Below are positions 1 to 64,000 of a stretch of DNA of 64,000 nucleotides, piece by piece. The stretch lies in NCBI RefSeq assembly GCF_000516515.1, contig NZ_KI911784.1:496001-560000 (forward strand). The letters run 5' to 3'. The stretch is from Chloroflexus sp. Y-396-1. Lineage in GTDB: Bacteria > Chloroflexota > Chloroflexia > Chloroflexales > Chloroflexaceae. The translations under genes were made by a program, and so were the position numbers. The notes under the pieces were generated by a model that made no database searches, was not told the origin of the DNA, and saw only the letters and a list, made by a program, of their open reading frames with translations. Position 1 is the stretch's first letter; each line of letters begins with the position of its first letter.

Positions 1-1846
1 AGCGCTCGAATTGCTCGACGTATGGAGTCGCATCTGCTGTCTGTTCAGCCAGATGCCACTTGCTCTCGTCGAACAATTGGCCATAACGCCCCTGTCGGCC
101 CTGACGGTTACTCAGGATCAGACGAGGGGTGATCTTCACCGCACCCATACCCAGGGGCTTGCCCATGCCCAGTTTGTGACGGTACTCCTTTCCTGGTTCA
201 CCGGGCAGGGTCAACGCCCACAGCAACGCACCCAACTCCTCTGGTCGGAGGTTCTCAAAGTGCACGGTGAAGTTGAAGCACACGCCTGGCTTGACGGGAA
301 TCATCCGCGTCAGTTGCTTCTCGTGCTCCCGCTCCTTTGGCGTCGCCTCGATCTCTGGCGAAGTGCCGCGATGCCAGTAGAGCTTGTGCCCACGAATCTG
401 AGTAGTATCGGGTGGCGAGCCATAGTGGGCCAGCGTCTCCTTACGATCTGGATCGTGACCCGCGTTGCGATCCTGTACCAGGTAGTGCTGAAAGGTGGTC
501 GCCTTGGGACCGGAAAGCACGTGAGGGGTGATAGGTTTAGATTGAAGCCATACCCCGTTTTGAGCCCCGATGAAGCGTGCGTCCTCAAAGAAGACACGAC
601 CGGCGTGTTGTCCTTGTGGGTAATTCTGATCCTCCACCCAACCAAAGATGGCGTCAGCCAGATCGGGTTCGGGATAGTTGAGTAACGCATCGGGCACGAA
701 GTCGTGCGGAGTGGCTGCGCGGTTGGCGCCGTGAAGCCGTGCCGGGATACGGAAATTCGGCGAGTGACCGAAATAGACTACTTCATTACCCTCAGCCACA
801 AAGAAAACCGGTTTACCGTGGTAGAGACAGCCATTCGGACTGCCTCTGGGGTCGCCGCTCCAGGCTGTGAGTTGTTCTTTCTGATACGGCGTCAGACCCG
901 CCAGATAATCCTTGATTGCCTGAGGGCGAATCTTGAGAGTGTGAGCCTCCTCATCAGGCATCAGGACTAATGCATGGCTTTTGCGAGGGGAACGCTGCGC
1001 TTTGCCCCTAGCAGACTCCTTCATGTTGCCTGAACAAACCAGATAGCCCTTGTAGCGAAGGGTTGATCCCTCGACTGCTGCCAGTTGGCTGACTGCGACA
1101 TAAGTGCCACGCTGATTACGCCGGAGTTCTACATCAAAAGCGACGGGATGGATTTGTGGGCGATAGTTCGGATCGTCCAATCGAATATAGGCGGGCAAAT
1201 CCTGTCCGCGGATGTTGCGCTCCTTGACCTTCAGAAATGCATCATTTCCTGGCCATCCCATCTGCCTCGGAGTCTTGGCTGGTTGCACATACCAGTTTTC
1301 TCCGCACTGCACAAGGAAACCAGCGCGCACATTGCCGCCAAAGTCACCGATGACCTGGCGATACGGCTCGCGCAGCGGGTCGTCGCGTGATGCAGCTACA
1401 GCCCGAAAGGTAAAGGTCGGCTCCTTACCCACCCAACGCACGCGGCCGAAGCCAGCGATCTCTATCAGAAAGCGTACCATCCCGCGCAGGGTGCTGCCAG
1501 GAATGGCAGGTTGTGGGTGCCCTTCGATCCTGGTTTCCTCGGTCGAGAAAAAGGACGCACGCTTTTCCTTTTCATCGACTGTAAGCTGATCTGGACCCTT
1601 CTCACCAAACACCTGATAGTCGGAAGGTGTCATCATGCCGCGCACGTAGAGTGGAGAGCAGGTCTCCAGTTCGCACTCGATGCGTCCGGTCAGAAGCCCA
1701 TCGCCGTAGCTATCCAGGCCGGGCAAATCCTGCGCTGGCACCACGCGCTCTGGCAAGGGTACGAAGTTATAAGGCGCATGCGCCCAAAATGTGCGTCCAT
1801 TCCGGTCACGTCGCGGTTTCGTTGGATTCGTATGTTTCAGTGCCAT
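1..1846 (-). CDS. CRISPR-associated RAMP protein, TIGR03986-like (3' end outside window)
   Basis: An open frame runs without a stop from an ATG at 1846 to the window edge, giving at least 615 residues. The C-terminus lies outside the window. A RAMP signature IPGSTLRGMVR sits near residue 115, and a glycine-rich stretch LGMGKPLGMG lies near the visible end. This combination, together with a neighbouring Csx19, is what I know of the TIGR03986 family, large Cas7-like subunits of III-D systems. In the characterised III-Dv complex a Cas7 with a large insertion occupies a similar place; that equivalence is inferred. The ATG follows the csx19 stop by 3 bases, so the gene is the last visible member of the cas operon. 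It is expected to act in the cytoplasm as a backbone subunit binding crRNA. Confidence 0.8.
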   Translation of the reverse strand, partial: MALKHTNPTKPRRDRNGRTFWAHAPYNFVPLPERVVPAQDLPGLDSYGDGLLTGRIECELETCSPLYVRGMMTPSDYQVFGEKGPDQLTVDEKEKRASFFSTEETRIEGHPQPAIPGSTLRGMVRFLIEIAGFGRVRWVGKEPTFTFRAVAASRDDPLREPYRQVIGDFGGNVRAGFLVQCGENWYVQPAKTPRQMGWPGNDAFLKVKERNIRGQDLPAYIRLDDPNYRPQIHPVAFDVELRRNQRGTYVAVSQLAAVEGSTLRYKGYLVCSGNMKESARGKAQRSPRKSHALVLMPDEEAHTLKIRPQAIKDYLAGLTPYQKEQLTAWSGDPRGSPNGCLYHGKPVFFVAEGNEVVYFGHSPNFRIPARLHGANRAATPHDFVPDALLNYPEPDLADAIFGWVEDQNYPQGQHAGRVFFEDARFIGAQNGVWLQSKPITPHVLSGPKATTFQHYLVQDRNAGHDPDRKETLAHYGSPPDTTQIRGHKLYWHRGTSPEIEATPKEREHEKQLTRMIPVKPGVCFNFTVHFENLRPEELGALLWALTLPGEPGKEYRHKLGMGKPLGMGAVKITPRLILSNRQGRQGRYGQLFDESKWHLAEQTADATPYVEQFER

Positions 1847-1849
1847 GAC

Positions 1850-2425
1850 TCAGCTCTCCTCGGTTATGGCAAATAGCCCCAGATTCACCAGACGGCTCAA
1901 GCCTACGATAGCCTGTCCATATTGGTCTGATTGGGCATAGTGACGGACTGTCAAGGCAGCGCGCCGGGCGCCAGACACCACAATTGGGACGGCATGCTGA
2001 GGGCCCTGCTGTCCCTCTTTCAGGAGTGAAAAGCCTTCTCGTTGCTCAATGGAAGTTCCCCACAACAGATGTTGTTCTTGCCAGGCATCTTCTCTCAGGG
2101 AGTCGCCATCTGTAATGATTCGCCCCTGGAAACGATCTTCATCACGCCAGATCAACAACTCCCCACCCGGACCGAAGATGCGCAACTGTTGCAACGTCTC
2201 TGGCCGCAGCTCTACAGCGATCGCAGGATAGCGGCTCTTGAGATTAAAGACGTCGCTCGACAGCAGCAGGCTGCCGTCAGACCGGCGGCGCCCCCAGATC
2301 ACCCCGTTGTCGGCATGAGCGAGCAGCCAGGGCATATCTTCGGACATATGCTGGGATAACCAGCCACGCATATCTTTTTCCAGATCGCTGAAGTCTTCCA
2401 CAGCCCTCCACAATGGTTCGCTCAT
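1850..2425 (-). CDS. csx19: CRISPR-associated protein Csx19 (TIGR03984-like)
   Basis: This is a 191-residue protein of the size of Csx19, an accessory subunit typical of III-D loci. The ATG at 2425 overlaps the TGA of the upstream tandem-RAMP gene (ATGA at 2422-2425), which decides the start against an in-frame extension to 2464. Visible features are a Trp-rich beginning (LWRAVEDF) and a middle part with LLWGTSIEQREGFSLL, which I recognise as family-like. No catalytic motif is seen. In the structurally studied III-Dv complex Csx19 binds the crRNA-guided backbone; that role is carried over from the family. The assignment rests on size, motif impression and its place between two RAMP genes. Confidence 0.75.
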   Translation of the reverse strand: MSEPLWRAVEDFSDLEKDMRGWLSQHMSEDMPWLLAHADNGVIWGRRRSDGSLLLSSDVFNLKSRYPAIAVELRPETLQQLRIFGPGGELLIWRDEDRFQGRIITDGDSLREDAWQEQHLLWGTSIEQREGFSLLKEGQQGPQHAVPIVVSGARRAALTVRHYAQSDQYGQAIVGLSRLVNLGLFAITEES

Positions 2426-3891
2426 ACGGCTGCTCCTTCCAACGTTGCGTCTTTCCAGTTCCATAGAGAATGCATAACGTATTTGTTCAGGGTGGTAAAG
2501 GCATCGGCGGGTTCGCAGCGCAACATGTCGCCGTTTTGTTCCAGCTTCCAGTGCTGTTCGTGGTCATGCTGGTGCAGTGTAAGCGTTGCGCGCACCCCCA
2601 CCAACCGTCCCCGTCCGACGCTACTCTCGCCACCCACGGGCAGGTCGCCGGTCCACAGGTCTTTGAGCAGCAGCAGCAGCAGTCCGATCTCGGCATCCTG
2701 GGGGTTACGGAGTGTCAGTGTGATAGTGACCTCTGACCGGTCGTTGCCAAAAACCGGTTGCTCGCTGAACAGCGCTGTCGGAAATGCGCCGCCGGTGAAA
2801 CGGTCGATCTTGACCCGACTCTGCACCAAATCACGAACGCCCTGGATAATGCTTTCTTCCACTACGACACGGCTGCTGCCAGGGAGGGGCCGGCCCGCCC
2901 GGCTCTTTGCTCGTTTCTCAGCAATGTCATCTTCGTTCATTGGCGGACCGAACATGTTGTCAATCAGTTCAGACGCCTTCTTCTCGCCCAGGATGGTGTT
3001 GGCAATACGCAGCGCCCGACTGCGCAGCACACCAGCCAGGCTGGTGCCGGAAAGAACAGGCACCACACCACCTGGACGCAACGATTTGAGATGCACCATG
3101 TCAGGGCTTCCTGGTTGACCGCTGCTAGAACGAATGAGAAGAGAGCCGGACAGACGAAAAGTAGCTTGCAGGCGAAACCACTCACGTTGATCGGCTGCCA
3201 GGCGGCCGACGCCGAGCAGATCGTAGATATTGTCGCCAACCCTTTCACTGCGGGTATCATCCTCTAGCCAGGCGATCAGACCAGCAGGCGTGGTCAGATC
3301 GTAGCGCCGAACACGCCATTCGCTCACCTTGCAGCGCCCTAAGCCGCGCCGTTTACGCTTTCCCAGTCCGATCTCACCTCTGGCAAGCCCATTCAAAGCC
3401 GTTGCTAGTGCCAGCAACAGGTCTCTGTTATCAGATGTTTCCAGGAATTCCAATCGGATGTCGAAGGTCGTGCCAGCCGCAAGCAGCTCAATGTCGTACT
3501 TCTTTTTGTCCTCGGCAGTTCGCGTGTGTGGATCAATGGCTACGCCGTCGCGCAGTTCGATGCCTGCCACCTTGCCAAGTGCATCGTCAACTAACAGCCA
3601 GCTTTGCAGCGTGTGCCGTTTCTCCAACCGCCCGAAAAGACGCTCAGACAGGTCGTTCGCGTCTCCCACCTGACCGTAGCCGCGCTCCACCTCGCGCAGG
3701 TAGGCGCGCAGCGCGCCAGCGATGGACGCGCCGGTGAGCAGCGGCGTCACGCCATCCCGCGGGTCGCGCAACAGCGACATGTCGGCGACGCCCACGACAT
3801 CGCCGTTGCCGAAATGAGCCGGGGTTTCCAGCACCAGTCGGCCGGTGATGATGGTGCGCCCGGTTATGTTGCGTGCAGCGCGTCCTCTCAT
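2422..3891 (-). CDS. Tandem-RAMP (Cas7-2x-like) Csm3-type subunit
   Basis: The 489-residue protein contains two RAMP modules in one chain. The first has LLTGASIAGALRAYL at about 51-65 and a glycine-rich loop GEIGLGKRKRRGLG at 172-185. The second has VLSGTSLAGVLRS at about 279-291 and the loop GGESSVGRGRL at 420-430. Such a double Cas7 is known from III-D variant complexes (Cas7-2x), where Csm3-type subunits bind crRNA and cut target RNA at aspartates. Candidate catalytic aspartates are D37 in module one and D264 in module two, both upstream of the G-x-S/T motif; this is an inference. It overlaps csx10 upstream and csx19 downstream by ATGA, implying translational coupling and fixed stoichiometry. 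Confidence 0.85.
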   Translation of the reverse strand: MRGRAARNITGRTIITGRLVLETPAHFGNGDVVGVADMSLLRDPRDGVTPLLTGASIAGALRAYLREVERGYGQVGDANDLSERLFGRLEKRHTLQSWLLVDDALGKVAGIELRDGVAIDPHTRTAEDKKKYDIELLAAGTTFDIRLEFLETSDNRDLLLALATALNGLARGEIGLGKRKRRGLGRCKVSEWRVRRYDLTTPAGLIAWLEDDTRSERVGDNIYDLLGVGRLAADQREWFRLQATFRLSGSLLIRSSSGQPGSPDMVHLKSLRPGGVVPVLSGTSLAGVLRSRALRIANTILGEKKASELIDNMFGPPMNEDDIAEKRAKSRAGRPLPGSSRVVVEESIIQGVRDLVQSRVKIDRFTGGAFPTALFSEQPVFGNDRSEVTITLTLRNPQDAEIGLLLLLLKDLWTGDLPVGGESSVGRGRLVGVRATLTLHQHDHEQHWKLEQNGDMLRCEPADAFTTLNKYVMHSLWNWKDATLEGAAV

Positions 3892-5480
3892 CGTCTTTCC
3901 TCCTTGTTGCGTCTCGCCAGAGTTTGCAGGACACCGTCGATCAGGCGCACGGTATACTCGACCTTGAGATCCTCGGTGAGCACAGCTCTTTCACCTGCTA
4001 CCTGGGGGAGAGAGCCGCCAGCCAGCAGTTGCACATCAACATCCAGCTTGTTGGCTCGTTCGGTTAACCAGTTCAGCAATCTGACGCCTCCCGCCCCCAG
4101 TCGACAACTCTCCATCTGCCTCTTACCTGCTTCTTTCAGATTGGTCAGATAATCCTTCAGTGGTTGCATCGAACGCTGCGGCTGCGCCAGACCAGATAGG
4201 GCAGCCTGCCGGATGGCAGATAGTTGTGCGTTGCTCGGCACGCTCTGCGTTCCGGTTGCCACCGCGTCAATCTGCTTCGCCAGGGCGCGATCAAGCTCAT
4301 TGCGCAGACGACGCTGCGCCATATCCTGCGCCAGACGGCGGCTCTCATCAGAAAGCGGGACCTCGATGGGCACCTCGACTTCCTGCCAATCCGAAGCAGG
4401 TCGGCGGGTCATTTGGGCAGCAACCTGCCAGTTGATAGCGATGCGGCCGAAGCCTTCGGCGCGACGCTCGCCAATGCCATAGTTCATGGCTGACAGCAGA
4501 GCAGCCTGGTTCACAACGGGAGTCTCAAAGACAAAAACGCTGCCGGGCGTCAGTGCCCAGGTTTGAGGAAGGGGCAGGCTCCATTTGCGATTGTAGCCGC
4601 CCATCAGCATCATCTTGCCAAACGAGGCTGTCAATTTCGCCTCTGCAGGCAATCCCAGGCTGCGAGCCAACTCCTGACCGCCATCCCAACCAACCTGTCC
4701 AGCATCGTTGCGCAGGATGACTGGGCTAAGCAGAGTGACCACCACGCGGCCATTGGTTATCTCGCCGCCTTGATGCTCTTGCCATTCCGTTGGCGTCTCA
4801 TTCAACATTTCGACAGCGACATGTCCGTATCCTGCCATGCGGGCGCTGCCGAGGAACAAATCGCCGCCTTCCAGCAAGGCTTTAATCTCACTCAGATACT
4901 GGTCATCACGAGCAGTAATTGCTGCGATGAAACGCTGATCAGGCGCCAATGCCTCATAGCGGAAGACCTGATTGCCTTCTCCACGACGGTTGACATCTTC
5001 AAGGGTGATATGCACCTGATCAATGCGATCTACACCCACCAACGCGACCCGATACGTGGCTTCTTCGAATGCCTCTTCAGGTTCCTGCTTCTCCAGGAGA
5101 CAGAAAGGTCCTCCCTTGGGAGGTTTGAGCGTGCCCTTTTGATCGGCAATGGCCAGATCGTAGAGCGTTGTGTTCTCGTTTTCCACCTCATCCTTCTCCG
5201 CGAACCAGGATGCTGGCATCGGCAAGGTGCGCTCACCGTTCAGCTCAGGATAGGCGTTCAGATAGCACACAGAACCATCGAGAAACAAAGTGCGCCCAAT
5301 GGGATCAACCGCCAGATCATTGACGTTGCGGTTTCTGGCGAGCCAGCGCGCTGCCAGCACGCCACGTAGCGCACTGCCGGGTATATAGGTCAGACCTACT
5401 GCGCTGTTTTCCTCACCTGCCCCAGCCTGGGCTATCAGCAGCGGCTCAAGCAGGTGCAGGCGCAAGAGGATGGCTTTCAT
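3888..5480 (-). CDS. csx10: CRISPR-associated RAMP protein Csx10 with helical C-terminal extension
   Basis: The 530-residue protein begins MKAILLRLHLLEPLLIAQ and has the RAMP motif TYIPGSALRGVLAARW at 31-46, as in the Csx10 family that defines subtype III-D. Csx10 is taken as the Cas5-like subunit that holds the crRNA 5' handle. A glycine-rich segment ERRAEGFGRI closes the RAMP part. Residues about 377-530 are largely helix-forming and rich in Arg, Lys, Gln and Ala. This looks like a small-subunit (Cas11-like) domain fused at the C-terminus; the identification is inferred from composition only. ATGA overlaps tie it to the Csm3-like gene upstream and the tandem-RAMP gene downstream. Confidence 0.85.
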   Translation of the reverse strand: MKAILLRLHLLEPLLIAQAGAGEENSAVGLTYIPGSALRGVLAARWLARNRNVNDLAVDPIGRTLFLDGSVCYLNAYPELNGERTLPMPASWFAEKDEVENENTTLYDLAIADQKGTLKPPKGGPFCLLEKQEPEEAFEEATYRVALVGVDRIDQVHITLEDVNRRGEGNQVFRYEALAPDQRFIAAITARDDQYLSEIKALLEGGDLFLGSARMAGYGHVAVEMLNETPTEWQEHQGGEITNGRVVVTLLSPVILRNDAGQVGWDGGQELARSLGLPAEAKLTASFGKMMLMGGYNRKWSLPLPQTWALTPGSVFVFETPVVNQAALLSAMNYGIGERRAEGFGRIAINWQVAAQMTRRPASDWQEVEVPIEVPLSDESRRLAQDMAQRRLRNELDRALAKQIDAVATGTQSVPSNAQLSAIRQAALSGLAQPQRSMQPLKDYLTNLKEAGKRQMESCRLGAGGVRLLNWLTERANKLDVDVQLLAGGSLPQVAGERAVLTEDLKVEYTVRLIDGVLQTLARRNKEERR

Positions 5481-6145
5481 GACATCACCGCCTTTCGGAA
5501 CACGGCAAAGAGTGCATCGGTCACCGCAAGGTCGTCCTTGCCTAGCAGATCAGCCTGCATCCGTCCTCGTCCGCGGTTTCGACCGGTGCCAGCGCGACGT
5601 AATGCCTTCACACACGCTGCCAGCAAGGCCAGGTCGTCGGGCTGCGGTTCAACGACAAAGTCCAGCGGCGCACGGAAAACCGTACCGCGCAGGATGACGC
5701 GCATCGTGCGCAACGTGTTCTCCTGCGGCACACCCCAGGCATCCATAGCAGTTTGGCGGCGCAATGCGGTAACCAGCTCCAGGACATCGTTCGGCGTAAG
5801 ACGCTGCTTGCGTACCTCCTGGCGCAACGCCGAACGGAGGTCCTCAGGCAGACGAGCAGTGCCCACCCGCAGAATTGCCTCGCCCTCCAGTGCTGCACCA
5901 CTGTGCCCGAACAGTCGCTCACCAGCCAACTGCCAGCGATCTTTTTGATCGGGCCTGGCTCTTTCCAGGGCAAAAACTATGTCGGCGCACTCTGCACCCA
6001 GCAGACCTTTGAGCGTCCGTCCTGCCAGGAAAGGCAGCCCGAAGTCGTCGTGCTGGACTTCGGCATCTACCAACCCCGCAACACCGTCGCCGCGCCCAAA
6101 CGTCGCGTCGCTCAAAAGGGTCAAACGCAGTTGATAGCTCGGCAC
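5477..6145 (-). CDS. Csm3-like RAMP (single Cas7 subunit)
   Basis: The protein has 222 residues from a GTG at 6145. That start is chosen because GGAAGGAG stands 9 bases upstream, and because the longer in-frame extension to 6523 runs across the neighbouring gene and reads as low-complexity nonsense. The sequence shows a Csm3-like beginning (LRLTLLSDATFGRGDG), an acidic pair D33-D34 before FGLPFLAGRTLKGLLG, and a glycine-rich GTGRNRGRGRM near the end. In Csm3 an aspartate at the corresponding place cleaves target RNA; D33 or D34 is the candidate here. It starts just inside the end of the 121-residue gene and overlaps csx10 by ATGA. Confidence 0.8.
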   Translation of the reverse strand: MPSYQLRLTLLSDATFGRGDGVAGLVDAEVQHDDFGLPFLAGRTLKGLLGAECADIVFALERARPDQKDRWQLAGERLFGHSGAALEGEAILRVGTARLPEDLRSALRQEVRKQRLTPNDVLELVTALRRQTAMDAWGVPQENTLRTMRVILRGTVFRAPLDFVVEPQPDDLALLAACVKALRRAGTGRNRGRGRMQADLLGKDDLAVTDALFAVFRKAVMS

Positions 6146-6149
6146 AGGC

Positions 6150-6515
6150 TTACACTCCTTCCAAAGACACATAAAAATCGAGCGCTTCGATAGCATCGAA
6201 GTAGACACAACGATTGCCCTGCCAGCCAGTAGTCGTGGCATCGCCAGCGCTGGCCAGTTCAGGCGTTTCAGGTAACCTGGGGCTGTCGGGTAAGTTGCGC
6301 AGGAAAAGCTTCGTTGCATCGGGACCGGCTCTGAGCGCCTCCCGCAGCGCTTTAACCTTGTTGCGCCGCCCTGCCCATTCCCTGCTGCGGGCAAATTTGT
6401 CAACAATGCTGCTAAACACGTGCCATGAGCGCCACTCGTTGGGATCGAGCGGTGTGAGACGTAAGGGCCGCATGAGCAACGAACCGTCAGCGACAGTGTA
6501 CTCGCGCCGACGCAA
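6150..6515 (-). CDS. Small CRISPR-locus protein of unknown family
   Basis: This 121-residue frame fits exactly between cas10 and the Csm3-like gene. The cas10 stop TAA (6516-6518) is followed at once by a TTG at 6515, and the frame ends 4 bases before the GTG of the next gene. An internal ATG at 6473 is the alternative start. The middle part, with segments such as SSIVDKFARSREWAGRRNKV and LREALRAG, is basic and helical. The last third looks like short strands. I do not recognise the family. Position between Cas10 and Cas7 would suit a small (Cas11-type) subunit, but Csx10 also carries a helical extension, so the role stays open. Confidence 0.6.
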   Translation of the reverse strand: MRRREYTVADGSLLMRPLRLTPLDPNEWRSWHVFSSIVDKFARSREWAGRRNKVKALREALRAGPDATKLFLRNLPDSPRLPETPELASAGDATTTGWQGNRCVYFDAIEALDFYVSLEGV

Positions 6516-7787
6516 TTATTCACTGAGCGGACGCACCAGCCCTGTTACAGCAAAATGCCAGTCAAGCGCTGCCACTCGCCGCGTCTTCCAGTCGATCTCC
6601 TGTATCAATCTCTTGGCCGAATCGCAGAGCGCATCGGCCAACTCATAGGCGCGAGCGAAGGGGTAGTGGCTCCTGACAATGGCGACCCCGGCGCGAGCGT
6701 ACAGGGGATCGCCGTCCGGCAGATTCTCCTCAGCCAGACGAGAGAGGTAGTGTACAGCCAACGGCAGACCCAGGCGACCCTCACAAACAAAGGTGACATC
6801 ATCACCGCCAAAGACAATGGGGCGGAAAGGCAGGCGATCAATCCCATCGACTCTGGGTATAGGCACTTGTCCGCCGAGCAAATAGCACCTCTTCTGGTCA
6901 TCCCACTTCAGGTTATTTGGTGCTAACATCAAACCGACGGTAGAGTTCAGTGCATGCTGCACTGAACTCTGCACCTTCTGCGAGAACTCACGTTGGGCTT
7001 TGACGTAGGCTGCATCATCACTGGCAAATTGATCAATGTAAGACTGGATGCGCCCGCCCATCCGGTTGCCGTCGGCATGCACGACCGCCAGATAGGAGGT
7101 TTCTTCGCGTTCACCCAATTGGTTGAAGTCGTAAACGAACTCGAAGTTTGCCCGACGAATATCTTGCAGGTATTCCAGCAACCGACTATTACCCGGCCCA
7201 TTCGAGGCACCTGCGCGCTGCTTGGCTTGCACCTCTGCCGAGACATAGCGACCTTCGTCGTCTACCCCAACAGCCGGCGCACCAGTGAAGTCACACGCAG
7301 CTGTTACACTCAATCCCAGCAGGGGCGAGGATCGCTGCGGGCTGCGCTTCTGCTTTGAGATCTGGTCGCGCAGTATATTGACGGTTGCAGCCAGTTCACC
7401 CTGGGCAAAAGACCTCCAGGCTGCTTCCATCCGTAGACCTGGAGCGTCTCGGAGCGCCTTGAGCGTCAGGCTGTAAACCGTCTTCTTTGCCTCCTCCTCT
7501 GCGGCAAACAAGATCAGCGCATTGCCGCCGCCCGCATAAACTACCTCGGCGACTAGTCCATTGGCGAGGCTTTGGTCACCGATGTGCCAGCGGGAAGCTG
7601 CACCTTGCTGAGCTCTGCGCACGTTGTGCGGTTGGGGCAACAGGCCGCTGCGCTCATCAAAGAGCCAGTCGGTGGTGACCTGAGTCACCAACTCTGATGC
7701 GCCGACGTTCTGAGACAACTGGTTGCTACCGAAGATATAGTCCTGGATGCCGCTTGCTTCGATGAGCAGCGCTGTGGATTGGGTCAT
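6516..7787 (-). CDS. cas10: Compact Cas10 with GGDD motif, no HD domain
   Basis: At 423 residues this Cas10 is about half the usual size. The start reads directly into a palm-like domain (ASGIQDYIFGSNQLSQNVGA at 11-30, GGGN at 86-89). A second palm follows, with VVHADGNRMGG at 235-245 and FGGDDVTF at 326-333, then a C-terminal segment YARAGVAIVRSHYPFARAYE. The GGDD motif is intact, which in Cas10 marks the site that makes cyclic oligoadenylates when target RNA is bound. No HD nuclease motif and no zinc ribbon between the palms are visible. Loss of HD means no Cas10 DNase activity is expected, so signalling should be the main output. The start ATG overlaps the upstream stop (ATGA, 7784-7787). 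Confidence 0.85.
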   Translation of the reverse strand: MTQSTALLIEASGIQDYIFGSNQLSQNVGASELVTQVTTDWLFDERSGLLPQPHNVRRAQQGAASRWHIGDQSLANGLVAEVVYAGGGNALILFAAEEEAKKTVYSLTLKALRDAPGLRMEAAWRSFAQGELAATVNILRDQISKQKRSPQRSSPLLGLSVTAACDFTGAPAVGVDDEGRYVSAEVQAKQRAGASNGPGNSRLLEYLQDIRRANFEFVYDFNQLGEREETSYLAVVHADGNRMGGRIQSYIDQFASDDAAYVKAQREFSQKVQSSVQHALNSTVGLMLAPNNLKWDDQKRCYLLGGQVPIPRVDGIDRLPFRPIVFGGDDVTFVCEGRLGLPLAVHYLSRLAEENLPDGDPLYARAGVAIVRSHYPFARAYELADALCDSAKRLIQEIDWKTRRVAALDWHFAVTGLVRPLSE

Positions 7788-8980
7788 ATCGCCTCCTGAT
7801 TTGCCTCACGGAACCACCTCAGCAGGTGAGCAGGAAGGTCGCCGATGTGGGAGCGACCGAACACTCTGATTTTGCCTTGGGCATCCCACGCCTCAGAAAC
7901 TTCACGTTGCAAGTCGCGCACGTTTTTGTCTTCGCAGAATGTGATGGCGGCAAAGCGGGCCTCGTCGCCGCCGAGCTGGCCAGCACGAGTGAAGATCTCA
8001 AGCAGATGTTCTTTTGCTTTCGATTTCTGTTCGGTGGCAATACATGAAATGGCGAAGAGCTGATATCCAATGGTCGCCGCTACGTCCAGATCGAAGTCTG
8101 GGCGATTTGAGGACTGTATGAAGATCTCACTAGCATAGTCGTCCAGCGGCATCTGCTGATGGGTCTTACTTAGCGCATCAAGGGTATAGTCTTCAAGCCA
8201 GCCACCAATAAAGTACTTTCCGCACTGTTTCAATTGCTGGAACTCCAGTGCTTGCGCTACACCCTCGGCACTGGTCTTTCCTCCACAAGCGGCATCGAAA
8301 GCCTGTATCGCTGGCGTCAGCGCTGAAAACCTGGTCGAGTCGGGTAGTGTGGCGCCGCCTTTCCAGGTATCAAGCCAGTCGCGCCACTGCTTCAGACCTT
8401 CTGGAGCAAGGTGAACTTGAGCGATAGCAGCGGCAATCGCCGCGTGGAGCGGCGTTGTTCGCTTCCGTTTGATCTGATAGCCGTGCATTTCCACGATGTC
8501 AGCCAGCTTGAGCGTTACCTGGCGCTCCACAGGAATACGCTGCACTGGACCGCCACCTGGATCAATCACCATACTGAGGGTGCGCGCATCCAGATAGCTG
8601 AACACTCCGGCTGGAAACATGGTGGACAGAGCCTGATAGCTGTATGCCGCCATCGGCTTGGTGCCGCCCGTATAGTTCAGTCCGATCGTTCGACGCGGAT
8701 AGGAGCGTTCAAACTGCTGGACAGCTTCCCTCACCTTACGGGCAATCGCCGGTCCATCAGCCTCTGGGACAGTAAAAAGCTGAGTGCTCAGATCCGCACG
8801 TTCGCTGCGTAGACGGCTTTTCAGCCGTTCGGCCACTGTTGCGGTCGCCTGGGAATGCAGCAGCACCAGGGTGCCTTGCTCACGGATCAAAAGCCTGGCA
8901 GCCACGTAGTTTGGCAGCGGATTGGTTCCGATCAACAGAAACAGCACATCGGTACGGAAGTCGGAAAACTTGTCACTCAT
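7784..8980 (-). CDS. CARF-domain nuclease candidate (Can2/Card1-like)
   Basis: The 398-residue protein starts with a CARF domain: LLIGTNPLPNYVAARLL at 15-31 and the ligand-loop motif NYTGGTKPMA at 102-111, both typical of cyclic-oligoadenylate sensors. The C-terminal third resembles the DUF1887 restriction-endonuclease fold of Can2/Card1: GGWLEDY at 259-265, FDLDV at 296-300, and later GGDEARF at 337-343. The usual E-x-K step is not standard: the aligned place reads S312-C-I314, followed by EQKSKAK, whose lysines may take over. Card1 and Can2 cut DNA or RNA when cA4 binds. This gene heads the cas operon; AGGAG lies 8 bases before the ATG. Confidence 0.8.
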   Translation of the reverse strand: MSDKFSDFRTDVLFLLIGTNPLPNYVAARLLIREQGTLVLLHSQATATVAERLKSRLRSERADLSTQLFTVPEADGPAIARKVREAVQQFERSYPRRTIGLNYTGGTKPMAAYSYQALSTMFPAGVFSYLDARTLSMVIDPGGGPVQRIPVERQVTLKLADIVEMHGYQIKRKRTTPLHAAIAAAIAQVHLAPEGLKQWRDWLDTWKGGATLPDSTRFSALTPAIQAFDAACGGKTSAEGVAQALEFQQLKQCGKYFIGGWLEDYTLDALSKTHQQMPLDDYASEIFIQSSNRPDFDLDVAATIGYQLFAISCIATEQKSKAKEHLLEIFTRAGQLGGDEARFAAITFCEDKNVRDLQREVSEAWDAQGKIRVFGRSHIGDLPAHLLRWFREANQEAI

Positions 8981-9167
8981 AGGAGCTGCTCCTTTTCCCC
9001 ATTCCCCTCTTTCTCAGCAAGGGTTCGCAATACACCTTTGTTACGCACCAATACAACTGGTGTACCACGAGTTTTCCCCATCCTACCCCATCCCCCTTAC
9101 CATGACCTCACCGCCGCTGACGAAAAACATTCACCATATCCTGTGATCAAAGGCAACCTGCAATCGG
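8981..9167. promoter_or_regulatory. Upstream region of the cas operon
   Basis: These 187 bases separate the CARF-LuxR gene from the CARF nuclease gene; both are on the minus strand. The ribosome-binding site AGGAG for the nuclease gene is at the operon-proximal end. An inverted repeat CACCA-N7-TGGTG lies at 9046-9062, and on the minus strand two related segments containing GTATTG stand nearby. This would suit an operator, but I see no clear -35/-10 pair, and the operon could also be read through from the upstream gene. Confidence 0.35.
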
Positions 9168-10055
9168 CTATACTCGTTCAACAAAACCGGCAAAACGCTC
9201 ACGCAGGAAGCGATAGTCGAGCGATGTATCTTCAGGGAGGTTCCAGGCAACGCGACATTCGGCCAGAATCGCAGTTTTGTGGCTATTAACGGTATTGAGC
9301 GTGATGCATAGACTCGCGGCAACTTCGTCAGGACGCATGCCTTTGGCAAAGGCGCGCAGGACATCGCGCTGGCGCGGGCTGAGCCGTTTCCACACCTGGC
9401 GACACTGCGCCTCGTCGATGGTGGCAACGCGCCGCAACTGCTCTTGTACTGCCTGCATCGATGTCTGTGCTAGTGCGCGTAGTGCCGGAAAGTAAGCACC
9501 CCACGGCACGATCGGCGCCTGAATTAATTGTACGCCATCGGCTGGCGCTACGTGCATCATTGCGCCGTCTTTAACGCGCTGCAATGTCTCTTCCGGCGTG
9601 TACATGTGCCAGATGCGATCCTGATGGTCGCAGAGCAACGCCGCAGCCGACATTGCCAGGAGCGCCAGCATGCGCCGACCGCCACTCAGGCAAAGGTGGA
9701 GCCGTCGTCCCTCACTTTTCAGGTCGGCGATTAGGGTGCGGATACTCTGCCAGGCGGCTTCGGCATCAGCAGCGGTACGGATGTCGGTCAGTTCGACGCC
9801 ATTTACGCCGACTGGAAACCGACGCAGTCGGCAGCGCCGACCGGCGTAGTAGTCGTCAACGAACTCTTGTTGCAGCCGTTGCCACGCTCGACGAGTACGC
9901 TCATTGGTCAGCGCGAGGTGCACGATGTAGACTTCGTGGATTATTTCACCACGAGCAAGAAGTGCATCTAGAGCAAAGGTAACAACTTGTGGTTGGCCAC
10001 CGAGGGTGGCAAGTAGAACAGAGGATGGCTCTGCTGGTGAAAGGGTATCTAGCAT
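9168..10055 (-). CDS. CARF domain fused to LuxR-type helix-turn-helix
   Basis: The protein has 295 residues. The N-terminal part is CARF-like: LATLGGQPQVVTFALDALL at 15-33 and LCLSGGRRMLALL at 121-133, close to the NE0113 (TIGR02584) CRISPR-associated family. Residues 225-265 form a LuxR/GerE helix-turn-helix: LSPRQRDVLRAFAKGM, then PDEVAASLCITLNTVNSHK. CARF domains bind cyclic oligoadenylates, and LuxR domains bind DNA, so the inferred role is a transcription factor that reads the Cas10 signal, comparable in logic to Csa3. No nuclease motif is seen. The gene stands upstream of and in line with the cas operon, and divergent from the Csx3 fusion, so both units are candidate targets. Confidence 0.8.
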   Translation of the reverse strand: MLDTLSPAEPSSVLLATLGGQPQVVTFALDALLARGEIIHEVYIVHLALTNERTRRAWQRLQQEFVDDYYAGRRCRLRRFPVGVNGVELTDIRTAADAEAAWQSIRTLIADLKSEGRRLHLCLSGGRRMLALLAMSAAALLCDHQDRIWHMYTPEETLQRVKDGAMMHVAPADGVQLIQAPIVPWGAYFPALRALAQTSMQAVQEQLRRVATIDEAQCRQVWKRLSPRQRDVLRAFAKGMRPDEVAASLCITLNTVNSHKTAILAECRVAWNLPEDTSLDYRFLRERFAGFVERV

Positions 10056-10056
10056 A

Positions 10057-10096
10057 GCTATAAAACGATACTGTTGATAGTGGCTAATATTATAGC
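10057..10096. promoter_or_regulatory. Inverted repeat in the divergent promoter region
   Basis: GCTATAA at 10057-10063 is mirrored by TTATAGC at 10090-10096, with 26 bases between the arms. The repeat fills the short gap between the CARF-LuxR start (10055) and the Csx3-fusion start (10124). On the minus strand the distal arm contains TATAAT, a possible -10 for the CARF-LuxR gene. Widely spaced arms would suit a dimeric LuxR-type protein, so autoregulation by the CARF-LuxR protein is a reasonable guess. Confidence 0.4.
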
Positions 10097-10123
10097 ATTC
10101 TTTCTTGATGTTTGGAGCTTCTA

Positions 10124-11278
10124 ATGAACCCGTTTCCCGCAGTCATAATTGGCGGCCCGCCGCACAGTGGTAAATCGGTTTTAACGTACTTGCTCAGTCA
10201 CCTTCTGCGCGAACGAAAAATTGAACACTACGTCTTGCGCGCCTGCCCTGACGGAGAAGGTGATTGGAGCCAGGAGGCAGCACCAGAGCAGGTACGTCTG
10301 TTACGGCAGAAGGGTGCGTTTGACCAGACATTTGTTGATCGGGTGTGTCGCGATATAGAACGACGCCATTTGCCCCTGCTGATCGATGTTGGTGGACGGC
10401 CAACTTCTGATCAGGAGCGGATTCTTCGACACTGTACCCACGCGATTGTGCTCTCGGCAACCGCTGAAGGATTGCACGAATGGCGTCATCGTGTTGAGCG
10501 ATATGGGTTGATTGTGATTGCGGAATTGTTCTCAGTGCTGAACGGAAATGATCAGCTTGAGGCCGAAACGCCGGTACTGCGCGGGGTGATCAGTGGTCTT
10601 GAACGTCATACTGCTCAGAGCGGTGTTGTTACCACAGCACTGGCCAACCGCTTGGAGCGTCTAATGCGCTACGATTCCAAAGAGTTGAAAGATCACATCT
10701 TTCGTCAAGCGCCTTACGAAATGGTGGTTGATCTGTCGCAGCTCGTTCAACAGCTTCATCCAGCAAACGCTAAACAAAACTATCTGCCGGAAGACTTACC
10801 GAACGTCTTATCGCAGATCCCCCAAAACCCAGTGTCAATATACGGGCGCGGCCCAAACTGGCTGTACGCTGCGCTGACCCTCCACGTTGCCCCGCACCAG
10901 GTTGCGCTGTTCGACCCACGATTGGGATGGGTGAAACCTTTGTCTTTACCCTGCGTTTCTCGGCTAAAACCAGGGATCGTGGATTGGCAGATCAGGGTCG
11001 AACCGACGTATACCTTGTTAACTGCTCGATCAACACGGCCATATCTTGAATATGATGAGTTGGCTCAGCTAGAGGCGCCGACTCTTGACCCACAAAGGGG
11101 TGTAGTGATAAGTGGCAAAATCCCTTACTGGTTGCTTACCAGTCTCGTGCTTGCGTATCGAAACCATCCCTGGCTGGCTGTGGTGCAACCCCAACTTTAC
11201 CCGCTAGCCGGGGTCATCGTGCTGAGTCGTCAGATGCAGTACACACCCGGCGATAGGATAGCAGTTCCATTAGACTAG
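10124..11278 (+). CDS. csx3: P-loop NTPase fused to tandem Csx3 ring-nuclease modules
   Basis: The 384-residue protein starts at ATG 10124, with GGAG 6 bases upstream; an in-frame TTG at 10112 is less likely. Residues 10-18 form a Walker A (GGPPHSGKS), and LLIDVGG at 85-91 is a Walker B candidate. The C-terminal part repeats Csx3 features twice. A partial copy has GRGPNWLY (241-248) and DPRLG (264-268). A full-length copy follows from about 285, with GVVISGKIPYWLL (326-338) but QPQLY (355-359) in place of DPRLG. Csx3 (Crn3) degrades cA4, and its DPRLG aspartate is linked to Mn-dependent activity. The protein probably switches off the CRISPR signal; what the NTPase adds is unknown. Confidence 0.8.
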   Translation: MNPFPAVIIGGPPHSGKSVLTYLLSHLLRERKIEHYVLRACPDGEGDWSQEAAPEQVRLLRQKGAFDQTFVDRVCRDIERRHLPLLIDVGGRPTSDQERILRHCTHAIVLSATAEGLHEWRHRVERYGLIVIAELFSVLNGNDQLEAETPVLRGVISGLERHTAQSGVVTTALANRLERLMRYDSKELKDHIFRQAPYEMVVDLSQLVQQLHPANAKQNYLPEDLPNVLSQIPQNPVSIYGRGPNWLYAALTLHVAPHQVALFDPRLGWVKPLSLPCVSRLKPGIVDWQIRVEPTYTLLTARSTRPYLEYDELAQLEAPTLDPQRGVVISGKIPYWLLTSLVLAYRNHPWLAVVQPQLYPLAGVIVLSRQMQYTPGDRIAVPLD

Positions 11279-11315
11279 TTAGCAGCGTAGATCACAAATC
11301 GACAGTCTACAACCT

Positions 11316-12311
11316 TCACCCTACCAATCGCGCTAACCGATGTTGCATCTGCCAGGTCGCGATGGGACCAAGCGGCGGTTCAATCCAGCGCGCCAGTTCG
11401 TGTACCGGTACGGTACGGCGCATCTGGATATACCGTCGCTGGTGCAATAACTGCGGCCACTCGGCCAGCGCCATCAACCGACCCGCCAACGTATCCGGCT
11501 GTTGTCGCAGGCCGGCATACGCTACGGCCAGTGTGTCGTAGAACAGGATTGCCGGCAAGCAGGCTAACAGTAACGGCGTTGGCAGACAACGGATCAGCAT
11601 GCGGATACGGTTCCGGCCGAGTAACCGTTGCTTGAGCGGACTGAACATGCCAGCAGTTGCTGAATAGACGTGACGGGCACGCGCAGCCGGTGCTAATACG
11701 CACTCCCACCCACGCAAACGGGCACGCCAGGCCAGATCGGCATCTTCCAAATAGCTGAAGAAATCGGCAAACCGGCCAACATCATCGAGCATGGCTCGTC
11801 GGATCAGCGCCAGACCACCGCTGGCGCCAAAGATAGGATGAGGCCGAGATGGTAACTGCGCAACCGTCATCCCTATTGCGCGATCAATTGCAATGCCGTT
11901 GGCGTGAAAGCAAATACCGGCGCTGGCGACGATCTGCGGTCGTCGGCTAAATGTCAACACGCCTGCCGCCCATCCTGCCTGCGGATAGGTATGCAACGCT
12001 GTCCACAGAGCATCGATACAGCGCGGCTCAACCAGTGCATCATCATTGACCAGCAGAATGAGATCGGTGTGCGTCGCAGCAATACCGGCATTCACCCCAC
12101 CAGCAAAGCCGGTGTTGTACGGCAATTCGACAACACGCACCGTCGGGAAATGCGCACGTACCCAGGCACCAGCCCGCTCACGTGAGCGGTTGTCGACCAA
12201 TATAATCTCGTCGTTTGGCCCTAATTGTTTTTGGATGGCACTTAGACATGCGGGCAGGTAGCGCAAGGCGTTGTAAGTTGGGATAACGACTGTAAGTGGT
12301 GGACGGAACAT
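11316..12311 (-). CDS. Glycosyltransferase family 2
   Basis: The 331-residue protein has a GT-A fold beginning TVVIPTYNALRYLPACL, a nucleotide-sugar site with VNDDALVEP (DxD-type) near residue 90, and a catalytic region FFSYLEDADLAWRARLRGW with ED-W. These are standard for rhamnosyl- and related sugar transferases of family GT2. Two hydrophobic stretches near 240-265 suggest membrane attachment. It probably extends a cell-surface polysaccharide or glycolipid, with an activated sugar as donor; acceptor and sugar cannot be read from the sequence. It stands alone, convergent with the Csx3 fusion and divergent from the permease. Confidence 0.85.
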   Translation of the reverse strand: MFRPPLTVVIPTYNALRYLPACLSAIQKQLGPNDEIILVDNRSRERAGAWVRAHFPTVRVVELPYNTGFAGGVNAGIAATHTDLILLVNDDALVEPRCIDALWTALHTYPQAGWAAGVLTFSRRPQIVASAGICFHANGIAIDRAIGMTVAQLPSRPHPIFGASGGLALIRRAMLDDVGRFADFFSYLEDADLAWRARLRGWECVLAPAARARHVYSATAGMFSPLKQRLLGRNRIRMLIRCLPTPLLLACLPAILFYDTLAVAYAGLRQQPDTLAGRLMALAEWPQLLHQRRYIQMRRTVPVHELARWIEPPLGPIATWQMQHRLARLVG

Positions 12312-12902
12312 AGATCAGTTTCTTAATCAAACGCATCTCAACCATGGTTCCGTAAGCGACTAGTCAATCAGGTAGCAATGATAACCTTTGCTCTGTCGCG
12401 GTGGTCATATCGTGCAACCTGTTTCCACTCCTCTTTGTTTAATGAAGGGCGAAGGATAGACGAGGTACACATTTTAGGCAGTCTCTGATGCCGTAATAGG
12501 AAGATTTGGACCCCATTCCTATCAGTACGGTGCGGAGAAGCAAATTGAATAGCGGACACGCATTGCAATACCAGAAAACGCATCTTCAATCAGACGTTCT
12601 GTCCACCTATTAAGCTCGCTGTGGTTTAGAGAGGGGAGATTTTTCTCACCTGTCTTACAATTAGATGTTTGAGACAACCTCATCGGCACCCTTTGCATTA
12701 TAGCGCACCATGGGATTAGTCTATCGAACTTCGCGCATTTCACACATTTGATCTTCTCAACATCGAACTCATCATATAACCTCTACCTGAGTGACAACCT
12801 GACTAAGGAAACTAGCCGCCCACAGTTGCCAACAATTAAATTGTCAACCGCCAGAGCTCTCTCCCAGCACAGCTTTGCAATTCCTTCCCGACATGGCGAA
12901 CT
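12312..12902. other. Intergenic stretch without a recognised gene
   Basis: About 590 bases between the glycosyltransferase and the permease promoter. Two minus-strand frames of 73 codons exist (12368-12589 and 12522-12743) but overlap each other, lack good ribosome-binding sites and give no recognisable protein. No tRNA-like cloverleaf or strong hairpin was seen. Confidence 0.5.
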
Positions 12903-12932
12903 TTGACAGAACCAGATATATCAGGCTATAAT
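12903..12932 (+). promoter_or_regulatory. Consensus sigma-70 promoter of the permease
   Basis: TTGACA at 12903-12908 and TATAAT at 12927-12932 are separated by 18 bases, both hexamers matching the consensus exactly. Transcription would begin near 12940, about 30 bases before the permease start and within the palindrome that follows. Confidence 0.75.
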
Positions 12933-12944
12933 CTTGGTCAATAT

Positions 12945-12959
12945 TGATACTATGTATCA
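12945..12959. promoter_or_regulatory. Palindromic operator candidate TGATAC-TAT-GTATCA
   Basis: A perfect 6-3-6 inverted repeat lies a few bases after the expected transcription start and just before the ribosome-binding site of the permease. The place is typical for a repressor. No repressor gene is adjacent, so the regulator must be encoded elsewhere; an ArsR-type metal sensor is a guess based on the kind of permease. Confidence 0.5.
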
Positions 12960-12973
12960 TTTAGAGGATGGGT

Positions 12974-14140
12974 ATGATCAATCGTTTACTGATAGTAACG
13001 ACACGTGAATCATTCGAGCGCCTGATGCCAACCGTTTCACTGATAGCATTGGTCCTAATCGTCGGTATAGCGCTATTCGAGAGTGTACGTGCATGGCTGA
13101 CCGGTGCTGATCCCCAACACCTTTTTCCGGTCTTTGAAATACCGATTGCTCAGGCTGGCAAAGCGTTAGGAAAGACACTAACTGACCGGATGCCAGACTG
13201 GAGCATACCTTCTCCCTTCGGGGTGATCGACGTGAAATATACTGCTGCCTACATCATATACGAGTGGTTTAAGCTGCCGATTATCTTGTTCCTGACCACC
13301 TACGGTATGACGCTGCTTCGTTTACGCATCAGTACTGCTTGGCTCGAACGAACCATCGGGCGTAACGACCTGATGGGGGCCATTGCTGGAACGTTGATGG
13401 GTATGGTGACACCGGTCTGCTCATGCACAGTGACTAACCTGTACGCCGGGCTTGTAGCTGGCGGCGCCAGCCAACGTACTTCATCCGCCTTTTTATTCGC
13501 TAGCCCGGCGCTGAACGAGTTTGCTATCATTTTCATGTTTGTGATTGTCGGGTCGGTCGGTGCCTTGATCTATGTGTTGGCCGGAATCATCGCAGCATTG
13601 GCAACGGCTTATCTTGCGCCATTCCTAGGTCTCGATCCGTCGCGATTTATCAAAGATCATTTGAACAGACATGCCAGTTGTAGCCATGTAAACGAAAGCC
13701 TCCTGATCCGCGCTCATCGCGAGGCGTGGTCACTATTCAAACGGTTGTTCGGTGTTGTGCTATTCAGCGGACTACTAGCAGGAATCCTGGTCAATTTCAA
13801 CCTCACGCCGGTTGCATACCTGAAGCAGATAGGAGCCGTATGGTGGGGTCCAATAGCGGCTACGTTGTTGGGTTTGCCTCTTGACATCAATGCAGCATCG
13901 ACAGGACCGATATTAGTAGCCCTTCACCAAGTAGTGCCACTTGGTACATTGATTGCAGCGATGATGGCAACAACAGTCTCATCAATCCCGGAATGGGTAA
14001 TGCTCAACCGATTGCTCGGTCGTTTCAATGCTATTAAAAGTGCTTTGGTATGCAACGTATGTAATGCTGCTCGGGTTGTTCCTCAATCAGCTATTCGACC
14101 TTCGGTAAGACGCTACGAAATAGTGAGGGAAGCGGCGTGA
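12974..14140 (+). CDS. Permease of the YraQ/ArsP (DUF318) family
   Basis: The protein has 388 residues from ATG 12974, with AGAGG suitably spaced; ATG 12968 is an alternative two codons upstream. It is strongly hydrophobic with about eight membrane helices. A conserved cysteine motif TPVCSCTVTNLYAG is followed by FLFASPALNEFAI, typical of the DUF318 permease family. A second Cys pair (VCNVCNAARVV) lies near the C-terminus. ArsP members export trivalent organoarsenicals, and other members have unknown metal or metalloid substrates, so the substrate here is open. The consensus promoter followed by a palindrome suggests induction by release of a repressor. Confidence 0.8.
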   Translation: MINRLLIVTTRESFERLMPTVSLIALVLIVGIALFESVRAWLTGADPQHLFPVFEIPIAQAGKALGKTLTDRMPDWSIPSPFGVIDVKYTAAYIIYEWFKLPIILFLTTYGMTLLRLRISTAWLERTIGRNDLMGAIAGTLMGMVTPVCSCTVTNLYAGLVAGGASQRTSSAFLFASPALNEFAIIFMFVIVGSVGALIYVLAGIIAALATAYLAPFLGLDPSRFIKDHLNRHASCSHVNESLLIRAHREAWSLFKRLFGVVLFSGLLAGILVNFNLTPVAYLKQIGAVWWGPIAATLLGLPLDINAASTGPILVALHQVVPLGTLIAAMMATTVSSIPEWVMLNRLLGRFNAIKSALVCNVCNAARVVPQSAIRPSVRRYEIVREAA

Positions 14141-14246
14141 GCGGAGCGAGGATGAGGAGCAGGTACGACTGCTTCACAGGATACCGGTTGCTCTCCTTCG
14201 TTCGTTATCGTGAGTGAGAGTGGTTTTGAAAAACCCTATTGGATGG

Positions 14247-14270
14247 AAACGCAGGCCGCTAGCGCGCACG
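14247..14270. repeat. Dispersed palindromic repeat, family B, copy 1
   Basis: A segment around GCAGGCCGCTAGCGCGC, preceded by TTGAAAAACCCTATT. It resembles the segments at 27587-27607, 45412-45432 and 48699-48721. The flanking TTGAAAA-CCCTATT also appears, inverted, beside the copy near 45412. Confidence 0.45.
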
Positions 14271-14435
14271 ATAACGCGAAAGCGTGTGATGTTAGCTGGT
14301 GCGTTTGGTCTCCTGCAAGGTTCAAATAGAACATGACCGAGAGTATGTCCAGTCCAACCTGGCCCTCAGAGCGTGAATGCACACAGCCTGGCCTACGCTC
14401 CTCACTTTCCTCCTTCCTCCCCCTTATACAGAGAG

Positions 14436-14572
14436 CTTAGGTGCGCACGTGACTACCAACCGTTTGTGCTACGCACACTCTCGCTTCTCTCACACGGCAA
14501 GAGGAAGGGGGATCTTAGGCACGGGCGTGATTACAAACTGTTTGTGTTGCTCGCGCTCCTCCCTCTCCCAGT
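14436..14572. repeat. Imperfect direct repeat, two units of about 78 bases
   Basis: Units starting at 14436 and 14514 both begin CTTAGG and share the pattern CGTGA-TAC-AAC-GTTTGTG followed by C-rich sequence. The surrounding 14141-14820 stretch has no gene with a believable product; the 136-codon plus-strand frame across the repeat is low-complexity and I reject it. Confidence 0.45.
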
Positions 14573-14827
14573 CGAGGAGCGGAAACGGGAGCCTGATCAG
14601 GATGGGCACCCACCCAAGCGGACGTGCACATCGGATGAGCAATGGATTCAGCCACAGACTGTGAGGATGCGAGCCAGATACCCACACTCCCAGGGAAACA
14701 GCCTGAGTCGGGGATCGCTGTCAGCAGGTAGACAACGTTCGTCGGCGTTGCTCAAAGCAGTTTGGTCGTTGCATGTGAGCTAATGCGGAAAACTCCTGAA
14801 AAACCCTTCCTATCGTCACCCTCACCC

Positions 14828-14865
14828 TTGACAATCCATTAACACTCTGCTATATTGTATACAAT
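14828..14865 (+). promoter_or_regulatory. Promoter of the GntR operon with overlapping operator
   Basis: TTGACA at 14828-14833 and TATATT at 14851-14856 are 17 bases apart. A perfect 12-base palindrome ATTGTATACAAT (14854-14865) overlaps the -10 element. TTGTATACAA-type palindromes fit binding sites of GntR proteins of the FadR branch, and the next gene encodes one, so autorepression is likely. Confidence 0.7.
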
Positions 14866-14985
14866 CTCTGAATAGTATAAATGTTATAACCAAAATATAT
14901 AATCTATTTTCTCGATCCTTTAGCTCTATTTGCCAAAAGCATCAGCAGGCACGCTATCTGCTTTTTGCTACTACACCGAATTGTA

Positions 14986-15693
14986 ATGAATAAATTGTAT
15001 ACAACAGACGAAACTTCTGCCGATCAGGTGTACCAGCAATTGCGTCGGTTACTGATCGAAGGCTACTATCCACCCGGATCGCGCCTGGTTGAAGAACGAC
15101 TCGCGCAAGACCTCGGGGTAAGCCGAACACCGGTGCGACAGGCATTAGTACGAGCTGCCGCCGAAGGATTAGTACAGATCTTTCCCAACCGCGGTGCCGT
15201 GGCTCGTAGTTTTACCGTTGATGATTTGATCGAGATATATGACCTGCGGGCTTTGCTAGAAGGTCACGCCGCCTATCTGGCCGCTCAGCGCATTACTGCC
15301 GAACAGATCATCCGTATGGAGAGCGCTGCAACTGCGCTTGAACGGTCTCTGACGATGACATTCGAGCGCCGACAAGACGAAGTACACTTTTTGGTCGAAC
15401 AGAATGCCATTTTTCACCAGACAATTGCCGAAGCCGCCGGTAATCAGCGCCTGATCACGATGTTGAACCAGATTGTGGCCGTGCCGTTACAGTTTCGTTC
15501 GTTTTACTGGTATCAACCCGAACAACGCCAGATTTCTAACTTTTTTCACCGTACTATTCTCAATGCGCTACGTCTCGGTGATGGTGAACGTGCTCGGGCC
15601 ATGATGCGTGAACACATCTTTTACGGACGTGATGTCCTGTTACAGAGTCGGAATGCGGAAGATTCGTCAGCGTCCGCATTTCGTGAGGAGTAG
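14986..15693 (+). CDS. GntR-family transcription regulator (FadR/FCD type)
   Basis: The protein has 235 residues from ATG 14986. The N-terminal winged helix has LRRLLIEGYYPPGSRLVEE and GVSRTPVRQALVRAAAEGLV. The C-terminal FCD domain carries the metal-ligand pattern typical of the family: D-LRALLEGHAA, then FHQTIAEAAGN and a late H (FFHRTILNAL, MMREHIF). Such proteins bind a small carboxylate or CoA-linked ligand and release DNA. It is the first gene of an operon with the CoA-transferase 7 bases downstream. A second TTGTATACAA site lies at its own start. The ligand is probably an intermediate of the pathway encoded downstream. Confidence 0.85.
   Translation: MNKLYTTDETSADQVYQQLRRLLIEGYYPPGSRLVEERLAQDLGVSRTPVRQALVRAAAEGLVQIFPNRGAVARSFTVDDLIEIYDLRALLEGHAAYLAAQRITAEQIIRMESAATALERSLTMTFERRQDEVHFLVEQNAIFHQTIAEAAGNQRLITMLNQIVAVPLQFRSFYWYQPEQRQISNFFHRTILNALRLGDGERARAMMREHIFYGRDVLLQSRNAEDSSASAFREE
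14995..15004. promoter_or_regulatory. Second TTGTATACAA palindrome at the gntR start
   Basis: TTGTATACAA lies at codons 4-7 of the regulator gene, 140 bases downstream (centre to centre) of the promoter operator. The identical core suggests a second binding site for the same protein, either as a roadblock or for DNA looping. Confidence 0.5.
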
Positions 15694-15699
15694 TTTACT

Positions 15700-16908
15700 G
15701 TGTCGAACCAACGTCCACCACGACCGCTCGATGATATTCGCGTGCTCGAATTGGGAGCGTTTCTCGCCGGCCCGTTCTGCGGTCAGTTGCTGGCCGATTT
15801 TGGCGCCGAGGTGATTAAGGTCGAACCACCCGGCAAGGGTGATCCGATGCGGGAATGGGGTCGCCATCGTTATAAAGGACGAACGCTCTGGTGGCCGGTA
15901 TTGGCCCGCAATAAGAAATCGATCACGATCGACTTGCGGACACCCGATGGCCAGGCGCTAGTGAAGCGGCTAGTTCCCCACGTTGATATGGTGCTGGAGA
16001 ATTTTCGCCCTGGTACACTCGAAGCCTGGGGCCTAGGTTGGGAAGAGTTGCACGCGCTTAACCCTGGCCTGATTATGATCCGGGTCAGCGGCTTCGGACA
16101 GACCGGCCCCTATCGCGATAAGGCTGGCTTCGGTTCAATCGGCGAAGCGATGGGCGGTATTCGTGCCATCACCGGTTTTCCCGACCGTCCACCCACCCGG
16201 ATCGGGATCAGTATCGGTGACTCACTGGCCGCTACCTTCGCCACTATCGGCGCACTGGTTGCGCTCCATCAACGTCAACGGAGCGGCCAGGGCCAGGTGG
16301 TTGATATTGGGATATACGAGGGCGTGCTCGCGCTGATGGAGAGCATGATTCCCGAATATCAATTGACCGGTCATATTCGTGAACGCACCGGTAACATCTT
16401 GCCAAATGTCGCCCCTTCCAATATTTATCCCACCGCTGATGGAAGCTGGTTCGTGATTGGCGCCAATGCCGATACCATCTTCGCCCGACTCGCCCAGGCA
16501 ATGGGCCAGCCCGAACTGGCTACCGATCCGCGTTTCGCAACTCATCAAGCCCGGGGTGAGCATCAAGCTGAACTTGATGATCTGATCGCTGCCTGGACGG
16601 TGAACTACACCGCCGATCAGTTGCAGGCCATAATGGATGAGTATGGCGTTCCCGCCAGTCGTATCTACACTGCTAAAGAGATGCTGAGTGATCCGCATTT
16701 TCTTGCCCGCCAGTCAATCATTGGTGTGCACGATCCCGAATTAGGTGAAATCAAGATGCAAAATGTGGTGCCACGTCTTTCGTCAACCCCTGGCGGAATC
16801 GACTGGACTGGTCCAGCCCTTGGGCAACATAACCGCGAGATTTTCAGTGAATTGCTCGGTTTAAGTGAAGATGAACTGGCTACGCTTCAGGCGAAACGGG
16901 TTATTTGA
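15700..16908 (+). CDS. CaiB/BaiF (family III) CoA-transferase, probably succinyl-CoA:(R)-citramalate CoA-transferase
   Basis: The 402-residue protein starts at GTG 15700, with GAGGAG upstream. Family III hallmarks are VLELGAFLAGPFCGQLLADF near the N-terminus, GAEVIKVEPP, and VLENFRPGTLEAWGLGW; the catalytic aspartate of the family should lie near FGSIGEAMGGIRAITG. In C. aurantiacus a transferase encoded directly beside an HMG-CoA-lyase-like gene converts citramalate to citramalyl-CoA with succinyl-CoA. The same neighbour is present here, so I infer this reaction. Itaconate or a related dicarboxylic acid would be an alternative substrate. Its stop overlaps the start of the lyase gene by one base, so the two are translated together. 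Confidence 0.8.
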   Translation: MSNQRPPRPLDDIRVLELGAFLAGPFCGQLLADFGAEVIKVEPPGKGDPMREWGRHRYKGRTLWWPVLARNKKSITIDLRTPDGQALVKRLVPHVDMVLENFRPGTLEAWGLGWEELHALNPGLIMIRVSGFGQTGPYRDKAGFGSIGEAMGGIRAITGFPDRPPTRIGISIGDSLAATFATIGALVALHQRQRSGQGQVVDIGIYEGVLALMESMIPEYQLTGHIRERTGNILPNVAPSNIYPTADGSWFVIGANADTIFARLAQAMGQPELATDPRFATHQARGEHQAELDDLIAAWTVNYTADQLQAIMDEYGVPASRIYTAKEMLSDPHFLARQSIIGVHDPELGEIKMQNVVPRLSSTPGGIDWTGPALGQHNREIFSELLGLSEDELATLQAKRVI

Positions 16909-17861
16909 TGGAAGCCGTAACGATTATTGATGTCGCTCCACGTGATGGGTTGCAGAACGAACCAGAGGTGTTAGAGCCTGCAACGCGGGTGGCGTTGATT
17001 GAACGCCTGCTTGCTGCCGGTGTTCCACGGATCGAGATTGGTTCGTTTGTAAATCCACGTCAGGTACCGCAAATGGCCGGTACCGACCAAATCGCGCAAA
17101 CGTTGGTTCAACGCGGTTATAATCTGGCTGCGCGCACCAACAACGATGCGTTTCGCTTTACTGCTCTTGCCCCTAATCAACGTGGGTACGAATTAGCCGC
17201 TGCTGCCGGATTACGTCATGTTCGGTTGGTCCTGGCAGCCAGCGATGGCCTTAATCAGGCTAATTTTAAGCGCACCACTGCCGCTTCGCTGGCCGAATTC
17301 AGCCACCTAGCCCTTCGTATCCGAAATGATGGGTTATCGTTTGGGGTTGCCATCGGCGCTGCCTTTGGTTGTCCCTTCGACGGTTACGTGCCGGTTGAAC
17401 GAGTTCTCGCTATTGCCGAACACGCTGCCGATCTAGGAGCGAACGAGATCATCCTGGCCGACACCACCGGTATGGCTGTGCCGACCCAGGTCGCCACTGT
17501 ATGCCAGATGGTTTTGAAACGGGTTCCAGATACGACCATTACCATTCATCTACACAACACGCGCAATACCGGCTACGCCAATGCCTTCGCTGCCTGGCAG
17601 GTCGGTATCCGCTCGTTCGATGCTGCCCTTGGCGGAATCGGTGGCTGCCCCTTCGCCCCGCGGGCAGTTGGCAATATCGCCAGCGAAGACTTGGTTCATC
17701 TTTTTAACGGTTTGGGGGTACCGACCGGGATCGATCTACCGGCCTTGCTCTCCGCATCCGACTGGCTTAGCTCAATCCTGGCTCGACCCTTACCGGCCCT
17801 GGTTGGCAAGGCCGGGCCGGTGTATCCACAGGTGGCACCGCTTATCAGCCACCGATTATAA
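16908..17861 (+). CDS. ccl: HMG-CoA lyase-family enzyme, probably (R)-citramalyl-CoA lyase
   Basis: The 317-residue protein has a DRE-TIM-barrel beginning VTIIDVAPRDGLQNEPEVL, a metal-site HLHNTRNTGYANAF, and the catalytic cysteine loop GGIGGCPFAPRAVGN near the end. All are hallmarks of HMG-CoA lyases. In Chloroflexus the homologue next to the CoA-transferase splits (R)-citramalyl-CoA into acetyl-CoA and pyruvate, and I assign that by context; HMG-CoA itself is an alternative. ATG 16908 shares its A with the transferase stop. Cytoplasmic. Confidence 0.8.
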   Translation: MEAVTIIDVAPRDGLQNEPEVLEPATRVALIERLLAAGVPRIEIGSFVNPRQVPQMAGTDQIAQTLVQRGYNLAARTNNDAFRFTALAPNQRGYELAAAAGLRHVRLVLAASDGLNQANFKRTTAASLAEFSHLALRIRNDGLSFGVAIGAAFGCPFDGYVPVERVLAIAEHAADLGANEIILADTTGMAVPTQVATVCQMVLKRVPDTTITIHLHNTRNTGYANAFAAWQVGIRSFDAALGGIGGCPFAPRAVGNIASEDLVHLFNGLGVPTGIDLPALLSASDWLSSILARPLPALVGKAGPVYPQVAPLISHRL

Positions 17862-17902
17862 CGTGTTTGGGGAGTGTGTAACTGATTGGGAGGAATGAAC
17901 AC

Positions 17903-19948
17903 ATGAGTTACCGTATTGGAGTCGATGTCGGCGGCACATTTACCGACTTGATGCTCTTCGATGAGGAGAGCGGGCGCTACTGGCGTCATAAGACCCCCTC
18001 CACACCGCACGATCCATCAGAGGCTGTGCTGAACGGTATTGCAGCCATCTGTCAGCAGGCCGGTATCGAACCTGCACAAGTCGCCCAGATCATGCACGGC
18101 ACCACTGTTGCCACCAATGTCATTCTCGAAGGAAAGGGTGCTCGCGTCGGCCTGGTGACGACCGAAGGCTTTAAGCAGATTTTGCACCTCGCTCGCTCAC
18201 AAACCCCAGGCCCGCTCGCCGGCTGGATGATTATGATCAAGCCCGAACCACCGGCAACGCTTGCCGATACCCGTGAAGTGCGCGAACGAATGAGTGCTCG
18301 CGGTGAGGTGGTGCGTCCGCTCGACGAGGCCCACGCCGAAGAGGTGATCCGCGAATTAGTTGCTTCGGGTATTGATTCGCTGACGATCTCGTTGATTAAC
18401 TCGTATGCGAATCCCGATCACGAACGCCGTCTGAAAGCGATTGCCCAACGGATCGCCCCTCATCTGCCGGTCACCATCTCTTATGATGTGCTGCCGGAGT
18501 TCCGCGAGTATGAGCGCACGCTCACTGCAACGATGAACGCTTATGTCAAGCCGAAGGTCAAAACCTACGTTCACAACCTCGATCAAAGCCTGCGCCAACA
18601 GGGTGTGCGGGCGAAGCTCAACATTCTACGCTCAGACGCCGGGCTAATGACGGCTGAAACAACAGAGGAAAATCCGGTCTATACCTTGCTCTCCGGGCCT
18701 TCAGGTGGTGTGGCCGGAGCGTTGCACATCGCAGTGCGTGCTGGTTATCCGAACATTCTGACCTTTGATATGGGTGGGACATCGACCGATGTCTCGCTCT
18801 GTATGGGTGAACCCAACATTGCCCGCGAGACGGTGCTCGGTTATTTTCCGGTCAAAGTACCCTCGATTGATGTGCGCTCAGTTGGTGCTGGCGGCGGTTC
18901 GATTGCCCACGTTCCCTCCCTTACCCGTGCTTTGCGTGTCGGCCCACAAAGTGCTGGCGCTGTTCCAGGCCCGGCTTGTTACGGCAAAGGTGGAACCGAA
19001 CCAACAGTCACCGATGCCAATCTGGTTTGTGGGTACTTACCGCCGAGTATTCTCGGTGGAGCAATGCAACTCGATCTGGCCGCTGCCAAGGCCGCTATCC
19101 AGAAAATCGCCGATGCAACTGGTCTGAGTTTGATGGACGCAGCCGAAGGGATTCTCCGGATTGTCAATGAAAACATGTTCGGTGCTCTCCGTCTGGTGAG
19201 CGTTCAACGCGGCTTCGACCCGCGCCAGTTCGCCCTGATGGCTTTCGGTGGCGCCGGACCACTCCACGGCAATGCGTTGGCCGAACTGCTCGGTTGTTAT
19301 CCGGTTATTGTACCTCCCGCTCCCGGTTTGCTCTGTGCTATGGGTGATCTGAGCGCCGATTATCGCGATGAGTTCGCTCGCACCTACATCCGTACAATTG
19401 ATCGAGTAGATCAGGAAGAGATGGTAAGCATCTTGCGCGAACTCGGTCAAGAAGCGCAAACTATGCTGACCGATGAAGCAATACCACTGGAGCGTCAGGA
19501 GATTCGCTATTTCGTCGATATGCGCTACTACCGGCAAGGTTACGAGATGCCTATCGCCGTTAACGAAGCCGAGTTCAACCAAGACCTCATTCCGCTGCTG
19601 GTGCAACGTTTCAACGAATTACACGACCGTACCTACGGCTTTATGCTCGATACGAACGTCGAAATCGTAAACCTGCGAGCCGTCGGTATCGGTCGGGTAA
19701 CCAAAGTTGAATTACCTGAAGCAGAACCGGGCGATCCCGATCCCAGCAGTGCTTACAGCGGCGATCATCGAATATACCGTCATGGCGAGTGGATGACGGC
19801 GAAGCTCTACGACCGGAATAAATTGCGCCCCGGTATGCAGGTTGAAGGACCGGCCATCATCACCGAAGTAGACAGCACAACGGTTGTCTTACCCGGTCAT
19901 ACAGCTACCGTCGATCGCTTCTTCAATCTCCTGATCAACCGTAGTTAA
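17903..19948 (+). CDS. Hydantoinase/oxoprolinase A subunit (HyuA-type)
   Basis: The 681-residue protein has the HyuA layout: an ASKHA-type ATPase start RIGVDVGGTFTDLMLFDEE, then HGTTVATNVILEGKGARVG, a central LLSGPSGGVAGALHIA and FDMGGTSTDVSL, and GFDPRQFALMAFGGAGPLHG. The family covers ATP-dependent N-methylhydantoinases, 5-oxoprolinase, and acetone or acetophenone carboxylases. The exact substrate cannot be decided. GGGAGG precedes the ATG. It is 42 bases after the lyase gene and paired with the B subunit 23 bases downstream. Confidence 0.85.
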   Translation: MSYRIGVDVGGTFTDLMLFDEESGRYWRHKTPSTPHDPSEAVLNGIAAICQQAGIEPAQVAQIMHGTTVATNVILEGKGARVGLVTTEGFKQILHLARSQTPGPLAGWMIMIKPEPPATLADTREVRERMSARGEVVRPLDEAHAEEVIRELVASGIDSLTISLINSYANPDHERRLKAIAQRIAPHLPVTISYDVLPEFREYERTLTATMNAYVKPKVKTYVHNLDQSLRQQGVRAKLNILRSDAGLMTAETTEENPVYTLLSGPSGGVAGALHIAVRAGYPNILTFDMGGTSTDVSLCMGEPNIARETVLGYFPVKVPSIDVRSVGAGGGSIAHVPSLTRALRVGPQSAGAVPGPACYGKGGTEPTVTDANLVCGYLPPSILGGAMQLDLAAAKAAIQKIADATGLSLMDAAEGILRIVNENMFGALRLVSVQRGFDPRQFALMAFGGAGPLHGNALAELLGCYPVIVPPAPGLLCAMGDLSADYRDEFARTYIRTIDRVDQEEMVSILRELGQEAQTMLTDEAIPLERQEIRYFVDMRYYRQGYEMPIAVNEAEFNQDLIPLLVQRFNELHDRTYGFMLDTNVEIVNLRAVGIGRVTKVELPEAEPGDPDPSSAYSGDHRIYRHGEWMTAKLYDRNKLRPGMQVEGPAIITEVDSTTVVLPGHTATVDRFFNLLINRS

Positions 19949-19971
19949 TCACAGCGAGGAGTGTGCTACGT

Positions 19972-21906
19972 ATGGCAACGAATCTCAAAATTGCGACCAT
20001 TCCCCAAATCGATATTGATCCGGTGACTCTCGACATCATCGAGAATGCGCTTAAGAACACGCGCTACGAAATGGATGCAGTGCTTTATCGCACCGCAATG
20101 AGTCCGGTGATCCGTGAACAACATGACCAGTTTCCAATGATTACAGACCCGTATGGCCGGATGATTGTCGGTCAATTCGGCTCGTATATTGCCGGTCTGC
20201 TCGACAACTGGGATCAGACCATCGAGCCTGGCGATGTTATTTTGCTCTCCGATCCCTATCTTTGCGGCGGTGCCATCAGTCATATCAACGATCTCCTCGT
20301 TATGCTGCCCATTTTTTACGGTGAAGGCGACGATCGTGAATTGATCGGCTGGGCCAGCATGTTCGGCCATGCCCAGGATGTTGGCGGGCCATTGCCTGGC
20401 TCGCTACCGACCACTGCTACCACCATCTTCGGTGAAGGGTTGCGCCTGCCCCCGGTCAAAATCTACGAGCGAGGTAAACTCAACCGTGCTGTCCTCGATA
20501 TTATGCTCAACAATGTGCGCCAACCCGAAATGAATCGGGCTGACCTCATGGCAATTATTGCCAGTTGCCGTACTGCCGAAAAGCGGGTGATCGAGTTATG
20601 CAACCGCTTCGGCAAAGATGTCTACCTGGCTGCCACCCAGGCGCTGCTTGATCGCACATACCGGGCGATGAAGGAGCTGATTGTCCGTAACCTGCCCGAA
20701 GAGCCACAGTCGTTCGAGGATTATGTGGATGACGATGGTCTGGGGAATGGTCCGTTTAAGATGAAGCTGACGATCTGGCGTGAGGGCCACGAAGCCTATT
20801 TCGATTGGACGGGAACCGACCCCCAGGCGATGGGGCCAATCAATTTCTATCTCAACGAGTCGATGTTCAAGATGTTCATCGGCGTCTACCTGATTATGGT
20901 CTTCGACCCCCAAATCCTGTTCAATGACGGCTTCTACCCCCTCCTCCACGTCACCATGCCCAAAGGAAGCTTGATCCAGCCTGAATTTCCGGCTGCCCTC
21001 GGTTGTCGCACCCACGCCCTGACCCGCCTGTTCGACGTGCTCGGCGGTGCACTTGCCAAACGAGCACCAGAATTTACGACTGCTGCCGGTTATGGTACCT
21101 CGCCTTACCTGCTCTACTCTGGCTACGACAAGGATGGCGAGTTCTTCTACCTGATGGAGATCAACTACGGCGGTATCCCCGGTCGCCCAATTGGCGATGG
21201 TATGGATGGTCACTCGTGGTGGCCCTTGTTCACCAATATTCCTACCGAATATCTGGAGAGCTATTATCCGATTCGTATTGAACGCTATACCAGCATCATG
21301 GACTCCGGAGGCGCCGGTTTTCATCGCGGCGGGAATGGTATCGAGAAGATTTACACCTTTCTCGAACCAGGCGAAATTTCAATTCACGATGATCGCTGGT
21401 TAACACCACCGTGGGGAATTGTAGGCGGAAAACCGGGGAGTCGATCCAGTAAGCTTCTGGTGCGCACCGACGGTAGCAAACAGGTACTGCCCAGTAAGTG
21501 CGACCAAATTGCCGTAGAGCCGGGCGACCAACTGATCTATCGTACTGCTGGCGGTGGTGGCTGGAAAGACCCATTGACTCGCCCCCCAGAAGCGGTTCAA
21601 CGCGATGTACGCTATGGTCTGGTCAGTCGCGAGAAGGCGTTGAACGATTACGGTGTCGTGCTTCGCGATGATCTCACGATTGACGAAGCGGCTACCGAGG
21701 CCAAACGGGCCGAACTGGCTGCCGCACGTGGCGAAATTAAGAGTTTCGATTTTGGTCCACCGCTTGACGAGCTACTGGCAAACGCCGAAGCCGAAACCGG
21801 TCTACCGGCACCTCGCAAGCCCCAACCGGTACGTTGGGCAGTTGCCCGCGCTGCCCGTCGCGAGCGAATGGCCACTTCCCAACCATCAGCCGTCACCGCT
21901 GATTAA
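19972..21906 (+). CDS. Hydantoinase/oxoprolinase B subunit (HyuB-type)
   Basis: The protein has 644 residues from ATG 19972, chosen because AGGAG stands 10 bases upstream, while the in-frame GTG at 19963 is too close to it. HyuB-typical parts are IDIDPVTLDIIENALKNTRY, SPVIREQHDQFPMI, the glycine-rich SGGAGFHRGGNG and YRTAGGGGWKDPLTRPPEAV. The B subunit works with HyuA in ATP-driven opening or carboxylation of its substrate; the long chain has no membrane segment. A tail of about 60 residues after GGGGWKDP, rich in Ala and Glu, is usual for the family. Confidence 0.85.
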   Translation: MATNLKIATIPQIDIDPVTLDIIENALKNTRYEMDAVLYRTAMSPVIREQHDQFPMITDPYGRMIVGQFGSYIAGLLDNWDQTIEPGDVILLSDPYLCGGAISHINDLLVMLPIFYGEGDDRELIGWASMFGHAQDVGGPLPGSLPTTATTIFGEGLRLPPVKIYERGKLNRAVLDIMLNNVRQPEMNRADLMAIIASCRTAEKRVIELCNRFGKDVYLAATQALLDRTYRAMKELIVRNLPEEPQSFEDYVDDDGLGNGPFKMKLTIWREGHEAYFDWTGTDPQAMGPINFYLNESMFKMFIGVYLIMVFDPQILFNDGFYPLLHVTMPKGSLIQPEFPAALGCRTHALTRLFDVLGGALAKRAPEFTTAAGYGTSPYLLYSGYDKDGEFFYLMEINYGGIPGRPIGDGMDGHSWWPLFTNIPTEYLESYYPIRIERYTSIMDSGGAGFHRGGNGIEKIYTFLEPGEISIHDDRWLTPPWGIVGGKPGSRSSKLLVRTDGSKQVLPSKCDQIAVEPGDQLIYRTAGGGGWKDPLTRPPEAVQRDVRYGLVSREKALNDYGVVLRDDLTIDEAATEAKRAELAAARGEIKSFDFGPPLDELLANAEAETGLPAPRKPQPVRWAVARAARRERMATSQPSAVTAD

Positions 21907-21918
21907 TTAGTAACTGTC

Positions 21919-21940
21919 GGGGCGAATCATCATTCGCCCC
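21919..21940 (+). promoter_or_regulatory. Perfect hairpin between hyuB-type and amidase genes
   Basis: GGGGCGAAT-CATC-ATTCGCCCC gives a 9-base-pair stem with a 4-base loop, 12 bases after the hyuB stop. No T-run follows, so it is not a standard terminator. It could be a partial terminator or an mRNA-stabilising or processing element that lowers or separates expression of the last gene. Confidence 0.6.
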
Positions 21941-21960
21941 ATTAGAAGGAGCCATTTGCG

Positions 21961-22617
21961 ATGACCGATTACGACCACCTAGCTGCCGATTACCGCCAGC
22001 ACGGATTGGCTGGTCGCGTCGGCTTTGGTCAATCACCCGCCTTGCTCGTCATCGACTTCATTAAGGCTTATACCACACCTGGCTCGCCCCTTTATGCCGC
22101 GCCGGGGGTTCCAGATGCTGTGCGGGCCAGTCAGCCACTGCTGGCTGCTGCCCGTGCTGCTGCCATTCCCATTATCTTCACAACTGTTGTCTACGCCAGT
22201 GATGGCCGAGATGGCGGTATCTTCATTCAGAAAGTCCCTGCACTCCGTCAACTCACCCACGACTCACCACTTGTCGCCATTGTTGATGAACTCCGCCCCC
22301 AACCCAATGAACTAGTCATCGAAAAGAAATACGCCAGTGCCTTCTTCGGTACCCATCTTGCTGCGACCCTGACTGCAATGCGAGTTGATACGCTGATTAT
22401 GGTCGGGTGTTCGACCAGTGGTTGCATCAGGGCCAGTGCAGTTGACGGAATGCAGCATGGCTTCCGCGTCATTGTACCCCGTGAGTGTGTCGGCGACCGT
22501 GCGCCTGAACCACACCTCGCCAATCTATTCGATATTGATAGCAAATACGGCGATGTCGTGAGTCTTGCAGAGGTGCTGACCTACCTCGAACGGTTGAGCC
22601 ATTCCATCACTTCCTAA
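21961..22617 (+). CDS. Isochorismatase-like cysteine hydrolase, N-carbamoylsarcosine amidase type
   Basis: The 218-residue protein has the catalytic layout of this superfamily: Asp in ALLVIDFIKAYT, Lys in VIEKKYASAFFGT and the nucleophile Cys in MVGCSTSGCIRASAVDG. The GCSTSGC-R form and the N-terminal extension YDHLAADYRQHGL are what I know from N-carbamoylsarcosine amidases. After a hydantoinase pair such an enzyme would remove CO2 and NH3 from a carbamoyl product. AAGGAG precedes the ATG. It closes the operon; only repeats follow. Confidence 0.8.
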   Translation: MTDYDHLAADYRQHGLAGRVGFGQSPALLVIDFIKAYTTPGSPLYAAPGVPDAVRASQPLLAAARAAAIPIIFTTVVYASDGRDGGIFIQKVPALRQLTHDSPLVAIVDELRPQPNELVIEKKYASAFFGTHLAATLTAMRVDTLIMVGCSTSGCIRASAVDGMQHGFRVIVPRECVGDRAPEPHLANLFDIDSKYGDVVSLAEVLTYLERLSHSITS

Positions 22618-22784
22618 GCCGGAATCGGCAGGTGGAAGCATCATGCAGAACCGTTAGTACCGACAATAGGAATGGCAAAGTGCAGAGATGATCTCAGCAT
22701 CGTCCTGTCCCACCCCAAACGGTACTGAAAGGCCTCTGCATTGTGATAGAAAAGGGGGAAGGTGTGGGCCGCCCTCACCCCCGA

Positions 22785-22811
22785 CCCCTCTCCCGCGCTG
22801 CGGGAGAGGGG
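22785..22811. repeat. Dispersed palindromic repeat, family A
   Basis: CCCCTCTCCCGC-GCT-GCGGGAGAGGGG is a perfect 12-base-pair hairpin. It belongs to a family of C-rich/G-rich elements in several gaps of the window (near 22880, 22949, 29680, 30190, 33650 and 33900). It could also stop transcription of the upstream operon, but no T-run follows. Confidence 0.6.
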
Positions 22812-22948
22812 TGATCTGGGTTGTGGACGCGGTATCGTTGACAGACGCCGGCACAGAACCGCCACGGCTACGCTCACCTGCCCCCTTTCCTCTCCCTTGG
22901 TGGGAGCGGCAGGGGCGGAAGGGGGAAGGTGTGGGCGCATCATCCCCC

Positions 22949-23026
22949 CCTTCCTCTCCCGCAGCGTGGGAGAGGAAGGAGGTTGGGAGGAAGGTGTGGG
23001 CACCAGGCACGCTCTGCAGTACAGCC
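22949..23026. repeat. Dispersed palindromic repeat, family A, second copy with tail
   Basis: CCTTCCTCTCCC at 22949-22960 pairs with GGGAGAGGAAGG at 22968-22979. After AAGGTGTGGGCAC follows CAGGCACGCTCTGCAGTAC (from about 23004), which recurs as CAGGCATGCTCCGCAGCAC near 29737 and, inverted, near 33625. The shared order of hairpin plus tail shows a real element of roughly 100 bases. Confidence 0.55.
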
Positions 23027-23163
23027 ATTGAAAACGTTAAAGAACCTGATGCGTTATTTCCTTCATATTGACTCTACACAAAAATATCATAGAATAGTAG
23101 ATACGACACAAGCGTTGTGTCGCTGGCCGTTCTTTATCTGTAGAAAGCGCATGGTTTTGAGCG

Positions 23164-23808
23164 ATGCGCCAGCATTATGGCTGGATCATTCTGGCAGGTG
23201 TGGTTGTTGCATTGAGTGGCTGTCTTTCGACATTACCCAATCATCTGGACGTGAGCGGACCATTACCGGCAACATTGCCACCACTGGCACAAACACTCCG
23301 TGCAGCGACAGCACCGACGTTACCAACGCCGGTGCAATCGCCATTTGTACCTTCAATCACTAGCACAGCAACAGTGGCTATTATCGTCACAACTCCCGAA
23401 CCGGTAACTGTCATTCCGCCAACACCTACCCTGGCACCAGTGCCAACACTCGTCTTACCAACCTTACCTGCGCTATCGAATGAAGAACGATGGCGTTTTC
23501 AGCAGCTTAACCGTCAAATTTTTCCTGAACCTCGTTTATATAGTACAAAACGCAGTCAATTGTACTGGTATGATCCGGTAAATCAGCAAACCGTTTTGCT
23601 TGGCGTTATAAATGGTGAATTTATAGCACAAGCGACCTTTACATTTCGTGAAAATGGTCAATTAGCGCTTGAGGTGCCTTATGAAATTAACCGAAGTTAC
23701 GGTCTTTCAGCGCTCTCTCCCGCAGTTATCGAACGTATCCGTGCCGCTGGCTTCACTGATTGGATAGAAACATTCGTATTCCTAACTTCCGATGTTCAAT
23801 CAAAGTAG
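23164..23808 (+). CDS. Putative lipoprotein
   Basis: The 214-residue protein has a signal peptide WIILAGVVVALSGC with lipobox LSGC (Cys20). A low-complexity linker of about 70 residues follows, rich in Pro and Thr (for example TTPEPVTVIPPTPTLAPVP). Then comes a globular part of about 110 residues with FPEPRLYSTKRSQLYWYDP. It is expected to be anchored to the outer face of the membrane. I do not recognise the C-terminal domain. The base composition of the gene is slightly more A/T-rich than its neighbours. It stands alone after the repeats and before the membrane protein at 23892. Confidence 0.7.
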   Translation: MRQHYGWIILAGVVVALSGCLSTLPNHLDVSGPLPATLPPLAQTLRAATAPTLPTPVQSPFVPSITSTATVAIIVTTPEPVTVIPPTPTLAPVPTLVLPTLPALSNEERWRFQQLNRQIFPEPRLYSTKRSQLYWYDPVNQQTVLLGVINGEFIAQATFTFRENGQLALEVPYEINRSYGLSALSPAVIERIRAAGFTDWIETFVFLTSDVQSK

Positions 23809-23891
23809 CCTGAATGGTTACAACGTGTTTCCAGCGTCGTTGTATAATAAAGTCGCTTATCCTCGTTCAGAGTTAGGAGAAGGAAATCGCC

Positions 23892-24794
23892 GTGAGCAGC
23901 CGCTATCTCGAAATGGTACGTGGTCAACGTCGCCGAAGTGGATGGCAATTTACTTCGAAATCATTGCTCGCTATTCTTGCATTCATTGCCATGATCGGCT
24001 CAGCCGTCTACTGGTGGGGGGTGCAAAGCCAGTTGACCGGTAACTGGATTATTGCAGCCGCGTATACTGCAATTCTGGTTCTGGCGCCACCCAGTCTGAT
24101 GTCGTTCCTGATCCCCTGGTCACCCGGAGGGATGCTGCTCCAGAAAATTAATGCCCGCACCTGGGGTTATGTTGCAGTGATGATTGCTGCCCTTTACCTT
24201 GTGTATTATTCGTTTGAGATTCAATGGACCTGGTGGGCATCCCAACCGGTTGTGCAAAGTACAGGTCTGGTTATTCAGCAAGTATTAATAGGAATCATTG
24301 GCTTCATTATTATTCCCGCACTTCTCTGGACACCGGTCACCTCTGAAGAGCTGGTTGAGCAGGTACGCCAGGCCCACCTGGTTCGCCGCTACGAATTACA
24401 AACGCAGGCCGATATTGCTATTCTTCGCGCAACACTTCTGCGTGCTCAGGAAAAAGCGTTAATTGGGTTTGCTAATCTCACTGTTCAGGAACGAGAAGAG
24501 CTAGCCTCAGTGATGCGTGGATTGGTAAAGGGTATTGATGCGACGTTACGCGATATTGGTGAGAGTGTTAAAACCGTTAGTGGCGCAACCATTCCGTTCA
24601 ACAGTCTGGAAGATAACGAAGACATCCGACAATACCTCGATTTTGTGGCCGAGACGCTGACTGAAAACTCTCTCTTGCCACGCCGTTCATCAGCAACCGG
24701 CCAATCTGAATCGGCAACCCGCCAGATCACTCCCTCCGATCACGATGAGTATTATGACGATGATCGCAGGACTCGCGTCCTTAGACATCGCTAA
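23892..24794 (+). CDS. Membrane protein of unknown function with cytoplasmic coiled region
   Basis: The 300-residue protein starts at GTG 23892, with GAAGGAA 7 bases upstream. Four hydrophobic helices lie between about 22 and 150 (for example SLLAILAFIAMIGSAVYWW and VLIGIIGFIIIPALLW). A charged, helical C-terminal half contains RAQEKALIGFANLTVQEREE and ends with an acidic tail EYYDDDRRTRVLRHR. I do not recognise a family. It is the first of a string of closely spaced genes leading to nadD and rsmG, 12 bases before the next one. Confidence 0.65.
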   Translation: MSSRYLEMVRGQRRRSGWQFTSKSLLAILAFIAMIGSAVYWWGVQSQLTGNWIIAAAYTAILVLAPPSLMSFLIPWSPGGMLLQKINARTWGYVAVMIAALYLVYYSFEIQWTWWASQPVVQSTGLVIQQVLIGIIGFIIIPALLWTPVTSEELVEQVRQAHLVRRYELQTQADIAILRATLLRAQEKALIGFANLTVQEREELASVMRGLVKGIDATLRDIGESVKTVSGATIPFNSLEDNEDIRQYLDFVAETLTENSLLPRRSSATGQSESATRQITPSDHDEYYDDDRRTRVLRHR

Positions 24795-24806
24795 GCGAGA
24801 GCATTT

Positions 24807-25049
24807 ATGCGCGGTTACCGTTTCACAACTGACGACCGCCTGCCCGAACGAGATCTGGCTGATCTAGCTGATGAGCTGGCGATACAGTTACATTATGCTC
24901 TGGGAGAACGGGTCTGCCTCTTACCACGGAGCGATGTCGCCGAGCTGATCTGGCCGTATATCGATGATCTCCATCCCGACGATCAGAACGATGTTGTCTG
25001 GCTCGTCTGGCATCTCTTTCAGGAAGCTCGCGAGCTGAGCGAGGAGTGA
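24807..25049 (+). CDS. Small conserved-looking acidic protein
   Basis: An 80-residue frame, 12 bases after the membrane protein and 12 bases before nadD, so almost certainly a gene. It is acidic and mainly helical (RDLADLADELAIQLHYALGE, DDLHPDDQNDVVWLVWHLFQ). No signal peptide, membrane segment, cysteine cluster or known motif is visible. Its function is unknown; the place before nadD suggests only shared transcription. Confidence 0.65.
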   Translation: MRGYRFTTDDRLPERDLADLADELAIQLHYALGERVCLLPRSDVAELIWPYIDDLHPDDQNDVVWLVWHLFQEARELSEE

Positions 25050-25061
25050 GTTATCTGCCAC

Positions 25062-25676
25062 ATGACTACTCTTCGCCGGTTAGGGATCTACGGTGGCGCA
25101 TTCGATCCGATTCATTTCGGCCACCTGGCAATTGCTGAAGAGGCACGCTGGGCTTGTTGCCTCGATCAGGTGCTCATCATCCCGGCTGCTTCGCAGCCGC
25201 TGAAACCAGGACATTATGCCGCTGCTCATCATCGGCTGAAAATGGTCAAGCTGGCTTGTGCCAGTAATCCAGCACTCATCCCTTCTAAGCTTGAGCTGGA
25301 ACGTCCGCCACCGTCGTACACCATCGACACGCTTCGTATCTGTCAGGTCCAGTATGGAACCGACGTAGAACTGGTTCTCATCGTCGGTGCTGATGCGGCT
25401 GCCGATTTACCACGCTGGCGCGATTGTGAACAGATTGCACACATCGCCCGCCTGGCAATCGTGCACCGTCCGGGTTACACCCTCCGTCTGGACTCAATTG
25501 TTGCTGCAATACCCGCCCTTGCCGACCGCATTACTGTCATTGAAGGACCACAACTTGCTATCTCCAGCACCGATCTTCGTCGTCGTCTCGCCGACGGTCG
25601 ACCGGTACGGTACCAGTTGCCCGATGCAGTTCTTGACTATATCATCCAACACCGCCTGTATCAGGCAGAGGAATAA
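25062..25676 (+). CDS. nadD: Nicotinate-nucleotide adenylyltransferase
   Basis: The 204-residue enzyme has the nucleotidyltransferase signature GIYGGAFDPIHFGHLAIAEE (HxGH) at the start and ISSTDLRRRL near the end, with GADAAADLPRW between them. NadD transfers the adenylyl group of ATP to nicotinate mononucleotide, giving deamido-NAD in the last steps of NAD synthesis. The length is normal for the family. It lies 6 bases before rsmG, so the two are probably cotranscribed with the small genes upstream. Confidence 0.93.
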   Translation: MTTLRRLGIYGGAFDPIHFGHLAIAEEARWACCLDQVLIIPAASQPLKPGHYAAAHHRLKMVKLACASNPALIPSKLELERPPPSYTIDTLRICQVQYGTDVELVLIVGADAAADLPRWRDCEQIAHIARLAIVHRPGYTLRLDSIVAAIPALADRITVIEGPQLAISSTDLRRRLADGRPVRYQLPDAVLDYIIQHRLYQAEE

Positions 25677-25682
25677 GGGAGC

Positions 25683-26399
25683 ATGACCGACAATGCCGAA
25701 CAGTTGCTCAGAGAAACAACTGCCGAGTGGGGTATCCCGCTGAGCGATACCCAGATTGTCCAGTTTCAGCGTTACCTCGACGAGTTGACGATCTGGAATG
25801 AGCGGTTTAATCTCACTGCTATCCACGACCGTGAGGCAATGGTGCGTCGCCATCTGCTCGACTCGCTCTGGCTGGCCCGTGTTTGGCCGGTAATCCCCGA
25901 TAGCCTAATCGATATTGGCAGTGGCGCTGGCTTTCCTGCGCTGCCGCTCAAAATTGCTTATCCTGCACTTCCGGTAACTCTAGTCGAAGCTACTGCAAAG
26001 AAAGTAACCTTTTTGCAGCATATCATTGATTGTCTCAACCTCAGTGGCGTGCGCGTCTTAAACGAGCGGATCGAAGCAGTGGGACGCAACCCCACTGAAC
26101 GCGAACGCTACCAGATTGTGACTGCCCGTGCCGTAGCTGAGTTGCGAGTCCTGGTTGAATACGCGCTTCCGCTCTTGCGGGTCGGCGGACATTTGCTGGC
26201 ACCAAAGGGACGAAACCCAGCAGCAGAGATCGCAGCGGCCTATTCCGCCCTGCGACAGCTCGGCGGTGAAATCAGCTCTTGTCTACCGGTCACCATCCCG
26301 GGTGAAGAACCACGTAGCCTGGTAATAGTCACGAAAGTCGCCCCTACACCCTCCCACTTCCCACGTGCTATTGGTGTGCCAGCACGCCGACCGTTATAA
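25683..26399 (+). CDS. rsmG: 16S rRNA (guanine-N7) methyltransferase RsmG
   Basis: The 238-residue protein has [20 protein letters not shown] near the start, a SAM-binding [18 protein letters not shown] and a late [19 protein letters not shown], all typical of RsmG (GidB). It methylates the N7 of a guanine in the 530 loop of 16S rRNA. Its loss is known to give low-level streptomycin resistance in other bacteria. GGGAGC stands just before the ATG. It ends the nadD unit, and a long hairpin follows. Confidence 0.93.
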
Positions 26400-26412
26400 T
26401 GCCAGATCGATT

Positions 26413-26464
26413 CCGCAATTGGCTTCCACCACTGCCCGGTAGCAGTGGCAGCTTCCAGTTGCGG
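26413..26464. repeat. Long imperfect hairpin after rsmG
   Basis: CCGCAATTGG (26413-26422) pairs with CCAGTTGCGG (26455-26464) with one mismatch. Inside it, CCACTGC and GCAGTGG (26429-26435 and 26442-26448) form a second perfect stem. The element stands 14 bases after the rsmG stop. No T-run follows, so it may be a structured 3' end or a small RNA rather than a plain terminator. Confidence 0.45.
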
Positions 26465-26663
26465 TCAGGCTCCGCGTCGGTGCACCGATCACACCGTCAA
26501 CGCACGGGAGGCAATCAACGGAGGGGATCATTGCACCACGATGTTCACTCTACCATATACGGCTCTTCGCAATAGAGGTATAGCAATCGGCTTTCCCATA
26601 TGCTCAGAATCTTCCCGCACCAGGCTGAAACTTGTCTGCCTATCACAACGTACAGATCAGTGG

Positions 26664-26692
26664 TTGTAGCAGCATATTCGGCGTGGTACAAT
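26664..26692 (+). promoter_or_regulatory. Promoter of pspA-like gene
   Basis: TTGTAG at 26664-26669 and TACAAT at 26687-26692 are 17 bases apart. The site is about 80 bases before the PspA-type gene and is the best -35/-10 pair in this gap. Confidence 0.5.
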
Positions 26693-26771
26693 GGAGACAG
26701 TTTTCTCTCGCCGGATACGCAACGTTACAGCCACAGCTCATGAGTCTCGATACAGATAAGGAGGCGTATTT

Positions 26772-27434
26772 ATGTCCATTCTCGGTCGGATCAAAGATTT
26801 GATCAGTGCTAACATCAATGCCCTGCTCGACAAAGCGGAGGACCCGGAGAAGATGGCGAACGAATACCTACGCCAATTAACCAACGAGTTGTACGAAGCA
26901 CGAACCGGCGTTGCCCAAGCTATGGCTGACGAAACACGCCTCGAGCAGCGTCGTATCGCGGCTGAAGCAGAAGTGGAGCAGTGGCAAATAAAGGCCGAGC
27001 GCGCCCTCCGTGCTGGCGATGAAGCCCTGGCCAAAGCTGCCCTGGCGCGCAAGGTTCAGGCGCAGAAACTTGCCGAACAGTACCGTGCCCAGGAAAAGGC
27101 GCAAGAAGAGCAGGTCGAAGCACTCCAGCAGGCCCTCATTGACCTCGAAACACGGATTGCTGAAGTGAAAGCCCGCAAAGAGCTGATCATCGCCAAGAAG
27201 AATCGCGCCCAAACCCAGGAAGCACTCCAGCGCACGGCAGCTTCGATTGGTCGAGTTAGTGCTCTCGATAAGCTCGATCAGCTTGAAGAAAAGGTCGATG
27301 ACCGCCTGGCAAAGGCCGAAGCAATGGCTAAGCTTGAAGGTGATACCTTAGAGGCGCGCTTCCGCCAGCTTGAAAAAGATACCGAGGTAGATGTCGAACT
27401 GGCCGAACTGAAGCGTAAGCTGGGCTTGAGCTGA
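26772..27434 (+). CDS. pspA: PspA/IM30 family protein
   Basis: The 220-residue protein begins MSILGRIKDLISANINALL and is almost wholly alpha-helical and coiled coil, with many Gln, Glu, Lys and Arg heptads. This is the PspA/IM30 (ESCRT-III-like) form, which covers and repairs damaged inner membranes. It has no signal peptide or membrane helix; the amphipathic N-terminal helix is the membrane contact in the family. AAGGAGG precedes the ATG. It has its own promoter and no psp partner genes nearby, which is common outside proteobacteria. Confidence 0.9.
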   Translation: MSILGRIKDLISANINALLDKAEDPEKMANEYLRQLTNELYEARTGVAQAMADETRLEQRRIAAEAEVEQWQIKAERALRAGDEALAKAALARKVQAQKLAEQYRAQEKAQEEQVEALQQALIDLETRIAEVKARKELIIAKKNRAQTQEALQRTAASIGRVSALDKLDQLEEKVDDRLAKAEAMAKLEGDTLEARFRQLEKDTEVDVELAELKRKLGLS

Positions 27435-27462
27435 TAGGTACATCCCATCGGTGAACCATACA

Positions 27463-27497
27463 GCGCAAGTGGGATTGGTTCCCTCTCCCACTTGTGC
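27463..27497. repeat. Inverted repeat after pspA
   Basis: GCGCAAGTGGGA (27463-27474) pairs with TCCCACTTGTGC (27486-27497), an 11-to-12-base stem with one wobble. It lies 29 bases after the pspA stop. It could be a terminator without a strong T-tract. Confidence 0.45.
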
Positions 27498-27586
27498 GGT
27501 AATGGACGTTGGCTGCTGAGAGTGTGTCCGAAGATACTTTTCGAGGAAGGGAGCTTTGCAAAGTATCCAAACACATTCGTCTGGAG

Positions 27587-27607
27587 ACGCGGGCCTCTGG
27601 CCCGCGT
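27587..27607. repeat. Dispersed palindromic repeat, family B, copy 2
   Basis: ACGCGGGCC-TCT-GGCCCGCGT is a perfect 9-base-pair hairpin followed by TCTTTATGAGCGGTGA. The segment 27520-27620 begins with AGAGTGTGTCCGAA, which is repeated as AGAGTGTGTCTGAA near 29491. The rest of the 27608-27847 gap is C-rich, family-A-like sequence without a gene. Confidence 0.55.
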
Positions 27608-27847
27608 TCTTTATGAGCGGTGAGACACCATTGCACGGTTCAGAGGTTGCACTGCCACGCCTATGCAGCAGAGCGCGTATGACTTCCCCCGCTCTTCCCC
27701 CTAGTCTCCTTCCTCACTTCCACAATGAGAAGAAGGGCGAGATTGAGGTTGGTTGGGGTCTATCCCTCCTAGTACGGCGGCAGCCATTTACAGGCCATTA
27801 GACACTTGCCAACAGTGAATGCGTCTCCCCTGTCCCCGTGGTATCAC

Positions 27848-28429
27848 CTACAACGCCGGTTCGTAACAAGCGCGGCATCGTGCTTCATACATATCTAGCC
27901 CGCCGACCACAATCGTTGGTGCATTTGCCGGTGCCGGCTTGCCATCAATTAATCGTTGCGAGCGTGTCGCATACGCTCCGCACTTGACACAAATCGCGTA
28001 CAGCTTATCGACCTGCTCGGCTAACGCCAACAGGTGCATCATCGCCGGAAATGGCTCGGCGCGGTAATTCAGATCGAGACCGGCGACAATCACTCGCGCA
28101 CCCCGGTCGGCCAGCCATTGACAACCGCGCACCATCTCAGCCGGATCATCGTCGAAGAGATGTAGTTCATCAATCGCTACAACCTGCACATCGCCAGCAT
28201 GAGCAAGAATTTCGCGCATCGTTGACACGGTAATCGCCTCTAGCCGACTCCCGCTGTGACTTGCTACCTGCCCCTCGGCATAACGAGTATCCATACGTGG
28301 GGTAAAGATACGGTACGATTGCCGGGCAATGCGTACCTGCCGCATACGGCGAATCAGCTCTTCGGTCTTGCCGCTGTACATACAACCGCAAATGACTTCG
28401 ATTCGCCCACCATCACCTGGACGTGTCAT
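27848..28429 (-). CDS. tdk: Thymidine kinase
   Basis: The protein has 193 residues from ATG 28429, chosen because GGAGG stands 5 bases upstream; the longer frame to 28672 overlaps the divergent gene. Type II thymidine kinase features are the P-loop [14 protein letters not shown] near the N-terminus, [12 protein letters not shown], and a zinc-binding set CVKCG plus CRACYE at the end. It phosphorylates thymidine with ATP in nucleotide salvage. It shares a 67-base intergenic region with the divergent LOG-family gene. Confidence 0.93.
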
Positions 28430-28496
28430 CCATTCCTCCCGAAATTGTAGTATCCTATTGGCAGTATTGCCTATTAACGTGCGGAGTATACCACAT

Positions 28497-29219
28497 ATGT
28501 CACGCCAGACTGAAGACGAACGCCTATTGCAGACCGAACCTATTCGACAACCATACCACTTCACCCATACCGATACCTGGCGGGTATTACGGATTATGGG
28601 CGAATTCGTCGAAGGCTTTGAGAATATGGCCGGCCTGGGTCCGGCAGTCTCAATTTTCGGCTCAGCCCGCATTTTATCCGATTCGCCAATCTACGCAGCT
28701 GCCGTCGAAACTGCCCGCCTCCTGGCTCAGGCAGGCTTTACAATTATCACCGGCGGTGGTCCCGGTTTGATGGAAGCCGCCAACAAAGGTGCACGTGCAG
28801 GTGGTGGTCGTTCAGTTGGCTGCACCATCGAATTACCATTTGAATCCGGCGCCAATCCCTTCGTTGATCTCGAAGTGCGCTTCCGCTATTTCTTCATTCG
28901 CAAAATCATGTTTGTTAAATACGCTCAGGCATTTGTCATCTTCCCCGGCGGCTTTGGCACACTCGACGAACTGTTCGAGGCGCTGACCCTGATTCAAACA
29001 GGAAAAATTCACGATTTTCCAGTTATTCTCTATGGCTCTGAGTTCTGGCAGGGTATGGTCGATTGGGCACGTCATACCTTGCTCGCCAACGGCACCATTT
29101 CGCAAAGTGATCTTGAGCGGCTGCAAATTTGTGATGACCCGCAACAGATTTGTGCTCAGATTGTTGCATCGTATCAACAACGGTATGGGAAACGAGGGAA
29201 CGAGCCGTGGACACACTGA
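28497..29219 (+). CDS. LOG-family protein (TIGR00730; nucleotide 5'-monophosphate phosphoribohydrolase type)
   Basis: The protein has 240 residues from ATG 28497, with GCGGAG upstream; the longer frame reaching back into tdk is rejected. Family motifs are [16 protein letters not shown] and the active site [23 protein letters not shown]-type enzymes split purine nucleoside monophosphates (in plants, cytokinin nucleotides) into base and ribose phosphate. The bacterial substrate is often unknown. An N-terminal extension of about 55 residues precedes the core. The stop overlaps the next small gene. Confidence 0.85.
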
Positions 29220-29422
29220 TATGGCCTGCGAACGATCAGCTTTGTACCCTGTTAAGACGTTATTACTGCGGTGAGGCAGGTCTTTGGGCCGAGATTCTGG
29301 CCTGCGTTAATCAAGAGCTGATGAGACGTCAACTTCCGGTCGCACCGCGGCATGTACGCTTCCGCCGAACGACTGATGGCTATTTGGTTGAGGTTCGTTC
29401 AGCCGAAGGGTTTCAGAGATGA
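29207..29422 (+). CDS. Small protein downstream of the LOG-family gene
   Basis: A 71-residue frame from GTG 29207 overlaps the end of the LOG-family gene by 13 bases, with GAGGGA upstream. It contains one Cys-bearing helical part (CGEAGLWAEILACVNQELMR) and a short strand pair (PRHVRFRRTTDGYLVEVRS). I do not know the family. The overlap and the composition argue for a real gene, but the length keeps this uncertain. Confidence 0.45.
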   Translation: MDTLIWPANDQLCTLLRRYYCGEAGLWAEILACVNQELMRRQLPVAPRHVRFRRTTDGYLVEVRSAEGFQR

Positions 29423-30285
29423 AATTGTGATTGTGAATAAGACATTTTCTGTGCGCATGCGGCCCGCCAATCAGGAAAGATAACAATTCAGAGTGTGTCT
29501 GAAAAATCCTTAATTCACGATAGGAAGTAGAAGCGAGAGGGACGGATAATCCACCTTAACCGCTCCCCTCCTTTGTAAGAGACTGATCAAAAACCCGGAT
29601 TTCTTATTGGGAACGTACCGTGCCCGTGCAACATTGCGTGAGGTATTGCTAACGTTCGTTCTCGCCAGCCACTCCACGTTCCCCCTTCCGCTACCCGTGG
29701 AGGAGAGGAAGGGGCCAGGGGGAAGTTAAGGGCCGCCAGGCATGCTCCGCAGCACCGTCGCTGACACCGTTGCAACCCTGTTCCAGCACGTCGCGGAGAC
29801 GCATACGTTGCTGCCAATGCTGCGCACGTTTCGGTGCTCGTCTCGCGTTCTGCTCCCACCTCTCCGAACCACTGTTAGGTGGGCGGAAACTGTCGAAAGG
29901 ACCCGCTAGCTTGTTAGGGAGTTTCAACGTGTTCACCCTGCTCGGCAGAGGCGTGGAAAGAGGAGAGCGAAACGAGAGCAGAAGATGCAAGATCCTCACT
30001 TCTCCGCAGTACGTGCAGCGGTACTCAGTTTCCCGTTCTGCCAGCGGTCTCCCTACGCCACGCTTCTCTTGTCGATCATGTCGTCAGCATATAAACTCTC
30101 AAAACCCTTAAGCTCGTCAGGGTTTCTCAACCCTCATTCCCTGCCTATCAGTAAGCTATGCAGGGAGCACTCGAGGCCGGTTCCAACCCAGTCTCAATCT
30201 CCCCTTCCCTTCTCACATGGTGAAAGGAAGGGGACTGAGGGAAGGTGCGGGGAGAGTAACGATCTCCCGCTTTCCCGACTTTACC
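29423..30285. repeat. Repeat-rich gap with family A elements
   Basis: No convincing gene in 860 bases. A family A copy spans about 29675-29776: C-rich and G-rich arms around a TACCCGTGG loop, then CAGGCATGCTCCGCAGCAC and GACACCGTTGCAAC. A second copy lies at about 30195-30256 (CCCCTTCCCTTCTCACATGG with GGTGAAAGGAAGGGG, then GACTGAGGGAAGGTGCGG). The piece near 29491 shares AGAGTGTGTC with the copy near 27520. Confidence 0.5.
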
Positions 30286-30480
30286 TCATAGCACAAACGA
30301 GGCAATAACCATACCAAGCATGAGTAACCCGCCCCAGATAGCAATCCAGAAGAGATCGCGACGGACATCGGCATACTCACGGCTATAGTCTGGCGGTTCA
30401 ATTGAACGTGCAACCGGTCGTCGAACTGGGGCAGAACGCTGGTTTGAACGACGACGATTGCTGCGCGAAGAGATCGACAT
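30286..30480 (-). CDS. Small basic membrane protein
   Basis: A 64-residue protein from ATG 30480, with GGAAGGAG 8 bases upstream; the longer frame to 30618 has no such support. The N-terminal 25 residues are very rich in Arg and Ser (SSRSNRRRSNQRSAP). The end is a single membrane helix (DLFWIAIWGGLLMLGMVIAS). The basic part should stay in the cytoplasm. I do not recognise a family. It is divergent from purK. Confidence 0.6.
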   Translation of the reverse strand: MSISSRSNRRRSNQRSAPVRRPVARSIEPPDYSREYADVRRDLFWIAIWGGLLMLGMVIASFVL

Positions 30481-30672
30481 ACGGTTTGGCTCCTTCCTGT
30501 ATTGTATTTTCCCTGATATTATAGCGGAAATTATCTGTTCATCAGGCGCTTGCACATCTGAAGGTCTAACGGTACTATAGCCTGCGTAGCGTTCCCGTAG
30601 CACGTGCAGGCGACCCAACCAAGGAGGAACGCGGCATTATTGGCATCTAATGACATTGTTGGTGAATCAACT

Positions 30673-31815
30673 ATGCGGATCGGTATTTTTGGAGGCGGTC
30701 AACTGGCCCAAATGCTCACGCAGGCCGCAATATCACTGGGGGTTGAAATAGCCATTTACGAGCGGCTACCCGATAGTCCGGCAGCCCGCTACACTCAATA
30801 TGCAGTCGTTGGCCCCTGGGAAGACGAGACGGTCTTGACGGCCTTTGCCCGCCGGTGCGATTTGGTCACGTTAGAGAATGAGTTTATTGACGCCTCGATA
30901 CTTGAGCGTATCGAGGCGCACGGTGTTCCGGTCTTGCCGCGACCGGCAACGGTGGCAGTTGTACAAGATAAGTTATGGCAGAAGGAGCGATTGGCCACTG
31001 CCGGGCTGACAGTCCCACCATTCCGGTCAGTGACGACACCAGACAATGTGTTGACTGCGGCGCAAGAGTTTGGCTGGCCGCTCGTGTTGAAGACACGCCG
31101 TAATGGTTACGATGGGTACGGAAATGCAACCATTCGCAGCGCTGAAGAGGTGATACCGGCCTGGGAGCGGCTTACCCGCGGCGGTAGTCCGTTGCTGGTT
31201 GAGGCATGGGTACCGTTTGTGTGTGAGCTGGCAGTGATGGTTGTACGTGGACGTGACGGCACGACACTGGCCTACCCTGTCGTCGAAACAGTACAGCAGA
31301 ATCACATTTGTCATGTGGTACGGGTACCGGCGCCGGTCGATGCAAACCTGGCAGCGCGGGCAACCGATCTGGCAGTAGCAGCAATTCAGGCCGTTGATGG
31401 GGTCGGTATTTTTGGCGTTGAGCTATTTGCACTCGCTGATGGGCAGGTGCTCATCAATGAACTGGCGCCACGTCCACACAATTCCGGTCACTACACGATT
31501 GAAGCCTGCGTGACGTCGCAGTTTGAAAATCACCTGCGCGCCGTGTTGGGTTGGCCGCTTGGCCCAACCACCTTGCGAACACCGGCCGCTGTGATGGTGA
31601 ATCTGCTGGGGCAGCGTAATGGCCCGATCAATCCGTCGGCTATTGTTGCAGCGCTAGCCGTTCCAGGGGCACACGTTCATTTTTATGGCAAGCGGGAAGA
31701 GCGGATTGGACGTAAAATGGGCCATGTTACAGCACTTGGTGCGACATTGGCCGAAGCAGAAGCCATTGCCCGACGCGCCGCAGCCCTGGTTGCAATGCCA
31801 GAACAAATGAACTAG
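30673..31815 (+). CDS. purK: N5-carboxyaminoimidazole ribonucleotide synthase
   Basis: The protein has 380 residues from ATG 30673. PurK features are MRIGIFGGGQLAQMLTQAA at the start, the ATP-grasp stretch QDKLWQKERLATAGLTVPPF, TRRNGYDGYGNATI, and the metal site NELAPRPHNSGHYTIEAC. It carboxylates aminoimidazole ribonucleotide with ATP and bicarbonate in purine synthesis. The product is the substrate of PurE, encoded 90 bases downstream, so the pair forms one unit. Length is normal. Confidence 0.94.
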   Translation: MRIGIFGGGQLAQMLTQAAISLGVEIAIYERLPDSPAARYTQYAVVGPWEDETVLTAFARRCDLVTLENEFIDASILERIEAHGVPVLPRPATVAVVQDKLWQKERLATAGLTVPPFRSVTTPDNVLTAAQEFGWPLVLKTRRNGYDGYGNATIRSAEEVIPAWERLTRGGSPLLVEAWVPFVCELAVMVVRGRDGTTLAYPVVETVQQNHICHVVRVPAPVDANLAARATDLAVAAIQAVDGVGIFGVELFALADGQVLINELAPRPHNSGHYTIEACVTSQFENHLRAVLGWPLGPTTLRTPAAVMVNLLGQRNGPINPSAIVAALAVPGAHVHFYGKREERIGRKMGHVTALGATLAEAEAIARRAAALVAMPEQMN

Positions 31816-31905
31816 AGTGTCAGTAGAGCAGTTGCGCGATAGACCAGACCAAAGACTTACGTGCTCGGCTATCAGATCGTTCGCGCATCAGGTGAGGAAC
31901 AGGTT

Positions 31906-32400
31906 ATGTCTGATCATCCGTTAGTAGGTATCATCATGGGGAGTGACAGCGACTTGCCAACGATGCAGGGTGCTATCGATGTTTGTCGCGAATTCGGCAT
32001 TCCCTACGAAGCGCGTATTGTCTCGGCCCACCGCACACCACTCGATATGGCCGAGTATGGTATGACCGCACACCAGCGTGGTATTCGGGTTATCATTGCC
32101 GGTGCTGGTGGAGCAGCCCATTTGCCTGGGATGATTGCTGCCCACTCGCCGTTGCCGGTGATCGGTGTCCCGGTGCCCAGTAAGGCGCTTAATGGTCTGG
32201 ATTCACTGCTCTCGATTGTGCAGATGCCGGCAGGTGTGCCGGTGGCAACCGTTGCTATCGGCAACGGACGTAACGCTGGCTTGCTGGCAGTGCAGATACT
32301 GGCAAGCGCTGATCCGGCACTCTTAGCCCAGGTGCTAGCTTACAAAGAGCGTATAGCTGCCGAGTCGCGAGCAAAAAACCGTATCTTTACGGAAACGTGA
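31906..32400 (+). CDS. purE: N5-carboxyaminoimidazole ribonucleotide mutase
   Basis: The protein has 164 residues from ATG 31906, with GTGAGGAAC upstream. Class I PurE motifs are present: [32 protein letters not shown] and the active-site loop [18 protein letters not shown]. It moves the carboxyl group to C4 of the imidazole ring, after PurK. A His in the SAHRTP motif is the known catalytic residue. It follows purK in the same operon. Confidence 0.95.
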
Positions 32401-32509
32401 TTTCCTAGAGGTTCAGCAGGTTCCCTGCTCTATTTCTGATACGATCTCAGGAACTGTAAGACACATTTGCGATACCATTGTTAGCGAAGTGAAAGGACGC
32501 GAGATTACT

Positions 32510-33523
32510 ATGCAAAATTTCCTTATTACTGGCGGAGCCGGGTTTATTGGCAGTAACTTTGTCCATTACATGCTTGATACATATACCGATTATCGGATCG
32601 TGGTGTACGATAAACTTACGTATGCCGGTAATCTAGCAAATCTGGCGTCGGTTGCCAATGATCCGCGCTTCACATTCGTGCGGGGCGATATTTGCGATAT
32701 TGATACGGTACGCGAGGTAGTGCGTACCTACAAGATCGATACCATTGTCAATTTTGCCGCTGAGACCCACGTCGATCGGTCAATAATGGCGCCCGATGCA
32801 GTAGTACGTACTAATGTGAACGGAACCTGGACCTTGCTCGAAGTAGCCCGCGAGTTTCAACTTGAACGTTTCCATCAGATCAGTACCGATGAGGTGTATG
32901 GCGCAATTCCGGCCCCCCGCCGCTCGCGAGAGGGCGATCCTCTTGAACCGCGCAGCCCCTACTCGGCGAGTAAGGCTGGCGCCGAGCACCTAGTGTATGC
33001 CTACTACATTACGTATGGGGTACCAATAACGATTACCCGCGGTTCAAATAATATTGGGCCGTACCACTATCCTGAAAAGGCGGTTCCCCTCTTTACAACG
33101 AATGCCATTGATAATTTACCTCTACCGATCTATGGTGATGGGTTGCAGGTGCGTGACTACCAATATGTCCTTGACCACTGTGAAGCGATTGATTTTGTGC
33201 TCCACAAAGGCCAGATCGGCGAGGTGTATAACGTCGGCACAGAGGTTGAGACGCCGAACATCGAAATGGCGCGCAAGATTCTCGATATTCTCGGTAAGCC
33301 GTACAGTCTAATCCAACACGTCACCGATCGCGCCGGTCATGACCGACGTTATGCGCTTGATTGCTCGAAACTGCGGGCATTGGGCTGGCGTTCACGCCAT
33401 ACATTCGATGAAGCACTCGAAAAGACGGTGCGCTGGTTTGTCGAGCATGAAGACTGGTGGCGCCCGATCAAGTCAGGCGAGTATATGGAGTATTATCGGC
33501 GCCAGTATGTTGAGCGCAGGTAA
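32510..33523 (+). CDS. rfbB: dTDP-glucose 4,6-dehydratase
   Basis: The protein has 337 residues from ATG 32510. It is an extended short-chain dehydrogenase with NAD-binding FLITGGAGFIGSNFVHYML, NFAAETHVDRSI, the dehydratase triad STDEVYG, and the YSASKAGAEHLV (YxxxK) site. The enzyme turns dTDP-glucose into dTDP-4-keto-6-deoxyglucose, the entry to dTDP-rhamnose and other deoxysugars. No rfbA, C or D is adjacent. It could serve surface polysaccharides such as those built by the GT2 enzyme of this window. Confidence 0.92.
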   Translation: MQNFLITGGAGFIGSNFVHYMLDTYTDYRIVVYDKLTYAGNLANLASVANDPRFTFVRGDICDIDTVREVVRTYKIDTIVNFAAETHVDRSIMAPDAVVRTNVNGTWTLLEVAREFQLERFHQISTDEVYGAIPAPRRSREGDPLEPRSPYSASKAGAEHLVYAYYITYGVPITITRGSNNIGPYHYPEKAVPLFTTNAIDNLPLPIYGDGLQVRDYQYVLDHCEAIDFVLHKGQIGEVYNVGTEVETPNIEMARKILDILGKPYSLIQHVTDRAGHDRRYALDCSKLRALGWRSRHTFDEALEKTVRWFVEHEDWWRPIKSGEYMEYYRRQYVERR

Positions 33524-33597
33524 ATATTCTGGTGAGAACGGAATCCAACACGAAGGTGAGTACCAGAGTTAGTAGACCGGAAATGAGAGCATGATCA

Positions 33598-33955
33598 AGT
33601 TGCAACAGTTTCAGTGTCTATGCTGCGGAGCACACCTAGCGCCCCTTTACATCCCCCCCTCGCCCTCTTCCTCTGCCACACTAGGAGAGGAAGAGGGCAC
33701 ATAGGGTGCTGGAGAGAAAGAACGTTAGCAACCTGCGCTCGATCCGGTACCCGCTGAACGGCGAGAGAAGGTGGAGGGCTGGAGCGAAAGAAGTTGGAAA
33801 CCCCTCGTGCAACGGTTACACGGGTACGGTACGTGACCAATTGAGAAGTTTTTGATCAGGCTCTGCGGAGTGAGCGGTAGGGGTAGACACCCAACCCGCC
33901 TGCCTCCGCTCCCAACGCATCGGCGGGAAGGAGAGGGAGAGGCGCGCCACGCCGT
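33598..33955. repeat. Family A repeats, inverted copy and degenerate copies
   Basis: 33601-33640 is the reverse complement of the tail seen near 29737 (GTTGCAAC, then GCTGCGGAGCAC). It is followed by a C-rich/G-rich hairpin around 33650-33700 (CCTCTTCCTCT with AGGAGAGGAAGAGG). Two related segments, GGTGCTGGAGAGAAAGAA and GGGCTGGAGCGAAAGAA, follow at about 33706 and 33776. No gene is seen between 33524 and 34033. Confidence 0.5.
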
Positions 33956-34033
33956 GAAGAGCACGGTTAGACAATAGAGTAGTCAGTATGCACCGCTAAC
34001 CCGCACTCAAGTTTTAAACAAGTACACCAACCT

Positions 34034-35011
34034 ATGACCGACACCGATAATCGTCTACGTAGTAAAGCTGCCCGATTGCGCCATCTGGAGCATACACTCT
34101 ACAATGCACCCAATGGTCTGAGTGCTGTTGAATTGGCTAAGCGGTGCGGAGTACACCGACGCACGATCTACCGTGATCTCGACGCACTCGCCGAAAGCGG
34201 GGCGCCAATCTGGCAGCACAATGGCAAATACGGCATCGACCGTAACGAATACCTGGCAACAATTCGCCTCAACCTTCACGAGGCAGTGGCGCTCTTCTTC
34301 GCTGCTCGTCTGCTAAGCCATCATAGCGACGAGCATAACCCGCATATCGTCTCGGCCCTAAACCAACTGGCTGCCGGTCTACCAGATCAGACGATTGCCG
34401 ATCATATTTCCCGTCTGGCAAATATCGTGCGCGACCGTCCCCAGCATCCCCAGTACATCCAAACCCTTGAAAAGCTTACCCGGGCGTGGGCCGACCGGCG
34501 GATGGTGCGGATACGCTATCGTCCGCCTAATCGTCCTTCCACCGAGCGCGAGATCGCCCCCTATTTCCTTGAAGTTGTGCGGATGACGCCAGGCGTATAC
34601 GTGATCGGGTATGACCGACTGCGTGACGATGTTCGCACCTTCAAAGTTGAGCGTATCGAGCACGCGGAACTGTTGACGGAACATTATACCATTCCAAAAG
34701 AATTTGACCCTTACGACCATCTGGCACACGCCTGGGAAGTAATGAACGAAGCGGCAGTGACAATTCATCTACGCTTTAGCGCCCAAATCGCACCGCGTAT
34801 TCGTGAAAATCGCTGGCATCATAGCCAACAACTCACCGAAAACCCTGACGGTAGCTGCGATCTACGTTTGACTGTTGGCGGCATTCGCGAGATTCTGAGC
34901 TGGGTGTTAAGCTGGGGTGCAGACGTTGAAGTACTGGAGCCGGAGGAATTGCGGCTGGAAGTCATCAACCACGCTCGTCGCATATTGACGCACTACAACA
35001 CCATATCGTAG
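34034..35011 (+). CDS. WYL-domain transcription regulator (YafY type)
   Basis: The 325-residue protein has an N-terminal helix-turn-helix (GLSAVELAKRCGVHRRTIYR, then DLDALAESGAPIW). The middle and C-terminal parts form a WYL domain, here with a divergent core (FLEVVRMTPGVYVIGYDRLR) followed by RTFKVERIEHAELL and a C-terminal extension IREILSWVLSWGADVEVLEP. Such proteins sense ligands, often nucleic acids or nucleotides, and several regulate CRISPR or phage defence. No target gene is obvious here; it stands alone between repeats and the ribosomal genes. Confidence 0.85.
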   Translation: MTDTDNRLRSKAARLRHLEHTLYNAPNGLSAVELAKRCGVHRRTIYRDLDALAESGAPIWQHNGKYGIDRNEYLATIRLNLHEAVALFFAARLLSHHSDEHNPHIVSALNQLAAGLPDQTIADHISRLANIVRDRPQHPQYIQTLEKLTRAWADRRMVRIRYRPPNRPSTEREIAPYFLEVVRMTPGVYVIGYDRLRDDVRTFKVERIEHAELLTEHYTIPKEFDPYDHLAHAWEVMNEAAVTIHLRFSAQIAPRIRENRWHHSQQLTENPDGSCDLRLTVGGIREILSWVLSWGADVEVLEPEELRLEVINHARRILTHYNTIS

Positions 35012-35258
35012 CGGTATCAGAATCCATTGACCGTCGAGGCGAGGCGGCGCATCGCCCTGCGCTTCCCGACGACACCGCGCCCTCGGCGATACCCACGTCC
35101 TAAATCTGTCCCGCGCCCCAGGCCACGTCGTGCCCTAACCCTGTGATTCCGTCAGCATTAGACTGGTCGTCCATCGTGTTACGTCCATCAATGGGCTTCA
35201 TCTGTCGTGAAGCGACCAAAAGTTACTCGGCTAGTCTCTTACTTCTATCCTCCACCGG
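35012..35258. other. Gap between the WYL regulator and the rpmE terminator
   Basis: About 250 bases. The first part is very G/C-rich (around 35036-35130) with no frame of interest. I see no gene or known RNA. Confidence 0.4.
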
Positions 35259-35288
35259 AAAAAACAAAGGTCGGCTGTATGCCGACCT
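35259..35288 (-). terminator. Intrinsic terminator of rplU-rpmA-rpmE
   Basis: Read on the minus strand, AGGTCGGC-ATACA-GCCGACCT forms a perfect 8-base-pair stem and is followed by TTTGTTTTTT. It lies 24 bases after the rpmE stop and is the clearest terminator of the window. Confidence 0.85.
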
Positions 35289-35312
35289 CGTCAGGCAGAT
35301 ACGGACTATCAC

Positions 35313-35612
35313 CTACTCAGCATCTTCACCATAAATCTCTTTGAGCAGGCTCTTCTTCTGTGGCTGAGCACGGCTAGCCCGCCGACTCTCACGCTCGTTC
35401 TGTCGCTCCTGCGCGACATTCAAGCGGCGCATAAAGCGATCAACCTGACCGGCAGTATCGACGATCCGCTGCTCGCCGGTGTAGAACGGATGGCAATTAG
35501 CACAGATTTCTACGCGCAGATTGGGACGTGTCGAGCCAATCTTCCAAACGGTACCACACGTACCACACACAATGCCATCGGTATAGTATTTGGGATGAAT
35601 ACCCGGTTTCAC
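35313..35612 (-). CDS. rpmE: Ribosomal protein L31 with C-terminal extension
   Basis: The protein has 99 residues from GTG 35612, with GAGAGGAAG upstream; the longer frame to 35651 overlaps rpmA. L31 hallmarks are KPGIHPKYYTDGIVCGTCGT and CANCHPFYTGEQRIVDTAGQ. The four cysteines make it the zinc-binding type. After the usual end near VDRFMRRL about 33 extra residues follow, rich in Arg, Glu, Ser and Lys. L31 sits on the 50S subunit and bridges to 30S. It is the last gene of the ribosomal operon, before a strong terminator. Confidence 0.93.
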   Translation of the reverse strand: MKPGIHPKYYTDGIVCGTCGTVWKIGSTRPNLRVEICANCHPFYTGEQRIVDTAGQVDRFMRRLNVAQERQNERESRRASRAQPQKKSLLKEIYGEDAE

Positions 35613-35625
35613 GGCAACTTCCTCT

Positions 35626-35901
35626 CTAGTGAGTGGCTGTGGTTGTGCCAACTGGAATCACGCTCACCTTCTTCTGCGTGCGTGAATAGTGGCTAAACTG
35701 TACCACCCCATCTACGAGCGCGTACAGCGTCCAGTCACGACCAACCCCAACATTCTCACCCGGCTTAATCTTCGTACCACACTGGCGGACGATAATGTTC
35801 CCGGCGCGAACCTTCTCGCCGCCAAAGCGCTTGACTCCGCGCATTTTTGGATTGCTATCGCGCCCATTGCGCGAGCTACCTACACCTTTCTTGTGGGCCA
35901 T
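35626..35901 (-). CDS. rpmA: Ribosomal protein L27
   Basis: The 91-residue protein begins [20 protein letters not shown] and has [20 protein letters not shown] and [16 protein letters not shown], all standard L27. The N-terminal tail reaches the peptidyl-transferase centre; no cleavable extension of the Firmicutes type is present. GAGGAG stands before the ATG. It lies 14 bases after rplU and 13 bases before rpmE. Confidence 0.96.
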
Positions 35902-35915
35902 TGTTCAAGCTCCTC

Positions 35916-36227
35916 TCAGGCGACGATCTCGCTGATACGAATTTTGGTATAGCGCTGGCGATGACCGGTGCGACGGCGATAACGTGTTTTGTTGCGATAC
36001 CGAAAAACAACGATCTTCTCGCCCTTTTGCTCGCCGAGCACTTCCGCCCGCACCACTGCACCTTCTACTAATGGTGAGCCGATCTTTACCTGATCCGCAT
36101 CACCCACCAGGAGCACTTCGCCTAGCTCGATCTGGCTGCCTGGTTCGGCGTTGATCAGGTCGATAGTTAAGACCTGGCCTGGCTCAACACGGTATTGCAT
36201 GCCTCGGTCACGAATAATTGCATACAC
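35916..36227 (-). CDS. rplU: Ribosomal protein L21
   Basis: The protein has 103 residues from GTG 36227, with AAGGAG upstream; the longer frame to 36275 is not needed. L21 features are [19 protein letters not shown], the acidic [16 protein letters not shown] and the C-terminal [19 protein letters not shown], which binds 23S rRNA. It begins the L21-L27-L31 unit, an order common in bacteria for L21-L27. Confidence 0.95.
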
Positions 36228-36300
36228 GGTCTTCTTCTCCTTGGGGCGACGCCTTTGATAGCGTCGAGACAACATGAAAACAGAGCGGTTTCACCGCCCT
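36228..36300 (-). promoter_or_regulatory. Leader of the L21 operon with two small hairpins
   Basis: On the minus strand GGGCGGTGAAACCGCTC and GACGCTATCAAAGGCGTC can form short stems before the ribosome-binding site. L21 leaders with autoregulatory structures are known in other phyla; whether this is one cannot be told from the primary sequence. Confidence 0.35.
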
Positions 36301-36359
36301 TTGCCTTGCGTAGTATAGCAAAGGGTGGGCGTAGTGTCAAACCGATTCAGTTTCAGCTC

Positions 36360-37280
36360 TCATTCGCTCCGAGCAATCCGCGCCATTTCTTCACAAGCGC
36401 GCAGCGTCGCAATGCGCGCCCAGCCTAGTGAAGCATTTGCGCCAATTGCCAGCAACAGAATGAGATCATCGACCGATGCCATGATGATATTTTGATCCTG
36501 GCCCTCGTGGATGACCAGATGCCCCGGGCGCTGCTGTCCCAAATGCCGACCAATCTCGGTCAGCGCCAGCGTATTACCCGCTGCCAAGGCAGCCACTACA
36601 GTCACATTAATGTCACGCCGCCGACTCCAGTGGCTGAGCACCAGGCCACTCGTGTCAGCCAGAATCGCGCATTGCACATCAGGGGCCAGTGCCAGATCCT
36701 TCAGCGACTGGCGCATCCGCTCCAATTGCGCTTCTGAATAGCTCCGCCCACTACGCCCGCTCTGATTTGGGGTGAGCCGCATCGCAACACCTGATGACGC
36801 AACCAACGGCTGAGCGGGTTGACGGGCACGCAATGCAGCTAGTCGCTGGCTAAACCGACTACCGACGGCAGGTTCAGGTGCTGGCGGATCGACCCGACGT
36901 GCGACGACGGGCTTCGTCGGATCGAGGAGCGTTATAGCTGTCAGTCGTAGCTGCTCGGCATTAGCCGGTTTAGCCAAGACATAGTCGATCTGCAATTCGC
37001 TCTGCAACTGCGGTGATACTTCCTCTGGGCTGATCGTAAAGACGACGATCGCAGTGCCTGGATCGAGTTGCCGCACTCGCTGAATAAGCTCGATGCCACT
37101 CATCCCTGGCATCTTCAGATCGGTTAGCAGCAGATCAACCGGCTGCCGAGAAATGTGAAGGAGCGCCGCCTCTGCCGACGAGACATCGCTTACCTCGTAA
37201 GACGTGTCTTCGGTCAATGCCAGCGACACCAGCCGACGAATATGAGGATCGTCATCAACAACCAGAATGCGCTTAGGCAT
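36360..37280 (-). CDS. Response regulator receiver fused to a Roadblock/LC7 domain
   Basis: The protein has 306 residues from ATG 37280. A complete receiver domain comes first: ILVVDDDPHIRRLVSLAL, phospho-acceptor Asp in LLLTDLKMPGMSG, then a Thr (VVFTISPEE) and Lys (VLAKPANAEQ). A Pro/Arg-rich linker follows, then from about 195 an MglB-like Roadblock domain: CAILADTSGLVLSHWSRR, VTVVAALAAGNTLALTEIGR, and IIMASVDDLILLLAIG. Roadblock proteins regulate small GTPases such as MglA, which set cell polarity and gliding. No kinase or GTPase gene is adjacent. Confidence 0.88.
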   Translation of the reverse strand: MPKRILVVDDDPHIRRLVSLALTEDTSYEVSDVSSAEAALLHISRQPVDLLLTDLKMPGMSGIELIQRVRQLDPGTAIVVFTISPEEVSPQLQSELQIDYVLAKPANAEQLRLTAITLLDPTKPVVARRVDPPAPEPAVGSRFSQRLAALRARQPAQPLVASSGVAMRLTPNQSGRSGRSYSEAQLERMRQSLKDLALAPDVQCAILADTSGLVLSHWSRRRDINVTVVAALAAGNTLALTEIGRHLGQQRPGHLVIHEGQDQNIIMASVDDLILLLAIGANASLGWARIATLRACEEMARIARSE

Positions 37281-37461
37281 ATCCACTCCGGCGAACACAC
37301 CGCCGCGCCCGAATTGGCGCGGCGGCGGCATGGACGTCGTGCATATTTATAGTATAGCCGGTTTATGCTAAATTTGTCGTTAGCCCAAAGGTATGAATTT
37401 GATGAATTATTTGTCAGAATGACGCCACACATCCTTAATGGGAGATGACGACCTCACCCAC

Positions 37462-39231
37462 CTATTCTGGCATGACAATCCGAATGTGCAACTCTTTCAA
37501 CTGTCGTTCATCAACCGGTGATGGTGCGTTAGTCATGAGATCAACTGCTTGCTGCGTCTTGGGAAAGGCCATCACCTCACGAATCGTCGGCTCATCGGCC
37601 AGGATCATCACCAGCCGATCAATGCCAGGCGCAATGCCACCGTGTGGTGGAGCGCCGTATTCAAACGCTTCCAGCATATGCCCAAACTGGGCCTGTGCTT
37701 TCTCTTCGCTAATACCGAGCAACGAGAAGACCTGTTGCTGAATATCACGACGGTGAATACGAATACTGCCACCACCGGCTTCATACCCGTTGAGGATCAG
37801 ATCGTAGGCCTTCGCCCGTACTTTTCCGGGATCGGTGGTTAACAGATGCAGGTCTTCATCTTTCGGTGCAGTAAACGGATGGTGAACGGCGTCCCAACGC
37901 TGTTCCTCTTCGTTCCATTCTACCAACGGAAAATCGACAATCCACGCAAAACAGAGCGTATCGGGATCGGCCAATCGCAGCCGCTCTGCCAGATTGCGGC
38001 GTAGCTTGTCGAGCGAAGCTGCAACCACCGCCGGTTGATCGGCCACGATGAGGATCAGATCACCGGGTTCGGCGGCCATGCGCTCAGCGATAGCGGTAAA
38101 TTCACCAGGAGCCAGATTCTTGGCGAAACTTGAACGCACTTCACCGCCATCAGATGGCAGAGCTGCCCAGGCCAGGCCCTTTGCTCCTCCGGCACGCACC
38201 ACTTCCGCAAGCTCGTCAATCTGCTTCCGCGAGAAATGGGCACATCCTGGCGCCCGAATACCCTTGACCTGACCGCCATTGGCTAAGACACTACGGAAGA
38301 CCTGAAATGGGGTCTCAGCAAGCAGATCGCTCAGATTGACTAGCTCTAAGTCGTAGCGCAGATCGGGCTTATCCGAACCGTAACGCTCCATTGCCTCGGC
38401 GTATGTCAGGCGGCGAAATGGGGTTGGTAAACGCTTATGTGGCACGATTGTCCGGCAGAGCGCCGTAAACAGTCGTTCGATCAGCGCAAGCACATCCTCC
38501 TGATCGACAAAGCTCATCTCCATATCGAGCTGGGTAAACTCAGGCTGCCGGTCGGCACGCTGGTCTTCATCACGAAAACAGCGTGCGATCTGAAAATACT
38601 TATCGTAACCGGCCACCATGAGTAACTGCTTGAGCTGCTGTGGACTTTGCGGTAGCGCGTAGAACTTGCCCGGATGCAGCCGCGATGGCACCAGATAGTC
38701 GCGCGCGCCTTCGGGGGTCGATTTAATCAGAATCGGTGTCTCGATTTCGAGAAAACCTTCGGCGTCAAGAAAATCGCGAATAAACTTCACTACTCGATGG
38801 CGCAAGATCAGGTTGCGCTGCATCCGTTCCCGACGCAGATCGAGATAGCGATACTTCAGCCGCACCGCTTCATCCTCACCACCCTCCTTGGCAATGTAGA
38901 TCGGTGGTGTGCGGGCCGGATTCAACACCTGCGCTTCAAACGCCTCTACTTCAATCTCACCGGTCGCAAGATCAGGATTCACTGCTTCTGCCGGACGTAT
39001 GCGCACGTGTCCACGCACCTGCACCACGTATTCCGAACGAACCGTTTCGGCTACTGCGTGCGCTGCTGGATGGGCGCTGTTGAAAACGACCTGCGTGATG
39101 CCATAACGGTCACGCAGGTCGATAAAAATAAGATCACCATGATCGCGCCGACGATGCACCCAGCCGGCCAGCGTTACCTCCTGACCGGCATGAGCCGGAC
39201 GCAATTCACCACAGGTGTGTGAACGATACAT
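37462..39231 (-). CDS. aspS: Aspartyl-tRNA synthetase
   Basis: The protein has 589 residues from ATG 39231, with GCAGGAG upstream. It has the OB-fold anticodon domain ([20 protein letters not shown]), class II motifs ([40 protein letters not shown]), a bacterial GAD insertion in the middle, and motif 3 [17 protein letters not shown]. The length and insertion are those of the bacterial type. Whether it also charges tRNA-Asn cannot be decided here. The gene stands alone. Confidence 0.95.
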
Positions 39232-39304
39232 AATGCACTCCTGCCGAATCGAAAGCGGCATCGATAGCTCAGCCGTCGCATTATAACATAGCGTTACACT
39301 TCCT

Positions 39305-40222
39305 CTATTCGCCTATCTGATCAATGATGCTGTGCAGCCAGGGCGTTGTGACACCAACCGGCAGAAGCTGTAGAGCCTGCCGGGCAGCGTTCCGCTGCGC
39401 CACAAGGGCGGTACGGGCTGCGGGTAAGCCGTTGGTGCGAATCAACGGTAAAGCCTCGGCGATAGTGGCCGGTGTCGGATTTGCAAACACTGCTTGCAAT
39501 GCTGGCGCTAGCGGTTCGGTTGCAGCCATCAGCATCGCCAATGGAATATGACCGGCCTGCAATAGAGCACCATTAGCCTCCAGATCGCGAATTTCTGTTG
39601 CCAACCGCAGGGCTAGTCCTAAATGTAGACCAAACTGTGCCGCAGGCTCAAGGACATGTTCTGCCAACCCGCCACACAAGACACCTGCCTGGGCCGACGC
39701 CGCTAAGAGCACCCCGAAAAGTGCTTCTGTTCGTTGCCAGTAGATGGTCAAAGCAGTTTCCTGGGGGGTAAGGCTCGTAATTGTGGTCAATTGCCCTTCA
39801 CAGATCCGCATCACTGCCTGCGAGTAGAGTTCAATCACCCGTGGATCAGGGCTGCGGGCCATCTCGCCGGCGGCAAGCGCAAAGAGGTAATCGCCAACCA
39901 TCAAAGTCACACCATGATCCCACGCACCATTTGTACCTCGCCCTAATCGACGAGCCTGTCTGTCGATGAGGTTGTCATGGGCACGAGTTGCCGCTTCAAT
40001 AAGCTCCACTGCGGCTGCCGCATGGACAACCTGAGTACTAACGGTATTACCTAGCCGGGCAACGGCGAGGACAATCAGAGCGCGCAGTCGATCTGCTGCA
40101 TCGGCTATCACGTGCGGATCAACCATCGCAATGACGCTATACCGCGCCCGTAGCCGGTCACGAAGTATCTGCTCGACAAGCGAAAGATCGTGGTGCAACT
40201 CCGCTGGAATAGCAAGGGTCAT
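39305..40222 (-). CDS. Prenyl-diphosphate-synthase homologue with degraded Asp-rich motifs
   Basis: The 305-residue protein aligns in layout with trans-prenyl synthases, but key residues are changed. The first Asp-rich motif reads D83-N-L-I-D87 ([16 protein letters not shown]) instead of DDxxD. The second reads LATEIRDLE instead of a DDxxD-type. The usual GGKRLRP-type diphosphate site reads [13 protein letters not shown]. It may be a regulatory or partner subunit of another prenyl synthase, or a diverged enzyme. It should not be counted as a normal GGPP or FPP synthase. It stands alone, divergent from the penicillin-acylase gene. Confidence 0.75.
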
Positions 40223-40394
40223 GCTCTATCACTTCAGCTATAACGTATTGCCTACTGTTTGGAAAGATACGCTATCCCGGCGTCCCTGTCAACCGTCCTC
40301 CAAGTCGCCAACGGATTTTCAGCGTTTTCAGCTTCGGATCACCTTTGAAGCCTGAACGATACCACAACAAATCGACATCAACGAACCTTTTCGT

Positions 40395-40423
40395 TTGACA
40401 CGTGAGCGTATCCGATTAACAAT
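40395..40423 (+). promoter_or_regulatory. Promoter of the penicillin-acylase-family gene
   Basis: TTGACA at 40395-40400 and AACAAT at 40418-40423 are separated by 17 bases. This promoter lies inside the longest possible frame and therefore supports the GTG start at 40464. Confidence 0.55.
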
Positions 40424-40463
40424 ACAGGTGTCTCAATACTTGACAAAAAAACGGAGGTGGAGC

Positions 40464-42923
40464 GTGACCCTGAACCCCACACGCATCGGACAAGCGATTG
40501 GCATAACGGTAGGTGCGGTCGCGGCACTGGCCGGTGTGGGCGCCATTGCCGCACTACGACGACCATTGCCCCGCACGAATGGCAAAATCACCGTATCTGG
40601 CCTTCATGCTGCGGTGGAAATACGACGTGACCGTTGGGGTGTGCCGCATATCTACGCAGAACACAACGAAGACCTCTTCTACGCTTTAGGGTATGTTCAT
40701 GCCCAGGATCGTCTCTGGCAGATGGAAATGCACCGACGCATCGGACACGGTCGGCTGGCCGAGATTGTTGGGTCAGCAGCCCTCGATTCCGATCGCTTTA
40801 TTCGCACACTCGGCTTTAGTCGCATTGCCGATCAGGAGGTCAAGCTCCTCGATGACGAAACTGCAACGCTCATGAGCGCGTATGTACGTGGGGTCAATGC
40901 CTGCATCGAACATACCGGTAACCGGTTGCCGCTCGAATTCACGCTGCTCGGCTTCCAACCCGAACCGTGGACACTGACCGATCTGCTGGTCTGGCCGAAA
41001 ATGATGGCACTCACCCTGTCAACCAACTGGATGCAAGAACTGTTGCAGGCCCAGATTGTTGCGTTGGTTGGCATCGAACGCGCTACTGCATTGCGTCCTC
41101 ACTATCCAGAAGACGCACCGCTGACTGTGCCGGCCGGTACCAGCTACACACCCGATCTCGGTGCCGGGGCGCTCCAATTGGCCAGCGATGCTGCCTTGTT
41201 TACCGGTGAAAATGAGACACCACAAGGGTCAAATGCCTGGGTCGTCGCCGGTCAACGCACCACGAGCGGTCGCCCCTTACTTGCGAATGATCCTCATCTC
41301 AATCTCGCATTACCAAACCTCTGGTACGAGGTTCATTTAGAAGGGGGCGATTTTCACGTCGCTGGAGTGACCATTCCTGCTACCTGTGGGGTGATCATTG
41401 GTCACAATCAACGTATTGCCTGGGGCGTCACTAACGCCCGTACCGATAATCAAGACCTTTTCATTGAGCAGTTTGATGCGACTGATCCTCGCCGTTACCG
41501 CTGGAATGACGACTGGCTTACTGCTGAGGTCGTTCAAGAGAAGATTGCAGTCAAAGGGCAGACGAACCCAACAGTGATCGATGTGCGCATCACACACCAC
41601 GGGCCGATCATCGATCCGGTCGCCGGTCCACTACGCGGTGAACCATCCAGTACCGACTCGACAACGCAGGCGCTGGCGCTGCGCTGGACAGCACTTGATC
41701 CCTCGCCTACCCTCACCCGTTCCGTTCTCAAACTGAACCGTGCCCGCAACTGGGAAGAGTTCCGGGCGGCATTGCAAGACTGGGACGTGCCACCGCAAAA
41801 CTTTGTCTACGCTGATATTGACGGCCACATCGGTTACTGTCTGGCCGGTCGTCTCCCGATTCGTCGTCAAGGCGACGGGATGCTCCCGGTACCCGGTTGG
41901 AACAGTGATTATGAATGGCAGGGCTACATTCCATTCACCGAGCTACCTAACCAGCTCGATCCGCCGAATGGCGCCATTGTAACGGCCAATCACCGAATCA
42001 CTCACGATAAACATCATACCAGTGCACCTATTCAGGGTTTCTGGCTCAATCCATACCGTGCCCAACGCATTCAAACGTTACTCGACGCTACCAGGCAGCA
42101 CGATGTTCGTAGTTTTGCCCGCATTCAGGGTGACGTCCTGTCGTTACCCGGCAAAGCTCTTGTCGAGCAGATGGCCCGTCTTCAGCTCGAGTCTGGAATG
42201 GAGCAGCGTGTACGCGATCTCTTCATCACCTGGGATGGTCAGCTTCATCCAGAAAGTGTTGGGGGCGCTATCTATGAAGGTCTACGCTACCACCTGCTCC
42301 GCATTGTCTATCACGAACTGCACGATCTGTTCAAGACTTCGGCAGCGCTGGGTTCGTTTAGTGTTTTGCCGGCCAACATCTACCTGGAATGCGCCTTACC
42401 GATGATCCTTTCCCGCATGACCTGTCAACCGCTCGAACAACCCGATGAATGGCTCGGCCACGGTCGTAGTTGGGGCGGCGTCTTACGGGCAGCTCTGGCC
42501 CGTACTGTTGCTGAACTGACTGAACGATTCGGTAACGATCCTTCACGCTGGACGTATGGCCGCTTGCATACATTAACCCTACGCCACCCCCTTGGTAGCG
42601 TACCCGCACTTACCCCTCTCTTCAATCGCGGGCCATGGTCAATCGGCGGTGACATCGATACCGTTAACCATTGCTATCTTCCCCGCGACAATGCCGGCAT
42701 GAAGATTACCAATGGTGTTTCATTACGCTTTATCTTTGATCTCAATGATTGGGATAACTCGCGGGCTATTCTACCAGGTGGACAGAGCGGGCATCCGGCC
42801 AGTCCTCATTATGCCGATATGGTGACGGCCTGGCGTGGTGGAGCCTATCATCCACTGTTGTGGAGCCGGGCGGCAGTCGAGCGGCACACCAGAGACGTTT
42901 TGACGTTGCTTGCCGAACATTGA
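40464..42923 (+). CDS. Penicillin-acylase-family N-terminal-nucleophile hydrolase
   Basis: The protein has 819 residues from GTG 40464, with GGAGGTGGAGC directly upstream. One N-terminal membrane helix (IGITVGAVAALAGVGAIAAL) points to export or anchoring. The alpha part has VEIRRDRWGVPHIYAEHNED and ALGYVHAQDRLWQMEMHRR. The nucleophile that becomes the N-terminus after self-cleavage is Ser256 (GSNAWVVAG), followed by NDPHLNLALPNLWYEV. Family members cleave penicillins, acyl-homoserine lactones or cyclic lipopeptides; the natural substrate is unknown. Length is normal. Confidence 0.9.
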   Translation: MTLNPTRIGQAIGITVGAVAALAGVGAIAALRRPLPRTNGKITVSGLHAAVEIRRDRWGVPHIYAEHNEDLFYALGYVHAQDRLWQMEMHRRIGHGRLAEIVGSAALDSDRFIRTLGFSRIADQEVKLLDDETATLMSAYVRGVNACIEHTGNRLPLEFTLLGFQPEPWTLTDLLVWPKMMALTLSTNWMQELLQAQIVALVGIERATALRPHYPEDAPLTVPAGTSYTPDLGAGALQLASDAALFTGENETPQGSNAWVVAGQRTTSGRPLLANDPHLNLALPNLWYEVHLEGGDFHVAGVTIPATCGVIIGHNQRIAWGVTNARTDNQDLFIEQFDATDPRRYRWNDDWLTAEVVQEKIAVKGQTNPTVIDVRITHHGPIIDPVAGPLRGEPSSTDSTTQALALRWTALDPSPTLTRSVLKLNRARNWEEFRAALQDWDVPPQNFVYADIDGHIGYCLAGRLPIRRQGDGMLPVPGWNSDYEWQGYIPFTELPNQLDPPNGAIVTANHRITHDKHHTSAPIQGFWLNPYRAQRIQTLLDATRQHDVRSFARIQGDVLSLPGKALVEQMARLQLESGMEQRVRDLFITWDGQLHPESVGGAIYEGLRYHLLRIVYHELHDLFKTSAALGSFSVLPANIYLECALPMILSRMTCQPLEQPDEWLGHGRSWGGVLRAALARTVAELTERFGNDPSRWTYGRLHTLTLRHPLGSVPALTPLFNRGPWSIGGDIDTVNHCYLPRDNAGMKITNGVSLRFIFDLNDWDNSRAILPGGQSGHPASPHYADMVTAWRGGAYHPLLWSRAAVERHTRDVLTLLAEH

Positions 42924-43128
42924 GCGTATTGTTGCGGAAGCACGTCATCTATCTATGTTATGGTATAAGTGCAGGAAGGTCGTACACGTCGCTCAGAAGC
43001 GGAGAGAAAGGACTGAGAGAAGGTGCAGGTGCCGGTATCACTGCTAATAGCTAGCTTTTCGTTGCTACCTGAAAAGACTCAGGACGAAGCGGAACCGCTA
43101 ATGATAAGGTTTATCATCACCTGATACG
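42924..43128. other. Gap with a fragment of repeat family A
   Basis: AAAGGACTGAGAGAAGGTGC at about 43007 resembles AAGGGGACTGAGGGAAGGTG near 30229, so a remnant of the same element is likely. No gene was seen. Confidence 0.35.
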
Positions 43129-44625
43129 ATGATGCAAACAATAAACAACCTGTTTTCACTGATTGCCGCCTGCACAGATCGACCGGTCTGGCTGGTGGGG
43201 GGAGCTGTGCGCGAGCTGCTTACCGGTCGTACCCCGGCTGACCTCGACCTCGCCATTGCTGGAAGTGGGCTGGCTCTTGCGCAGACGCTCGCGCACACCG
43301 GCAACGGCACATTCGTCGCCCTCGACCGCGAACGTGACACCGGTCGGGTCGTCTTTGCCGACGGGATGACCATCGACTGTGCGACACTGCGGGCCACTGA
43401 TATTGTGGCAGATCTCCACTTACGCGATTTTACCGTTAATGCGCTGGCGCTGCCGCTCGCGGCTGCTATAACCGGCGACTGGCGTGAGCTGATCGACCCG
43501 CTCGGTGGTCAGGCCGATCTTGCCGCCAAACGGCTCCATCCATGCTCCGCTACCAGTCTGCTCGATGATCCACTGCGGGTTGTGCGTGCCGGTCGTTTTC
43601 GGGCCAATTACCAGCTCGTGCCAACTCCTGAACTGATCACTGCGGCGCGCAGCGCTGCACCATTCTTACCCAACGTAGCAATTGAACGAATCCGGGACGA
43701 ACTGCTCAAACTCTGCGACGGTCTGGCAGCGGCCGCCGGCCTGCGTCTTCTCGATCAGGTTGGCGCCCTGACCATCATCTTCCCCGAATTAGAAGCGGCA
43801 CGCACCTGCGAGCAACCGCGCATCCATTTTTTACCCGTCCTCGATCATGTCCTGGAAACGGTTGCTGCCCTCGACTGGCTGATCGACAATGGCGAACCAC
43901 CTGTTGCCGTCCAAACCCATCCCTCCCTAAGCCGCAACCTGCCATTTGCCGATCGCTATCGTGAACTTTTACAGCAGCGACGCGGCAACGTCCGCCGCGC
44001 AGCACTACTCAAGCTGGCAGCCCTTTTGCACGACAATGCCAAACCGCAAACGAAAGTGAATCATGCCGATGGTACAGTAACCTTCTACGGGCATCAGGGG
44101 ATAGGAGCAGAGATAGCTGCAACCATCGGACAGCGCCTGCGATTGAGCCGGACAGATACCCAGTACCTGGCTCGGATTGTGCGCGAACACATGCGTCCAG
44201 GTCAGATGCGTAGCGGGGGGCAACTGACTGAACGAGGTATTGCCCGCTTTTTCCGTGATACTGAAGATACCGGCCCTGATATTCTGCTGCACGAACTGGC
44301 CGATCATCTGGCAACTCGCGGTCCGTGGCTCGATCCGGAGGCCTGGAATGAACATCTCAGATGGATGGAAATGATGCTAGAGCACTACTGGAACATACCG
44401 ACCCCACCACTGCCACCACTTATTCGGGGTGATGTCCTGATGAATGCTTTGGGGATCAAACCGGGGCCGGAAGTTGGACGCCTGTTGCGACTGATTCACG
44501 AGGCGCAACTGGCAGGGGAAATACACAACGCTGAAGAGGCTTTAGCACTCGCCCGTACAATGCAAACCCCGACGACCGAGACAGCCGATCCAAATCACTG
44601 TGGCCGTCGTGGCAAACGGATCTGA
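43129..44625 (+). CDS. CCA-adding enzyme/poly(A) polymerase family protein with HD domain
   Basis: The 498-residue protein has a class II nucleotidyltransferase head: WLVGGAVRELLTGRTPADLD, the catalytic DLDLAI, and LRDFTVNALALPL. The RNA-binding part follows (LLDDPLRVVRAGRFRANY, IERIRDELLKL). The C-terminal half contains an HD phosphohydrolase site (KLAALLHDNAKPQ, then YGHQGIGAEIA and IVREHMRPG). Such proteins add or repair the CCA end of tRNA, or act as poly(A) polymerase. The two cannot be separated by sequence alone. ATG 43132 is an equally possible start. Confidence 0.85.
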   Translation: MMQTINNLFSLIAACTDRPVWLVGGAVRELLTGRTPADLDLAIAGSGLALAQTLAHTGNGTFVALDRERDTGRVVFADGMTIDCATLRATDIVADLHLRDFTVNALALPLAAAITGDWRELIDPLGGQADLAAKRLHPCSATSLLDDPLRVVRAGRFRANYQLVPTPELITAARSAAPFLPNVAIERIRDELLKLCDGLAAAAGLRLLDQVGALTIIFPELEAARTCEQPRIHFLPVLDHVLETVAALDWLIDNGEPPVAVQTHPSLSRNLPFADRYRELLQQRRGNVRRAALLKLAALLHDNAKPQTKVNHADGTVTFYGHQGIGAEIAATIGQRLRLSRTDTQYLARIVREHMRPGQMRSGGQLTERGIARFFRDTEDTGPDILLHELADHLATRGPWLDPEAWNEHLRWMEMMLEHYWNIPTPPLPPLIRGDVLMNALGIKPGPEVGRLLRLIHEAQLAGEIHNAEEALALARTMQTPTTETADPNHCGRRGKRI

Positions 44626-44747
44626 TCGGTCTGTTGCTGTTCATGCGCTGCGGGGTGCTCGTCATCGAGCAAAGGTAACAGGATGAGAGTCAACGCGATC
44701 ATCACTAACAACAGGAGCGAGGGCAGAAACGACATCAGATCGTACAT
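44595..44747 (-). CDS. Small single-pass membrane protein
   Basis: A 50-residue protein from ATG 44747, with GGGAGG well placed upstream. It has one long hydrophobic helix (LPSLLLLVMIALTLILLPLL) and then a charged, Gln/Arg-rich tail. The last 31 bases overlap the 3' end of the CCA-type gene on the other strand. No family is recognised. The ribosome-binding site and clear helix support it. Confidence 0.5.
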   Translation of the reverse strand: MYDLMSFLPSLLLLVMIALTLILLPLLDDEHPAAHEQQQTDQIRLPRRPQ

Positions 44748-44839
44748 CGCATACCTCCCGTAAAGCTGCAACGAATGAGTGACAGGCGTTATCATCGTAG
44801 CGAGGAGGATGCGTCGGGAGAATGAAAATGATCTGATGT

Positions 44840-45235
44840 TTAACTGATGGGAGCACGTAAGACTTCGCGCACAATATGTTCAAGGCGGTCAAGGGGAAAA
44901 GGCTTGGCAAGGTAGTAATCGATTCGTTGCTCACGAGCCCGTTTTTCAAGCTCAGGCGTGGCATAAGCGGTAATCATGACCACACACGTATCAGGGGAAG
45001 TCTCTTTAATAGCTGCGGCAAGTTGCAAGCCATTCATACCTGGCATATTATAGTCTGTGATAACGAGCGGTACACGCCGCAGCGCAATCTGAGCTAGCGC
45101 ATCAGCACCACTGTGAACAGTAATAATATCGTAGCCACCGGTTAGGTCTCGCATCAAACGATGCAAAATGATAAGAATATCAGGCTCATCCTCCACCAGA
45201 ATGATTGCCGGATTGCGACCGGAAACGTCGGACAT
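44840..45235 (-). CDS. Single-domain response regulator (CheY-like)
   Basis: The 131-residue protein is a receiver domain only: AIILVEDEPDILIILHRLM, phospho-acceptor Asp in LVITDYNMPGMNGLQLA, a Thr in VMITAYATPE, and Lys in YYLAKPFPLDRLEHIV. It has no output domain, so it probably acts by protein contact or phosphate relay. No kinase gene is adjacent. An extra LTGGYDI segment stands between helix 1 and strand 2. Confidence 0.88.
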   Translation of the reverse strand: MSDVSGRNPAIILVEDEPDILIILHRLMRDLTGGYDIITVHSGADALAQIALRRVPLVITDYNMPGMNGLQLAAAIKETSPDTCVVMITAYATPELEKRAREQRIDYYLAKPFPLDRLEHIVREVLRAPIS

Positions 45236-46128
45236 ACGAGAAGCTCCTTAAGCAGCCGCAAAGCTTATTCTTTATCAGAAATAACAATAACCCATCGGCA
45301 AAGCTAGTCGTATTGTAGCACAGCCATGCATGACGGGCAAGCAATGACAGCAGTCAATCTTGGAAGGAAATAGGGCTTTTCAACGTTTCCGGCATGCGTG
45401 GTTCTCAGGTGCACGGGCCGCTAGCCCGCGTCAGACGGTGCATCGGTCGCCCTCCACCATACTGATGTTGACGGACACGTGTGACGGAGGAACAAAGGTA
45501 TAGCCGCAGACCATCGTCGGAACATGAAGATAGGGGCTGCCTCACGCACTAGGAGCGAGTTTGGAATTAACCTCTACCACCGCCGATTCCTACCTCTGCT
45601 CCATCACCGGTACCGGGTAGGGGGAAACTTTGGCAAGCTCCGGGAATGAACACCGTATGTCTATTCCCTTCAGCCCCCTCTCCTACCAAATGGAAGGTAC
45701 AGACACAATTCTGGAAGAGAGCTACAACGTGACATATCTCGATTGATCCGTCCAACCGTGTGTATTGTTCAGCGGATAAAGCAACTTGAGTTATCATGTG
45801 GCATCGTACATGAAAAAATGTCTGGAACCGGTGCTATGAGTCGGCCCAATACCCTCATCAATGAGTGCCTATCCAAAACATCCTGTTCATGTGCCAATCG
45901 ACGTGCTTAGAGCGTATCAGAACCACGCTTCAATCGCCATCTGTTACTCACGGTTGTTATTCTACAAAGAGGTTTGTGATGTCTCAGACAGATTCGGTAT
46001 CGCTGGAGCGAACCACATATCTCGCCCAATCGCTTCATATCGCCCGGTTTAAAGTAAGTTCTTATTGAAACCAATTTCTTCTGGAGCCTTATGCCTTTTT
46101 CAAGGCAGTTTGAAGAAACAACACTTCT
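45236..46128. other. Long gap with one family B repeat
   Basis: About 890 bases. A family B copy is at 45412-45432 (CACGGGCCGCTAGCCCGCGTC), preceded by GGGCTTTTCAACG. Between 45560 and 45700 there is C-rich, family-A-like sequence. Frames on both strands are short, overlapping and lack ribosome-binding sites. No RNA gene was recognised. Confidence 0.45.
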
Positions 46129-47034
46129 ATGAACCAACTCCCCGGCATCTTCCTGAACGTACTCGCACCAGTATTCCTGCTCGTGCTGCTTGGTTACATT
46201 ACCGGCCCTCGCCTGCAACTCGAAGCCCGTACTCTCTCGCGATTTGCCTATTTTATTCTGACACCGGCATTTGTCTTCTATGTCCTCAGTCAAACGCGCA
46301 TCGAAGCCGGACTGGCAGGACGAATGATTGGATTTATCACCATCGTCTATCTCGGCTCAATCGTGATCGCATTTGTGGTTGCCAGATTACTTAGGCGCAA
46401 TGCCAAAATGACCGCGGCCTACGTTATGATTGCCGCTTTCGGCAACGTCGGTAATTTCGGCCTACCCATCATTCAGTTCGCTGAAGGCCCGGCTGCTCTT
46501 GGCGTGGCTACTGTCTACTTTTTAGCAAATCTTGTCCTGGCTTTCATCGTCTGTGTGGGTGCGGCCAATTTCAGTCGTGGCTTCAGTCTGAGCATGGCCG
46601 TTCAAGTTTTTCGCACCCCCGCGTTGCTGGCCCTTCCGCCAGCACTCCTGTTCAATTGGCTTGAAATCAATCTCCCACCGGTCGTCATGCGCCCACTCGA
46701 ATTGCTTTCCGGCGCCCTCATACCGACAATGCTTATCGTGTTAGGTGCACAACTGGCGGCTGCCGGTATTCCGCGTATCAATGCCGATCTGCTCATCGCC
46801 AGCGCAATTCGCCTAATCAGCGGGCCGGTATTGGCCTTCAGCACCGTGAACTGGTTTGCACTGCCGCCATTAGAACGCAACGTGGGCATTCTACAGGCCA
46901 GCATGCCGACTGCGGTGCTGGTCAGCATTATTGCGATGGAAAACGAACTACTCCCCGAATTTGTTACGGCTACGGTCTTGTTCTCGAATCTGGTCAGCAT
47001 TGTTTCACTTGCATTAGTATTAGTGTTCTTGTAA
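46129..47034 (+). CDS. AEC-family transporter (auxin efflux carrier type)
   Basis: The 301-residue protein is hydrophobic throughout, with about ten membrane helices in two halves. It begins IFLNVLAPVFLLVLLGYITG, and the second half has LELLSGALIPTMLIVLGAQL and NVGILQASMPTAVLVSIIAME, typical of AEC transporters. Bacterial members carry malate, malonate or similar organic anions. The substrate is not evident. The next gene encodes a TRAP binding protein for organic acids, which may hint at a related substrate. Confidence 0.85.
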   Translation: MNQLPGIFLNVLAPVFLLVLLGYITGPRLQLEARTLSRFAYFILTPAFVFYVLSQTRIEAGLAGRMIGFITIVYLGSIVIAFVVARLLRRNAKMTAAYVMIAAFGNVGNFGLPIIQFAEGPAALGVATVYFLANLVLAFIVCVGAANFSRGFSLSMAVQVFRTPALLALPPALLFNWLEINLPPVVMRPLELLSGALIPTMLIVLGAQLAAAGIPRINADLLIASAIRLISGPVLAFSTVNWFALPPLERNVGILQASMPTAVLVSIIAMENELLPEFVTATVLFSNLVSIVSLALVLVFL

Positions 47035-47094
47035 ATATCCTTTTGTCAAGAAACAACTGAATCAGCAATTATTGCATGAACAATAACATCACTG

Positions 47095-47124
47095 TTTGCA
47101 TAATTTCGTCATATCGTTTATAAT
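47095..47124 (+). promoter_or_regulatory. Promoter of the TRAP binding-protein gene
   Basis: TTTGCA at 47095-47100 and TATAAT at 47119-47124, separated by 18 bases, lie about 45 bases before the start codon. The surrounding 47035-47160 stretch is unusually A/T-rich for this genome. Confidence 0.65.
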
Positions 47125-47167
47125 TAATACACCGAATGTTTATTCTCAGATTGCCCAGGAGCATAGC

Positions 47168-48376
47168 ATGAAACGACGAGAGTTTCTTCGTGGCGCCGCA
47201 GCAGGCGTTCTCGGCGGCCTTGGACTGACACTGGCTGCTTGTGGTCAACCACCGGCGGTTACCAATCCGCCAACGTCGGCTCCCCCTACCTCACCACCAG
47301 CGCCTACAGCCGCAGGTGGTGAGCAACCCACTGCCGCTGCCCCCACGGCTCAGGCCCCTGCTCAAGGTTCGTCAATGCCGGCTGTTGAATGGCGAATGGG
47401 AACGAGCTGGCCTATCGCGCTCGATACCATCTACGGTGGTGCAGTAACGGTAGCTGAGCGGGTAGCAGAGTTATCGAACGGTATGTTCAAAATCACGACC
47501 TTCCCCGCCGGCGAACTTTTCCCTGGCCTTGAAGTGCTGCAAAACGTACAGCAGGGGACAGTTGAATCAGGTCACACTGCGCTGTACTATTACGTAGGTC
47601 TCGATCCAGCGTGGGCCTTCGCCACAGCGCTGCCGTTTGGTCTCACTGCCCAGCAGCAAAATGCATGGCTCTACCATGGCGGTGGTGAGGCAGCAATTAA
47701 CAAGCTCGGTGCGAACTTCAACGTTATCTCTTTCGCTGCCGGTAACACCGGTACCCAGATGGGTGGCTGGTTCCGCCGCGAGATCAACACCGTGGCCGAC
47801 CTGCAGGGTCTCAAGATGCGCATCCCCGGTTTAGGTGCGCGAGTACTCGGAAAGCTCGGCGTGGTAACCCAAACCCTACCCGGTGGGGAAATCTTCCAGG
47901 CTCTGTCAACCGGTGCTATCGATGCGGCAGAGTGGGTCGGTGCCTACGACGACGAGAAACTCGGTTTGCCTGATGCTGCCGACTTCTACTACTCACCAGG
48001 TTGGTGGGAACCAGGGCCTAGTCTCCACGCTGTATTCAATCTCGATGCCTGGAATAAGCTGCCGAAAGAGTATCAGAACTTCCTCCGCGTCGCTTGTTGG
48101 GAAGCAAATATGAACATGCTCGCTAAGTATGACGCACTCAACAACGATGCACTGGAGCGAATTCTGGCGAAGGGGAAGAAGCTGCGTGTCTACAGCGATG
48201 AGATTCTGAACGCAGCGCAGAAAGCGGCCTTCGAGCTGTTCGCCGAGAATGCGGAAGCGTCGGCGGCGTTCAAAGAGATCTTCCCCGGCTGGAACTCGTT
48301 CCGCCAGAAGATTCAGCGCTGGCACCAGACCAACGAGTTACCGTTTAATCTCTTCGTCAAGAATAACCCGATTTAG
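47168..48376 (+). CDS. TRAP transporter substrate-binding protein (DctP/TakP type)
   Basis: The protein has 402 residues from ATG 47168. The N-terminus [17 protein letters not shown] is a Tat signal, followed by lipobox LAAC; a Pro/Thr/Ala linker then leads to the binding domain. The domain has [38 protein letters not shown] and [15 protein letters not shown]. The last pattern is known from TakP-type proteins that bind alpha-keto acids or lactate, so such a ligand is likely. Permease genes lie convergently at 48825-50734. A strong palindrome follows the stop. Confidence 0.9.
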
Positions 48377-48410
48377 TTTCTCCGTCTTTTGCCAAACTTC
48401 AACCATTACA

Positions 48411-48436
48411 GCAGGGCACGGTATACCGTGCCCTGC
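48411..48436 (+). terminator. Perfect 26-base palindrome after the binding-protein gene
   Basis: GCAGGGCACGGTA/TACCGTGCCCTGC is fully self-complementary and lies 35 bases after the stop. A weak T-rich stretch follows later. It most likely ends transcription of the binding-protein gene. Confidence 0.6.
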
Positions 48437-48698
48437 TTGGGTATTAGGTGGTTTTTCTATCAATCCTTCTACGGGTGAAAGCACGCATCCATGATGGCAG
48501 ACGAATCTGCCCCGTGTGTAACGCTACACCTTCAGAGAGCGTAAAGCACGTGTCTGAACAATAATTCTCGTGTTTGAGGGTGGAGAAGCCTGCCGATCCG
48601 TATTCTGAAGTGAAGACAGGAAAGAAGGGTTCGGGTTCCCAACCTGCCCGAGCTAGCATGCAGATGTAAGCGAACGATGGATGACCCGCTCACCGTAG

Positions 48699-48721
48699 AA
48701 CGCGGGCCAGAGGCCTGCGCT
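48699..48721. repeat. Dispersed palindromic repeat, family B, inverted copy
   Basis: AACGCGGGCCAGAGGCCTGCG is the reverse complement of the element near 27587, and its flank ACCCGCTCACCGTAGAA mirrors TTCTTTATGAGCGGTGA there. The rest of the 48437-48824 gap has no recognisable gene. Confidence 0.55.
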
Positions 48722-48824
48722 AGGATAGCGATCACGGTGAGCGGGTGCATAGATGTTCGCCAGCGTATCCTGTTTTGAAGCAAATCAGTCAGCAAATAGA
48801 TGACCCGTCTTCATCAGGATATGA

Positions 48825-50159
48825 TCACTGGCCAAACGAAATTGCCGGTAAGTACAGCGCCAGTTGTGGGAAGAAAATCAGAATGATTACGATTGTCAAC
48901 TGAATGGCGATAAACGGTATCACCCCCCGGTAAATATCACCGGTCGTAACCCCAGCAGGGGCCACCCCACGCAAATAGAAGAGAGCAAATCCGAACGGCG
49001 GGGTAAGGAACGAGGTCTGCAAGTTCGCGCCGAGCAGCACGCCAAACCAGATCAGATCGAAGCCGAGTGCCTTTGCTACTGGTACGAAAAGCGGAATGAC
49101 GATAAAGCAAATCTCGAAGAAATCGATAAAGAAACCGAGAAAGAACACAATGAGCATACTGACAACGAGAAAACCCCAGGCACCACCAGGTAAATTAGCC
49201 ATGAGATCGAACACGAACTTATCGCCACTTAACGCTCGGAAAACCAGTGCAAAGGCGGTTGAGCCGATCAGGATGAAAATAACCATTGTGGTGGCGCGCA
49301 TTGTCGCATCACACACGGCAATGAAATTCTTCCAGGTCAAGCGCCTGTTTGCTGCCGCCAGCAAGGTTGCACCTAGGGCGCCTACTGCGCCAGCTTCAGT
49401 CGCTGTTGAAATCCCGAAGAAGATCGATCCGAGAACTGCGACAATTAACAACAACGGTGGAATCATCACCTGAAATACACGCTTTGCCAACGCCGCGCCA
49501 CTCATCGAACGGGCGGATAACGGTAGCGCCGGGGCCATCTCAGGCTTGAGCAAAGCGACTACCCAGCAGTAGAAGGCGAGCGCTGCTGCCAGCAACAATC
49601 CAGGTATCAGCGAACCGAGGAACAAGCGTCCTACCGACACACCAATCTGGTCACCGAGTACAACCAGCACCACCGAGGGCGGGATAATTTGCCCTAGCGT
49701 ACCAGCGGCACAGATCACGCCACAGGCCAATTCCTTGTTGTAGCCGTAGCGCAACATAATCGGCAGCGAGATCAATCCCATTGCCACTACCGTCGCTGCC
49801 ACCACACCAGTAGTTGCGGCTAACAACGCTCCGACTACCACCACGGAAATTGCCAGGCCGCCACGAATTGGCCCAAAGAGAATACCCATCGTGTCGAGCA
49901 AATCTTCTGCCAGCCCCGACTTTTCGAGCATCGAGCCGAGGAAAATAAAGTAAGGGATCGCCAGCAGGGTGTAATTCGACATCACGTTAAAGATACGTGA
50001 TGGCATTGCCCGAATAATAATCGGGTCAAAAATACCAAGCGAGATACCGATGATTCCGAATACAATCGCTGTTGCACCCAACGAAAACGCGACCGGGTAG
50101 CCGATACCAAGAATGACCAGCGCCCCGAGGAACATTGTGGGACCGAGCCAATCGTACAT
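48825..50159 (-). CDS. dctM: TRAP transporter large permease subunit (DctM type)
   Basis: The 444-residue protein is hydrophobic with about 12 membrane helices. DctM-type parts are ILGIGYPVAFSLGATAIVFG, the conserved PYFIFLGSMLEKSGLAEDLL, GTLGQIIPPSVVLVVLGDQI and FLTPPFGFALFYLRGVAP. It forms the sodium-driven channel of the TRAP system, moving the ligand delivered by the periplasmic protein at 47168. It lies 14 bases after the small subunit gene. The binding-protein gene is convergent, so expression must be matched from two promoters. Confidence 0.92.
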   Translation of the reverse strand: MYDWLGPTMFLGALVILGIGYPVAFSLGATAIVFGIIGISLGIFDPIIIRAMPSRIFNVMSNYTLLAIPYFIFLGSMLEKSGLAEDLLDTMGILFGPIRGGLAISVVVVGALLAATTGVVAATVVAMGLISLPIMLRYGYNKELACGVICAAGTLGQIIPPSVVLVVLGDQIGVSVGRLFLGSLIPGLLLAAALAFYCWVVALLKPEMAPALPLSARSMSGAALAKRVFQVMIPPLLLIVAVLGSIFFGISTATEAGAVGALGATLLAAANRRLTWKNFIAVCDATMRATTMVIFILIGSTAFALVFRALSGDKFVFDLMANLPGGAWGFLVVSMLIVFFLGFFIDFFEICFIVIPLFVPVAKALGFDLIWFGVLLGANLQTSFLTPPFGFALFYLRGVAPAGVTTGDIYRGVIPFIAIQLTIVIILIFFPQLALYLPAISFGQ

Positions 50160-50173
50160 GGATCCTCCAGAAA

Positions 50174-50734
50174 TTACAATTTTTTCTCGTGCTCTTCTTC
50201 AATAGTTGACGGATCAAGAATTCCGCGAAAGGCAGCGAAGTATTTAATTGCTTCTGAAATGCCCTGAATGATCAGGAGCACCGGGCTGATTATCAGAAAG
50301 GTCTTGATAATATAGCGTGGCAGACCACCCGGATCGGGAGAATTCTCACGAATACGCCACGACTGTTCAACATACGGTAGACCAAAGTAGATTAGTAAGG
50401 CACAAAATGGAATTAGAAAGAACACAGTACCAATTAAATTCACAAGCGCTTTACGCTTTGGTGGATAGTTACTGTAGAATACATCAACCCGTACATGCTC
50501 ATTATGCTTGAGAGCATACGCAGCGCCCAACAGAAAGATCAGCGAAAAAATGTACCATTGTGCCTCGATGTAAAAGTTGGACCCAAGTGTCCGACCAATT
50601 GCCCGACCAACATAGCGGTTTGCAACGTTCCAAACCCCCACACCAACAACAACTGGGACCAGGATATAGGCAATCCGCCCAACCCATTCGGTGAAGGTAT
50701 CGATAATACGTGACAGTCGCAACAATGCTTGCAC
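50174..50734 (-). CDS. dctQ: TRAP transporter small permease subunit (DctQ type)
   Basis: The protein has 186 residues from GTG 50734, with GGAAGGAAGG 6 bases upstream; the longer frame to 50872 has no such site. Four membrane helices are visible, and the conserved start RIAYILVPVVVGVGVWNVAN and the EAQWYIFSLIFLLGAAYALK motif are typical of DctQ. The charged C-terminal tail ends in EEEHEKKL. It works with DctM and is its translation neighbour. Confidence 0.88.
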   Translation of the reverse strand: MQALLRLSRIIDTFTEWVGRIAYILVPVVVGVGVWNVANRYVGRAIGRTLGSNFYIEAQWYIFSLIFLLGAAYALKHNEHVRVDVFYSNYPPKRKALVNLIGTVFFLIPFCALLIYFGLPYVEQSWRIRENSPDPGGLPRYIIKTFLIISPVLLIIQGISEAIKYFAAFRGILDPSTIEEEHEKKL

Positions 50735-50960
50735 GTCAATCCTTCCTTCCCTTGTAATAGCCTTTACGAACACAATATGCCAACGTAGCGATTTGGTACA
50801 AAATCGCCATGAATCGTCAATAAAGAGGTAATCAACAAATATATTGGGAATTTTTAACTCTTTATAGTTCAATAGTACACGGAAACAAGCATCTTGTCAA
50901 AAAATCGCGGATCACCTGCTGATAGGTGATCCGCGACAGATACGAACCTCGGTCGAGCAA

Positions 50961-52796
50961 TTATTCGTGCGTCGCTCCCCACTTCTCTGGGGCACGCCAG
51001 AGGCTAGAAAGGATCAGATCACGCACCGACAATAATTCTTTGGGTAAGCGATCGTAGAGCTTGATAAACAGCTCCTCGTGCAACAGAATCTCCTGCTGCC
51101 ATTCCGCTAAATCACACTCCATCACCTGATCAAATTGTTCGGGGCTGAAATCAAGCCCTCGCCAGTCAATATCCTCGTACCGCGGTACCCACCCGATGGG
51201 GGTTTCTACACTCACGGCCTGACCATGGGCACGTTCGATGATCCACTTTAAGACACGGATATTTTCACCAAAGCCTGGCCAGATGAACTTCCCATTCTCA
51301 TCCTTGCGGAACCAGTTGACACTGAAGATACGCGGCGGGTTCTTCAGACGACGGCCAAAGCTGAGCCAGTGATTGAAGTAGTCACCCATATGATAGCCGG
51401 CAAATGGGAGCATCGCGAATGGATCGCGCCGTACTACACCCTGCTGCCCCATTGCTGCTGCCGTCGTCTCAGACCCCATCGTTGCCGCAAGATAGACACC
51501 ATACGTCCAGTTGAAAGCCTGGTAAACCAGTGGCACCGTGCGGCTCCGGCGGCCACCGAAGATAAAGGCCTCAATCGGCACACCCCTTGGATTCTCCCAT
51601 TCCGGATCAATCGCCGGATTCTGACGGGCTGGGGCAGTAAAGCGAGCATTAGGATGAGCCGCCAGTCGTCCACAACCAGGCGTCCAGTCTCGTCCTTGCC
51701 AATCGATCAAATGCGCTGGTGGTTCATCAGTCATACCCTCCCACCAGACATCGCCATCGTCGGTAAGGGCGACATTGGTGAAAATGGCATTCGCCCGACA
51801 ACTCTCCATCGCGTTGGGGTTGGTCTTGTACGAGGTACCCGGTGCAACCCCAAAGTAGCCGGTCTCAGGATTAATCGCGTACAGTTTGCCATCAGGGCCA
51901 GGTTTAATCCAGGCAATATCGTCGCCAACAGTGGTGATCTCCCATCCCTCTCGTTTGAAGGTATCGGGAGGAATGAGCATCGCGAAATTGGTCTTACCAC
52001 ACGCTGAAGGGAAGGCTGCGGCAACATACGTTTTACGACCGGATGGCTCTTTCACCCCCAGAATCAGCATATGCTCAGCCAGCCAACCCTGCTGCCGCGC
52101 CATAACTGATGCGATGCGGAGGGCAAAACACTTCTTCCCAAGCAATGCATTGCCGCCGTAGCCCGAACCAAAGCTCCAGATCGAACGCTCTTCAGGAAAG
52201 TGAACAATGTATTTTGTCGGATTACACGGCCATGGCACATCGGGTTGACCTCTTTCAAGTGGCATACCAACACTGTGGAGACAGGGGATGTATTCACCAT
52301 CTTCACCCAGCACATCATAAATCTTCGTCGAAACACGGGTCATGATATGCATGTTCACAACGACGTAGGGTGAGTCGGTGAGTTGAATCCCAATGTGCGC
52401 AATCGGCGACCCAATTGGCCCCATACTAAAGGGGATAACGTAGAGAGTACGACCGCGCATGCTGCCCTTAAACAGTTTGAGCAGAATCTCCTTCATCTCT
52501 TTTGGAGCCATCCAGTTATTGGTTGGGCCAGCATCGTCTTTTGATAGGCTGCAAATAAAGGTGCGATCTTCAACGCGAGCTACATCTGAAGGATCGGAGC
52601 GGGCGAGAAAACTGTTGGGGCGCAATTTTGGGTTGAGGCGAATGAATGTACCGGTTTCGACCAGTTTGTTACAAAGCGTGTCATATTCAGTCTGGCTGCC
52701 ATCGCAGAAATGTACTTGTGCTGGCTCGCATAATGTGACGATTTCCTGAATCCACCCACGCAACTGTTGATGTTTAAGGTATGCAGGGAACTGCAT
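50961..52796 (-). CDS. pckG: Phosphoenolpyruvate carboxykinase (GTP)
   Basis: The 611-residue enzyme has the GTP-type features: the P-loop with the reactive cysteine [36 protein letters not shown] before it, [20 protein letters not shown] for metal binding, and [20 protein letters not shown] near the guanine site. It interconverts oxaloacetate and phosphoenolpyruvate with GTP or GDP, linking C4 acids to gluconeogenesis. GGAAGG precedes the ATG. It stands alone. Confidence 0.95.
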
Positions 52797-53269
52797 ATAA
52801 GACCTTCCTTTCGCTCACGACACCATCGGCGGGCGACGTCTGTGACATCTCGAACAATTGCAATGATAACATAGTGAGCAACAAAATACACGACCGGAAA
52901 TCATTACATTTCGTCACAAGACGACAACTGTAGATACTACGATAACTCCAGCAAGATAATAGTGGCTCATCCCTGGCAGGGCACAACAAACATTGCGATA
53001 AGCACGATAGAGCAGACAAGCGTTGACAGGTATATGCACCGCGCATTGCATGTATTGGTACGAACCTGACGAGCAATCAAGGTATGATCTGCTCAGATCG
53101 CTCCGTCGTTAATCGCTTCAGTCATCGAAGGTCACCCGAAGCTGAGCACACTGAACACCGCTGCCTTCACGCCCTTTTCTGAACACCTGCGGGAATATGG
53201 TATACTATGATGCCTTCAGAAAGGCAGCAGATGCTACTTACTACTCACATAAGGAGAGGTAAACAGAGC
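52797..53269. other. Gap between pckG and secG
   Basis: About 470 bases, A/T-rich in the first half, where the pckG promoter is expected on the minus strand. On the plus strand TATACT near 53200 is a -10 candidate for secG. The phrase CTGAACACC occurs twice near 53152 and 53177. No gene was seen. Confidence 0.35.
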
Positions 53270-53485
53270 ATGGAAACAGCGCTGTATATTGCGATTTTGG
53301 TCATTAGTGTCGTTATGAGTGTGTTGATTATCCTACAATCGCGCGGAGGTGGTATTAATCGCGACACCAGCTCGATTCAGCGCACCCGACGTGGGGTTGA
53401 AAAAACGTTGTATCAGGCCACTATTGCGCTCGGTGTCACATTTTTAGTACTCGCACTGATTACCAGCTTGCCAATTTTTAGTTAG
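53270..53485 (+). CDS. secG: Protein translocase subunit SecG
   Basis: The protein has 71 residues from ATG 53270, with AGGAGAGG upstream. It has two membrane helices (LYIAILVISVVMSVLIILQ and ATIALGVTFLVLALITSLP) joined by the SecG-type loop SRGGGINRDTSS. SecG helps SecYE during export. It lies 3 bases before a binding-protein gene, so the two share a transcript. Confidence 0.85.
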   Translation: METALYIAILVISVVMSVLIILQSRGGGINRDTSSIQRTRRGVEKTLYQATIALGVTFLVLALITSLPIFS

Positions 53486-53488
53486 GGT

Positions 53489-55153
53489 ATGGCACGTCGA
53501 ATTCGCTGGCAGATTGCGATTGCACTGCTTGGAATTAGCTTAATTGTGGGGTTGTTTGGTCGTCTAGCGATGTTAAGTGCATCGACCAATAATCCCGCTC
53601 CCGGCGGTACGTACAGTGAAGCGGTCGTTGGCTCGCCGTTGATACCGATCCCACTCCTTAACGATCCGATCAATGATCCGGTAGGACGCACGCTCATCGG
53701 TCTGATCTTTGAAGGGCTGACCCGGATCGGGTCCGATGGGCTGATTGAGCCGGCACTGGCCGAGGGTTATACCGTCGATGGAAGTGGTGAAATCTACACC
53801 TTTACCCTTCGTCCAGGGTTGCGCTGGCATGATGGGACACCCTTGACCGCTGAAGATGTGGTCTTTACGCTTCGTACCCTGCAAACCTTAGATGCTGCTG
53901 GTGAACCGGCTGTCGCCAGTTTTTGGCGGACTACACTTATCGAGCGCGTTGACATCCGTACCGTTCGATTTACACTGTCGGGGCCATTCGCACCGTTTCC
54001 AGCCCTCGCCCGTGTACCAATTCTCCCGGCACATTTGCTGCGCGATCTGCCCCCTACCGAGTGGTCAACCAGTGAGTTTGGTCAGCGTCTGATCGGCAGT
54101 GGGCCGTTTCGATTGTCGGAATTACGCCCCGATGGGGCAATCTTGACCGCCAATCCAACTTATTACAATGGCCGGCCATTCCTCGATACTATTGAGTTAC
54201 GGTTCATCAATACATACGAGGCCGCCATAGCCGCCCTATCACGCGGCGAAGTGATGGGCCTAGCCGAACGTTGGGGAAGCAACCTTCAAGCTATTGATCT
54301 GCCAGGTGAAGAACAACGGATTGCTTTGCCGCTAGATGAATATACTCAACTCACTTTCAATCTGCGATTACCACTGTTTCAAGAGATTCCTCTCCGCCGT
54401 GCATTGGCCCTCGGCCTCAACCGTGACGCCTTGATTGAAACGGTTATCAACGGCTTGGCGCAACCCATTGATACACCACTCCTCCCCAATAGCTGGGCTG
54501 ACGACCCGACGATTCGGCGAATGCCGTTCAATCCGATCGCAGCAGCCGAGCTGCTGGCTGAAATTGATTTTGAACCGGGTGACGATGGTATTCGCCAGCG
54601 CGGACGGAAACGCCTCAGTTTCACGTTGCTGGTTGATCAGGATGAACGTCGACTGGCTGTCGCTAACGCTATTGCCGAACAGTGGCGAACTATCGGTGTC
54701 GAGGTTACTGTTGAATCGGTGGATAGCGTAACCCTGATCGACCGTCTGCGTCAAGGTGATTTTATGGCAGCCATTCATACCTGGACACGGATTGGGCCAG
54801 ACCCCGACCCCTACAGTCTCTGGCACTCCAGTCAGGCAAACGGTGGCTCAAATTACGCTGGGCTTACCGACAGTCGGATTGACACCCTGTTGGAGCAAGC
54901 GCGTGCTGAACCTGAACTCGTCGCTCGTTCTGAGCTCTACCACACCTTTCAACAGCGCTGGCTGGAATTATCACCGGCGATCACATTGTACCAACCGTTG
55001 TATATGATCGTGACGACGACAAATATTCAGGGACGCACCTTTGCTAACCCTGATCTCGGCCCACATATCCTCTTCGGCGTCGAAGATCGCTTCCGCGACG
55101 TCCATCGTTGGTTTGTCAACAGTTTTCGCCGCCTTGAAGGTGATTTACCGTAA
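53489..55153 (+). CDS. ABC transporter substrate-binding protein, family 5 (peptide/oligopeptide type)
   Basis: The 554-residue protein begins with a hydrophobic export or anchor helix (WQIAIALLGISLIVGLFGRL) without a lipobox. Family 5 patterns follow: PALAEGYTVDGSGEIYTFTL, RPGLRWHDGTPLTAEDVVFT, and later IPLRRALALGLNRDALIETV. Typical ligands are di- or oligopeptides. No permease or ATPase genes are adjacent, so it must use a transporter encoded elsewhere, or act otherwise. It follows secG by 3 bases and converges with the PyrK-like gene 6 bases away. Confidence 0.88.
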   Translation: MARRIRWQIAIALLGISLIVGLFGRLAMLSASTNNPAPGGTYSEAVVGSPLIPIPLLNDPINDPVGRTLIGLIFEGLTRIGSDGLIEPALAEGYTVDGSGEIYTFTLRPGLRWHDGTPLTAEDVVFTLRTLQTLDAAGEPAVASFWRTTLIERVDIRTVRFTLSGPFAPFPALARVPILPAHLLRDLPPTEWSTSEFGQRLIGSGPFRLSELRPDGAILTANPTYYNGRPFLDTIELRFINTYEAAIAALSRGEVMGLAERWGSNLQAIDLPGEEQRIALPLDEYTQLTFNLRLPLFQEIPLRRALALGLNRDALIETVINGLAQPIDTPLLPNSWADDPTIRRMPFNPIAAAELLAEIDFEPGDDGIRQRGRKRLSFTLLVDQDERRLAVANAIAEQWRTIGVEVTVESVDSVTLIDRLRQGDFMAAIHTWTRIGPDPDPYSLWHSSQANGGSNYAGLTDSRIDTLLEQARAEPELVARSELYHTFQQRWLELSPAITLYQPLYMIVTTTNIQGRTFANPDLGPHILFGVEDRFRDVHRWFVNSFRRLEGDLP

Positions 55154-55159
55154 ATCCGC

Positions 55160-55942
55160 TTACGCTGGCAGACGGAGATCACGGAGATCGAACACCGGCC
55201 CTTCAACACAACGTCGCTGCCACCCTTGCCGGGTCTCGAACTGACAGACGCGGCAAATACCCAGCCCACACGGCAGCGATCCGGCCAGAATCACCTGAAC
55301 CAGCCCGTGATCCCATCGTAGACGGGTTGTCCGTATCAGGCTCGCAGCCCGGCTTACAAACAAGGAAGGTAAACCCAGTACAATCTGGTCGGCCCAACGC
55401 AACGGATTCTGAGCGGTTGTCGTTGTCAGTAGATCGAATAACGCCGACTCACCGGCTGAGCTGATCTGCACCTCTACCGTCGTCGGTAAGAGAAATGGCG
55501 GTGGTACGAAGCCATCATCACCGGCCATTAACAGCGATACATTCAGCTTTCCAGCATACCGACGTGCTAAGAACACTAAAGCCGGCAACGTACTACCAAC
55601 ACCCGCCAACAGAAGAGTTTGGGTCGTTGGATTGATCGTACAGGTGTTGACAGAAGGCACACCGAGATCCAGAATTGTTCCCTCCGGTAGATCAACCAAC
55701 CGGGTGAGTGTTGGGTCGCGTGGATCAATCAACAGCTCCAATGTACCACTGTTCGGATCAGCCCCGGCGAAAAAGACGGCAGACCGTAGCAGCGGATCAA
55801 GACTATGCGTTTGCCGCTGACTGATCATGGCAAACTGACCAGGACGGACAGTACGCGCCAGTGGTGGCGCCTCCAGCCGTATCCAGATCAAGTGTTCAAA
55901 TTGACGGTATTCCTGAATTGTTGCGGTATAATATAGCTGCAT
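55160..55942 (-). CDS. PyrK-like iron-sulfur flavoprotein reductase subunit
   Basis: The protein has 260 residues from ATG 55942. It is of ferredoxin-reductase type, with an FAD-domain ARTVRPGQFAMISQRQT, an NAD-domain start LLLAGVGSTLPALVFLARR, and a C-terminal [2Fe-2S] set C225-x4-C230-x2-C233-x11-C245 as in PyrK. The flavin motif is altered: DPLLRSAVFFAG instead of the usual R-[RP]-[PF]-S form. PyrK passes electrons from dihydroorotate dehydrogenase to NAD. A DHODH-like gene lies about 2.3 kb further in the same orientation, separated by an opposite gene, so a partnership is possible but unproven. Confidence 0.75.
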   Translation of the reverse strand: MQLYYTATIQEYRQFEHLIWIRLEAPPLARTVRPGQFAMISQRQTHSLDPLLRSAVFFAGADPNSGTLELLIDPRDPTLTRLVDLPEGTILDLGVPSVNTCTINPTTQTLLLAGVGSTLPALVFLARRYAGKLNVSLLMAGDDGFVPPPFLLPTTVEVQISSAGESALFDLLTTTTAQNPLRWADQIVLGLPSLFVSRAASLIRTTRLRWDHGLVQVILAGSLPCGLGICRVCQFETRQGWQRRCVEGPVFDLRDLRLPA

Positions 55943-56097
55943 TTTCAAACACGCATCCTGAAGCCGGTTCCACTGCATGCCACATTCTTTACCCACTTCT
56001 CCTGTAGCGAGTGAAGAACGCCAGAGGCGGGTGAAACTGATGAATACAAAGCGCACCGATACAACATGTCTACCGCACCAGAAATCATACCATCGTG

Positions 56098-58197
56098 ATG
56101 ATGAGTAATCAATCTTCCAACAATCAATTCTCTCTGGACTGGTGGCAAAAGCCGCTTGCCAGGAACGGATTGCTCAGATGTATTACCATCGGTGAACTGC
56201 TGCTCTTATGCGGCAGCCTTACTCTCTACATTTACACGCGCTTCATCGATCTGACAACGTTCCCCATCTATTTTTTCTGCGATGAGGCAATGCATGGCGT
56301 ATTAGCCCGTGAACTGGTTGCGCAAGGATTTCGTGATGCCAGCGGTGTCTGGTTTCCACCTTACTTTCGGAATGTAGAGAAGTGGAGTCTCAGCTTAAGC
56401 GTCTACCTCCATGCCTTCAGGATCATCCTCTTTGGGTTTGATCAGTCGGTGTGGGCTATCCGAGCTACGTCGGTCATTGCCGGATTGCTGGCGCCACCTG
56501 GTATCGCGCTGATCCTCCGCGTTGGGTACAACAGCCAACGCTGGTGGCTCGGCATACTGGTGCTCTGTATTCTGCCAGCATGGTTTATCCATTCACGCAC
56601 AGCGTTTGAAACAGCGCTGATGGTGGCCTGCTACGCCGGCTTTCTCGCCTCATACGTCATCTACCGATGCCACGATGATCGCTGGATCGTGGCCGTGATA
56701 CTCTTTGGTGCAGCGACATTTTACAGCTATGCCAATGGTCAGGGGGTCATGTTGGTCAGTGGATTACTCTTGCTGCTGAGCGATGCTCGCTACCATTTCA
56801 GCCGTTCGGCGCCGCGTCTCTGGACTGTATTTCTGATGTTGTTGCTCATGCTCGTCCCGTGGCTGCGGTTTCGTCAACTCCATCCCGACGCCACCTTCGA
56901 GCACCTCCGTTCGCTCTACTCCTACTGGATTCTGCCCATACCCATCAGCGAAAAGATTCAACGATTTTTCAGCCTCTACCTGCAGGGGTTAGACCCTCGC
57001 TACTGGTTCTGGCCAAATACGATTGACCTCGACCGACACCGCTTCCCAGAGAGCGGTCATCTTCCGCTCGTGCTGTTGCCCTTTATCACCACTGGCCTGA
57101 TCACCTGTCTGTGGCATTGGCGCAACCCAAACTATCGCATTCCAATTATTGCCCTGCTGGCTGCACCCTTCAGCAGCGCCCTGGTCGGACCAGCAATCAC
57201 GCGAATGCTGGGAATGGTTGTCCCGGCAACGATTTTGACGGTCATTGGCATTGATGTTCTTCTAGATCTGTTTAACCGCTTCTGGCAGCGTCTGTTCAGT
57301 ATCATGACCGGAATACTCCTGGCTGCAAGTAGCCTGGCAATGACCCAATATGCCGTCCTCGGTGGGCCACTCTGGTTTCGCGATTACGGTCTTTATGGCA
57401 TGCAATACGGTGCGCAACAGATCTTCGCCGAGACTATTCCCACCCTGCTCGCCCGCGATCCCCACATTGTGCTGCGTGTCTCACCGACATGGGCGAACAA
57501 TCCAAACAGTTTTGTGAGCTTCTTTCTGACTCCTGCGCAACAACGACGGGTAGAGCTGATCAGTATCGAAGCCTATCTCTACACTGTTCGTGATCTCAAT
57601 CGGCAACGCGATGTCTTTATTATGACTGACGCCGAATATTGGCTTGCCCAACAAAGTGGAAAGTTCATCCTGTCGCCACCAGAACAGATTATCCCCTACC
57701 CTGATGGGCGGCCAGGGTTTTACGTGGTGCGCATGGAATACGTGGCAAACATCGAAGAAATCTTAGCCGCTGAGCGCGCCGAGCGGCAGCGCTTGATTGA
57801 AACCCCCTATACCCTCGATGGTCAACCGATCACTGTCGCTCATTCTCTGTTTGATATGGGGAGTGTCAATGAACTGTTCGACGGCAATCCGATGACGCTT
57901 GCCCGCGGGTTTGAAGCGAATCCGCTGGTGATTGAATTGCGCTTTACCACTCCCAAATCACTACGCCAGGTAGAGTTGACCCTAGGTTCGATGGATCTTG
58001 ATCTCACGGTGGTGTTGACAACCCCTGATGGTGGTGCGAACGTCGTGCGCCAGCAATACCGCAATCTCCCGTTCGATCCGACTGTTCAACTTGATCTGCC
58101 TGCACCGACGACCGTGCAACAGGTACGTTTAGAAATCTTCCAGGCTGGTGTCAGCGAACCGGCACATGTCCATGTGCGCGAGATCGTCTTACGTTGA
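56098..58197 (+). CDS. Membrane glycosyltransferase of the GT39/ArnT type
   Basis: The protein has 699 residues from ATG 56098; GTG 56095 and ATG 56101 are close alternatives. About ten to twelve membrane helices fill residues 30-430. The first outer loop has the acidic catalytic motif FFCDEAMHGVLARELV, and WFIHSRTAFETALMVACYAG follows, as in dolichyl- and polyprenyl-phosphate sugar transferases. The C-terminal 270 residues are soluble and end with a beta-rich, discoidin-like part (NPLVIELRFTTPKSLRQVEL). The donor is probably a polyprenyl-phosphate sugar; acceptor unknown. Divergent from the PyrK-like gene. Confidence 0.82.
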   Translation: MMSNQSSNNQFSLDWWQKPLARNGLLRCITIGELLLLCGSLTLYIYTRFIDLTTFPIYFFCDEAMHGVLARELVAQGFRDASGVWFPPYFRNVEKWSLSLSVYLHAFRIILFGFDQSVWAIRATSVIAGLLAPPGIALILRVGYNSQRWWLGILVLCILPAWFIHSRTAFETALMVACYAGFLASYVIYRCHDDRWIVAVILFGAATFYSYANGQGVMLVSGLLLLLSDARYHFSRSAPRLWTVFLMLLLMLVPWLRFRQLHPDATFEHLRSLYSYWILPIPISEKIQRFFSLYLQGLDPRYWFWPNTIDLDRHRFPESGHLPLVLLPFITTGLITCLWHWRNPNYRIPIIALLAAPFSSALVGPAITRMLGMVVPATILTVIGIDVLLDLFNRFWQRLFSIMTGILLAASSLAMTQYAVLGGPLWFRDYGLYGMQYGAQQIFAETIPTLLARDPHIVLRVSPTWANNPNSFVSFFLTPAQQRRVELISIEAYLYTVRDLNRQRDVFIMTDAEYWLAQQSGKFILSPPEQIIPYPDGRPGFYVVRMEYVANIEEILAAERAERQRLIETPYTLDGQPITVAHSLFDMGSVNELFDGNPMTLARGFEANPLVIELRFTTPKSLRQVELTLGSMDLDLTVVLTTPDGGANVVRQQYRNLPFDPTVQLDLPAPTTVQQVRLEIFQAGVSEPAHVHVREIVLR

Positions 58198-58255
58198 AGG
58201 GGAATGGAAAGATCAGGAACCTTTCGATACTCTCAGCCAATTGTGACCGTACATA

Positions 58256-59080
58256 CTACTGGGCAGCCTGATCACGCAACGATTCAGCAAGCATTCGTCC
58301 ACGGCGCAGATCACTAACCAACGCACTGGCTAAGGCAACTGCCCGCGCACCAGCCTGAACCATTGCCTGAGCGTGAGCCACTGTTGCCACACCACCCATA
58401 CCAATCACCGGCAATTGCACAGCAGCAGCAACACGTGCTACCATTCGTAGCGCCACCGGAAAGATAGCCGGGCCACCCAGTCGCCCATCGATCAACCTTC
58501 CTTCAGGGTTGGGCATACAGGCCGGCAGACCGCCGATCAGAGCAATCGCATCAGCACCGGCAGTCACACATGCCTGAGCTACGGCAACCGGATCGGTCAA
58601 CTCACCGGGGAGACGAACGATCAGTGGCAACAGCGTCGCCCGACGCACACGAACGACCTGTTGCTCGGCTTCAAGTGCGGAAGTGGATGGAAGCGCCAGC
58701 TCAAAACCGGCAATACCTGGCACCTCACTCAATTCGGCAGCGACTGCTGCCGCGTCTGCCCCCGCCAGACTGACTAATACCGGTACCTGGTAGGTTGCCC
58801 AACGCGGCGCCAACTGTTCACGTACCTGTCGTACACTGAGACTGAAGCCACCGTGGTGATAGAGCATGCCGGCCGGGGTAGCGATCAACTGCGGTTGTCC
58901 GCGACGTCCATTGAGGGTGACGGTTGAACAGATAATAGCGCCCAAGCCGTGGTCGGCATCGGCTCGTTGCAACCCCAACCAGCGTGCAACCCCCACAACA
59001 TCACCCAGACTACCGGCGGCTGCGATCACCGGCGAGGAGATGATGAGGGTGTACGGATTATGGGGCGCCAGTTCAACCAT
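58256..59080 (-). CDS. Dihydroorotate-dehydrogenase-like barrel protein, degenerate active site
   Basis: The protein has 274 residues from ATG 59080, with GGGAG 5 bases upstream; the start overlaps the murE stop by 8 bases. The frame of a DHODH barrel is clear: LIISSPVIAAAGSLGDVVGV, TPAGMLYHHGG, and the phosphate-site VIGMGGVATVAHAQAMVQAG with GARAVALASALV. The usual N-x-S-C-P-N loop is replaced by ALPSTSAL, so the substrate Asn and the catalytic Cys are missing. It may have another flavin-dependent function or be a diverged DHODH working with the PyrK-like protein. It ends the murE cluster. Confidence 0.75.
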   Translation of the reverse strand: MVELAPHNPYTLIISSPVIAAAGSLGDVVGVARWLGLQRADADHGLGAIICSTVTLNGRRGQPQLIATPAGMLYHHGGFSLSVRQVREQLAPRWATYQVPVLVSLAGADAAAVAAELSEVPGIAGFELALPSTSALEAEQQVVRVRRATLLPLIVRLPGELTDPVAVAQACVTAGADAIALIGGLPACMPNPEGRLIDGRLGGPAIFPVALRMVARVAAAVQLPVIGMGGVATVAHAQAMVQAGARAVALASALVSDLRRGRMLAESLRDQAAQ

Positions 59081-60602
59081 GCGCGCTCCCATATCCCAGC
59101 TCGGCCAGCGCCTGCCGTGCCACTTCCTCTTCATTCCACGGAATAGAATGATCGGCGTAGATAATGCTGCCCTCGTGACCTTTACCCAACAACAACACCA
59201 TGTCGCCGGGTTGTGCAGCAGCTAATGCTGCCCGTATCGCCTGTGCCCGATCAGGAATGCAGAGGTAGCCACTGCCCGCCCGTTTACCAGCCCGCTCGGC
59301 GCCAGCCGCAATCTGGGCGATGATTGCTTCGCGATCCTCACCACGAGGATCCTCGTCGGTAAGAACGAGCAAATCACACATCCGACCGGCAATTTCACCC
59401 TGCATAGCACGTTTAGCAACGTCACGCTCGCCAGCGCTTCCGAACACAGCGATCATTCGCCCGCGTACCTGGGGCCGCAACATTGCAAAAATCTGTTCAA
59501 AGGATTCAGGATTGTGCGCATAATCAACGATGACCGAAAACGGTTGTCCGGCATCAACTGCTACCATCCGACCTCGTGGCGCTCGTACACCGGCAAGAGC
59601 GGTAGCGGCCGTATCAAGCGGAACTCCCTGCGAGAGAGCGACCGTCAGCGCTGCCAGTGCATTACTAGCGTTAAATCGACCGGGCAGCGGTACAGTGACT
59701 TCCGCGTCCCCCCATGGTGAAGATACCCGCAAAACACTACGAGTTGGTTCACTACGGACAATGGCTCCCTGCACCTCTGCTGGGGTATGGAGTGCATACC
59801 GTAATTGTACCGCATCAGCCGGAGCTGCGGCGAGAAAATAGTGATGATTGGGATCATCGGCATTTACAATTGCCCACCGTTGACCAGAACGCTCGGCAAG
59901 TAGAGCAAAGAGTTGCGCCTTATCGGCCCGATACTGTTCAAATGAACCGTGGTAATCAAGATGCTCGTGACCAATATTGAGCATCACGGCCACAGCAAAA
60001 GCACAACCGACCAGACGCCCCCATCGCGGGGAGAGCGCATGCGAGGTAGCCTCAATAACAGCCGTATCACAACCATCACGCACCATCTCACGGAGCAGAG
60101 CCTGCACCTCTGGCGCCTCTGGTGTACTCTGGCGTGTATCGTTAGGCCATCGGCGCGATCCTATCTGGAAATCGACTGTATTGATCATCCCGACTCTCCG
60201 CCCGGCAGCGGTTAGGAGCTGAGCCGTTATATCGGTCGTCGTACTTTTCCCTTTCGTGCCGGTGATCCCAATCGTGGTCATGTCTCGACCGGGATAATCG
60301 TACAATGCAGCCGCCAACGGAGCCAGCGCAACCCGACTATCGGCAACGACAACGACGGGTACTTCAAGCTGGCTCGACCCAACCCAATAGCGACGATCAA
60401 CCACTACCGCACTCGCCCCCTGGGCAATAGCCTGTTCAATAAACTGGTGACCATCGCTGTGCTGACCACGAATAGCCACAAACAGGCTACCCGGCCTGAC
60501 CCGACGCGAATCGTAGGTGAGCGCCTGTATCGGTAATTGCGAATCGCCCACAAGCTGATATTCACCGAGACCAACCAGGAGACTGGCAAGAGATTTTGTC
60601 AC
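59073..60602 (-). CDS. murE: UDP-MurNAc-tripeptide synthetase MurE
   Basis: The protein has 509 residues from GTG 60602, with TTGGAGG upstream and 1 base after the preceding stop. Mur ligase features are the ATP loop GITGTKGKSTTTD at 112-124, LNIGHEHLDYHG, DYAHNPESFEQIF and GKGHEGS near the end. The amino-acid site reads D416-EDPR-GED rather than the DNPR that marks diaminopimelate users. Chloroflexus peptidoglycan is reported to contain ornithine, so L-ornithine is the likely third residue; this is inferred. The neighbour upstream is a FemAB-like peptidyl transferase. Confidence 0.93.
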   Translation of the reverse strand: MTKSLASLLVGLGEYQLVGDSQLPIQALTYDSRRVRPGSLFVAIRGQHSDGHQFIEQAIAQGASAVVVDRRYWVGSSQLEVPVVVVADSRVALAPLAAALYDYPGRDMTTIGITGTKGKSTTTDITAQLLTAAGRRVGMINTVDFQIGSRRWPNDTRQSTPEAPEVQALLREMVRDGCDTAVIEATSHALSPRWGRLVGCAFAVAVMLNIGHEHLDYHGSFEQYRADKAQLFALLAERSGQRWAIVNADDPNHHYFLAAAPADAVQLRYALHTPAEVQGAIVRSEPTRSVLRVSSPWGDAEVTVPLPGRFNASNALAALTVALSQGVPLDTAATALAGVRAPRGRMVAVDAGQPFSVIVDYAHNPESFEQIFAMLRPQVRGRMIAVFGSAGERDVAKRAMQGEIAGRMCDLLVLTDEDPRGEDREAIIAQIAAGAERAGKRAGSGYLCIPDRAQAIRAALAAAQPGDMVLLLGKGHEGSIIYADHSIPWNEEEVARQALAELGYGSAHG

Positions 60603-60603
60603 G

Positions 60604-61662
60604 CTATCCTCCAATCTTCTGCCTTGCCAGGGGATACAGTGGTGGAAGCAGCACGAAATCGAAGGCAGGCATGAAACGAACAATCCGGCCACCAAAGCCT
60701 TTCTTGAAACGATACACACCTATCAGTGGGTCCTGCTGGGCAGTGTGTTCAAGCGCTGTGCGTATCGCTTCATCGTCGGCAAATGCTGCCTGGCCGAGCG
60801 CATCAGGGATACCCCAAAAATCATAACCGATGCAACCGCGCTCGCGAGCCCAGTGCAGTGCATGCCATGCCAGCAAATGATTGGCGCCACTCCGCAATCC
60901 CTCCGTCGTCGAACCACCGTAGAGGTAATAACCGTAACGCGCATCAGCTAGGATCAGGTGTGCTGCTACTGGCGTCGCTTGGGTTTCAGCAATGAAAAGA
61001 CGGGCGTTTGGTTGATGCAATCGCCATACTGTTGCATAGTAGTCAGCACTATGAATACTGAATGCTGCACGCTCACCGGTCGCCCGCATAATATTGTAAA
61101 ACGGAGCGAGATCGGCCTCATCACCTACCCGCACGGTTACCCCGAGCCGTTCAGCGCGCCGAATATCGGCCCGATGACCTTTTGAGCAAGCAGCGAAGAG
61201 GGCCGATGCTGGGGCCTGGAGATCGAGCAACACTGTACTGCGCGGTTGGATAGTATCGGCGACCACGAGACGGCAATGATCGAACCAGGCCCGTAATTCG
61301 GCGGCCTGCGGGTCGCGTTCGCTGATGTTTGGCTCGAAGCGGATCATAATTGCCGCCATTTGTCGGCCTACTTTTCGTAACGCCTGCAACAACAATTCAT
61401 CAACGGTCGGATCGCCAGAAAGGAGAGGGCCGCGTGGCGTATAGCCAAAAGCCAGACCAAAAGAGCGCCGAAAGAGCACCTGTGCCCCGGCCAGGATGGC
61501 ACCGGTTGAGTCGAAGACTGCTAAGCGCCGACAATACCAGCCAAACTGCGCTTTCATCGCCCCCCACGGGCTGGCTTGCAAGAAACTCCCCTGCGGATGA
61601 GTGGCAACAAACGCATCCCACCGCACGGAAGATGGTACATCAACCCGCCACCGGTCCCTCAT
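60604..61662 (-). CDS. FemAB/FemX-like aminoacyltransferase (peptidoglycan bridge type)
   Basis: The protein has 352 residues from ATG 61662, which overlaps the previous stop as ATGA; ATG 61674 is possible. It has two GNAT-like halves: GSFLQASPWGAMKAQFGW at the start, RSTVLLDLQAPASALFAACS and KGHRADIRRAERLGV in the middle, then YYLYGGSTTEGLRSGANHLL and GYDFWGIPDAL, the known FemAB signature. Such enzymes add amino acids from charged tRNA to the lipid II peptide. It lies one base before murE, supporting a role in wall synthesis. Confidence 0.88.
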   Translation of the reverse strand: MRDRWRVDVPSSVRWDAFVATHPQGSFLQASPWGAMKAQFGWYCRRLAVFDSTGAILAGAQVLFRRSFGLAFGYTPRGPLLSGDPTVDELLLQALRKVGRQMAAIMIRFEPNISERDPQAAELRAWFDHCRLVVADTIQPRSTVLLDLQAPASALFAACSKGHRADIRRAERLGVTVRVGDEADLAPFYNIMRATGERAAFSIHSADYYATVWRLHQPNARLFIAETQATPVAAHLILADARYGYYLYGGSTTEGLRSGANHLLAWHALHWARERGCIGYDFWGIPDALGQAAFADDEAIRTALEHTAQQDPLIGVYRFKKGFGGRIVRFMPAFDFVLLPPLYPLARQKIGG

Positions 61663-62468
61663 ATTCGTACCCATTGCCGTTCGGCATAACGCATGGCCGG
61701 AAACGCAATCCGTGCGGCATACTCGGTCACGGCAGCCGGCATCGCCGCTGCCCCACCAAAGAGGACATTCAACTGGCTAGAATAAGCCGAAATGGCCGTA
61801 ATCTTCACCTGAAGCAACGCCTCATCGAGTGGAACATAGCGTGGGGCATAGTGTTCACGACCGATCATTGCTAACCGCTGTTCAACAGCCAACGGCTGGC
61901 GAGCATACGGAAAATCTTCGTAATACCCATAGCGTACATCAGCAGCCTGCAAAACACTCGTAGCACCGGCAAAGACCAACTGATGATCGACGTGCATCCC
62001 GACGGCCAGTGGCACATAAAATGCAGCACGCGGATAGCGCTTGACCAGCGTTGTAGTCAGACGTACCACTGCATCGGTGAGCGGATCACCGGTTGCTGGT
62101 GTTGCAAACAGACTCACTTCATCGGCATACACATCGGGACAGCGATAAATTGCATCAAGCTCAGGCAACAACAGCGCATCGGCGCCAAGCACACCAAGCG
62201 CAGCGGCATCTTCAACCCGACGATAGGCCACGACAGATGATGGCGGCAATGCCCATCGTTCGTGAAGCGATTGTGCAAATGAACTGAATCCCGTGCGAGC
62301 AGACGGCAAACCACTACAGACATTGACAACCAGCACTCGTTCGCCAGCCGCCGTCATACGAGCAATAAAACCGCCACAGGAAAGCGCCGCATCATCAAGA
62401 TGCGGCGACAACACAATGTGGCAATAGCCATCAGGCAATGCCGTGGCCTGATCGGTAACAAGTGCCAT
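61659..62468 (-). CDS. PIG-L family deacetylase
   Basis: The 269-residue protein has the zinc-site motif VLSPHLDDAALSCGGFIARM at the start and the late H in VGMHVDHQLVFAGA, as in LmbE/PIG-L N-acetylglucosamine deacetylases. Possible substrates include glycolipid or wall sugars and mycothiol- or bacillithiol-type precursors. The wall context here favours a surface glycan. It overlaps the FemAB-like gene by four bases and follows the HEAT-repeat gene by 6. Confidence 0.88.
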   Translation of the reverse strand: MALVTDQATALPDGYCHIVLSPHLDDAALSCGGFIARMTAAGERVLVVNVCSGLPSARTGFSSFAQSLHERWALPPSSVVAYRRVEDAAALGVLGADALLLPELDAIYRCPDVYADEVSLFATPATGDPLTDAVVRLTTTLVKRYPRAAFYVPLAVGMHVDHQLVFAGATSVLQAADVRYGYYEDFPYARQPLAVEQRLAMIGREHYAPRYVPLDEALLQVKITAISAYSSQLNVLFGGAAAMPAAVTEYAARIAFPAMRYAERQWVRI

Positions 62469-62474
62469 ACTTCC

Positions 62475-63386
62475 TCAGAGGGTATCAAGGTCGAGTTCAG
62501 CGAGCGCATCCTGGGCAACCTGAGCGCGTACCTCATCACGAGAACGGGCAATCCGTTGGAGAATGCGTCGTGCATCAGCCCCACCGACTTGGCCTAACGC
62601 CCAAATCGCAGCCAGAGCAATCTCAGTATCTTCATCATCGACGAGCGGTAACAACGCAGGTAACAACTCCCGTCCATCTTCACCGATCTCACCAACGGCC
62701 CGTGCTGCTTCATAACGCAACGATGGAGATGGACTTTTCAGCTCACGCAAGATATACGGAAACCACTGGCGCCGCATTGAACGGCCCATTGCCAGCACCG
62801 CACTCTCGCGCATGTAGATGTCATCTGTGTTGTAGGCACGGTCAACCAATGCCTGCGCTTCCGAAGAATCGGCAAAATAGCCTAATGCCTCAATTGCCCG
62901 GCGTCGCACCTCAAAAGGCTGCTCAGGATCAGTGGCCGCTCCAACCAAGACGTCATGCAAGCGCTGACCTGCACTCAGCGACAGGTCACCAACTTCAGCC
63001 CGATACGCAAACCGTGCCAGACTAAGCAACGCCGCAGCTCGCACCTCACCTGCCGGGTCGTGGAGCATCTGGATCAGCCGATCCATCATCTGCTCGTGGT
63101 CATCTTCCCATAATCCCTCGATGGCAAGAACCCGAATTTCAGCATCCTGATCGGCCAGGCACGCCCGAAAGATTGGCCGGTAATCAAGCTGAATCTGTTC
63201 TTCGGCCAGCTCAGCCAGTAAACGCATAATATGGCGTCGGCGTTCCAGACTGAAGCGCTGCCACTGCTCCCAAAAGATATATACGCTCTCTGGCCCTAAA
63301 TTGGCCAGCAACTTCAGATCAAGGCGTGTTGGCGCCTTCTCCATCGTATCGAGTTGGGCAACACGCTCGGCAAAACTCAGAGTCAT
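62475..63386 (-). CDS. HEAT-repeat protein
   Basis: The protein has 303 residues from ATG 63386; the frame could extend to 63443 but lacks support. About six HEAT/PBS-lyase-type repeats cover residues 75-300, for example ACLADQDAEIRVLAIEGLWE, LKSPSPSLRYEAARAVGEIG and VDDEDTEIALAAIWALGQVG. Such helical solenoids bind other proteins; no catalytic motif is seen. It lies at the head of the PIG-L, FemAB-like and murE group, so it may be a scaffold or merely cotranscribed. Confidence 0.85.
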   Translation of the reverse strand: MTLSFAERVAQLDTMEKAPTRLDLKLLANLGPESVYIFWEQWQRFSLERRRHIMRLLAELAEEQIQLDYRPIFRACLADQDAEIRVLAIEGLWEDDHEQMMDRLIQMLHDPAGEVRAAALLSLARFAYRAEVGDLSLSAGQRLHDVLVGAATDPEQPFEVRRRAIEALGYFADSSEAQALVDRAYNTDDIYMRESAVLAMGRSMRRQWFPYILRELKSPSPSLRYEAARAVGEIGEDGRELLPALLPLVDDEDTEIALAAIWALGQVGGADARRILQRIARSRDEVRAQVAQDALAELDLDTL

Positions 63387-63458
63387 GGTAAACCTGCACG
63401 GGGAAACGCGACACAGCGACGATGCAGAGCCAAGACCCCACACCGTCGCCGGTCATGC

Positions 63459-64000
63459 TTACTCATCTTCATCAATATAACGACCACCCCGCCGACGTAC
63501 AGTAGGTTGGATTGGCTGGTCTTCCTCTTCCACATCCTCCTCTTCGGTATCGGTTCGTTCCACCTGCGGCAGGGTAAAGAAATACGTTCCAGACGCTGCA
63601 GGATCGGCTGTGATCGCCGGATGACTATCGAGCAACGCTTGCAAGAACGAACGTGAAGCCGGACGCAGCACGTTGTAGGCAACATATAAATCATTAAACG
63701 TCACCCGATACACCGGCTGCTCGCGGCTCCCACCCCGCTCGCCCATCACCTCGCAAACATGTTCAAGAACCATCTCGGCCTTACGCCGTTCACTCATCGG
63801 GAAAGCCTTCAGATTACGCAATTTCCCGTAGCGATTCTGGGTCGGCAATACATCCTCATCAATGGCACAGTAGAAGGTCAGGTTGGCAAATGCAAACCGG
63901 TTCTTCTTCTCATCAAACGTCAGCAAACGATCGGTTGTCTCACCACCCTCTTCGTAGCTGATGGTAAAGACATTCACCGCGTCAGTCCGACTAATCGTGA
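63459..64000 (-). CDS. Hypothetical protein, 5' end probably outside window
   Basis: The frame is open from the right edge and ends at 63459. A GTG at 63977 would give 172 residues, but the frame continues upstream without a stop (ISRTDAVNVF), so the start may lie outside. It has a mixed N-terminal part (VFTISYEEGGETTDRLL), a helical SERRKAEMVLEHVCEVMGE, and a very acidic linker TDTEEEDVEEEDQPIQP before a basic VRRRGGRYIDEDE end. I do not recognise a family. It is 72 bases upstream of the HEAT-repeat gene and may be cotranscribed. Confidence 0.6.
   Translation of the reverse strand, partial: TISRTDAVNVFTISYEEGGETTDRLLTFDEKKNRFAFANLTFYCAIDEDVLPTQNRYGKLRNLKAFPMSERRKAEMVLEHVCEVMGERGGSREQPVYRVTFNDLYVAYNVLRPASRSFLQALLDSHPAITADPAASGTYFFTLPQVERTDTEEEDVEEEDQPIQPTVRRRGGRYIDEDE

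Follow-up and report, generated by a model that had tools for sequence, protein, structure and literature searches.

The AAA-Csx3 locus and the adjacent CARF-HTH gene

We analyzed a window of 64,000 nucleotides (the whole stretch of DNA under study) from Chloroflexus sp. Y-396-1, in which an AAA-Csx3 gene and a type III-D cas operon are oriented divergently (Table 1). Its product aligns with the PADLOC profile over 1 to 381 of 382 positions and is thus a full-length member of the C3a67 family, which so far is known by name only. The Cas10 of this operon has a GGDD cyclase motif and no HD domain by Pfam. While the cas genes differ between AAA-Csx3 loci, a Cas10-like protein with GGDD is encoded in most of the neighborhoods viewed; the gene therefore sits in a type III ancillary context, in the window and in most relatives. 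No CRISPR array was detected in a test for exact 22-base repeats spaced as in an array, run on positions 1 to 64000 and on the 18 kb to the left (L125). Just left of the window, the type III-D operon is followed by two genes, one for an OLD-like ATPase (AAA_15/AAA_21) and one for a protein with a PIN domain (L125:15514-17458); PADLOC includes similar proteins as candidate defense (HEC-03).

Table 1. Features of the AAA-Csx3 locus (positions in the window; residue counts refer to 67 nonredundant homologs)
Feature	Position	Strand	Evidence
Type III-D backbone: Cas7-like, Csx10, Csm3-like	2422-6523	-	Profile searches
Cas10 (III-D type), GGDD cyclase motif	6516-7787	-	PDLC00919, E 3.9e-107; sequence
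CARF-PDDEXK (Card1-like) effector	7784-8980	-	PF09002, 3.2e-7; PADLOC CARF4 CARF_PDDEXK
CARF (NE0113/Csx14-like) + LuxR-type HTH regulator	9168-10055	-	PF09623, 8e-54; GerE, 2.7e-8
Divergent intergenic region between AAA-Csx3 and CARF-HTH genes, 68 bases	10056-10123		ORF positions
AAA-Csx3 (PADLOC C3a67) gene, 384 aa	10124-11278	+	ATG start; PDLC01059, residues 1-381, E 4.7e-191
SIMIBI-type P-loop NTPase domain (predicted), residues 1-183	10124-10672	+	AlphaFold2 pLDDT 92.5; MinD 1ion, Z 14.6
Walker A GGPPHSGKS, residues 10-18	10151-10177	+	K17 66/67, G16 66/67
Signature RAxPDGEGDW, residues 39-48	10238-10267	+	D43 66/67, G46 66/67, W48 67/67
Walker B PLLIDVGG, residues 84-91	10373-10396	+	P84 67/67, D88 67/67, G90 66/67
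Csx3 module 1, incomplete, residues 195-275	10706-10948	+	PF09620, 28.1 bits; fold search with module alone
Module 1 GRGPNW loop, residues 241-246 (AfCsx3 G45-W50)	10844-10861	+	Alignments; Cat1 W215 = W246
Module 1 DPRLGW, residues 264-269 (AfCsx3 D69, R71)	10913-10930	+	D264 60/67, R266 55/67, W269 67/67
Csx3 module 2, complete fold, residues 286-384	10979-11275	+	6yud_F, Z 15.8, rmsd 1.1
Module 2 QPQ replacing DPR, residues 355-357	11186-11194	+	Q355 40/67, Q357 36/67

A homolog of the CARF-HTH gene adjoins AAA-Csx3 in 36/36 loci where the flank is present. The two genes are divergent in 33 of these, and three loci were flagged by our script as other arrangements; one of the three (L087) is probably divergent too, its CARF-HTH gene being on the opposite strand and overlapping an over-extended reading frame. 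Judged by eye, the sequences of the divergent intergenic regions look too divergent for a shared operator. In Ktedonosporobacter (L076) and Thermogemmatispora (L086), the CARF-HTH/AAA-Csx3 pair occurs with other CARF-like genes, and the neighborhood out to 10 kb showed no Cas10; these pairs are perhaps orphan or in-trans modules.

Domain architecture of the AAA-Csx3 protein

A first-pass annotation, made from the sequence without database searches, had described a P-loop NTPase followed by a partial and a full-length Csx3 segment, and this layout holds. Walker A is in place with its lysine, and PF09620 (Cas_csx3) matches twice, at 72 and 28.1 bits, against a curated cutoff of 21 bits; the protein also scores above the cutoff of TIGR02579. 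As described, the partial segment keeps DPRLG (residues 264 to 268), and the second segment has WLL (residues 336 to 338) and carries QPQLY (residues 355 to 359) in place of DPRLG. The Csx3 fold expected for the C-terminal half is found in the predicted structure, in which module 2 superposes on AfCsx3 (6yud_F) with a Z score of 15.8 and an rmsd of 1.1 Å over 94 residues. For module 1 modeled on its own, the top Foldseek match is AfCsx3 (36% identity), followed by Cat1 (40% identity), with a VIA Z score of just 5.5, weaker than that of module 2; module 1 is without the C-terminal strands and the position equivalent to H80 of AfCsx3. The homologs keep this domain order, with the NTPase first, the incomplete Csx3 next, and the complete one last. 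Since this layout and the D/R versus Q/Q pattern of the two modules (see below) are both kept in 67 nonredundant homologs, they are no chance feature.

The NTPase domain

Databases label the N-terminal part of the protein AAA. In an AlphaFold2 model of the monomer (pLDDT, 92.5; pTM, 0.88), residues 1 to 182 match MinD (1ion) with a Z score of 14.6 and an rmsd of 3.4 over 171 aligned residues, followed by ParF (Z, 13.4), dethiobiotin synthetase (13.0), and HypB (12.8), with Soj also among the matches. The domain is thus predicted to have a SIMIBI fold (MinD/dethiobiotin synthetase-like) and not an AAA+ fold. An AAA+ fold appears less likely: in the window protein, the AAA_18 and AAA_16 matches fall below the Pfam cutoffs, and the best NTPase fold matches are SIMIBI. 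The Walker motifs are intact, which together with the predicted fold likens the domain to MinD, ParF, dethiobiotin synthetase, and HypB. It differs from them in its own RAxPDGEGxW signature, nearly invariant in the family and with a DGEG core common to the cyanobacterial Csx3-NTPase proteins, in the Csx3 tandem that follows, and in its GGPPHSGKS motif, which by sequence lacks the deviant lysine that marks the Walker A motif of MinD/ParA proteins.

According to a 2025 survey of ring nucleases (PMC12409355), what the NTPase does in its fusions to Crn3/Csx3 is unknown, and the cyanobacterial form has been called kinase/transferase-like (PMC7371418). Along the same lines, the SIMIBI domain could belong to an ATP-dependent modifying enzyme that holds its substrate (cA4, a product of cA4, or a nucleotide) with the Csx3 tandem and attaches a phosphate or a comparable group to it; the resemblance in fold to dethiobiotin synthetase (Z about 13) would agree with such an activity, and the invariant RAxPDGEGxW could be a substrate loop. 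We consider this quite improbable, however, because the domain is just as similar to the switch proteins MinD, ParF, Soj, and HypB and has no known substrate.

The metal-binding face of Crn3 is lost in both Csx3 modules

In the AfCsx3 dimer, opposite faces each contribute one half of the cA4 site, D69/R71 on one face and H57/H60/H80 on the other; the H60A and D69A variants of Crn3 abolish cleavage yet complement each other, and cleavage is strongly reduced in R71A and H80A (PMC7371418). The D69/R71 face is present in one of the two copies in the window protein, as D264/R266 in module 1, with Q355/Q357 at these positions in module 2. Among the 67 nonredundant homologs, D264 and R/K266 occur together in 56, and D264 is missing in 7; in module 2, the D69 position is Q in 40 and D in 3, and the R71 position is Q in 36 and R in 12. 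The metal-binding face (H57, H60, and H80) is lost in both modules, family-wide. In module 1, histidine occupies the H57 position in 1/67 and the H60 position in 4/67 (L253 and A256 in the window protein), and the H80 position is absent; in module 2, it is found at the three positions in 3, 4, and 5 of the 67 sequences, respectively (L343, R346, and R369 in the window protein), with arginine at the H57 position in 43/67 and at the H80 position in 37/67. Kept across homologs are the ligand-facing residues G241, R242, W246, D264, and R266 of module 1 and an S/G/K-P-W loop in module 2.

These counts bear on two proposals of the first-pass annotation. The swapped conservation that it saw between the modules stands for the D/R half, which is found in module 1 only, and fails for the other half, as module 2 does not carry the missing histidines. 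Its composite Crn3 site within one chain has to be abandoned: with the histidine face missing from both modules, the two do not complement each other, and with the metal-binding half gone from both, a site of the Crn3 type cannot form. Nor are the missing histidines supplied in trans by another Csx3, a possibility that we rejected since a PF09620 search found no stand-alone Csx3 in the genome of the window and, in 45 further Chloroflexota genomes with the family, all PF09620 matches lie by their coordinates within the AAA-Csx3 gene.

An active ring nuclease would require the tandem to form a working cA4-cleaving site, within or between chains and perhaps gated by the NTPase. The Csx3 fold and the D69/R71 equivalents retained in module 1 are consistent with this, and something may be needed to clear cA4 in genomes that have no other Csx3; by analogy with other ring nucleases, the D/R pair could allow weak metal-independent cleavage. 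Yet H57, H60, and H80 are missing in both modules, and the H60A change alone kills Crn3. Moreover, clearing could be done by the adjacent CARF-HTH protein, which is Csx14-like, Csx14 having been placed with Crn1 (PMC12409355). We regard an active ring nuclease as rather unlikely. Overall, AAA-Csx3 resembles AfCsx3 in the fold of module 2, the D69-face residues of module 1, and the linkage to type III systems, and it differs in its tandem, partly incomplete, NTPase-fused arrangement, the absence of H57/H60/H80, and Q-P-Q in module 2.

The tandem might also no longer bind cyclic oligoadenylate at all and instead serve as a protein-protein module tying the NTPase to the CARF-HTH regulator. The fixed gene pair and the loss of D and R from module 2 would fit such a role, but the conservation of the module 1 ligand-facing residues and of the module 2 loop argues against it, and we find it highly doubtful. 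Of the two uses of cA4 raised in the first-pass annotation, removal and recognition as a ligand, the residue pattern fits the latter better, and its idea that the NTPase couples nucleotide state to cA4 may still hold.

Module 1 resembles the cA4 sensor of Cat1

In Cat1, a Chloroflexota TIR effector, cA4 is bound where dimers stack on each other. The protein depends on W215 and shows no detectable activity as a ring nuclease; the text describing it does not mention Csx3 (PMC12162218). The family profile of module 1 matches the Cat1 sensor (9mud) with an E value of 1.9e-4 and AfCsx3 with 2.5e-4; for the single sequence, the values are 9.5e-4 and 2.8e-3, respectively. The match to Cat1 is significant but short, and by these scores the solved structure to which module 1 appears closest in sequence, if only slightly, is the cA4 sensor of Cat1. 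The two share a YG-x-GPNWLY loop, in which W215 aligns with W246, and the D69 and R71 positions are aligned (N234 and R236 in Cat1). In contrast, Cat1 joins a TIR NADase to one sensor domain, whereas the window protein has no TIR domain and joins its NTPase to two modules. Cat1 provides the precedent of a domain, related to Csx3, by which cA4 is read without being destroyed.

The residue pattern expected for a sensor is the same as that expected for a sponge, which would bind and sequester cA4 without cutting it and so lower the signal, with the NTPase governing its release. Nonenzymatic sponging of cA4 is known for PfCsx15 (PMC13148439). However, a sponge would need neither a conserved NTPase nor a fixed regulator partner, which makes this explanation improbable in our view.

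Distribution of NTPase-Csx3 fusions

AAA-Csx3 is matched in 48/400 Chloroflexota genomes and is therefore a family rather than an oddity. The GTDB contigs yielded 57 relatives. In the tree, the nearest named relative is Chloroflexus islandicus. A phage origin, or a phage-borne anti-CRISPR, was rejected, with zero matches in phages or IMG/VR. In a tree of the NTPase domain, a single branch (99/93) separates the tandem form from the forms in which Csx3 comes first.

All five catalytic residues are kept, with K for R71 in some, in single Csx3-NTPase fusions from Bacteroidota, Ignavibacteriota, Verrucomicrobiota, and Adonisia and in the NTPase-Csx3 of Halobeggiatoa and Thioploca (Thiotrichaceae); two forms, one from Bacteroidales (L096) and one from Saccharibacteria (L093), lack the full set. 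Given the single-Csx3 fusions with all five residues, linkage to an NTPase does not as such imply a sensor.

Several cyanobacteria have an adjacent or overlapping pair of genes for a stand-alone Csx3 and a Csx3-NTPase. The former keeps the full set, except for R in place of H60 in one pair (L109), and in most pairs the latter retains few or none of the histidines; in another (L111), the fused Csx3 still has H57 and H60 and has lost only H80. These cyanobacterial fusions (Csx3', slr7080 type) share the NTPase and the DGEG signature with the tandem clade and likewise have a divergent regulator gene, here for an HTH-WYL protein (TIGR03985), but fall apart from it in the tree. They also differ in having Csx3 at the N terminus and in several cases a separate intact Crn3 gene beside them. 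As judged from sequence, two separate clades have lost the metal-binding face from the module linked to the NTPase, and, if the complete set is taken as ancestral, the two losses would be independent.

Individual cyanobacterial loci vary further. On the Allocoleopsis plasmid pMIC7113.03, an intact Crn3 with all five catalytic residues (L051:5905-6234) lies beside a Csx3-NTPase (L051:6310-7212) whose Csx3 has lost all five, and both genes are annotated as Crn3 ring nuclease. A second, separate tandem arrangement is found in a Pseudanabaena plasmid gene (L055:4275-5600), whose single-chain product runs Csx3-Csx3-NTPase and retains most of the catalytic residues. In Leptolyngbya PCC 7375, an open reading frame of 733 residues (L109:7492-9690) with a C-terminal Csx3 (residues 614 to 727) directly precedes a Csx3-NTPase gene.

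A putative cA4-sensing switch

The reading that we favor, with a probability of about one half, is that AAA-Csx3 is a cA4-sensing NTPase switch whose sensor is a pseudo-ring nuclease and which works with the CARF-HTH regulator; it would not be a canonical ring nuclease. Upon infection, Cas10 would make cA4. This would sit sandwiched between two molecules of the protein, bound by the D/R face of the first and the opposite face of the second, and would escape cutting for lack of the metal-binding histidines. Molecules may then stack into filaments or higher oligomers, as with the related sensor of Cat1 and with Crn3 H60A, which behaves as extended fibers with cA4 (PMC7371418). Stacking would determine which oligomeric or nucleotide state the NTPase adopts, and the output might reach either the neighboring CARF-HTH regulator or the divergent cas operon that this regulator likely controls. 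Whereas the anatomy, the conservation, and the gene pairing are shown, we infer four elements of this scheme, namely, that cA4 is bound and not cut, that molecules stack, that the NTPase is thereby controlled, and that the signal is relayed to the regulator; sensing is the better supported part, and the output step of the NTPase is a guess. A more specific version, which we put forward only tentatively, is that cA4 glues the SIMIBI NTPase with its tandem pseudo-ring nuclease into filaments and that its ATP or GTP state is the infection readout passed to the CARF-HTH transcription factor.

In the literature that we searched, we found no function, residue analysis, or NTPase class for AAA-Csx3 (C3a67) and no mention of half-site loss in both modules, the SIMIBI fold, the CARF-HTH pairing, or the link to Cat1. 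Our analysis divides NTPase-Csx3 fusions into those that keep the whole catalytic set and those that have lost its metal-binding half. It also moves the NTPase to another class, reveals a constant CARF-HTH partner, and ties the module to the Cat1 sensor, and the role of the NTPase is now testable. Since automatic annotation labels PF09620/TIGR02579 matches as ring nucleases, such pseudo-enzymes are probably miscounted as off-switches. If the more specific, filament-forming version is true, AAA-Csx3 would be a cyclic oligoadenylate response protein of a new kind, and a dead signal-destroying enzyme would have become a signaling relay, with separate origins in Chloroflexota, in one chain, and in Cyanobacteria, in two genes.
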